Shown here: positions 1 through 32,780 of the stretch, in pieces | Numbering within the stretch: position 1 is the first letter of the stretch | Layout: the number at the start of each line of letters is the position of its first letter | Source: Clostridia bacterium | Lineage (GTDB): Bacteria; Bacillota; Clostridia; Oscillospirales; Acutalibacteraceae | Assembly (NCBI GenBank): GCA_017517135.1 | Contig: JAFXAK010000032.1 | Coordinates: 1-32,780 of the forward strand | Reading direction: 5' to 3' | Length of the DNA stretch: 32,780 nt | Translations under genes and position numbers: made by a program | Notes under the pieces: generated by a model | What the model was told of the DNA's origin: nothing | Databases searched by the model: none | Seen by the model: the letters and a program-made list of their open reading frames with translations, nothing else

Positions 1-1
1 G

Positions 2-310
2 GCAGAACTGTGTCCTGACCATGTGCATATGTTAATAAGTATCCCACCGAAGTATAGTGTATCACAAATAATGGGATATTTGAAAGGCAAAAGCAGTTTG
101 ATGATATTTGACAGACATGCAAATTTGAAATACAAGTATGGAAACAGGCTCTTTTGGGCAAGAGGTTATTTTGTGGATACAGTAGGAAGAAATAAAAAGC
201 AAGTAGCAGAATATATAAAGAATCAACTTACTGAAGATCAGCTAGCAGACCAAATTAGCCTAAAAGAATACATAGACCCGTTTACGGGTAGCGAGAACAA
301 GAAAGCATAA
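2..310 (+). CDS. tnpA: IS200/IS605 family transposase TnpA (5' end outside window)
   Basis: C-terminal part of a Y1 single-strand transposase; the reading frame is open to the window edge, so about the first third is missing. The segment begins just before an HVH motif (residues CPDHVHML), which is the HUH metal-binding pair of the family. The catalytic tyrosine is probably the one in KQVAEYIKNQ near the C-terminus. The stretch MGYLKGKSSLMIF and the FWARGYFV block are typical of IS200 TnpA. The enzyme cuts and joins single-stranded transposon ends through a 5'-phosphotyrosine intermediate. Whether the copy is intact cannot be judged because the start is not in the window. Confidence 0.9.
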   Translation, partial: AELCPDHVHMLISIPPKYSVSQIMGYLKGKSSLMIFDRHANLKYKYGNRLFWARGYFVDTVGRNKKQVAEYIKNQLTEDQLADQISLKEYIDPFTGSENKKA

Positions 311-315
311 AGAAA

Positions 316-434
316 ACCCCTTGAGGGGTAGCTGAGAAAGAAATGCGATCGGCAAATCATTCAGCACCCCTTAAGGGGTATAGTCCGTAAAATGCCCTTA
401 TAGGGCTTAATCAAGCCTCCGGCTTAGCCGGAGG
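316..434 (+). repeat. Cluster of four hairpins at the IS200 right end
   Basis: Four short inverted repeats follow the transposase stop: ACCCCT/AGGGGT (316-329), the perfect ACCCCTTAAGGGGT (366-379), GCCCT/AGGGC (394-406) and CCTCCGGC/GCCGGAGG with a 3-base loop (416-434). The last is the strongest and is closest to the neighbouring gene, as expected for the right-end hairpin of an IS200/IS605 element. It may also act as a transcript-end structure for the minus-strand gene that stops at 444, but no run of T follows on that strand. Confidence 0.6.
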
Positions 435-443
435 TCCTGACTA

Positions 444-1823
444 TTATGCCTTTGCTTTGATTGCAACGGCCTGACCTGCTTTCAGTGTCAGGGTTATTTT
501 TTTATCTGTTACGGGGAGAGTACAGATATATTCATTACCGTGATCCGTTATATTGTAAACATCTGCTGTCTCAAATACGGCATCAGGCATATTCCATTCA
601 CCGCTTCTGCCGTTTTCGGAGAATGCCGCAAAAATTTCATTATCCTCAGTTACGGGAAGAATAACATCGTTGCCCGTTTTCAGTACAATACCGTTTTTGG
701 TTATTGTTTTTGTTTTTCCCGTGCTTTCTACACCGTCTGAAAAGCTGACAATATAATTTTCCCCGTCCTGCTTATAGCTGAGACGTTTGCATCGGTTGAG
801 ATATACATAAGGAATGTGATGTGTACAGAATTCCTTGATAAACAACGGAACCCAGACTTCTCTATCAATGCCGTTGTTCATCCAGATATCTTCACCGTGC
901 ATTGTGCCGTAAAAAACTGTTTTCAGAACAGCATCATTAAGATAACCGCTGAATTGCTCAGGCGGAATATTGATACAATCATCAATTGTCATATTTGACA
1001 TCCACCACACCGCAGGAATTCTGCCGAGAGTATGAACAGGAGAATCTTTCCAATGTCCTACGGGAAGATTTTTTTCATAAAGCCAGTAATAATTTCTGAC
1101 CGGATGGTGTGAGGCATCGGCTCTGTACGGCAGCTCACGATAGGTATATTCACTCGTAACATCAATACCGAGACTCATTACATAATCAAGCATTTTATTT
1201 CGTGCCTCATTCTGCTGAGTAAGATCCGTACGGGGGAACATATTTTCCGCTATACAGAAATTATCAAGATGCACGGTACCTGCTTCCCTTACGGGAACAG
1301 TCTCACAGAAATCGTCAAATATCTTCTTGAACAGCCCGCTTTCCCAATACTGCTTATATGAGGTTTTGTATGCCGCTCTGCCGTTAAACGCTTCAATTAC
1401 AGCCTGTGTGCCGTCCGAGTGCATAAGTATTGCACTCTCTCTGACAAAATCATTATGGGTGGGACTTGCCTTATATGCATCTGCAACATTTCCGTGGTAG
1501 CTGATTACGGTGTTATATTTCTTTGCATTTTCAACAAGCCACAAAAGGCTTTCCTTTGCCGTTGCGTCGCACTCACGCTTCAGAGACGGATTGATAGTGT
1601 TCATTTCGGGATAGGTGTCATCATGTCCTAAGCCCTGCCAGCCAACAAGATAGATTATTTTCGGTATTTTCTGTGTTATACTGTCAACAGCCTTGATTAT
1701 ATCAAGCGCATGCTCAAAATTAATAAGAACATCAGATCTGTTATTTTCAAAATCAGGTCTTGCAAGAAACATTTTCATCCAGAGTATTTTTGAATAATCA
1801 TAATTAAATTTTGCTTTTTCCAT
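444..1823 (-). CDS. GH101-like glycosidase (endo-alpha-N-acetylgalactosaminidase-type), intracellular
   Basis: Protein of 459 residues resembling the catalytic barrel of GH101/GH129 enzymes, which release alpha-linked GalNAc from O-glycans. Seen: a KIIYLVGWQGLGHDD block (about 55-69), a barrel strand ending TVHLDNF with D187 in the position of a nucleophile, and TSEYTY with E225 about 38 residues later in the position of the acid/base. An all-beta C-terminal region follows (from about 360). There is no signal peptide, whereas characterised GH101 enzymes are large surface proteins, so a cytoplasmic exo-type activity on imported sugar is more likely. Last gene of a three-gene operon; SD GGAGAA overlaps the stop of the upstream gene, 3 bases before. 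The family call is from motif resemblance; the exact substrate is not known. Confidence 0.55.
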   Translation of the reverse strand: MEKAKFNYDYSKILWMKMFLARPDFENNRSDVLINFEHALDIIKAVDSITQKIPKIIYLVGWQGLGHDDTYPEMNTINPSLKRECDATAKESLLWLVENAKKYNTVISYHGNVADAYKASPTHNDFVRESAILMHSDGTQAVIEAFNGRAAYKTSYKQYWESGLFKKIFDDFCETVPVREAGTVHLDNFCIAENMFPRTDLTQQNEARNKMLDYVMSLGIDVTSEYTYRELPYRADASHHPVRNYYWLYEKNLPVGHWKDSPVHTLGRIPAVWWMSNMTIDDCINIPPEQFSGYLNDAVLKTVFYGTMHGEDIWMNNGIDREVWVPLFIKEFCTHHIPYVYLNRCKRLSYKQDGENYIVSFSDGVESTGKTKTITKNGIVLKTGNDVILPVTEDNEIFAAFSENGRSGEWNMPDAVFETADVYNITDHGNEYICTLPVTDKKITLTLKAGQAVAIKAKA

Positions 1824-1826
1824 AAT

Positions 1827-2762
1827 TTATTCTCCGATAATAATTTCCTTATCAATTTTGCCTATGAAAAGATTGTTTTCAGCGGTTAATGACGAAGAGT
1901 CGGGATTTTCGAGAATAATACCGTAACTCGGTGAATCGGTTACTTCGGGAGAAATAAATACATTCTCTCTTACCTTAAGGTCATAAACCATAGGTCTGAA
2001 GAAGATGTAGCCTCTGCTTTTTCCCTCTCTGCCTGACGGACCGTCAAAAATATTGTTTTCAATTAAAATGTTGTGATGGTCAATATCTCCGTGGTGGCCG
2101 ACACCGGGAAAACCGTCACACTTAAATATATTATTTCTAATTACAATGTTACGGCAGACTGTGTCGTCTTTACAGAAATCTATAAGCTTTCCGTCGCAGT
2201 CATAAACGGGACCATAGGAGCCGTCACGGGACATATCAAGCTGAATCTGCTCATTATAAAGTCCTTCATTTTTGGCTGTGTATGACGGACCGTCAAAAAT
2301 ACAGTTCTGAACAGTTGTGTTCTGTGTGCCGTTTATTTCTATGAAATGCCAATGTGCACAGTGTACAAAACGGCAGTTTTCAATGGTGATATTGCTGCAA
2401 TGAACAGTATTTATAAGTGTTGCTTTCTCATCAAGATTTTTGTTGCCGTCAAAAATACCGCCCGAAATCACAACATCGTGTGTCCCCGAATATTCACCCC
2501 ATTCAGGCTCAGAATAAGATGCAAGAAGATACCTCGTAAGCGGCTCACTTTTATCACTTCTGAGAAGTGTTGCTTTATCTGAAAATTTAAGTATCTGATA
2601 CGAATAAAAAATCAAAGCACCTGAAAGCAGGTATATTCCGTCAGGGAAATAAACGGTGCCTCCGTCTTTTAGTTCGTCAATACAAGCCTGCAACGCCTTT
2701 GTGTCGTCGTGAATACCGTCTGCATAAACATTTTTATTGTGTATTACATTTATAAATTTCAT
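1827..2762 (-). CDS. Right-handed parallel beta-helix protein (pectate lyase/GH28-like fold)
   Basis: Protein of 311 residues. The N-terminus has the signature of the Pectate_lyase_3/GH28 type: ADGIHDDTKALQACIDE (about 14-30) followed by GGTVYFPDGIYLL. Behind it run repeated short beta-strand turns rich in Asn and Ile (ITIENCRF, TTVQNCIFDG, IVIRNNIFKC, ILIENNIFDG), the ladder of a parallel beta-helix. Conserved acidic and histidine residues cluster at GVGHHGDIDHHN (about 226-237), a plausible active site. No signal peptide. Such folds act as polysaccharide lyases, hydrolases or epimerases; the exact reaction cannot be read from the sequence. Its start codon sits 4 bases after the upstream stop, with the SD GGAGG inside the end of that gene, so the two are translationally coupled. 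Confidence 0.7.
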   Translation of the reverse strand: MKFINVIHNKNVYADGIHDDTKALQACIDELKDGGTVYFPDGIYLLSGALIFYSYQILKFSDKATLLRSDKSEPLTRYLLASYSEPEWGEYSGTHDVVISGGIFDGNKNLDEKATLINTVHCSNITIENCRFVHCAHWHFIEINGTQNTTVQNCIFDGPSYTAKNEGLYNEQIQLDMSRDGSYGPVYDCDGKLIDFCKDDTVCRNIVIRNNIFKCDGFPGVGHHGDIDHHNILIENNIFDGPSGREGKSRGYIFFRPMVYDLKVRENVFISPEVTDSPSYGIILENPDSSSLTAENNLFIGKIDKEIIIGE

Positions 2763-2766
2763 CAGC

Positions 2767-3696
2767 TCAGTCCTCCTGTATCAATTCTGATGTATGCGCT
2801 ACCTTTGAAATTCTCGGGGCAGCTCCCGTAAGATGTGAAATATCGCGGTATGCACCGATTGAGCTGTCATTAAACAAGCCCTCAGGAATCTGTGAGGTCC
2901 AGCCTGCTTCGTCAAATTCGGGAGCTTCAATACCGAATGCATAAAGCACGATAGCCGCAAGGTCGCGGATATTCATTTTTTCAAGCACGGTATTGTTTAT
3001 TCCTTTACCTGCTGCGGCAAAGGTTACATATTTTTCACCGTCTGTCCAGCCGCCGTGGCCGCCGCCTGAGCCGTCACCGGGGTTTGTGCCGCCGTGGTCG
3101 GCTATAACAATAAACAGTGTTTCGTCAATTATCCCTGCATCAGCTGCGGCAGTATATACATCGTTTACAAGAACATCAACCTCGCCTATACGCTTAAGGT
3201 GTTCTATAGTGCCGTAGCCGTGCCTGTGACCTGCCCCGTCAACACTGTCAAACTGAATAAAAAGAAAATCAGGCTTTTTACTGCGTATATAATCACAGAT
3301 AATCGGGGTTAATTCATCGTCATTTTTACTGTCATGAGAAACTCCCAGATTATTTTCAACAATTCCGTATGTAATCGGATTCCAGTCACAGAATGATCCG
3401 AGCTCAGCTTCAGGGAAAGCTTCTTTTATTCTTCTGAAAAGAGACGGAAAGGCAGAATCAACGGGATACGGCGTGGAGCTTACAATTCCGTTTGTAAGCT
3501 TATGCACCTCGGGACCGACACCGAGAAGCATTGAGCCCCAGCACTCGGCACTTATTGACGGATTAGAAGCCAGAGCATCATATATAACTGCCCCGTTTTC
3601 AAAAATCCTGTCAAAATTCGGTGTTACGGCATCTTTAATAAAAGAGCCTGCACCGTCTATTCCGAGAACAATAACATGTTCATATTTTCTGTTCAT
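2767..3696 (-). CDS. Alkaline-phosphatase-superfamily phosphodiesterase/phosphatase
   Basis: Protein of 309 residues with the metal ligands of the NPP/phosphonoacetate-hydrolase branch: D14 in LGIDGAG, a nucleophile motif NPSISAECW (S49 taking the place of the usual Thr), FDSVDGAGHRHGYG, VIADHGG, and a late GGHGGWTDG histidine. It therefore probably hydrolyses a phosphodiester, phosphomonoester or sulfate ester with two zinc ions. There is no signal peptide or membrane anchor, so it should act in the cytoplasm. It is the first gene of an operon with two carbohydrate-active proteins, which suggests a substituted (phosphorylated or sulfated) glycan or glycoside as substrate; that link is inference. 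SD AAAGGAG lies upstream and a strong promoter at 3738-3766. Confidence 0.8.
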   Translation of the reverse strand: MNRKYEHVIVLGIDGAGSFIKDAVTPNFDRIFENGAVIYDALASNPSISAECWGSMLLGVGPEVHKLTNGIVSSTPYPVDSAFPSLFRRIKEAFPEAELGSFCDWNPITYGIVENNLGVSHDSKNDDELTPIICDYIRSKKPDFLFIQFDSVDGAGHRHGYGTIEHLKRIGEVDVLVNDVYTAAADAGIIDETLFIVIADHGGTNPGDGSGGGHGGWTDGEKYVTFAAAGKGINNTVLEKMNIRDLAAIVLYAFGIEAPEFDEAGWTSQIPEGLFNDSSIGAYRDISHLTGAAPRISKVAHTSELIQED

Positions 3697-3737
3697 ATAT
3701 AAATTACTCCTTTTGTAAATTTTAATAGCTTAATCAT

Positions 3738-3766
3738 ATTATAATTCACCATATTCCACAATTCAA
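3738..3766 (-). promoter_or_regulatory. Promoter of the glycosidase/phosphatase operon
   Basis: Reading the minus strand, TTGAAT (3766-3761), a 17-base spacer and a perfect TATAAT (3743-3738) lie 42 bases upstream of the first start codon. This matches a housekeeping sigma-A promoter and serves the genes 3696 to 444. Confidence 0.75.
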
Positions 3767-3880
3767 CACAAAATTACACAAAAAATTATGTTAATTTTGC
3801 AAATAATGTATTTCGAAGCATATTGCAAATTGACTGTCATTTATGCTAACATAGAAAAAATGAGTTTGGATTGGTTTATT

Positions 3881-4705
3881 ATGAAAACAATTACATCAAG
3901 ACTGAAAATCGGTGCTGACAAGTCCTTTGAAATTATACATATTTCAGACACTCATATCACCTTTGCAGATGAGCGTAACGAAGAGAGAAAAATCGCTTTG
4001 GCAAAAGACAGAGCAAACTGCTTCCCCGAAGCACAGAAGGTTCTGACAGAGGCCTGCCGAACGGCAAAGGAAAGAAATGCCGTTATCATGCATACGGGAG
4101 ACCTTATTGACTTTGTTTCATTTGCAAATTTTGACGCAGTAAAAAAGCTTACAGATGAAAACGATTTATTTATGGCAGCAGGCAATCACGAGTTTTCTCA
4201 TTATTTAGGAGAAGCAAAGGAGGATGCGGCATACAGAAACCTGAGTCTTGATATGGTTCAACGCTCCTTCAGAAACAATATCCGTATGGCTTCGAGAATT
4301 ATAAACGGAATTAATTTTGTAGCGCTCGACAACGGCTATTATCTGTTTGAGCCCGAGCAGCTTGACTTTCTTAAAGCCGAGGTACAAAAGGGTTTACCCG
4401 TTGTACTTCTGATTCACACGCCCCTCTTTGCTCAGGAGCTATATGACATATGTATGCAAAAATGGGACAATGCTTATCTTGCAGGAGTGCCCGAAGAGCT
4501 TATGCAATGCTATCCGCCCGACAGATATGAGCAGCAGAAGGCTGACTCAACAACACTTGAAACAATAAAATATATATCGGAGCAGAAAAATATCAAGGCT
4601 ATTCTCACGGGACATCTCCACTTTACATACGAGGGCTTATTTGCAGGAAAAATACCGCAGCTGATAAACGGGTGTACGGATATAAGAATAATTGAAATCT
4701 ACTGA
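3881..4705 (+). CDS. Calcineurin-like metallophosphoesterase
   Basis: Protein of 274 residues from the chosen start. Metallophosphoesterase motifs are in order: ISDTHITF near the N-terminus, MHTGDLIDF, AAGNHEFSH, a histidine in LLIHTPLF, and LTGHLHFTYEG near the C-terminus. Together these bind the two metals of the calcineurin-like fold. Two earlier in-frame ATGs exist (3788 and 3860), but the family starts just before the beta-strand leading into SDTH, and the extra residues are hydrophobic and look like translated leader; no start has a clear SD. The gene is divergent from the phosphodiesterase/glycosidase operon, with 184 bases between them, and may share control with it. Substrate not recognisable; no export signal. 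Confidence 0.8.
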   Translation: MKTITSRLKIGADKSFEIIHISDTHITFADERNEERKIALAKDRANCFPEAQKVLTEACRTAKERNAVIMHTGDLIDFVSFANFDAVKKLTDENDLFMAAGNHEFSHYLGEAKEDAAYRNLSLDMVQRSFRNNIRMASRIINGINFVALDNGYYLFEPEQLDFLKAEVQKGLPVVLLIHTPLFAQELYDICMQKWDNAYLAGVPEELMQCYPPDRYEQQKADSTTLETIKYISEQKNIKAILTGHLHFTYEGLFAGKIPQLINGCTDIRIIEIY

Positions 4706-4715
4706 AGAACAAGAC

Positions 4716-4752
4716 AAAACGGTCAGGGTATGCGATGTATCCTGACCGTTTT
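4716..4752. terminator. Bidirectional terminator
   Basis: A 12-base-pair stem AAAACGGTCAGG/CCTGACCGTTTT with a 13-base loop lies between two convergent genes. Runs of T follow on the plus strand and, from the A run of the left arm, on the minus strand. Confidence 0.85.
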
Positions 4753-4765
4753 ATACAATAATTTT

Positions 4766-5416
4766 TTAGTTTTTACTTCTGTTCTTATAATCCTCGTTAA
4801 TTTCCCTGCTCCAGCTTGCATCAAGATTTTTTCTCTTTCGCACGCTGCTTACAGCACACGCTACTGCTTCGTAAACTATGCCGGTGCCCGTAGAATCGGC
4901 ATTGTAGTTTACGGCTCTGTCTTCGTCGATGCCGTAGCGTTTTGCAGTTTCTACCGCATCTATGTTCGCACCTATAAACAAGAACTCCCAGCCGTATTTT
5001 GTTTTCTGCCGTTCAATCATTCTTCTGACCTCGTCTGCAGAGAATCTGTGACTTGCATTTTCCATTCCGTCGGTTGTGATAACAAACATTGTATGCTCGG
5101 GGACATCCTCGTGTCTTGCATATTTATGGATGTTGCCAATGTGACGGATAGCACCGCCCAGAGCGTCAATGAGTGCAGTACAGCCTCTTACGGTGTATTC
5201 CTTATCTGTCATAGGCTTTATGTCCCCAAGCTTTACTCTGTCGTGAAGCACCTCGCTTACATTGTCAAAAAGCACGGTTGACACAAAGCACTCACCGTCT
5301 TCTTTTTTCTGCTTTTCAATCATAGCATTAAAGCCGCCTATGGTGTCACTCTCAAGACCTGCCATTGAGCCGCTTCTGTCGAGTATAAATACTAATTCTG
5401 TGATGTTGTTTTTCAT
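4766..5416 (-). CDS. vWA-domain protein (TerY-like)
   Basis: Protein of 216 residues consisting almost entirely of one von Willebrand factor A domain. The MIDAS metal site is complete: DRSGSM (about 13-18), the mid-domain Thr of RGCTALIDALG, and TTDGMEN (about 114-120). Stand-alone vWA proteins of this type bind partner proteins in a metal-dependent way and are common in tellurite/stress (Ter) and phage-related loci. No signal peptide or membrane segment, so cytoplasmic. The start codon follows the ADP-ribosylglycohydrolase stop by a single base, with SD GGAGGT inside that gene, so the two are coupled; a bidirectional terminator closes the operon. Its partner is unknown; a role in ADP-ribose signalling is inferred from the neighbours only. 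Confidence 0.85.
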   Translation of the reverse strand: MKNNITELVFILDRSGSMAGLESDTIGGFNAMIEKQKKEDGECFVSTVLFDNVSEVLHDRVKLGDIKPMTDKEYTVRGCTALIDALGGAIRHIGNIHKYARHEDVPEHTMFVITTDGMENASHRFSADEVRRMIERQKTKYGWEFLFIGANIDAVETAKRYGIDEDRAVNYNADSTGTGIVYEAVACAVSSVRKRKNLDASWSREINEDYKNRSKN

Positions 5417-5417
5417 T

Positions 5418-6212
5418 TTATTTTACCTCCGTTTTGTTATTGAAATCGTTATAAATTTTCAGCAGTTTTTCATCGAGATAGGACACTGCCGTTTCCTTTA
5501 ATCTGTTGTCTATGCCATAAAAAGCCTCTGCCACAGAACCGGTAATTGCGGCTATGGTATCGCTGTCGCCGCCGATAGAAATCGCATTTCTTACAGCATC
5601 CTCAAAGCTTGTCGATTCGAAGAACGCCTCAAATGCCTGTGGTACAGAATCCTGACAGGTTTCGTGAAATTTATAGCTTGGTCTGATTTGATTAAGAGTA
5701 AAATCGATTTTATAAAATTTGCTGACATATTTCTTAATCTCAGCCATTGTGCTGCCCCTACAGGCAAGATAAATTGCACCTGCAACACTTACCGCACCCT
5801 TGATACCCTCGGAATGATTGTGTGTTACAACAGCAGTTGCTTTTGCCAATTTCTCAGCTTCGTCAAGTGATTTCGCATACCAACCAACAGGTGAAACCCT
5901 CATAGCCGAACCGTTACCGTAGCTGTTATAGGGAGTTGTTTTTCTGTTCCTTATCCAACCGTAAAACCTTCCGCCGTAACCGCAGTCGGGGTAGTGATTT
6001 CCGATTTCGTGCATAGATTTTATGAGCGTATGCTTGAAGGCTTCGTAGTCCGAAATACTTTCATATTCATTCAGAGCATTTGCAACGGCAAGAGTCATAA
6101 CTGTGTCATCTGTGAAAAAGCATTTGGGAGTAAAAAGAGTGAAATCCTTACATTTATGGTTGTAAAATTCGAATCTTGAACCGACGATATCGCCGATAAT
6201 TGCTCCTAACAT
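5418..6212 (-). CDS. ADP-ribosylglycohydrolase (DraG/ARH family)
   Basis: Protein of 264 residues, full length for the small bacterial ARH family. The magnesium-binding motifs are present: GDIVGSRFE (7-15), FTDDTVMT (33-40) and GGDSDTIAAITG (214-225). Family members remove ADP-ribose from arginine or other residues, or from nucleic acids, with two magnesium ions. It is the middle gene of an operon with a macrodomain protein upstream and a vWA protein downstream, so two independent ADP-ribose-removing folds are expressed together. The start has a strong SD (CAGGAGG, 9 bases upstream). An intrinsic terminator lies just upstream of that SD (see 6226-6270), so expression may depend on read-through. 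The substrate cannot be deduced. Confidence 0.9.
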   Translation of the reverse strand: MLGAIIGDIVGSRFEFYNHKCKDFTLFTPKCFFTDDTVMTLAVANALNEYESISDYEAFKHTLIKSMHEIGNHYPDCGYGGRFYGWIRNRKTTPYNSYGNGSAMRVSPVGWYAKSLDEAEKLAKATAVVTHNHSEGIKGAVSVAGAIYLACRGSTMAEIKKYVSKFYKIDFTLNQIRPSYKFHETCQDSVPQAFEAFFESTSFEDAVRNAISIGGDSDTIAAITGSVAEAFYGIDNRLKETAVSYLDEKLLKIYNDFNNKTEVK

Positions 6213-6225
6213 AGTGTGTACCTCC

Positions 6226-6270
6226 TGAAAAAATAAATGGTTGCAAGGAGTGTTTCAACCTTACAACCAT
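6226..6270 (-). terminator. Intrinsic terminator/attenuator upstream of the ADP-ribosylglycohydrolase gene
   Basis: On the minus strand, ATGGTTGTAAGG (6270-6259) pairs with CCTTGCAACCAT (6248-6237) with one G-T pair, leaving a 10-base loop, and is followed by TTATTTTTTC. The U-run ends only a few bases before the SD of the next gene. Position and structure fit an attenuator separating the macrodomain gene from the two downstream genes. Confidence 0.7.
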
Positions 6271-6316
6271 AGTATAAATTATTTGATTTTTCTTTTGGTC
6301 AATCAGCGATTGACTT

Positions 6317-7375
6317 TTAAATTGTGGAGAACAGCGTTTCCTGATCATACTTAAAAAGTGCCGAGTCAATCTCAAAAACATTATAAATTTTATTCTCAAG
6401 ACAGTACTTGATAATTACATCAAAAAGACTGCTGTCAGACAGAATAAATCCAACGGATGAAAGAAGATTCTGTGTTTCGTCAAGGCTCAGTTCAAGAGCG
6501 ACTGCAAATGAAATAGCCGTCTTCTTGTTAGGTTTATAGTGCTTGTCTGTCATTAATTTGTGCCAGGTCTGTTTACTGACATTGGCTTTTTTGTAGCACT
6601 GAACATCGCTCATACCTTTAGCATCAATCAGCTTAATGAGCTTCAAAGCAAAAGATTCATCGAGTTTGATAAAATCCTCAAGGCTCTGCTTCGGTGTACT
6701 GCCTACGGCACAAGGCATAGGTGCAAAATTTTCTTCGATACAAGGAGCAGACATACACGCATCTGACATTACACGGCTATAATCAACCTCGATGCTAAGC
6801 CTCTTTTTACGGGAAAATGAAGCATTAAAAAAGCCTCCCGCGTAACGCTCAACATAATTGTCGTCGATATAGCTCTCTATACCTGAAAAGAGCTTTTCGG
6901 AAAGCTCATAGGATTTCTTATCGTAGACAAGGAGATACACTATCATTTCATTATCGAAGAGAAATGTACTTATGGTGTTGATTGCAATTTTCAGCACCTT
7001 ATCTTTGGGATAGCCGTAAGTCCCCGATGAGATAAGAGGAAAGGCAACAGTTTCACAGTTATTCTCTTTTGCAAGTTTCAGACACTCTTTGTAGCAGGAA
7101 ATAAGAAGTTCGGTTTCTCCGTAATCTCCGCCGTGCCAAACAGGTCCTGAGGTGTGAATAACATACTTACAGGGCAGATTAAAGGCAGGGGTTATCTTTG
7201 CTGTGCCAGTGGCACAGCCGCCAAGTTTCTGACACTCGTCAAAGAGTTTTTTACCTGCCGCCTTGTGTATAGCAAGGTCAGTACCACCTGTAGGGTAAAG
7301 GTGTGTATTTGACGGGTTTACGATAGCATCGCAAGAGATTTTTGTTATATCCTGACGGATAATCTGCAGGGGCAT
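6317..7375 (-). CDS. Macrodomain protein with C-terminal HTH-like domain
   Basis: Protein of 352 residues. Residues about 1-165 form a macrodomain: DAIVNPSNTHLYPTGGTDLAIH (ADP-ribose pocket, about 16-37), HTSGPVWHGG (about 74-83) and FPLISSGTYGYP (112-123). Such domains bind or hydrolyse ADP-ribose, O-acetyl-ADP-ribose or ADP-ribosylated protein. After a Cys-rich linker, residues about 225-352 hold an XRE-like helical domain (YKKANVSKQTWHKLM, KKTAISFAVALELSLDETQNLL) found fused to macrodomains in other Clostridia. The ATG at 7375 was chosen because AGGTGA lies 5 bases upstream; a GTG three codons earlier overlaps that SD. First gene of the ADP-ribose operon; consensus promoter at 7411-7439. 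The C-terminal domain may sense or bind nucleic acid, but this is inference. Confidence 0.85.
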   Translation of the reverse strand: MPLQIIRQDITKISCDAIVNPSNTHLYPTGGTDLAIHKAAGKKLFDECQKLGGCATGTAKITPAFNLPCKYVIHTSGPVWHGGDYGETELLISCYKECLKLAKENNCETVAFPLISSGTYGYPKDKVLKIAINTISTFLFDNEMIVYLLVYDKKSYELSEKLFSGIESYIDDNYVERYAGGFFNASFSRKKRLSIEVDYSRVMSDACMSAPCIEENFAPMPCAVGSTPKQSLEDFIKLDESFALKLIKLIDAKGMSDVQCYKKANVSKQTWHKLMTDKHYKPNKKTAISFAVALELSLDETQNLLSSVGFILSDSSLFDVIIKYCLENKIYNVFEIDSALFKYDQETLFSTI

Positions 7376-7410
7376 AAAAGTCACCTCGAATCGCTTGTGG
7401 TTATGAATTT

Positions 7411-7439
7411 ATTATATAATCGGTGCAGTTTGTTGTCAA
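7411..7439 (-). promoter_or_regulatory. Consensus promoter of the macrodomain/ARH/vWA operon
   Basis: Minus strand: TTGACA (7439-7434), 17-base spacer, TATAAT (7416-7411), both hexamers perfect. It lies 35 bases upstream of the macrodomain start and implies strong basal or tightly repressed transcription. Confidence 0.85.
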
Positions 7440-7521
7440 TAAAATTGCGTTAAAAGGCCAAAAGGTTGCCTTTCGGTGTACGATTATTGGGACTTTACAA
7501 TGCAACAGACCGTTTAAGGTA

Positions 7522-7565
7522 TTGCAATCTTTTGCAATAAAAAGTATAATTTTTATATACTTTTT
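7522..7565 (+). promoter_or_regulatory. Promoter with overlapping inverted repeat
   Basis: TTGCAA (7522-7527), 17-base spacer and perfect TATAAT (7545-7550) form a promoter for the gene at 7581. A 10-base perfect inverted repeat, AAAAAGTATA/TATACTTTTT with 7 bases between (7539-7548 and 7556-7565), covers the -10 box and the start point and could be an operator. Confidence 0.65.
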
Positions 7566-7580
7566 CAGGAGGCTAAAAAT

Positions 7581-8171
7581 ATGGCTAATATTGTAAAAAC
7601 TGATGAATACAACGAAATAATTAATCAAATTGACATTACCATTAAAAAAATATGGGAAAAAGAAATTAAGAAAGATTACAAAAACAGATGGCTTCTTAAA
7701 GAAGACACTTTGAAAAATGCTTTTTATTTTCATTTACGAAAAAAACTCGGCAAGCTTTTTGATGAAAATGACATAAGGATTTTCACTGAATTTACAGATG
7801 CTGAATTTAAAGGCAGCGGTTGCATACCTGATATGGTAATTGCTAAAGTTGATTTTGACAAAGATGTTGCATATTGGGGGGATTGTGTTACAAACTGCAT
7901 TGCTGTAATTGAATTTAAGTTTAAGCACGGTTTTTCACCATCAAAAGAAATTTATGCCGATTACAAAAAAATGCGCCGATATGCAAACAAATTCAAGGTA
8001 GGCGGCAAATTGTATATGGCTACAATCTGGGAATATGAAGACGATGAAACTGCATGGGAAAACGAAAACAACAAGTGGGCAAAAGATAAGCTTGTTGAAC
8101 TTAATGCTTCCTATGAACGCGATACAGAAGAAATGAGATTTTATATTAAGGATCACGGAGAACATAATTAA
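7581..8171 (+). CDS. Hypothetical protein with PD-(D/E)XK nuclease-like core
   Basis: Protein of 196 residues, not recognised as a named family. The middle of the protein carries IPDMVIAKV (PD at 83-84) and, after a strand-turn, IAVIEFKFKHG with E111-F-K113; together with the preceding acidic FTEFTDAEF this matches the arrangement of a PD-(D/E)XK nuclease fold. The N-terminal 60 residues are helical and very rich in Lys and Glu; the C-terminus is acidic (YEDDETAWENENN). SD AGGAGG is 8 bases upstream. It is followed 24 bases later by a YgjP-type metallopeptidase, a family often seen beside restriction systems, and is divergent from the ADP-ribose operon. Base composition is more AT-rich than in the housekeeping genes. 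A DNA-acting role is plausible but unproven. Confidence 0.6.
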   Translation: MANIVKTDEYNEIINQIDITIKKIWEKEIKKDYKNRWLLKEDTLKNAFYFHLRKKLGKLFDENDIRIFTEFTDAEFKGSGCIPDMVIAKVDFDKDVAYWGDCVTNCIAVIEFKFKHGFSPSKEIYADYKKMRRYANKFKVGGKLYMATIWEYEDDETAWENENNKWAKDKLVELNASYERDTEEMRFYIKDHGEHN

Positions 8172-8195
8172 CAATTAATTTCAGGAGCAGATAAT

Positions 8196-8762
8196 ATGCT
8201 TTCAACAGATACTAAAATAACAATCATCCGCAGTAACAGAAAAACTCTTGCGTTACAGTTAAAGAACGGGGAGATTGTTGTCCGTGCGCCTTTGAAAATG
8301 AAGGACAGGGAAATTTATAAGTTTATCAGCTTAAAAAAGGACTGGATAGAAAAGCATCTTGCTGAGTTCAATGAACGGAAAAAAGAGCTTGATACCATTC
8401 AGCCATTTTCCGAAGAAGAAATAAAAGCTCTGTATAAAAAAGCAAAGGAAATCATCCCCGAAAGAGTGAAGCATTATGCTCCTAAGGTCGGTGTTACTTA
8501 TAACAGAATAACAATCCGCTGTCAGAAAAGCCGTTGGGGGAGCTGTTCGTCAAAGGGGAATCTTAATTTTAACTGTCTGCTTGTTTTGTTCCCGATTGAA
8601 ATTATCGACAGCGTTGTTGTTCACGAGCTTTGCCACAGAAAGCATATGAATCACTCTCAGCAGTTTTATAAAGAGATTGAAAAGGTCTTCCCCGAATATA
8701 AAAAATGGCATACACAGCTTAATAAGACGGGAAGCGTTTATCTTAACAAAATACCCAAGTAA
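8196..8762 (+). CDS. YgjP-type metallopeptidase (DUF45/M48-like)
   Basis: Protein of 188 residues with the gluzincin motif VVHELCHRKHMNHSQQF near residues 144-160: HELCH supplies the two zinc-binding His and the catalytic Glu, and the His of MNH follows in the usual position. The preceding block RITIRCQKSRWGSCSSKGNLNFN is the family hallmark. Members of this group (YgjP, DUF45) resemble SprT/M48 proteases and are often encoded beside type I restriction systems; their substrate is unsettled. No signal peptide, so cytoplasmic. SD CAGGAG is 9 bases upstream. Probably transcribed with the nuclease-like gene in front of it and ended by the hairpin at 8763. Confidence 0.88.
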   Translation: MLSTDTKITIIRSNRKTLALQLKNGEIVVRAPLKMKDREIYKFISLKKDWIEKHLAEFNERKKELDTIQPFSEEEIKALYKKAKEIIPERVKHYAPKVGVTYNRITIRCQKSRWGSCSSKGNLNFNCLLVLFPIEIIDSVVVHELCHRKHMNHSQQFYKEIEKVFPEYKKWHTQLNKTGSVYLNKIPK

Positions 8763-8794
8763 AAAAGCACTTCGCGAAGAAGTGCTTTTCTTTT
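8763..8794. terminator. Bidirectional terminator
   Basis: Stem AAAAGCACTT (8763-8772) / AAGTGCTTTT (8780-8789) with a 7-base loop lies between convergent genes. T runs follow in both directions. Confidence 0.85.
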
Positions 8795-9662
8795 ATACTT
8801 TTCTTTTTTCTGAGAGGCAACTATAAAGGATTCTGCTGAACTGAACAAGGATAATTGTGAACACTATAGGCTCAATAACAGTTGATACGGCATTCACGCC
8901 AACCAGAATACTGTCAAATGTTATTGTATTCGGATCGTTTGCTTCAAGCAGCTTTATATAATGTGCAAACATTGCTTTTATTGCAACATAATCTGCTATC
9001 TTATACACAACGGTACATACAAGTGAGGCAACTGTTTTCTTTTTGTTTTCAACAGTTCTTTTATAAAATTTAGCAACACTCCATATCAGCATAGCAAGCA
9101 TTACTGCAAACCATATCCAGCCGATAAGCAAAAAAACGGAACTATCACTATACGGCGCACGGAAGGTATAAAATATCACATTCCAGCTTGACACAGCTGT
9201 TGATGTTGCAAGAAAAGCTGAGACTATTATATATATAAGCCAGGTACAATAAAAACCTACATTCTTTTTGCACAGCATACATATCGCACCGCACAAAAGA
9301 ACGGGTAAAGCATAGAAACAGCCCAAGCCCGTCAGAGCCAACAACAATATAAAAGCAACACCGCCTAAGGCAAGCAATAAGATTCCAGCAATAACCCGCT
9401 TTTCCATAGGCTCTTTTACCACCTGAACAACCGTCTGCGGCTGTACGATTTCCTGCTTTGTATATTCTTCTCCTTTGACAAGTGAATCCACCGTTACACC
9501 GAAAATTTCACTCATACGGATAATTTTATCAAGCTCGGGGACTGCCATATTGTTTTCCCATTTTGAAACAGACTGTCTTGAAACCTCAAGCTTATCTGCA
9601 AGCTCTCCCTGCGAAAGATTATTCTGCATGCGCAAGGTATAAATTGTTTCACCGAAATTCAT
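8793..9662 (-). CDS. XRE-family regulator with C-terminal membrane domain
   Basis: Protein of 289 residues. Residues 1-62 are a classic XRE/Cro helix-turn-helix: LRMQNNLSQGELADKLEV, then SRQSVSKWENN and PELDKIIRMSEIFGVTVDSLV. A short linker leads to about five or six hydrophobic segments between residues 88 and 280 (for example VIAGILLLALGGVAFILLLA, FLLIGWIWFAVMLAMLIW, PIVFTIILVQF). The protein is therefore a DNA-binding regulator tethered to the membrane, a common Firmicutes arrangement for sensing envelope or metabolic signals. Monocistronic; SD AGGGGG is upstream. The minus strand has TATACT (9692-9687 region) as likely -10, and a perfect palindrome at 9738-9752 may be its operator. The signal sensed is unknown. 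Confidence 0.85.
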   Translation of the reverse strand: MNFGETIYTLRMQNNLSQGELADKLEVSRQSVSKWENNMAVPELDKIIRMSEIFGVTVDSLVKGEEYTKQEIVQPQTVVQVVKEPMEKRVIAGILLLALGGVAFILLLALTGLGCFYALPVLLCGAICMLCKKNVGFYCTWLIYIIVSAFLATSTAVSSWNVIFYTFRAPYSDSSVFLLIGWIWFAVMLAMLIWSVAKFYKRTVENKKKTVASLVCTVVYKIADYVAIKAMFAHYIKLLEANDPNTITFDSILVGVNAVSTVIEPIVFTIILVQFSRILYSCLSEKRKV

Positions 9663-9737
9663 AAAAGAATCCCCCTTTCGTGCTTTCAGTATAGCACAGA
9701 GAACAGTTTTTTGCTATATATCCGCCTTTAATTTTTA

Positions 9738-9752
9738 GCAACTGACAGTTGC
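9738..9752. promoter_or_regulatory. Palindrome upstream of the XRE regulator, possible operator
   Basis: GCAACTG-A-CAGTTGC is a perfect inverted repeat with 7-base arms, 76 bases upstream of the regulator start. Cro/XRE proteins bind such dyads, so autoregulation is possible; the distance from the start codon allows control of an upstream start point. Confidence 0.4.
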
Positions 9753-9779
9753 ATTTGCATTTTTGGGCGAATCTGAGCA

Positions 9780-9817
9780 AAAAAATGACACCTTCTCAAC
9801 GAAAGTGCCATTTTTTT
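9780..9817 (-). terminator. Terminator of the RecQ-like/oxidoreductase operon
   Basis: The arms AAAAAATGACAC (9780-9791) and GTGCCATTTTTTT (9805-9817) form a hairpin with one mismatch. On the minus strand it follows the oxidoreductase stop by 8 bases and ends in a run of T. It would also work on the plus strand. Confidence 0.75.
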
Positions 9818-9825
9818 AATATTTA

Positions 9826-10896
9826 TCAGTCAACAACTACTTCTCTGTGCTGTGCTGAGGATTTGTATACTGCCTCCATAATCTTTGAGGTTGTTACAGC
9901 GTACTTTATATCGTTTCTGTTTCTTTCGCCCTTTGCAACACATTCTGCGAAATCAAGCACCTCTGAACGGTGAATATTGTTCATTTCATAGGTAGGTGTT
10001 GTTTCGAGAAGCATTCCGTTCATCTGGGTATAGAGCTTGAAATTGCCGAGGTAATCAAGACGGATACCGCCCTTATCGCCCATAAAGTCAATATATGTTT
10101 CGTGAACACCGATGTTCTGTGCCCATGCACCGTTGAAGCTTACGGTTGCCTTGTCGGTACGGATAAGACCTACAACGGAGTCGTCAACATCGTATGTACC
10201 GCTTTCAATATTTGAGGATTCTCTTGCCCACATACTTGTTGTAAGATAGTTCTTCATATCAACACCGAGCTTTGAGAAGGCTTCACCGCTTACGGTCTTG
10301 ACGGTAGGCTCACCGAGGCAGTACATAATAAGGTCAAGATAGTGAACACCCCAGTCAATGAGTGCACCGCCGCCCGAGGAAGCAAAGGTTGTGAAGTCAC
10401 CGCCGAGTCCGGGGATTGAGCGGTATGCTCTGAAGCTTGCATATACATGGTGAACATCACCCAATACACCGTCTTCAATAAGCTTCTTTACATTATTTAC
10501 ATTATTACCGTAACGGTTGCAGACACCGATTGAAAGAATCCTGCCTGTTTCATAGGACACCTTTTCCATTTCGAGGGCTTCGCTGAGTATTCTTGCGGCA
10601 GGCTTTTCGCAGAGAACATCCTTGCCGTGCTTCATAAAGTCAATAGAAATAACCGAGTGCATATCGTTGTGTGTGCAGACGGATACAGCATCAAGGTCGG
10701 GATCGTCAAGAATTTCGTGATAATCGTAAACAGCCTTGCCGCAGCCGTTCTTTTCAACAGCCGCATCTGCTCTTTCGGGAATTATATCGCAGAAATACTT
10801 GATTTCTGCAATGGGGCTTGCCATATACGCAGGGATATGAGCTGAGGTTGCAATAGAACCGCAGCCGATAACGGCAACATTAATTTTTTCTTTCAT
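9826..10896 (-). CDS. Gfo/Idh/MocA-family oxidoreductase
   Basis: Protein of 356 residues. The Rossmann fold opens with VAVIGCGSIATSAHIPAY (GCGSIA at 11-16) for NAD(P) binding; DVLCEKPAA (EKP 97-99) is the signature lysine motif; GGGALIDWGVHYLDL (about 177-191) holds the catalytic Asp and His (H186). These enzymes oxidise or reduce hydroxyl groups of sugars, inositols or amino sugars, or act as NAD-dependent glycosidases. It starts one base after the stop of the RecQ-like gene, with SD AAAGGTG inside that gene, so the pair is translationally coupled. The substrate cannot be read from the sequence; the several glycosidases in the window make a sugar likely. Confidence 0.92.
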   Translation of the reverse strand: MKEKINVAVIGCGSIATSAHIPAYMASPIAEIKYFCDIIPERADAAVEKNGCGKAVYDYHEILDDPDLDAVSVCTHNDMHSVISIDFMKHGKDVLCEKPAARILSEALEMEKVSYETGRILSIGVCNRYGNNVNNVKKLIEDGVLGDVHHVYASFRAYRSIPGLGGDFTTFASSGGGALIDWGVHYLDLIMYCLGEPTVKTVSGEAFSKLGVDMKNYLTTSMWARESSNIESGTYDVDDSVVGLIRTDKATVSFNGAWAQNIGVHETYIDFMGDKGGIRLDYLGNFKLYTQMNGMLLETTPTYEMNNIHRSEVLDFAECVAKGERNRNDIKYAVTTSKIMEAVYKSSAQHREVVVD

Positions 10897-10897
10897 T

Positions 10898-12001
10898 TTA
10901 TTTCACCTTTTCCTTTCGGATATTTTTTATAATTTCATTAAGGCCCGTAAGCCTGTTTTTAATAAATTCATCCTTTTCTTCTATTCCGAAATATTCCGCA
11001 ACACCTACAGCCAAACGGCTTAACAGCAAAACATCTTCATTGCAGTAAACACAGCTTACTTTGCTGTCACGGTTTTTCAGCAAGGAATATACAGAATATA
11101 AATTAGCGACAGAAAACGGAAGAGAACAGTAATAAACCTTGTCACAGCCTATAAATACGGTCGACGAGAAAACAGCTTTTGTTGCAAGGAGTATTTTTGT
11201 TTTCCCCGAATAAAAATCGTTCAGAGATTTTCCGAAATCCGCAACCGACATACCGCCGTGAGCTATTGAAAGCTCGTCAATGGGCTTTTTCAGGTGCGAA
11301 ATAAACTCATACAGCTCCCGTCTTGTTGCAAACACAACTGCCGTTTTCTCAAGCGGCTCGTTTTTTAGAGACGAGGCTAAAAATATATATTTTTCTCTTT
11401 GATTGCCCTTTTCAACAAATTCGGCAGGCAGCTTTTGCGGCAGAGTGTTTACGGATATAAGCTTTTGAGTGTAAAAACGGGAAGTAAAATCTTCCGCATT
11501 TTCATACATCTGATTAAAGAATGCCGTGAGATGTATGTATTGCTTTTGCGAGGCTCTGTATTCACCTGTCAGCGAAAAGCTCTGACGGTAACCGTATTCA
11601 TACAGATTTGCACAGTCGGCAAAAAGCACGAAGATACGGCTGAAATTTATATGCTCCGCAAACCGCCAGAAGCGGTCTTCTGAAAACAGTCGCACATCCG
11701 CAAAGCAAAGTATATTCTTTGAACTTTTCTTAACCGCAAAATCGCTGTCTTCGCTGAGAGGGTTCAGCTCAAGCACGGTAAATTCATTCTGAGAGTTTTT
11801 CAATATACTTTCGGGAATAACCGCATAAAACGGCAGTACAACAAGTATATTCTCTCTCAAATCTTTAACTGTGTGTTCAAAAAATGAAAAATCGGGCATT
11901 TTTCCGCAAAAGAAAAACAAATCTGATTTTTCTGACGGAGCATATTTTATAATATCCCCGATATAAGCATCGGAAAAATCAAACCGCTTTTCGTTTTCCA
12001 T
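10898..12001 (-). CDS. Degenerate RecQ-like protein (pseudo-helicase)
   Basis: Protein of 367 residues whose motif order follows RecQ helicases but whose ATPase residues are gone. Where RecQ has the Walker A loop there is only SDLFFFCGKMPDF; the DEAH box and the following block appear as FADCANLYEYGYRQSFSLTGEY (about 127-148); motif III is IHLTAFFN (about 156-163); the second RecA domain is clearer, with AVVFATRRELYEF, SIAHGGMSVADFG, ILLATKAVFSS and YYCSLPFSVANLY, but the GRAGRDG arginine-finger motif has become LLKNRDS. It lacks the zinc-binding and HRDC regions. ATP-driven unwinding is therefore unlikely. ATG at 12001 was chosen (GGGAG 8 bases upstream); a GTG three codons earlier overlaps the SD. 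Co-transcribed with the oxidoreductase. Confidence 0.65.
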   Translation of the reverse strand: MENEKRFDFSDAYIGDIIKYAPSEKSDLFFFCGKMPDFSFFEHTVKDLRENILVVLPFYAVIPESILKNSQNEFTVLELNPLSEDSDFAVKKSSKNILCFADVRLFSEDRFWRFAEHINFSRIFVLFADCANLYEYGYRQSFSLTGEYRASQKQYIHLTAFFNQMYENAEDFTSRFYTQKLISVNTLPQKLPAEFVEKGNQREKYIFLASSLKNEPLEKTAVVFATRRELYEFISHLKKPIDELSIAHGGMSVADFGKSLNDFYSGKTKILLATKAVFSSTVFIGCDKVYYCSLPFSVANLYSVYSLLKNRDSKVSCVYCNEDVLLLSRLAVGVAEYFGIEEKDEFIKNRLTGLNEIIKNIRKEKVK

Positions 12002-12022
12002 ATTTTTCACTCCCGAAAATAT

Positions 12023-12051
12023 ATTTTATATTCAAATAATGCTTTTGTCAA
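12023..12051 (-). promoter_or_regulatory. Promoter of the RecQ-like/oxidoreductase operon
   Basis: Minus strand: TTGACA (12051-12046), 17-base spacer, TAAAAT (12028-12023). Its -35 box abuts that of the divergent yfcE promoter within one perfect 14-base palindrome, TTGTCAATTGACAA (12045-12058). Confidence 0.75.
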
Positions 12052-12080
12052 TTGACAAAGTATGTTTTTGCTATTAATAT
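12052..12080 (+). promoter_or_regulatory. Promoter of yfcE
   Basis: TTGACA (12052-12057), 17-base spacer and TAATAT (12075-12080) lie 29 bases upstream of the yfcE start. The -35 box forms the right half of the palindrome shared with the divergent promoter. Confidence 0.75.
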
Positions 12081-12109
12081 ATTATCATTATATATTACAG
12101 GGGCTTATT

Positions 12110-12655
12110 ATGAGATTATTTGTTATATCCGATATACACGGCAGTGCGCTGTACTGCCAAAAGGCACTTGATGCTTTCAACAGGGAAAAGGCAGACAGAA
12201 TAATTATTCTCGGTGATATTCTCTATCACGGTCCGAGAAATGACCTGCCCGAAAAATATGCTCCCAAGGAAGTTATATCCTTATTAAGTCCTCTCAGAGA
12301 TAAAATTTTCTGTGTGAGAGGCAACTGTGATACAGAGGTTGACCAGATGGTGCTTCCATTCCCCGTACTTGCTGATTATGCGGTGTTTAACATAAGTAAC
12401 CGTCTTTTCTATGCAACACACGGTCATAGCTTCAATATGTCCTCTCCCCCTCCGCTTTGCAAAGGAGATATTCTGCTTCACGGACACACACATATCCCCG
12501 CGTGGAAAGCTTTTGGCAACAGTAATATGTATTTCAATCCCGGCTCGGTTTCAATTCCCAAGGAAGACTCTCCTCATTCTTATATGATAATAACGGAAAA
12601 TACAGCAGAATGGAAAACTCTTGACGGTAAAATATACCATACTGAGCTTTTTTAG
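12110..12655 (+). CDS. yfcE: YfcE-family metallophosphodiesterase
   Basis: Protein of 181 residues, the usual length of YfcE. Metal-binding motifs in order: VISDIHGS (D8, H10), ILGDILYHGP, VRGNCD, ATHGH and LLHGHTHIP, followed by the family C-terminus NPGSVSIPK. YfcE enzymes hydrolyse phosphodiesters such as bis-p-nitrophenyl phosphate in vitro with manganese; the cellular substrate is unsettled. ATG at 12110 was chosen because it has GGGG upstream and puts the first strand at the N-terminus; an earlier in-frame ATG at 12062 would lie inside the promoter. Single gene, divergent from the RecQ-like operon. Confidence 0.92.
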   Translation: MRLFVISDIHGSALYCQKALDAFNREKADRIIILGDILYHGPRNDLPEKYAPKEVISLLSPLRDKIFCVRGNCDTEVDQMVLPFPVLADYAVFNISNRLFYATHGHSFNMSSPPPLCKGDILLHGHTHIPAWKAFGNSNMYFNPGSVSIPKEDSPHSYMIITENTAEWKTLDGKIYHTELF

Positions 12656-12707
12656 AGAAAACAACAAAAAAAAATGTAAATTTTTTTATTCTTTGTAAAA
12701 AAAACAC

Positions 12708-12736
12708 TTGCAAAACTGTTTGCTTTGTGGTATTAT
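12708..12736 (+). promoter_or_regulatory. Promoter of rplS
   Basis: TTGCAA (12708-12713), 17-base spacer, TATTAT (12731-12736), followed by an untranslated leader of about 125 bases. Confidence 0.75.
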
Positions 12737-12742
12737 ACTTCA

Positions 12743-12858
12743 GCGTTCTTGTGAGTGTGGTTTCTCCCCTCACTGCGATTAGTGTAACGCATATACTAAA
12801 GCGGGTGGTCCTCTGGCTGTGGAAAACGGTGTATGAACATCTGAAAAAATAATTAGGA
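12743..12858 (+). promoter_or_regulatory. Structured 5' leader of rplS, possible L19 leader
   Basis: The transcript leader holds hairpin GTGAG/CTCAC (12751-12773), hairpin TTAGT/ACTAA (12779-12799) and a possible closing pair GTTC/GAAC (12745-12748 with 12835-12838). Ribosomal protein L19 leaders that bind the protein and repress translation are known in Firmicutes, and this position fits. I cannot match it to the known consensus by eye, so the class is inferred. Confidence 0.4.
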
Positions 12859-12868
12859 GGTTCATAAA

Positions 12869-13213
12869 ATGGACGCATTCAAGACAATCACAGCAGGTAT
12901 GCTCAAGGAACAGGCTCCCGCATTTGAAATCGGTGATACTGTTAATGTTTCAGTTAAAATCCGCGAGGGTGACAAGGAAAGAATTCAGGCTTTCGAAGGC
13001 ACAGTTATCGCAAAGAAGGGCAGCGGTGTTGCTGAAACATTCACCGTTCGCAGACTTTCCTACGGCGTAGGTGTTGAAAGAGTATTCCCCTTACACTCCC
13101 CCAATGTTGCTGATGTTAAGGTAGTAAGAAAAGGTAAGGTTCGCAGAGCTAAGCTTTATTACCTCAGAGGCAGAGTCGGTAAGGCTGCTAAAGTTAAAGA
13201 AGCACTTAAGTAA
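12869..13213 (+). CDS. rplS: Ribosomal protein L19 (bL19)
   Basis: Protein of 114 residues, full length. Family landmarks: [57 protein letters not shown] and the basic C-terminal [18 protein letters not shown]19 sits at the subunit interface of the 50S subunit. Strong SD (TAGGAGG) 8 bases upstream, own promoter and a perfect terminator downstream, so it is largely a single transcription unit. Codon choice is strongly biased, as expected for a highly expressed gene. Confidence 0.98.
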
Positions 13214-13220
13214 GTTTTTT

Positions 13221-13248
13221 GAGGGACAATTAATTGTCCCTCATTTTT
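13221..13248 (+). terminator. Terminator after rplS
   Basis: GAGGGACAATT/AATTGTCCCTC is a perfect 22-base palindrome (13221-13242) followed by ATTTTT. Confidence 0.88.
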
Positions 13249-13303
13249 CATTTATCCCTGTTTATTTAAGGAACATTAAAGGATAGCTTTTTATTTTCTG
13301 CTT

Positions 13304-13870
13304 ATGAATAACACAAACTCAACACAAAAAACAAAAACTTCCGCCTATGAAAAGGCTGTTGCAAATATATATTCCTTTCTGTCTACCCTGCTTTTGTGTA
13401 TGACGGTTATATTTGTGCTCTTTGTCTGTGTTTTCAGACTGGTATCGGTTGACGGCGATTCAATGTATCCTAATCTTAACAACGGTGACAAAATAATTGT
13501 GTCAGACTTCTTGTATACTCCCGATTACGGTGATATAATAGCAGTAGGCAGAACCGAAAAGGAGCCTTCGTCCTTTATAAAGCGTGTTGTTGCATTGGGC
13601 GGTGACGAGGTTTATATCGATTTTGACACACATCTGATTACCGTCAACGGTGAGATTATAACCGAGGATTATTCGGTTTACGGTGCATTGAGCGAAAAGG
13701 GAGATTTTACATATCCCCTCACAGTTCCCGAAAACTGTGTGTTTGTGCTGGGTGATAACAGAAATGACTCTCTTGACAGCCGTTTCTCCGAAGTAGGCTT
13801 TGTTGATGTAAACGAAATCACGGGCAAAGCAATATTTAAGCTCTTCCCGTTTTCATTAAATATTGATTAA
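13304..13870 (+). CDS. lepB: Signal peptidase I (first of two)
   Basis: Protein of 188 residues with one N-terminal membrane segment (about 24-46) and the active site outside. The catalytic Ser is S53 in VDGDSMYPNL, the general-base Lys is K93 in FIKRVVALGGDEV, and the late box VLGDNRNDSLDSR is present. It cleaves signal peptides from exported proteins. There is no convincing SD close to the ATG (the nearest AGGA is about 20 bases away), so translation may be weak or the start may be further in. It is followed 13 bases later by a second, divergent copy. The two look like an old tandem duplication. Confidence 0.93.
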   Translation: MNNTNSTQKTKTSAYEKAVANIYSFLSTLLLCMTVIFVLFVCVFRLVSVDGDSMYPNLNNGDKIIVSDFLYTPDYGDIIAVGRTEKEPSSFIKRVVALGGDEVYIDFDTHLITVNGEIITEDYSVYGALSEKGDFTYPLTVPENCVFVLGDNRNDSLDSRFSEVGFVDVNEITGKAIFKLFPFSLNID

Positions 13871-13883
13871 AGAAGTGAAAAAA

Positions 13884-14459
13884 ATGTCTCAGGAAAATAC
13901 AAATGTAAATAAAAATGAAAAAAAAGCAGAGGGCGGCATAGTAAACAGTCTGTATGAAACAATGTCTGTTGTTGTGTCTTCAATATTCATAATAGCAGTT
14001 ATTTTCACTTTTGCCTTCCGCCTTGTGGGTGTCAGCGGCTCATCAATGCTTGATACTCTGCGCAACGGTGACTGGCTTATAGTTGCTCCCTATTATAATG
14101 AACCCGAATACGGTGATATTGTTATTTCAACAAAAGACACCGCTGCAGAGGGCTCACTCGTAAAAAGAGTTATTGCCGTTGCAGGCGACGAGGTTATTAT
14201 TGACGAAAACGACAATGTGTTCGTAAACGGAGAAAAGCTTCAGGAGGATTATATTCTTTCCGACGGTGTAAGACGCGGCAACCGTGAGTATCCCGTAACA
14301 GTACCCGAGGGCTGTGTTATGCTTATGGGCGATAACAGAATTGTGTCCTGGGATTCCCGTTTTGAGGAAATAGGCTATGCCGAAACAGATTATCTTTTAG
14401 GCAAGGCTTTGTTCAGACTGAGTGCGGATTACGATATTTACTATAATTTCAACAAATAA
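13884..14459 (+). CDS. lepB: Signal peptidase I (second of two)
   Basis: Protein of 191 residues with a charged N-terminal tail, a membrane segment (about 28-46), S54 in VSGSSMLDTL and K94 in LVKRVIAVAGDEV, and LMGDNRIVSWDSR near the C-terminus. All catalytic elements are intact. ATG at 13884 was chosen (AGAAGTG just upstream); an in-frame ATT at 13863 overlapping the previous gene is unlikely. Differences from its neighbour in the substrate-facing region (SSMLDTL against DSMYPNL) suggest different cleavage preferences, which is inference. A terminator follows. Confidence 0.93.
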   Translation: MSQENTNVNKNEKKAEGGIVNSLYETMSVVVSSIFIIAVIFTFAFRLVGVSGSSMLDTLRNGDWLIVAPYYNEPEYGDIVISTKDTAAEGSLVKRVIAVAGDEVIIDENDNVFVNGEKLQEDYILSDGVRRGNREYPVTVPEGCVMLMGDNRIVSWDSRFEEIGYAETDYLLGKALFRLSADYDIYYNFNK

Positions 14460-14465
14460 AAACTT

Positions 14466-14500
14466 CGGGGCTGTCTTGATTTGTGATAGCCCCGTTTTTT
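14466..14500 (+). terminator. Terminator between lepB and rbgA
   Basis: CGGGGCT (14466-14472) pairs with AGCCCCG (14488-14494), followed by six T. It lies only 13 bases before the rbgA start, so rbgA must be reached by read-through or a promoter I cannot see. Confidence 0.8.
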
Positions 14501-14512
14501 CAGGGTGATGAT

Positions 14513-15388
14513 ATGAGCGAAAATCAAAAAGAAAATGTGCAATGGTTTCCGGGGCATATGGCGAAAACCCGCAGAAAAATCAAGGAGAGTCTTCCCCTTG
14601 TTGATGCGGTAACCGAGTTGAGAGATGCAAGAATTCCTGTTTCAAGCACCAATCCCGAGCTTAATGAGCTTATTGAAAACAAGCCGAAAATTATTCTGCT
14701 CAACAAATGCGACCTTGCAGACGAAAAAACCACGCTTGAGTGGATAAGCTATTACAAAAAACAGGGCATCCCTGCACTCGCTGTTGACTGCAGAAGCGGC
14801 AAGGGGCTTAATATGTACCAAAAGACAATAAACGAGCTGCTCAAAGACAAAATTCAGAGCAACAAGGACAAGGGTATGGCAGGCAAGGCTCTGAGAATAA
14901 TGGTTGTGGGAATACCGAATACAGGCAAGTCCTCATTCATAAACCGTATGGCAAAAAACGGCAAGGCTAAGGTTGAGGACAGAGCGGGTGTCACAAGGCA
15001 CAATCAATGGTTTGTTATAGGCTCGGGGATAGAGCTTCTCGACACTCCCGGTGTTCTCTGGCCTAAATTCGAGGATCCCGAGGTAGGCTACAGACTTGCT
15101 TTTACGGGCGGTATAAAGGACACTATTCTTGACATTGAAACATTGAGTATGAAGCTTCTTGACATTCTTTCAAAGGACTACCCCGAAAGACTTACCGAAA
15201 GATACAAGGTAACTGATTTTCAGGATATGGAAAGCTTCGAGCTGCTCGAATATATAGGCAGAAAAAGAGGTATGCTCATAAGCGGCGGCGAAATAGACAC
15301 GGAACGCGCCGCAATTATGCTTTTCGATGAGCTGAGAGCCGGAAAGCTCGGAAGAATAACATTTGAAAAACCCGAGGTGCTGTTATGA
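14513..15388 (+). CDS. rbgA: Ribosome biogenesis GTPase YlqF/RbgA
   Basis: Protein of 291 residues with circularly permuted GTPase motifs, as is normal for this family: G4 NKCD (64-67), G5 region VDCRSGKG, G1 GIPNTGKSS (133-141), G2 in AGVTRHNQ, G3 DTPG (177-180). The N-terminal WFPGHMAKTRRKI is the RbgA hallmark. It matures the 50S subunit. Start at 14513 was chosen for AGGGTG upstream and the conserved N-terminus. It overlaps rnhB by four bases (ATGA), so the two are coupled. The neighbours rplS, lepB, rnhB and yraN are the normal Firmicutes setting. Confidence 0.96.
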   Translation: MSENQKENVQWFPGHMAKTRRKIKESLPLVDAVTELRDARIPVSSTNPELNELIENKPKIILLNKCDLADEKTTLEWISYYKKQGIPALAVDCRSGKGLNMYQKTINELLKDKIQSNKDKGMAGKALRIMVVGIPNTGKSSFINRMAKNGKAKVEDRAGVTRHNQWFVIGSGIELLDTPGVLWPKFEDPEVGYRLAFTGGIKDTILDIETLSMKLLDILSKDYPERLTERYKVTDFQDMESFELLEYIGRKRGMLISGGEIDTERAAIMLFDELRAGKLGRITFEKPEVLL

Positions 15389-15984
15389 CCTACGAATATG
15401 AAAATCTCTTAAAAGAAAAGGGCTATTCTCTTATCTGCGGAGTTGACGAGGCGGGCAGAGGCCCTCTTGCAGGCCCCGTGTTTGCCGCTGCAGTTATACT
15501 GCCCGAGGGACTCGAGGAGCTGGGAATCAACGATTCAAAGAAGCTCAGCGAAAAGAAAAGAGATGCTCTTTTTGATATGATATGCGAAAAGGCAGTAGCA
15601 TACAGCATTGCAAGTGCGAGCGAAAAGGAAATTGACGAAATAAATATTCTCAATGCAACCTTTCTTGCAATGAAAAGAGCCGTTGATGGACTTAAAATAA
15701 AGCCCGATTTTGCACTCATTGACGGCAACCGCAAGCCGAACACGGGTGTTGAGGAAATGCCGCTTGTCAAGGGGGATGCAAAATCCATCTCAATAGCAGC
15801 CGCTTCAATTCTTGCAAAGGTAAGCCGAGACAGATACTTACTTGAACTCGATAAAGAATATCCCGAATATCTTTTTTCACAGCATAAGGGCTATCCCACA
15901 AAGCTGCACTATGAGAAGATAAAGGAGCACGGCATCTCTCCCGTTCACCGTCTTTCCTTTCTTAAAAATCTGAGTGAAAAATAA
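15385..15984 (+). CDS. rnhB: Ribonuclease HII
   Basis: Protein of 199 residues. Catalytic acids lie in CGVDEAGRGPLAGPV (D21, E22) and ALIDGN (D113), with GDAKSISIAAASILAKVSRDR completing the site. The enzyme removes ribonucleotides and RNA primers from RNA-DNA hybrids. The gene overlaps rbgA by four bases and yraN by one base, making a tightly coupled block. Confidence 0.97.
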   Translation: MTYEYENLLKEKGYSLICGVDEAGRGPLAGPVFAAAVILPEGLEELGINDSKKLSEKKRDALFDMICEKAVAYSIASASEKEIDEINILNATFLAMKRAVDGLKIKPDFALIDGNRKPNTGVEEMPLVKGDAKSISIAAASILAKVSRDRYLLELDKEYPEYLFSQHKGYPTKLHYEKIKEHGISPVHRLSFLKNLSEK

Positions 15985-16364
15985 TGGCTTTTTCAGCAAG
16001 TAAGATTACAGGCTTACGCGGTGAACAGTTTGCTGCGAGAGAATATGCCGCAAGAGGCTACACCGTAATAAGTGCAAATTTTGTAAGCTACACAGGTGAA
16101 ATAGATATTATAGTGCAGAATAAAAAGAAGGAGCTTTGCTTTGTTGAGGTGAAAACCCGTTCAGCGGATACATACTTTCCCCCGTCAGAGGCGGTAGACT
16201 ACGCAAAGCAGTCAAGAATAATCAGCACAGCAAAAGCTTTTGTCAAACAAACAGGGATAAAATACCGGAGCGTGCGTTTTGATATAGCAGAGGTGCTTCT
16301 CAGAAATTTATATTCGGCTGACATAAACATCATAGAAAATGCATTCAAAGCAGACAGCTTCTGA
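15984..16364 (+). CDS. yraN: YraN/UPF0102 family nuclease-fold protein
   Basis: Protein of 126 residues of the UPF0102 family. GLRGEQFAAREYAARGY, YTGEIDIIVQNKK and LCFVEVKTR show the PD-(D/E)XK-like core (E-I-D and E-V-K). Members have a restriction-endonuclease-like fold of unclear role and are usually next to rnhB, as here. The start overlaps the rnhB stop (TAATG). A weak hairpin with a T-rich tail follows at 16379. Confidence 0.93.
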   Translation: MAFSASKITGLRGEQFAAREYAARGYTVISANFVSYTGEIDIIVQNKKKELCFVEVKTRSADTYFPPSEAVDYAKQSRIISTAKAFVKQTGIKYRSVRFDIAEVLLRNLYSADINIIENAFKADSF

Positions 16365-16705
16365 CAAGAAAACAATATAAGTCCGTTGTGAGCATATTTA
16401 CTCAGAGCGGATTTGTTTGTTTTTTATTGCAATTTGCCTTATTTCTTTTAAAATATTACAATTTGTTACCACGACTTACACAAAATACAGCAAAATGTTT
16501 TGTACAAGTCTAAAGAATTTTACCAATTACCCGTTTTTCACAAGAAAGGAATAAAATTTACTTGAAAAAAATAAAACATTATGATAAAATAGCTTAGAAT
16601 TGTATCAATATGCAGCATAGTAAAGTGTTAAACCGTTCAGATGTCTGCATATAATTTTCAGAGATTTTTCTCTTCCTACCAGCAAAGAAAGTGAAAGGTG
16701 CAGAT
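16365..16705 (+). promoter_or_regulatory. 341-base gene-free region with the opp promoter
   Basis: The region holds the yraN terminator and then a promoter TTGAAA (16562-16567), 17-base spacer, TAAAAT (16585-16590). About 110 bases of leader separate it from the oppB start, whose SD AAGGTG is 5 bases upstream. The stretch 16430-16560 is very AT-rich with no gene. I see no recognisable riboswitch, but the leader is long enough for one. Confidence 0.65.
16379..16427 (+). terminator. Probable terminator after yraN
   Basis: AAGTCCG pairs with CGGATTT across a roughly 25-base loop, followed by a T-rich tail (GTTTGTTTTTT). The long loop makes it weaker than the other terminators here. Confidence 0.5.
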
Positions 16706-17635
16706 ATGAACACTAAAACATTGGGCTATATACTCAAGAGAGTACTTCTTGCATTGTTGACTATCCTTGTAGTTATAACAATCACATTTTTCGTAATGCA
16801 TGCCGTTCCCGGCGGTCCCTTCCTCGGTGAAAAAGCTATTTCAGATGCAGCGAAAGCTGCTCTTGAAGCAAAATACGGTCTTGATAAGCCTCTCTTCCAG
16901 CAGTATTTGACCTATCTTAAGGATATTATAACCGAATTCGATTTCGGTCCCTCTATCAAACAAAGAGGCCGCGAGGTTATTGATATTATTGTTGACGGTA
17001 TGAGAACATCAGCAAAACTCGGTCTTGCTGCAGCTGCAATTGCACTCGCATTCGGAACAGTTCTCGGCTCCGTTGCTGCTTTACGCAGAAATAAGTTTAT
17101 TGACAGAGTTATAATGGTTATCACAACGGCATTCGTTTCTATGCCCTCATTCATTATGGGTATGTTTATGCTGCTGCTGTTCACGGTTAAATTCACCATC
17201 TTCCCCGCAAACGGTGCAGAAGCAGGAGGACTTGTGCTGCCTATCATAGCACTCTCCCTCTCCCCTATGGCAAACATCACAAGACTTACCCGCTCATCAA
17301 TGCTTGATGTTTTAGGTCAGGACTATATCCGTACCGCAAAGGCAAAGGGTGTTTCGGGTGTTAAAACAATCTTCGGTCACGCTCTTAAAAATGCACTTAT
17401 TCCCGTTATCACCTATTTCGGACCTATGCTTGCATATATCGTAACAGGCTCACTCGTTGTTGAACAGATTTTCGCTGTTCCCGGCATCGGCCGTTCATTC
17501 GTAAGCAGTATCATCAACCGTGACTACACTCTGATTATGGGCACAACAATCGTTCTTGCTATCCTTATAGTTATAATGAACCTTGTCAGCGATATTCTTT
17601 ATAAGGTTATCGATCCCCGTATCACTTTGGAATAA
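16706..17635 (+). CDS. oppB: Oligopeptide ABC transporter permease OppB
   Basis: Protein of 309 residues with six membrane segments. The N-terminal LGYILKRVLLALLTILVVITITFFVMHAVPGGP signature and the EAA loop AKGVSGVKTIFGHALKNALIPVITYFGP identify the first permease of a peptide/nickel (Dpp/Opp) importer. ATG at 16706 has AAGGTG 5 bases upstream. It pairs with OppC in the membrane. First gene of an operon oppB-C-D-F followed by the binding-protein gene. Confidence 0.96.
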   Translation: MNTKTLGYILKRVLLALLTILVVITITFFVMHAVPGGPFLGEKAISDAAKAALEAKYGLDKPLFQQYLTYLKDIITEFDFGPSIKQRGREVIDIIVDGMRTSAKLGLAAAAIALAFGTVLGSVAALRRNKFIDRVIMVITTAFVSMPSFIMGMFMLLLFTVKFTIFPANGAEAGGLVLPIIALSLSPMANITRLTRSSMLDVLGQDYIRTAKAKGVSGVKTIFGHALKNALIPVITYFGPMLAYIVTGSLVVEQIFAVPGIGRSFVSSIINRDYTLIMGTTIVLAILIVIMNLVSDILYKVIDPRITLE

Positions 17636-17658
17636 TCGCAGAAAAGAGGAATTACACA

Positions 17659-18720
17659 ATGAAAAAGAAAATTTTCAGTATGCATTTGAATGTAGATTCT
17701 TTCCTGCCGGCTTCAGCAGAGGAAAAGGCATATATGGTGCAGATGCGCCCCTCATCAACCTTCTTCCGTGACGGCGTTAAAAGATTTATTAAGAACAAGG
17801 TGGCTTTAGTCAGCCTTATCGTTATAGTTATTGTTGTGCTTTCGTGCATAATAATCCCTATGTTCTTACCCTATTCATATGACCAGATGTTAGGTGTTCA
17901 GCTCGGTAAGCCTGTTGATCCGTCCTACAATAATCTGGCTCCCTTTGAATTCGGAACAACCGAGCAGGCAAAAATTGATGCAGGTGAGGATGTTTTCCCC
18001 CATATCTTCGGTACAGATGCTCAGGGACGAGATTACTTTGCAAGAATTCTTTACGGCACAAGAATTTCACTTGCAGTAGGATTCTTTGCAAGTATCATCG
18101 TTCTTCTTATCGGTATGACGGTAGGCTCAATTTCAGGTTATTTCGGCGGCAAGGTTGACCTTGTTATAATGAGAATAGTTGATATTATCTATTCATTGCC
18201 CGATATGCTTCTTATCATTCTGCTTGCTTCTGCTCTCAAGCAGACAAACCTTGATGAAATTATCAGAGGAACCATTCTTGAACGGATAGGTGCAAACATC
18301 ATAAGTCTGTTCATTGTATTCGGTGTTCTCTATTGGGTATCAATGTCCCGTCTTATCAGAGGTCAGATTCTTTCTCTGAGAGAACAGGAATATGTGCTTG
18401 CTTCTCAGGCAGCCGGTGCAAAGGGCAAGTGGATAATCTTCAAGCACCTTATGCCCAACTGCATAAGCGTTGTAATTATTTCAACAGCTCTTCAGATTCC
18501 CAGTGCTATCTTTACTGAAAGCTATCTTTCCTTCCTCGGTCTGGGTGTTAACGCTCCGATGCCCTCACTCGGCTCACTTGCATCCGATGCTCTCAACGGT
18601 ATCAACTCATATCCTTTAAGACTGGTTATTCCCGCTGTTGTTATTTCACTTATCGTTTTATCTCTTAACCTTTTGGGCGACGGTCTTCGCGATGCATTTG
18701 ACCCCAAGCTCAACGGCTAA
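17659..18720 (+). CDS. oppC: Oligopeptide ABC transporter permease OppC
   Basis: Protein of 353 residues. A long N-terminal cytoplasmic part leads into the first membrane segment (KNKVALVSLIVIVIVVLSC), then a large extracytoplasmic loop with FGTDAQGRDYFARILYGTRISL, the OppC_N/BPD hallmark, and the EAA loop AAGAKGKWIIFKHLMPN. The C-terminal GDGLRDAFDPKLNG is typical of the family. SD GAGGA 8 bases upstream. It lies 23 bases after oppB and forms the second half of the channel. Confidence 0.96.
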   Translation: MKKKIFSMHLNVDSFLPASAEEKAYMVQMRPSSTFFRDGVKRFIKNKVALVSLIVIVIVVLSCIIIPMFLPYSYDQMLGVQLGKPVDPSYNNLAPFEFGTTEQAKIDAGEDVFPHIFGTDAQGRDYFARILYGTRISLAVGFFASIIVLLIGMTVGSISGYFGGKVDLVIMRIVDIIYSLPDMLLIILLASALKQTNLDEIIRGTILERIGANIISLFIVFGVLYWVSMSRLIRGQILSLREQEYVLASQAAGAKGKWIIFKHLMPNCISVVIISTALQIPSAIFTESYLSFLGLGVNAPMPSLGSLASDALNGINSYPLRLVIPAVVISLIVLSLNLLGDGLRDAFDPKLNG

Positions 18721-18762
18721 AATTACGAAGAAAGGAAAACCCTTAGGGGTGTGAACAATATT

Positions 18763-19785
18763 ATGTCATTGCTTGAAGTAAAAAACCTGCAGACTTCTTT
18801 CTTTACTGATGCCGGTGAGGTTAAAGCGGTAAACGGTATCTCCTTTAACCTTGAAAGAGGTAAGGTTCTCGGTATCGTTGGTGAATCAGGCTCAGGTAAA
18901 TCAGTAACAGCTTATTCTATAATGCAGATACTTGCATCCACAGGTAAAATTGTGGGCGGCTCAATCAAGCTCGACGGTGAAGAGCTTGTCGGTGCCGGCG
19001 AAAAAACAATGAGAAAGGTCAGAGGCAACAAAATTTCTATCATTTTCCAGGATCCTATGACCTCCCTTAATCCCACTCATACTATCGGTCATCAGATTAT
19101 GGAGGCAATTGTTCTTCATACAGACAGAAATAAGAAAGAGGCTTATAACAGAGCAGTTGAAATGCTGCGTCTTGTTAATATAAATGAACCCGAAAAGAGA
19201 ATGAAGCAGTATCCCCACGAGCTTTCGGGCGGTATGCGTCAGAGAGTTGTTATTGCTATGGCACTCGCCTGCGAGCCCGACATTCTTATTGCAGACGAGC
19301 CCACAACGGCTCTTGATGTTACCATTCAGGCTCAGATTCTTGACCTTATGACCTCCTTGCAGAAGGAGCTCGGAATGGCTATCATTATGATAACCCACGA
19401 CCTCGGTGTTGTTGCCCAGCTTTGTGATGAGGTTATCGTTATGTATGCCGGCTCTATCTGTGAACAGGGTTCTGCGGATGAAATTTTCTATAATCCCCGC
19501 CACGAATACACAAAGGGACTTATGAATTCTATCCCCACAACAAACACCTTCGGTCAGAAGCTTCGTCCTATCACAGGTACACCTATTGACCTTCTTAATA
19601 TGCCTGAAGGCTGTCCTTTCGCTCCCAGATGCGACGCAGCAATGAAAATCTGCATAAAATCGAGAGCTGAGCATATGCTCATTAATGAAGATCATATGGC
19701 TGCTTGCTGGATGAATGTAAAAAAAGGAATTGAAGAGGGAACTATTGAGATTTCCGAAAAAAATAACGAGGAGGAAGAAAACTGA
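18763..19785 (+). CDS. oppD: Oligopeptide ABC transporter ATP-binding protein OppD
   Basis: Protein of 340 residues. Walker A GESGSGKS, signature LSGGMRQR, Walker [13 protein letters not shown] and the H-loop ITHDLG are all intact, and the C-terminal oligo_HPY extension includes CPFAPRC. The ATG at 18763 fits the family N-terminus ([13 protein letters not shown]); a GTG four codons earlier is an alternative, and the short palindrome CCCTTAGGG sits between the AAGGAAAA and both starts. It ends with a one-base overlap with oppF (TGATG). Confidence 0.95.
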
Positions 19786-20774
19786 TGAGCGACAACAAAA
19801 CCAACACTCCCCTCGTTGAAATAAAAAACTTAAAAAAATATTTTGATATAAACACAGGTATGTTCACCTCTAAACCCCTCAAGGCTGTTGATGATGTTTC
19901 CTTTACAATAAACAAAGGTGAAACACTCGGTCTTGTCGGTGAATCAGGCTGCGGTAAATCTACAGTAGGTCGTACTATTCTCCAGCTCTACAAGCCCACC
20001 GCCGGTGAGGTTATCTATGACGGTAAATTATTGAAATCAAAGGCAGACATTGCCGAATACCGTAAAAAATCAACAATGGTATTCCAGGACCCTTACTCTT
20101 CACTTAACCCCAGAATGACTGTTTCCGATATCATAGCAGAGCCTCTGGATATTCATAAAATGTATAAGAACGAAGAAGAAAGAAAAGAAAAGGTTCTTCA
20201 GCTTCTTTCTAAGGTTGGTCTTAACAGTGAGCATGCTGCCCGTTATGCGCACGAATTTTCAGGCGGTCAGCGTCAGAGAATCGGTATTGCCCGTGCACTT
20301 GCAATAAATCCCGAATTTATTGTCTGCGACGAACCCGTTTCTGCTCTTGATGTTTCAATTCAGGCTCAGGTTATCAATATGTTCAGTGAATTCCAGCAGG
20401 AATTGGGACTTACCTATCTGTTCATTGCTCACGACCTTTTGGTTGTTCGCCATATCAGTAACAGAATTGCGGTTATGTATCTCGGTAAGCTTGTTGAGTT
20501 AACTGATGCTGCAACGATTTATGAGCATCCTCTTCATCCTTACTCAAAGGCTCTTATGTCTGCAGTTCCTCTCCCCGATCCCAAAATTGCAAGACTCAAT
20601 AACCGTATACCTCTTTCGGGTGATATTCCCTCTCCCCTCAACGCTCCCTCAGGCTGTCCGTTCCGTACCCGTTGCGAATACGCATGTGAGCGTTGTGCGG
20701 AAGAAATGCCCGAATTCAGAGAAGTGGAAAAAGGTCATTTTGTTGCTTGCCACAGAGTTGAGGAAATCAACTGA
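19785..20774 (+). CDS. oppF: Oligopeptide ABC transporter ATP-binding protein OppF
   Basis: Protein of 329 residues. Walker A GESGCGKS, signature FSGGQRQR, Walker [14 protein letters not shown]-loop IAHDLL and C-terminal CPFRTRC are intact. It forms the heterodimeric motor with OppD. The start overlaps the oppD stop. A hairpin in the 83-base gap to the binding-protein gene (20789-20821) may set the relative mRNA levels. Confidence 0.96.
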
Positions 20775-20788
20775 CAGAAAGTATATTA

Positions 20789-20821
20789 ATGCGCATCAAG
20801 GCGTGCATCCTTGAAGCGCAT
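20789..20821 (+). repeat. Stable intercistronic hairpin between oppF and the binding-protein gene
   Basis: ATGCGC-A-TCAAGG pairs with CCTTGA-A-GCGCAT, 12 base pairs around one A-A mismatch and a 7-base loop. No T run follows. Such hairpins often protect the 5' end of a downstream message after cleavage, which would raise binding-protein output above that of the membrane genes. Confidence 0.7.
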
Positions 20822-20857
20822 ATATATAAAAACACAATACAGAAAGGACTAACAACA

Positions 20858-22660
20858 ATGAAAAAAATCTTTGCGCTTATCCTTGTAGCTGTTATGATGC
20901 TTTCAGTTGTTGCTTGTACCGGTAACACCGGCAACGAAGGCAACGAAGGAACAGAAGTAAAGCAGGTTGCAGCACCCACACTCACATACCTTTACAACAC
21001 AAGTGAAGGTCACAAGGCTATCGGTGAATATCTCCAGAGTGCTCTTCAGTCTGCAGGTATCACAATGAACCTTGAAAATCAGGAATGGAACACATTCCTT
21101 GAGACCCGTAAGAACGGTGACTACTCCATCGCAAGAAACGGCTGGCTCGCTGACTACAACGATCCCATCTGCTTCCTTGATATGTGGACATCCAACTCCG
21201 GTAACAACGATGTTCAGTACGGCAAAGGCGCTCACGCTGAACTCAAAATGTACAACCTTGACCTCACAGCTTACGGTTATGAAGATAAGGTAGAAAACGG
21301 CACATGGGCAGAAACCTATGATGTTCTTATCTCCAGAATCAAGAGCTGCACAGATGCAGAAAATCGTTATGCAATGATGCACCTTGCAGAAGATATGCTT
21401 ATGGAAACAGGCTGTATCGTTCCTCTTTACTACTACACAGACCTTTACATGATCGATGATACCGTTAACGGTTTCTTCTCCAACCCTCTCGGTTACAAGT
21501 ATTTCATGTATTCTGATGTAGACGGCAAGACAGATTCTATCTCTGTATGTCTCTCTTCCGAACCCCAGACTCTTGACCCCGCTCTCAACAGTGCAGTTGA
21601 CGGTGCAACAATGATTGCTCACCTCTTCTCCGGTCTTGCTAAGTGGGCTCAGGACGAAAACGGCAACCTTGTTATCGTTGCTGACGCAGCTGAAGAACTC
21701 ACAGAAGGCGTTGTAAATGAAGACGGAACAGTTACATATACATACACTCTTCGTGAAGGTATGAAGTGGTCAAACGGCGACGAACTCAAGGCTTCTGATT
21801 TCGTAAACTCATGGAACCGCGCAGCTTCCGCTGACCTCGGTGCAGACTACGGCTACATGTTCGAAATCGTTGACGGCTATGCTGAAATGCAGGAAGACAC
21901 AACAAAGCTTCTCAATGCTACTGCTGACGATGCTACACGCAAAATTACAGTTACAATTGAAAACGCTGTTTCCTACTGGAACGAGCTCCTTGCATTCCCC
22001 ACATACTTCCCCGTACACTCCTCTGCATTTGATAACGAAGCTTGGGCTACAGACCCCGCTACTTACATCTGCAACGGTGCTTACACAATCTCTGCTTGGG
22101 ATCACAACAGTGTTATCACTCTTACAAAGAATGAAAACTACATTGATGCAGCTGATGTTACAATGAAAGAAATCAAGACATTCCTTTCAGACGATGCTAA
22201 CAACATGCTCTCAAACTTTAAGAACGGTTCATGGCTTCTTATCGATGACGTTCCCACAAACGAAATCGCTACTCTTAAGACAGAATATGCTGATGAATTC
22301 GTAATTGCAGGTCAGATCGGTACATACTATGTATGCTGGAACATCAACGAAGACCTTCTCGCAGGCAGCGGCCTTGAAGGCGTTGAAAAGGAAAAGGCAC
22401 AGCAGGAAATCAGAAATGCTATTGCTCTTCTCTTCGACAGAACATACATCGTTAACGACATCGCTCAGGGCGGACAGCTTCCCGCTTCCTCCTTCGTTGC
22501 TATGGGTATGACAGATGCTGACGGTTCTGAATTCTACAAGAATGCAGGCGACAGCGAAGAATATGACGGTTACTACAACATCGCAGATGACGCTTTCGAA
22601 GCTAACTGCCAGAAGGCTGTTGAAGTTCTTAAGAAGTACTACAACAACATCGCTGCTTAA
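20858..22660 (+). CDS. oppA: Peptide-binding lipoprotein of the SBP_bac_5/OppA family, circularly permuted
   Basis: Lipoprotein of 600 residues. Residues 1-20 are a signal peptide ending in the lipobox SVVAC (C20), then a Gly/Asn/Glu-rich linker. Residues 41-219 (TLTYLYNTSEGHKAIGE, NQEWNTFLETRKNGDYSIAR, WLADYNDP, VPLYYYTDLYM, LGYKYFMYSD) match the C-terminal third of OppA. Residues about 225-600 (SISVCLSSEPQTLDPALNSA, LREGMKWSNGDELKASDFVNSW, ICNGAYTISAWDHNSVITL, YYVCWNINEDLL, AIALLFDRTYIVNDI, ending KAVEVLKKYYNNIAA) match the N-terminal two thirds. The family order is thus swapped with the signal peptide kept in front. ATG at 20858 has AAAGGA upstream. Last gene of the opp operon; codon use is strongly biased, suggesting high expression. 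Confidence 0.93.
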   Translation: MKKIFALILVAVMMLSVVACTGNTGNEGNEGTEVKQVAAPTLTYLYNTSEGHKAIGEYLQSALQSAGITMNLENQEWNTFLETRKNGDYSIARNGWLADYNDPICFLDMWTSNSGNNDVQYGKGAHAELKMYNLDLTAYGYEDKVENGTWAETYDVLISRIKSCTDAENRYAMMHLAEDMLMETGCIVPLYYYTDLYMIDDTVNGFFSNPLGYKYFMYSDVDGKTDSISVCLSSEPQTLDPALNSAVDGATMIAHLFSGLAKWAQDENGNLVIVADAAEELTEGVVNEDGTVTYTYTLREGMKWSNGDELKASDFVNSWNRAASADLGADYGYMFEIVDGYAEMQEDTTKLLNATADDATRKITVTIENAVSYWNELLAFPTYFPVHSSAFDNEAWATDPATYICNGAYTISAWDHNSVITLTKNENYIDAADVTMKEIKTFLSDDANNMLSNFKNGSWLLIDDVPTNEIATLKTEYADEFVIAGQIGTYYVCWNINEDLLAGSGLEGVEKEKAQQEIRNAIALLFDRTYIVNDIAQGGQLPASSFVAMGMTDADGSEFYKNAGDSEEYDGYYNIADDAFEANCQKAVEVLKKYYNNIAA

Positions 22661-22694
22661 TTTTAAGCTTACGATTCAAGTAACTGATTAAAAG

Positions 22695-22736
22695 AAGACC
22701 GATACGGTGAAAGCCGTATCGGTCTTTTGTTTTTAT
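22695..22736. terminator. Terminator after the opp operon
   Basis: A perfect 13-base-pair stem AAGACCGATACGG/CCGTATCGGTCTT with a 6-base loop is followed by TTGTTTTT. It lies between convergent genes and has a T-rich tail on the minus strand as well. Confidence 0.9.
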
Positions 22737-22747
22737 TGTATTATTAA

Positions 22748-24841
22748 TTAAAACTCAAATACAGTTTTACCGTTTTCAAGCTTCAGAAAAGCTTCAAATG
22801 GTTTTCCCTGTTTTGAAATAAAGCCGCTCAATTTTTCGGTTTTCCCCTGTTCAAGAAGCTGCTTTGCCGTATTAACACTGAGAGTTTTTTTGCATATTGA
22901 TGCGTTTATCCTGAACTTACAGCCATCCTTATAGTTCTTGCATGAAAAGCCGTATTTTCCCTTGGCAACCTCACCCGAGCAAAGAGGACATTTTCCTATA
23001 ACCTCACCGAAAAATCCACTGTAATTTTCGTTCCCCTCAATGTTTACTTCCGACGAAAATACTGCAGAAATCTCATTTTTAACAAGCTCAATACTGTCCT
23101 TTATGCTTATATTGCCTTTATATACCTTTTTCAAAGCCTGTCCGAGTTCACTTGTTTTGTATTTATCCATTGAAATCTGCATAAGCTGCAGAGATTCAAT
23201 AAGATATTCTCCGTCGGGCAAAATTCTGTAAACATCCTTTTTCAGTTCAATATACTTGCTTTTAACGGCATTGTCTATTATTCCCGTTCTTGTGGCTTCC
23301 GTGCCTAATTCCAGACCTTCAAAAATTGCACGGTATTCCTCGGCATCGTCATCGGTCTGCTTTGCGGCATTTGCCTTTTCCTCTCTGAACGGATTTTTAA
23401 GATAATTATTGAGCGTTTCTATTGTGTAGTGCTTGGGAGGAGATGTTTCCTTTTCCTTAGGCTCAAAATTTATATTTACCCTATCTCCTATTTCGAGCTT
23501 CGGGAGAATTTTCGAGCTTTTCGGTGTATCGTCAAACCTTGTCCAGCCCGGCTCAAGAATAACCGTCCCCTTGAGAGAAAAGTCCTCACATTCACCTACC
23601 GCTATTGTCATTTCAGTTTTCTGTGCAACACATTCCTCTGAACAGAAAACCGCAACAAAACGGCGAAGAACCGCACTGTATACTGTTTTTTCTTCCTCAG
23701 TCAGGACATTGGGAGCAGGAAATTTATATGTGGGAGTCAAAGCCGAGTGGGATTCTATTTTCGAATCGTCAAAAATTGTTTTTGTATCCTTGAACTCAAC
23801 GGGATAGCCTTTCCCCGATACAATTGAAATAATTTTCTTTATCTTATCCTTTTCTGCCGTTGCAAGATATTCCGAGTTTGTTCTGGGGTATGTAAGATAC
23901 CCCTCTTCATAGAGCTTCTGAACAATACGCAGAGAATCGTCCATTGACATCTTATATTTTTTACCGAGAAAATTCTGCAGCTTTGACAAGGAATAGAGCT
24001 TTCCCGGGTTGATTTTTTCTTTTTTGCTCTTTTTATCCTTGACAACTGCCAATTGAGCATTGAGCTTGTTACAAGCTCTTTGTGCCTTATTTGCTTCCTC
24101 TCTTGTAAACTTATATTTTGAAACAAGCTCAACCGGCTCACCGTTTGTTTCGGCTTTGCTGACAAGTGCATAATAGATATCGGGCACAAAGTTTCTGATA
24201 GCCATATCTCTGTCATATATTGCCTTGACAACGGGCACGATAACTCTTCCTACTCTCAAAAGAGTGCCTGTTTTCAGCGTTGCAAAACGGGTAAGATTAA
24301 CACCGTACAGCCAGTCTATATATGTTCTTGCAAAGCCCTCGTCGGCAAGTAAATCATATTCACTCTCGTTTTTAAGGCTTTTAAGTCCCTCTGCCACCGT
24401 TTCGGGTGTCTGGTCGGGCAGCCATAATCTGAGAAGCTCCTTTTCTGATGTGAGAGCATTCTGTATGCACAGCCTTATGATAATTTCACCCTCGCGGTCT
24501 GCGTCTCCCGCGTTCACAATAGCGGTTACATCCTCACGGTTGCAAAGCCTTTTTATTGTTTCAAACTGCCTTTGCACACCCGCATCGGGCTTTTTGTCGG
24601 CTGTTGTTTTCAGCTTGAATCTGAATTCATCGGGAAAGCACGGCAAATTCTCCATACTCCAGAAGCCCGTTGAGGTCTGCCCCGTATAGTCTTCTATATC
24701 GCACAGAGAAAAAAGATGTCCGAAAGCCCAGCTTACAATATAGCCCTGACCTTCAAAATATCCGTTATATTTTTTCATTTCACCGATTCCCGCAACAATA
24801 TTCCTTGCAAGGCTCGGCTTTTCCGCAATTATAAGTATCAT
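22748..24841 (-). CDS. topB: DNA topoisomerase III-type type IA topoisomerase
   Basis: Protein of 697 residues. The Toprim domain starts the protein (IIAEKPSLA; acidic triad in GDADREGE at 112-119). The catalytic tyrosine is Y318 in GYLTYPRTNSEYL. A C-terminal zinc-finger-like region follows: CPLCSGEVAKGKYGFSC and CKFRINASIC (about residues 604-637). The enzyme relaxes and decatenates DNA by cutting one strand through a 5'-phosphotyrosine. The order of motifs and length fit the TopB branch. Translation starts on the last base of the upstream stop codon (TAATG), so it is coupled to the unknown gene before it. Confidence 0.95.
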   Translation of the reverse strand: MILIIAEKPSLARNIVAGIGEMKKYNGYFEGQGYIVSWAFGHLFSLCDIEDYTGQTSTGFWSMENLPCFPDEFRFKLKTTADKKPDAGVQRQFETIKRLCNREDVTAIVNAGDADREGEIIIRLCIQNALTSEKELLRLWLPDQTPETVAEGLKSLKNESEYDLLADEGFARTYIDWLYGVNLTRFATLKTGTLLRVGRVIVPVVKAIYDRDMAIRNFVPDIYYALVSKAETNGEPVELVSKYKFTREEANKAQRACNKLNAQLAVVKDKKSKKEKINPGKLYSLSKLQNFLGKKYKMSMDDSLRIVQKLYEEGYLTYPRTNSEYLATAEKDKIKKIISIVSGKGYPVEFKDTKTIFDDSKIESHSALTPTYKFPAPNVLTEEEKTVYSAVLRRFVAVFCSEECVAQKTEMTIAVGECEDFSLKGTVILEPGWTRFDDTPKSSKILPKLEIGDRVNINFEPKEKETSPPKHYTIETLNNYLKNPFREEKANAAKQTDDDAEEYRAIFEGLELGTEATRTGIIDNAVKSKYIELKKDVYRILPDGEYLIESLQLMQISMDKYKTSELGQALKKVYKGNISIKDSIELVKNEISAVFSSEVNIEGNENYSGFFGEVIGKCPLCSGEVAKGKYGFSCKNYKDGCKFRINASICKKTLSVNTAKQLLEQGKTEKLSGFISKQGKPFEAFLKLENGKTVFEF

Positions 24842-25476
24842 TATGTGTTTTCACCGGTTTTGTTTTTTACGAACTTTTTATAAAGACTTGAAACAAAAAG
24901 AATGTTATCTTCAATTTCAGGACCTGCACCGAAAAGCCTTATTTTATCAAGGACAGTATTTACATATCTTCCGTTTATATTTTTTCCTATGTTAAACGAA
25001 ACATTTTCTGCCTTAAAGGGTGCCGAGAAAACAACTCCCGCGCAAAGGGCATCATTTTCTGTATTTTCAAAGGACGGCATTTCCGATGCCGAAAAGCTTG
25101 AAAAAACAAATTGCTCACCGTTGAAGGTATAAACAAAGGTATTATCAAGCGACTGTGCAAAAAGCTTTACCTGTTCTTTGTTCAAAGGGGCAGAAAGACG
25201 GTTGATTTTTACCGATAAATTAAGTGAAGTGCTAAGCCCCATAAGAAAATACGCAAGCTGGTCACCAGCCCTATCAATTTCAATGCTTACTCCTCTTTTT
25301 AACTGCTTTACGGGAAGAACGGTAATTTCGTTTGCCTGCTTTATTCTGCAGTTAACGCAAAGCTCATCTAAAAAATCAAGACAAGCCTCAACATCTTCAT
25401 CGATATTCATTCTTACTATTGTTCTGCTCTGCGAATAAAAAGCAGCAAGCATTAATTCAATACAGTTTTCAAGCAT
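24841..25476 (-). CDS. Hypothetical protein coupled to topB
   Basis: Protein of 211 residues that I do not recognise. No signal peptide, membrane segment or clear catalytic motif. The N-terminal part has alternating helices and strands (ENCIELMLAAFY, VEACLDFLDELCVNC, KRGVSIEIDRAGDQLAYFL) and the C-terminal part is mixed beta/alpha. SD GGAGA is 7 bases upstream; promoter at 25526-25554. It shares one base with topB, so both are made from one message; a role linked to DNA topology, segregation or sporulation is possible but unsupported. Confidence 0.75.
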   Translation of the reverse strand: MLENCIELMLAAFYSQSRTIVRMNIDEDVEACLDFLDELCVNCRIKQANEITVLPVKQLKRGVSIEIDRAGDQLAYFLMGLSTSLNLSVKINRLSAPLNKEQVKLFAQSLDNTFVYTFNGEQFVFSSFSASEMPSFENTENDALCAGVVFSAPFKAENVSFNIGKNINGRYVNTVLDKIRLFGAGPEIEDNILFVSSLYKKFVKNKTGENT

Positions 25477-25525
25477 TATTCTATCTCCGTCTTTTTACAA
25501 TAGGTTTCGGATTGTTATAACTTAT

Positions 25526-25554
25526 ATTTTAATACATTTTACCTCTTTTGTAAA
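25526..25554 (-). promoter_or_regulatory. Promoter of the topB operon
   Basis: Minus strand: TTTACA (25554-25549), 17-base spacer, TAAAAT (25531-25526). It lies just downstream of the yunB stop, so the topB pair has its own start. Confidence 0.65.
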
Positions 25555-25557
25555 GTA

Positions 25558-26220
25558 TCACTCTATCAAATCCTGCCATAAGGTATCGTCTGCCCCTGCA
25601 TATATTTCGGGAATATCTCCTATTATTACGGTCTGTGCAACCGGTATGGCGGTAAAAACCTGAGTTGTCACGGATTCTCCCATTGCAATAACATACACGA
25701 AGGCTGTGACCTCAAGTAAAATTTTATGTAAGGTCTGATTTATTCCCGAATACTCAAAGGAATTTTTCACCTCAATTGCACACGAGCACGAAAGGCTTGT
25801 TCTTATATTTATCTCAGGTCCAAGTCCCGTCATAAAGGCACTGCCCGTAAGGGTACCCATAGGGATTGAAAGGCTTGTTTTTTCAATACTGCTCACCGCT
25901 TCGGAGATTTTTACGCTTACAACGGTTTTCAGCATATTCATTGCAATGCTGTCGGTTTTCACGGCAGATATTTTTCCCTGTGAATCATACTCAATTGAAA
26001 CCAAATCGTCATAGTGAAACTCTCCGGAGGAGAGAATTTCGTTTATGGTGTTATTTACCGTTACGGTTGTTAAATTATTGGCTTTAGTCAGCGCAAATGT
26101 TTTTACAATAGGCTTCATACTTTTCTGAAACAGAAAAAACGATACTCCGATAATACATACCGTAGCGAACAGAAATAAAAACAACCTGAAAGACCTCATT
26201 GTTTTCTGTCTGTTTCTCAC
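25558..26220 (-). CDS. yunB: Sporulation protein YunB
   Basis: Protein of 220 residues: one N-terminal membrane segment (about 10-32, FRLFLFLFATVCIIGVSFFLF) followed by an extracytoplasmic domain. The conserved YunB core is visible: ALTKANNLTTVTVNNTINEIL, YDSQGKISAVKTDSIAMN, SIPMGTLTGSAFMTGLGPEI and the C-terminal IPVAQTVIIGDIPEIYAG. YunB acts in the mother cell during spore formation in Bacillus and is conserved in spore formers. The GTG at 26220 was chosen for AGGTG 6 bases upstream; an upstream GTG and a downstream ATG are alternatives. Good evidence that the organism sporulates or descends from sporulators. Confidence 0.9.
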   Translation of the reverse strand: MRNRQKTMRSFRLFLFLFATVCIIGVSFFLFQKSMKPIVKTFALTKANNLTTVTVNNTINEILSSGEFHYDDLVSIEYDSQGKISAVKTDSIAMNMLKTVVSVKISEAVSSIEKTSLSIPMGTLTGSAFMTGLGPEINIRTSLSCSCAIEVKNSFEYSGINQTLHKILLEVTAFVYVIAMGESVTTQVFTAIPVAQTVIIGDIPEIYAGADDTLWQDLIE

Positions 26221-26368
26221 ACACAACACCTGCCCTTTTTTACATTATATGCTTTACTTATTATTTTGATAAAAAATAAGTATTATATATATCATTTTTC
26301 TTTTTCGGAATTATAAATCAAATGTAGCGTGATAAAATCAAAATATATATGCAAACAGGAGGTTTATT

Positions 26369-28069
26369 ATGGAAAACAAAACAACAACACCTATTGCGGC
26401 TTTTCTGAAGAAGAATAAAATATGTCCCGTGTGTCTTGTAAAAAGACTTTCATCTGCAACAAAGGTTACGGTAGACGGTGCAGACAGATTTGACAACGGC
26501 GTTGCTCTCACTCCCCCTATGGGCTGGGCAAGCTGGAATCTGTTCAGACACAACATAAACGAAAACCTTATAAAGGAAATTGCAAAGGCAATGCACGATG
26601 CACATCTTGATGAATTAGGCTACAAATATGTCAATGTTGACGACTGCTGGATGTCATCCTACAGAACATCAGACGGCAAGCTGCAGAGCGACAAAACTAC
26701 CTTCCCCTCGGGAATGAAGGCTTTGGTTGATGCGGTTAATTCCTACGGTCTTAAAATGGGTATCTATACCTCAAACGGCACGCTTACCTGCGAGGACTTA
26801 CCCTCAAGCCTTTATCACGAGAGAACAGATGCCGAGACCTTTGCCGAATGGGGCGTTGAGTATTTCAAATACGATTTCTGTCACAATGAAGCTATCCCCA
26901 CATCTGCTCCCGAGATTGATAAAATTATGATTGCAAATCCAAAAACGGGTGAAGAAATAACAATTCAGGCGGAAGAAGCACAGCTTCGCGGCGATGCAGT
27001 TGTACTCGAAGACAAGAAGCTTACCTCAACAGGTAAATATGTAAGCGGACTTGATGCAGGTCACGGCTCAATGGTATTCTATGATGTTGAGCTGCCCGAG
27101 GACGGCGAATACATATTCACTATCGGACTGAGAAAATTCGGTCTTTATAAAAAGTATGCAGAAATCGTTATAAACGGTGTTGACACATATCCCGTAACCA
27201 TTCCCTCCTGCAAGGGCTTCACAAGAGAGGGCAGACATCAGATTACCGTCAATTTCACCGCGGGTAAAAATACAATAATGATACACAATCCCGTGGGCTC
27301 CCGTATGGATTCTGCCGCAAAGCAGTACAGAAATATGGGTAAGGAGCTTCAGAGAGCCACTAAGCTTGTTGCCGAAAGAGAAGGCAGAGAGGAAAAGCCC
27401 ATCTGCTACTCTATCTGCGAATGGGGAATTAATCAGCCCTGGAAATGGGGTGCGAGTGCCGGTAATCTCTGGAGAACAACAATGGACATTGATGCTAACT
27501 GGACATCAATTGTCGGTATCTATGAATTCAATGTGCGTCTTGCAAAGTATGCCCGTCCCGGCAACTGGAACGATCCCGATATGCTCGAGGTTGGCAACGG
27601 CAACCTTACAGACAATGAAAACCGTGCACACTTCTCGCTGTGGTGCATGATGGCGGCTCCCCTTATTCTCGGAAACGACATCAGAACCTTCCTCGACGAA
27701 AACGGAAATGTTGACAAATCCAATAAGGTGCTTAAGATAATCTCCAACAAGGCTGCCATTGCCATTGACCAGGATAAGCTCGGTGTTCAGGCAAGAAGAA
27801 TAAAAACAAACGGACTTGTTGATGTACTCGTAAAGCCTCTTGAAAACAAGGAGCTGGCAGTTTGTATATTCAATAAAGGACCTAAAGCAATGGAAGGCTC
27901 ATTCAGCATAAAAGAGCTTACAAAGGAAAGCTTTGTTGATTTACCTGAGACAGACAGATATACGGTTTTTGATATCTGGAACAACACCTCCTTTGTTGCT
28001 GCAGATAAGATTGCAGAGGTTCTTGAGCCTCACAGCGTAATTCTCTACAGAATAAAGGCTATGGCATAA
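26369..28069 (+). CDS. GH27 alpha-galactosidase/alpha-N-acetylgalactosaminidase with an inserted beta-domain
   Basis: Protein of 566 residues. A 40-residue N-terminal tail with CPVC leads into the GH27 barrel: LTPPMGWASWN (48-57), YVNVDDCW, YFKYDFC with nucleophile D169, and NWNDPDMLEVGN with acid/base D404. Between the nucleophile strand and the next barrel strand (CYSICEWG, about 346-353) lies an extra segment, residues about 190-310, beginning ITIQAEEAQLRGDAVV and containing YVSGLDAGHGSMVFYDVELP, which resembles a CBM35/CBM6-type beta-sandwich. A C-terminal all-beta domain follows. No signal peptide, so it acts on imported oligosaccharide. SD CAGGAGG upstream. Paired with a GH95 gene 22 bases downstream. 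Confidence 0.9.
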   Translation: MENKTTTPIAAFLKKNKICPVCLVKRLSSATKVTVDGADRFDNGVALTPPMGWASWNLFRHNINENLIKEIAKAMHDAHLDELGYKYVNVDDCWMSSYRTSDGKLQSDKTTFPSGMKALVDAVNSYGLKMGIYTSNGTLTCEDLPSSLYHERTDAETFAEWGVEYFKYDFCHNEAIPTSAPEIDKIMIANPKTGEEITIQAEEAQLRGDAVVLEDKKLTSTGKYVSGLDAGHGSMVFYDVELPEDGEYIFTIGLRKFGLYKKYAEIVINGVDTYPVTIPSCKGFTREGRHQITVNFTAGKNTIMIHNPVGSRMDSAAKQYRNMGKELQRATKLVAEREGREEKPICYSICEWGINQPWKWGASAGNLWRTTMDIDANWTSIVGIYEFNVRLAKYARPGNWNDPDMLEVGNGNLTDNENRAHFSLWCMMAAPLILGNDIRTFLDENGNVDKSNKVLKIISNKAAIAIDQDKLGVQARRIKTNGLVDVLVKPLENKELAVCIFNKGPKAMEGSFSIKELTKESFVDLPETDRYTVFDIWNNTSFVAADKIAEVLEPHSVILYRIKAMA

Positions 28070-28091
28070 AAATACTGAAGGACAGAAAAAT

Positions 28092-30362
28092 ATGAAAAAT
28101 TATATTATACATCTTGATAAACCCGCCGAAACCTTCCTTACTTCAACTGCGATAGGCAACGGCAGTATGGGAGCTATGCTTTTCGGCAATCCCCATAAGG
28201 AAAGAATTGTTTTAAGTGAGGAATCCATCTGGTCGGGCGAGGAACACGACACAACTTATCCCCAATTCCGTGAAGACCTTGCAAGAGTGCGTAAAATGTA
28301 CCTTTCGGGCGACAAATACACCCTTGATGAGGAAATGGAAGCGGCTGCAGAAAAGTGCGTTTCAACCATAAAATCCTGCGAATATGCAGGTGCGGTAGAA
28401 ATTGACTTTGATGATAAATCAGAAGCTGAAAACCACAAAAGAGACCTGCATCTCAACAATGCCGTTTCAACTGTTTCTTACACAAAAAACGGCGTAAATA
28501 TAACACAGGAAGCATTCTGTGCATATGCTGACGAGGTTATCGCTGTAAAAATAAGCTCATCGGATAAAATTTCTTTTACGCTTAATTATTTCAGAGAATG
28601 CTTTGATGAGTATAAAAATGAAAACGGCATAAGCACCTATCTTTCACACACACAGTTCGGCGACCATAAAGTGTGCGTGGGCATAAAGGCTGTAACAGAC
28701 GGCACAAAAGAGGAAAAAGACGGTGTTATCCGTATAGAAAATTCTCTTGAAACAGTTATTTACATCAGTATTACAACAGACTTTGCGTTCGGTGAAGAGT
28801 ATAAGAACACATGCCTTGATATTCTCACCGAAGCTGACAATTATGATACTATTCTTCTCAATCACATTGCCGATTTTTCTTCTCTCTTTGAAAGAAGCGA
28901 TATTGACTTTGATGAAGATGAAGAGCTCGAAAAGCTGCCCGTGAACGAGCGTTTACAGCGTCTTAAGGATGATAAGACTGCAGAGGACAATTCTCTTTAT
29001 TCCCTCTATTTTGCATTCGGCAAATATCTTTGTCTTTCTTCCTCCAGAGAGGGCACTCTTCCTGCACACTTACAGGGTGTGTGGGTAAACACAATGGAAA
29101 ACCCCTGGAATGCAGACTATCACACAAACATAAATCTTCAGATGAACTACTGGCTTTGCGAGGTTGCAAATTTAAGCGAATGTCATATGCAGTTGTTTGA
29201 TTATATGAACAACTTCCTTTTAGAGTCAGGAAAGAAAACTGCAGAAGTCAATTACGGTTGCCGCGGCACGGTGCTTCATCATTTAAGTGACCTTTACGGC
29301 TTTACAACTCCCGCAGACGGAATCTGGGGTATATGGCCTATGGGCGGCGGCTGGCTTGCAACGCATATGTTCCAGCACTATCTTTACACCCTCGACAAGG
29401 ATTTCCTCAGAGAAACAGCTTATGAATACATAAAGCAGAGTGCATTGTTCTTTATTGACTATATGTTTGAAGACAACGATGGCAGATTGCTTTCAGGTCC
29501 CTCAATGTCACCCGAAAATGAATACTATCTTGAAACTCCCGACGGAGAGAAAAAGAGTGTAACAATATGCTTCTCCCCTGCTATGGATACCGAGATAATA
29601 GGCAATGTTTTAAGAGATTACATTGAAACCGAAAATATCCTCGGCATCGATGAAAAAACAAAGAAAGAGGCCGAATATGCACTCTCCAAGATGCCAAAGC
29701 TCTCTATAGGTAAGCACGGTCAGTTAATGGAATGGCTTGAAGATTATGATGAGCCCGAACCCGGTCACCGTCATATCTCTCACGCATTCGCACTCTATCC
29801 GTCAAACGAGATAACAAGAAGCACCCCCGAATTATGGGATGCAATCCAGAAAACTCTTGAACGCCGTTTATCACACGGCGGCGGTCATACAGGCTGGAGC
29901 AGAGCATGGCTTATCTGTCTGTTTGCAAGACTTCACAAGGGTAAGGAAGCTTACGAAAATGTCAAGGAGCTGTTCAGACTTTCAACCTTTGACAATCTCT
30001 TTGACTCACATCCTCCGAGAATTTTCCAGATAGACGGTAACTTCGGCGGTGCGGCAGGTATTGCAGAAACCCTCTTACATTCCCACGAAGGCTTTATTTC
30101 CGTTCTTCCCGCTGCTCACGAGGGCTTAAGCGGCTCATTCAAGGGACTTAAAGCAAGAGGCAACATTGAAGTCGGTGCAACCTTCAAAAACGGCGCTCCC
30201 CTTTCTCTTACACTCAAGAGCGAAATTGCACAGAGTGTGAAAGTGGAATTGCCCTCTGAAAACAGCGTTCTATATCTTGACGGTGAAGCTATCAGCAAAG
30301 AAAACGGTCTTTTCGTGTTTGAGCTTGAAGCCGGCAAAGAATTAACATTTGAAATAAAATAA
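28092..30362 (+). CDS. GH95 alpha-L-fucosidase (or alpha-L-galactosidase)
   Basis: Protein of 756 residues. An N-terminal beta-sandwich domain opens with TAIGNGSMGAMLFGNPHKERIVLSEES (hallmark AIGNGxxGAM) and an (alpha/alpha)6 barrel follows. Catalytic elements of the inverting GH95 mechanism are present: HTNINLQMNYWL with N346 and N348, the acid in GPSMSPENEY (E475), and IDGNFGG near the C-terminus; GGHTGWSRAW is also conserved. Fucose on plant or host glycans is the usual target; some members prefer alpha-L-galactose. No signal peptide, so cytoplasmic. Co-transcribed with the GH27 gene; a strong terminator follows. Confidence 0.93.
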   Translation: MKNYIIHLDKPAETFLTSTAIGNGSMGAMLFGNPHKERIVLSEESIWSGEEHDTTYPQFREDLARVRKMYLSGDKYTLDEEMEAAAEKCVSTIKSCEYAGAVEIDFDDKSEAENHKRDLHLNNAVSTVSYTKNGVNITQEAFCAYADEVIAVKISSSDKISFTLNYFRECFDEYKNENGISTYLSHTQFGDHKVCVGIKAVTDGTKEEKDGVIRIENSLETVIYISITTDFAFGEEYKNTCLDILTEADNYDTILLNHIADFSSLFERSDIDFDEDEELEKLPVNERLQRLKDDKTAEDNSLYSLYFAFGKYLCLSSSREGTLPAHLQGVWVNTMENPWNADYHTNINLQMNYWLCEVANLSECHMQLFDYMNNFLLESGKKTAEVNYGCRGTVLHHLSDLYGFTTPADGIWGIWPMGGGWLATHMFQHYLYTLDKDFLRETAYEYIKQSALFFIDYMFEDNDGRLLSGPSMSPENEYYLETPDGEKKSVTICFSPAMDTEIIGNVLRDYIETENILGIDEKTKKEAEYALSKMPKLSIGKHGQLMEWLEDYDEPEPGHRHISHAFALYPSNEITRSTPELWDAIQKTLERRLSHGGGHTGWSRAWLICLFARLHKGKEAYENVKELFRLSTFDNLFDSHPPRIFQIDGNFGGAAGIAETLLHSHEGFISVLPAAHEGLSGSFKGLKARGNIEVGATFKNGAPLSLTLKSEIAQSVKVELPSENSVLYLDGEAISKENGLFVFELEAGKELTFEIK

Positions 30363-30375
30363 GATTATTCACAAA

Positions 30376-30414
30376 AAAAGCACTGAATCATCAGACAGAT
30401 GATTCGGTGCTTTT
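30376..30414. terminator. Bidirectional terminator
   Basis: A 17-base arm from AAAAGCACTG (30376) to 30392 pairs with 30398-30414, ending GGTGCTTTT, with one G-T pair and a 5-base loop. It lies between the GH95 gene and the convergent unknown gene. Confidence 0.88.
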
Positions 30415-30433
30415 GGATTACACTGAATTGTTG

Positions 30434-30907
30434 TTATTCCAACACAAATTTTTTGATTGCAGCTTTTTTCTTTATATATACTGTGAGTGTATGTGTTTTT
30501 CCTGCGAAATCAACCGTTTTGGTTTCACGGATTCCGCCACCGGGTTTTGCTGAAACTTTATCGTATGCCATACCAATCAAAGCGGAGGACAATTCACTTC
30601 CGCCCAACCCCATAGCCGCACTTTTACCAACTGCATTTGCTCGTGCAACCGTTTTTAACAGCTTTACATACTTTGTTTTCAAAGGATGACCGTCAGGTAA
30701 CTGCGACACAGCATATTCTCCGAAGGCATTAGAACACATAAGTGTGATTTCGTGTTCGCAATCACCTAATTCAAATGTCTTACCTGCTTCTTTTGTGCTT
30801 ACTTCATGCACTTCGCCATCAATAATAACATAAAAAAGACTTTTACTGAACGGATTGTGCATATAGTACCCAATACTCTTATTAATTTCAATTTTCAGTT
30901 TACCCAT
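30434..30907 (-). CDS. Hypothetical protein of accessory module
   Basis: Protein of 157 residues, not recognised. An N-terminal beta-rich half (LFYVIIDGEVHEV, TFELGDCEHEITLMC) is followed by a small-residue-rich helical stretch (TVARANAVGKSAAMGLGGSELSSALIGM) and a terminal beta-hairpin (KTHTLTVYIKKK). No signal peptide; the middle helix is amphipathic rather than a clear membrane segment. SD AAAAGGAGT lies upstream and the gene follows the 40-residue Cys-rich gene by 24 bases, so both probably share the promoter at 31112-31140. Function unknown. Confidence 0.75.
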   Translation of the reverse strand: MGKLKIEINKSIGYYMHNPFSKSLFYVIIDGEVHEVSTKEAGKTFELGDCEHEITLMCSNAFGEYAVSQLPDGHPLKTKYVKLLKTVARANAVGKSAAMGLGGSELSSALIGMAYDKVSAKPGGGIRETKTVDFAGKTHTLTVYIKKKAAIKKFVLE

Positions 30908-30931
30908 ATCAAAAAAACTCCTTTTATAGTT

Positions 30932-31054
30932 TTATTTCTGCTTGTAGCAATTACAGAAACTGCCGCCGTCAGGCTTTGTAGAAAAATCGTGATATAAGCA
31001 CCAAGGTATTCCGTTCTTTTTACAAAAATAGAAACATGTCAAACAAACTTTCAT
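30932..31054 (-). CDS. Small Cys-rich protein (40 residues)
   Basis: A 40-residue protein with six cysteines arranged C4-x2-C7-x3-C11-x7-C19 ... C34-x-C36, plus H22 near C19. The spacing suggests a metal-binding (zinc-ribbon or zinc-knuckle-like) mini-protein. It starts MKVCLTCFYFCKK and ends SFCNCYKQK. A strong SD (AAGGGAG) 7 bases upstream of the ATG at 31054 decides the start; the longer in-frame reading to 31120 would run through the promoter operator and lacks an SD. It is probably a real gene because of the SD, the promoter and the tight spacing to the next gene. Function unknown. Confidence 0.65.
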   Translation of the reverse strand: MKVCLTCFYFCKKNGIPWCLYHDFSTKPDGGSFCNCYKQK

Positions 31055-31095
31055 AATAAAACTCCCTTCATTTTCAGCATAACAATTTAGCTGCA

Positions 31096-31117
31096 TATGC
31101 TCTTTATACAGAGCATA
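31096..31117. promoter_or_regulatory. Operator-like inverted repeat A
   Basis: TATGCTCT-N6-AGAGCATA, a perfect dyad covering the -10 region of the minus-strand promoter. The half-site recurs at 31435-31474 as TATACTCT/AGAGTATA, next to another promoter, so both are candidates for the HTH protein encoded at 31193. Confidence 0.55.
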
Positions 31118-31140
31118 CACTATTTGTAGACAATTGTCAA
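31112..31140 (-). promoter_or_regulatory. Promoter of the Cys-rich/157-residue gene pair
   Basis: Minus strand: TTGACA (31140-31135), 17-base spacer, TATGCT (31117-31112). Its -35 box overlaps that of the divergent HTH gene at the palindrome GACAATTGTC (31129-31138). Confidence 0.65.
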
Positions 31141-31162
31141 TACATTTAGCATATTTTATAAT
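31134..31162 (+). promoter_or_regulatory. Promoter of the HTH regulator
   Basis: TTGTCA (31134-31139), 17-base spacer, perfect TATAAT (31157-31162), 30 bases upstream of the start codon at 31193. Confidence 0.75.
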
Positions 31163-31192
31163 CTATTTATACTATTTGTGAAGGGAACCAAT

Positions 31193-31408
31193 ATGATAAG
31201 CTTTTCTCCTTTTTATGAAACACTCAAAAGAAAAAATATTTCCACCTATAAACTCATCAACCAATACGGTCTCAGCAGAAGCCTACTTGATAGAATCAAG
31301 CACAACAAACCAATGACAACATCTACATTAAATGATTTGTGTATCATTTTGGACTGTGATATATCAGATATTGTAGAATTTAAAAAAGATTCAACAGAAA
31401 CAATCTGA
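31193..31408 (+). CDS. Cro/C1-type helix-turn-helix regulator
   Basis: Protein of 71 residues that is a single HTH domain: FYETLKRKNISTYKLINQYGLSRSLLDRIKHNKPMTTSTLNDLCIILDCDISDIVEF. This is the HTH_26/XRE-like group of small regulators. ATG at 31193 has AGGGA 6 bases upstream; the in-frame GTG at 31178 is less likely. It lies between two promoters that carry inverted repeats with the same half-site, so it probably represses the divergent gene pair and the TPR gene downstream, but this is inference. Confidence 0.85.
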   Translation: MISFSPFYETLKRKNISTYKLINQYGLSRSLLDRIKHNKPMTTSTLNDLCIILDCDISDIVEFKKDSTETI

Positions 31409-31434
31409 CAAAAAATGTATGCTGAAAACATTTT

Positions 31435-31476
31435 TATACTCTATATGTTGACAATGTTCAACATATAGAGTATATT
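31435..31476 (+). promoter_or_regulatory. Promoter inside a 16-base inverted repeat (operator-like repeat B)
   Basis: TATACTCTATATGTTG (31435-31450) is repeated inverted as CAACATATAGAGTATA (31459-31474) with 8 bases between. The repeat contains TTGACA (31448-31453), and with a 17-base spacer TATATT (31471-31476) forms a strong promoter for the TPR gene. The outer half-sites match repeat A at 31096. The repeat could also serve as a weak terminator for the HTH gene. Confidence 0.7.
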
Positions 31477-31505
31477 TATTTTAAAAGCGAAAAGGAGTGT
31501 ATATT

Positions 31506-32450
31506 ATGTTACCCGAAATTGATATTGAATTTTTAGGAGAAGATTTAACGCAAACTGCAGATATTCAAAATGAAATCAATCGTGCAAAAGCATTCATAAA
31601 TTTGGAACGCTGGGAAAATGCCGAAAAAATTTACAAAAATCTTTCAGACCAACATCCCGAATCACCTTGCGGTTGGTTTGGTTTGGCAAGAGTGATTTCT
31701 CTTGATTTCACACGGATTGATTTGTTAGAAAAAAGAGTAACCACACCGCAATTTGACAAAATCAAACAGTATATCGAATATTGCGAAAAAACAACCGATG
31801 AATTCAGAAAAGGCGAATATCAAAAACTGTTTGAAGCATATTCTTTTCTTTGTGAAAAACATTTTGCAGAGATATGCAGGAACAAATTCTGTTATGTAAT
31901 TGAAGCTTTAGAAGAAGCGGAAGCTGTATCAGTCGCCAATTGTCCGCAAAACAAATCAGCTGAACAATATGTGATTGAATCACTCGGGCTTCTGTTAGAC
32001 GAACTTGTTCACGACAAAAGTGTTGATTTTTACAATTACGATTATCACAGAATGGTCGATATCAGCAAAAGATTTCCGAGTATTGCACTGATTCAGGTGC
32101 ATACAAATATTATATATGAATTTTTACAGACAAATCATTACCGCCACAGAAAGAAAAATCCTGAATATTCATTAACCTTTGCTATAAAGAACCATGTCCC
32201 TGACCTGTTCAAGGATACGGAATTTGATTCGTATGCAGCAGATATGCTTCGTGTTTTTCCACGTTTTATGAAAGTATTGAGAATAAAAATCGGAGATATT
32301 GAGTCCGTTGTACCGCAGGAATATTTCCGTATTGTTGCACTCCAATATGAAGAAGCAAAAAAACGCGAGCAGAAAGTAAAAGTAAGCAATGCAAAGACTA
32401 AAAAAAGCATAAGCTTATGCCTATTCTTCTGCCTGTCACAATTCTGTTAA
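31506..32450 (+). CDS. TPR-containing protein, C-terminus probably frameshifted
   Basis: Protein of 314 residues in the uninterrupted frame. A TPR-like helical pair near the N-terminus (EINRAKAFINLERWENAEKIYKNLSDQHPESPCGWFGLARV, about 22-62) indicates a protein-protein interaction scaffold; the rest is mainly helical and charged. Start fixed by AAAAGGAG 8 bases upstream. After the run of seven A at 32399-32405 the frame ends in an atypical Cys/Phe-rich tail (LCLFFCLSQFC), whereas the -1 frame continues for 65 codons with a clear membrane segment. The original protein was probably a C-terminally membrane-anchored TPR protein. No other function can be read. Confidence 0.7.
   Translation: MLPEIDIEFLGEDLTQTADIQNEINRAKAFINLERWENAEKIYKNLSDQHPESPCGWFGLARVISLDFTRIDLLEKRVTTPQFDKIKQYIEYCEKTTDEFRKGEYQKLFEAYSFLCEKHFAEICRNKFCYVIEALEEAEAVSVANCPQNKSAEQYVIESLGLLLDELVHDKSVDFYNYDYHRMVDISKRFPSIALIQVHTNIIYEFLQTNHYRHRKKNPEYSLTFAIKNHVPDLFKDTEFDSYAADMLRVFPRFMKVLRIKIGDIESVVPQEYFRIVALQYEEAKKREQKVKVSNAKTKKSISLCLFFCLSQFC
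32399..32420 (+). other. A7 run followed by a perfect palindrome at the frame break
   Basis: Seven A are followed directly by GCATAAGCTTATGC, a perfect 14-base palindrome. Reading one base twice here joins the TPR frame to the membrane-segment frame. It could be a one-base deletion, polymerase slippage or programmed -1 shifting; the run does not form the best -1 heptamer in the zero frame (T AAA AAA). Confidence 0.5.
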
Positions 32451-32611
32451 TTGCATTAGGCTTTGAGTTTTTTACTGAACCCTCCTTTGTGGAAGCCGCA
32501 ATTGAAACAATACCGGTTGCAACACCTGTAATAGAAACTTTAGCAAGCATTTTCACCACAATACAGGACTTTGTTATAAATTTTCTGCAAGATTTAGATA
32601 TGTTAATTTAA
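32406..32611 (+). pseudogene. Out-of-frame C-terminal extension with a membrane segment
   Basis: In the -1 frame relative to the TPR gene, KKHKLMPILLPVTILLIALG gives positive charges then a 20-residue hydrophobic segment, followed by an acidic amphipathic tail (about 45 residues, ending LQDLDMLI). The ATG at 32417 has no SD, so an independent gene is less likely than the displaced tail of the TPR protein. Confidence 0.5.
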
Positions 32612-32699
32612 CAAAAATGAGGCTGTTGCAAATCCGAAGAGTGATGTGCTCCCTGTCAAGTAGACAGACGAAATAACAAAAATAGTAGTTAATCTATCC

Positions 32700-32735
32700 A
32701 TTCCCCATCCCTCCTGTACAGGAGGGATGGGGAAT
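32700..32735. repeat. Perfect 36-base palindrome at the IS transposase end
   Basis: Both halves read ATTCCCCATCCCTCCTGT from either strand, with no loop bases and TGTACA at the centre. It starts 2 bases after the transposase stop codon (minus strand). It could stop transcripts leaving or entering the element, although no T run follows. Confidence 0.8.
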
Positions 32736-32737
32736 TC

Positions 32738-32780
32738 TCATGAGGCGAATGCTGCATGGTATTCCATTGGTGTCATACAA
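32738..32780 (-). CDS. Transposase C-terminus (partial)
   Basis: Only the last 13 codons are present. They read CMTPMEYHAAFAS, which resembles the C-terminal GMTPxEYR-type end of IS3-family OrfB transposases. Too short for a firm assignment; the start lies outside the window. Confidence 0.5.
   Translation of the reverse strand, partial: CMTPMEYHAAFAS

Follow-up and report, generated by a model that had tools for sequence, protein, structure and literature searches.

The closest described relatives of the receptor studied here are the OppA and DppE proteins (SBP_bac_5, cluster C). We take both native ends of OppA to lie close together in domain I, domain III to be residues 271-486, and H371, R404, R413, W416 and D419 to be residues of the peptide site. 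Engineered circularly permuted binding proteins serve as sensors. Natural permutants that arose by duplication include DNA methyltransferases and saposin/swaposin, and duplication is the earliest model of circular permutation, with intermediates well documented in the methyltransferases, according to a review (PMC3320104). For the E. coli DppABCDF importer, one report describes a DppB scoop that enters the cleft between the receptor lobes (PMC12136057).

The window (the whole stretch of DNA analysed, 32,780 nucleotides) carries on its forward strand, at 20858-22660, an ORF for a lipoprotein of 600 amino acids with an MKK start, directly after oppB, oppC, oppD and oppF. In this protein the C-terminal third of OppA (about residues 38-218) stands ahead of the N-terminal two thirds (about 227-597). 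With a for the N half of OppA, b for its middle and c for its C-terminal third (later split into c1 and c2), the segment order is c-a-b, called P1 below, as opposed to a-b-c in canonical OppA; relatives hold two further orders, P2 (b-c-a) and P3 (c2-a-b-c1). The features of the locus are as follows.

16691..17635, + strand: oppB permease, GTG start (an ATG at 16706 is also possible), with Pfam BPD_transp_1 and BPD_transp_1_N on 16709-17632
17659..18720, + strand: oppC permease, with Pfam BPD_transp_1 and OppC_N
18751..19785, + strand: oppD ATPase, with Pfam ABC_tran and oligo_HPY
19785..20774, + strand: oppF ATPase, with Pfam ABC_tran and oligo_HPY
20858..20917, + strand: lipoprotein signal peptide and lipobox, Cys20, from the sequence and a motif rule
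20918..20968, + strand: spacer from lipid anchor to receptor, residues 21-37 (17 residues), from the motif rule
20969..21511, + strand: segment c, the OppA C-terminal third, residues 38-218, here N-terminal, from PDB and Pfam alignment
21227..21301, + strand: insertion region, about residues 124-148, cut site of the relatives' P3 form, from segment order and doubled profile
21512..21535, + strand: native-end linker, about S219-D226, SDVDGKTD, from linker comparison
21536..22360, + strand: segment a, the OppA N-terminal half, residues 227-501, from PDB and Pfam alignment
22352..22381, + strand: loop, about residues 499-508, cut site of the relatives' P2 form, from segment order and doubled profile
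22364..22648, + strand: segment b, the OppA middle part, residues 503-597, here C-terminal, from alignment
22658..22660, + strand: stop codon and new C-terminus, from the ORF

Along the protein the landmarks are the lipobox Cys20, LYNTSEGH at 45, MYSDVDG at 217, SEPQTLDP at 234 and NNIAA at 596. The sequence-only reading had placed a 20-residue linker after the lipobox Cys; the Cys stands, as Cys20, and the linker length does not, with 24 residues between Cys20 and LYNTSEGH. A tRNA scan of the window found none. Elsewhere in the same genome (G000, contig C9), two more SBP_bac_5 genes are found at 2048-3199 and 79503-80444, each giving a continuous profile match.

Profile searches recovered the rotated order directly. 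The Pfam SBP_bac_5 profile (368 positions) matches the piece 20975-21514 at profile positions 290-367 (E 3.9e-16) and the piece 21530-22657 at positions 6-264 (E 1.4e-40); the whole protein scores 193.6 bits against a cut-off of 32.4, and each piece alone is above the cut-off. The collinear order of OppA is absent, as positions 290-367 precede 6-264, and the window protein is classed as a permuted variant of the SBP_bac_5/OppA family. Alignments from a phmmer search of the PDB are swapped in the same way: on B. subtilis OppA (8are), query 220-560 falls on chain residues 15-340 and query 39-121 on 368-452, and DppE (8ay0) and OppA (1b05) give the same picture. The best stretch of the NCBIfam OppA model places window residues 233-548 on model positions 46-345, and other NCBIfam binding-protein models place residues 40-127 at 376-464, or 52-113 at 389-450. 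A doubled profile (2x565), which is the family profile from 93 family sequences written twice in tandem, aligns the window protein as a single path (374-936) without leftover duplicate. Given the E-values, a swapped order by chance is excluded. The permuted OppA order proposed from the letters alone is thus confirmed, and the profile positions do not increase along the protein, which was one of two outcomes named beforehand as speaking against it.

The other such outcome was a chimera of two adjacent genes. The window makes up one entire contig (32,780 bases) of a draft genome in 42 contigs, and most of the relatives come from metagenome assemblies, so that a misjoin in metagenome assembly, of two neighbouring receptor genes or of the two ends of one, comes to mind. 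However, 27 further full-length P1 genes, the orthologues of the same order that had been called for, occur in other records, and the 24 that were aligned are 64-85% identical to the window protein; these genes exclude the chimera. The same operon stands in front of 25 of the 27, permuted receptors occur in single-contig genomes (P2 in G958, P1 in G671 and G1194), and dN/dS is well under 1. An assembly artefact is already refuted at the level of the family, and we consider its chance vanishingly small.

The relatives come from a scan with one genome per species, in which 80 loci were kept from 357 relatives, a few of the loci being copies of one another. By segment order they comprise the 27 full P1 genes (L031-L057) together with L060, a P1 gene cut by a contig end, 27 P2 genes (some cut at contig ends), 22 canonical genes and the incomplete c-a genes L082, L086 and L088. 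P3 was found at 9 of the 30 loci L001-L030. The idea of P1 as the sole permuted order was dropped when finer segment splitting revealed P2 and then P3. Hosts named in P1 records are roe and water deer, yak, cattle, buffalo, sheep, goat and horse. Identity among P1, P2 and canonical relatives is mostly 60-80%, and that of P3 about 40%.

The new starts fall in narrow ranges. On the doubled 565-column profile the first residues lie at columns 364-379 in P1, 273-284 in P2 and 481-490 in P3; of the permuted ORFs placed in this way, the incomplete L082 alone starts elsewhere (column 412). In OppA numbering the cuts are near 357 (P1), 285 (P2) and 445 (P3), all of them in lobe III if domain III spans the residues assumed above, and on the same assumption the cut near 357 agrees with the claim that the new ends lie in the third lobe. 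The P2 and P3 cut sites are stretches that are present in this receptor family and absent from OppA: the loop at the P2 site is an insertion relative to OppA at about 285, lying between a strand (481-494) and a helix (508-523) of the model, and the insertion region at about 124-148 is unmatched in OppA at about 445 and is mostly, not solely, loop in the model.

A complete oppB-C-D-F set precedes the receptor at 25 of 27 P1, 21 of 27 P2 and 19 of 22 canonical loci; ten of the remaining 11 loci are short at a contig end, and L077 (P2) has 3 kb upstream without opp genes. The unclassified P2-like L082, unlike its relatives, has 5.7 kb upstream without opp genes. At L085 (7787-13625) the P2 operon is directly followed by another receptor, canonical in order, with an oppBCDF set of its own. 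A plasmid search gave 1,949 records, all of them, as scored by identity, below 60%. In some receptor genes of the family (L239:9710-11392, L259 and L101) a stop or a break of frame separates two ORFs. To the eye, L015 (P3) and L023 (canonical) begin with what resembles a dockerin-type repeat in place of the usual lipobox and spacer, which suggests another mode of surface attachment. A 1,125-aa ORF at L244 (2211-5585), considered as a double receptor, was rejected: it has one canonical OppA part, preceded by regions that to the eye resemble dockerin-type repeats and also a type-I binding protein of BMP kind.

The permuted genes are under purifying selection. In 19 pairs, dN/dS was low and alike across all forms, and the ligand-site residues are alike in every form. 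Segment c of the window protein carries H52, R84, R93, W96 and D99, which align to the five presumed peptide-site residues of OppA and are also found in 27-29 of 29 P1 rows. The predicted fold of residues 218-599 is OppA-like, and a Foldseek search placed OppA-type proteins on top; the query TM of about 0.34-0.46 in the best 30 rows is expected, because only part of the chain can be aligned in order. A P3 structure model (7 sequences) has a mean pLDDT of 49.9. Under the motif rule, a signal with lipobox is found in 93 of 100 genes, including all 29 P1 and 24 P2, and the anchor spacer measures 4-35 residues in P1 and 4-44 in canonical rows, lengths for which the rule in some rows picks a Cys ahead of the likely lipobox. 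Some deep P1 receptors have no Cys in the signal (L233, L252, L254 and L255).

Where the native ends meet, the linker has a similar length in P1, P2 and P3. The window junction reads YKYFMY-SDVDGKTD-SISVCLSSEP, in agreement with the proposal that a short linker (about S219-D226) joins the native ends, and the corresponding linkers read NSTVDGKGD in a P2 and ATLSNGSD in a P3 gene. A junction probe of 96 residues can give an unbroken match only where the native ends are joined, and every fetched gene with such a match, if intact enough to classify, is a permutant. Counting unbroken matches of at least 80 residues, with the genome of the window included and with overlapping genome sets, the probe was positive in 14 of 300 genomes at family level and 9 of 391 at class level; a P3 probe was positive in 16 of 345 genomes at order level and 3 of 398 at phylum level (a fourth, G1278, is partial), and a deep P1 probe in at least 11 of 398 at phylum level. 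In G1369, a fourth single-contig genome, the junction-matching gene is broken into two ORFs. In the PDB, no OppA-type chain spans the joined native ends at E up to 10, and the two CdvA chains that do (E about 0.4) were taken as chance.

The existence of three cut sites requires more than one permutation event. How many origins lie behind each form was approached with trees of the receptor and of the operon without the receptor. A quick tree of the receptor, built on 173 rows (92 canonical, 31 P2, 29 P1 and 21 P3; without ORFs covering less than 75% of columns, near-copies of at least 97% identity, L023, L101, L147 and the unclassified L082), gave 13 order changes, with long-branch warnings, and its well-supported branches alone gave 8 changes for the canonical label, 4 for P2, 3 for P1 and 2 for P3. 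An earlier quick tree of 96 rows had 5 changes. A careful core tree, thinned from 101 to 78 rows, has 7 changes, and in 200 bootstrap trees P2 formed a single clade in 0% and P1 in 2%.

These figures bear on the possibility of a single ancient permutation, in which one ancestor with fused ends (a tandem abc-abc) was trimmed differently to give P1, P2, P3 and the canonical order again. The similar length of the fused junction across forms is consistent with it, as are the canonical genes L105, L162 and L197 within or beside permuted clades, and no receptor AU test of a single clade falls below 0.05 (P2, p 0.11; P1, p 0.40; P1 and P2 together, p 0.064). The alike P1 and P2 linkers (VDGKTD, VDGKGD) could reflect one shared fusion. 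The operon tree, however, rejects one P2 clade, with a log-likelihood 430 lower (p 4e-6), or 268 lower (p 3e-33) when L231 is left out, in a test that omitted 7 deep or long rows of 79. Neither a double-length gene nor a trimmed remnant was seen in loci 31-110 and 115-230, and one P2 gene, L151, has canonical-like segments and a junction unlike that of the main P2 rows. A single permutation is in our judgement unlikely, and at least two origins of P2 are well supported. For P1 the operon tree is compatible with a single clade (p 0.36), and P1 may have a single origin in the core clade. Further P1 and P2 origins are likely in the deep lineages around L190, L191/L202 and L222/L224, a part of the trees that is uncertain owing to long branches. 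The receptor and operon trees disagree in places, and the signal of the receptor tree is mixed, perhaps through recombination.

The gene L151 (G384) is the most telling case. It is P2 by order, and all six of its segments are closest to canonical genes (82-93%, compared with 77-90% for the best P2). On the receptor tree, grouping it with the 13 main P2 rows is rejected (p 0.015), this group having been chosen after inspection of the tree, unlike the P1 and P2 test groups, which were set by gene order; two other P2 groups are compatible with the main P2 rows (p 0.25 and 0.28). In receptor and operon trees alike, L151/L231 groups with canonical genes, so that neither the gene nor the operon came from a known P2 donor. 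This speaks against horizontal transfer, by which each rotation would have been born once and then moved between species as receptor gene or operon. Deep P1 operons also argue against transfer, with the receptor standing before oppBCDF in L233, L234 and L246-L248 (L235, also P1, lies on the other strand). Two loci named Coriobacteriaceae that carry P2, with 51-75% segment identity to the window, and the places where the two trees differ are what transfer would explain, and as a general account we find it rather improbable.

The ends of L151 suggest how a rotation may be made. Its front end reads MAAVEAENARAEIRNA, where its canonical neighbours have LTGVEAENARAEIRNA within the a-b loop, and its back end terminates in the same loop. 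The junction, YFMYCTV-PTGSSISVCLASEP, is unlike that of the main P2 rows and resembles a canonical end to which the final spacer residues from the start of a canonical gene, e.g. ATGSSIAVCLASEP in L090, have been added. Judged by its letters, this seam looks like the expected trace of an in-frame tandem duplication followed by trimming. No trimmed remnant was found by a profile search of the 700 nt past the stop of 175 gene copies, a limited sample (47 P1, 31 P2, 21 P3 and 76 canonical), in which the only matches were two divergent paralogues, one behind L151 and one behind L085, and the broken L101 end; reverse-strand and shuffled controls gave 0 matches each. A 215-aa ORF after the L151 gene (L231:7457-8101) was considered as a fossil of the duplicate and rejected, being a divergent paralogue (about 33% identity to the family) near the contig end; it is a C-terminal third of OppA type, without a front, directly after a P2 gene. 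Many tblastn matches running past the stop, considered as leftover copies, were noise according to the downstream search with its controls.

A two-gene stage, with the halves of the receptor re-fused in the other order, would be another route. Fission and fusion of this kind is described for other proteins in the review cited above (PMC3320104), and receptor genes in two ORFs exist here (L239 and L259). The L151 junction, on the other hand, looks like the two ends of a complete gene, and among the genes inspected for other purposes no pair of separately started, secreted halves turned up. We regard this route as very unlikely.

Taken together, the window gene very probably encodes a functional, natural circularly permuted OppA that serves the oppBCDF importer of its own operon as lipid-anchored peptide receptor, the permutation having arisen in place and more than once among relatives. 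The analysis shows the swapped order, conservation, the operon, purifying selection and the retained ligand-site residues, and it supports an OppA that is naturally permuted, its native ends linked and its new ends in the third lobe; the fold of the moved third, peptide import and the effect of the anchor are what we infer. The protein would fold into the usual three-lobed clamp, in which the short linker bridges the native ends in lobe I while lobe III contains the site where the chain is opened. The rotation would shift the chain ends only, leaving the peptide site and docking faces in place, and the lipid anchor, with a spacer of about canonical length, would then hold lobe III in place of lobe I; that the anchor sits on a different lobe, as proposed from the sequence, follows from the anatomy of the rotated chain, and the change in docking on OppBC that was proposed with it may occur. 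The mode of action would be that of OppABCDF importers: a peptide is clamped between the lobes of the receptor, which docks on OppB/OppC and is opened there. The permutation in place would most likely have come from an in-frame tandem duplication of the receptor gene with both ends then trimmed, probably repeated among relatives at three permissive sites to give P1 (the window gene), P2 and P3. More tentatively, the OppA locus might be a permutation hot spot, re-opened in place many times and always at one of three lobe III sites, because moving the anchor from lobe I to lobe III helps docking, receptor release or access through the cell wall. The anchor as a general reason for rotation is disfavoured by the deep P1 signals without Cys, in which there is perhaps no anchor to move.

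Circular permutation as such has long been known; no description of a natural permuted OppA-type receptor was found in the open-licence literature searched. With four receptor orders among relatives, comparing close relatives can reveal how circular permutation proceeds and what constrains it, and a switch of the anchor between lobes while the partner genes stay would be a natural experiment on receptor tethering. The three sites show where peptide-binding proteins accept new ends, which may aid sensor design, and rotated genes can be misread by collinear annotation.

Compared with the OppA/DppE type, the window receptor is alike in its near full-length homology, lipoprotein signal, oppBCDF genes, ligand-site residues and the predicted fold of residues 218-599. 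It differs in its rotated order, with ends and anchor in what we take to be the equivalent of lobe III, whereas in the OppA/DppE type the chain ends and anchor lie beside the native ends. DNA methyltransferases and saposin/swaposin share with this family a change of cyclic order within one gene; unlike in those cases, a secreted receptor occurs in four cyclic orders among the relatives of the window gene, mostly in the same operon position. Engineered sensor proteins and the window receptor both presumably illustrate that a binding protein tolerates new ends, the former being laboratory designs whereas the window family is natural and under purifying selection.
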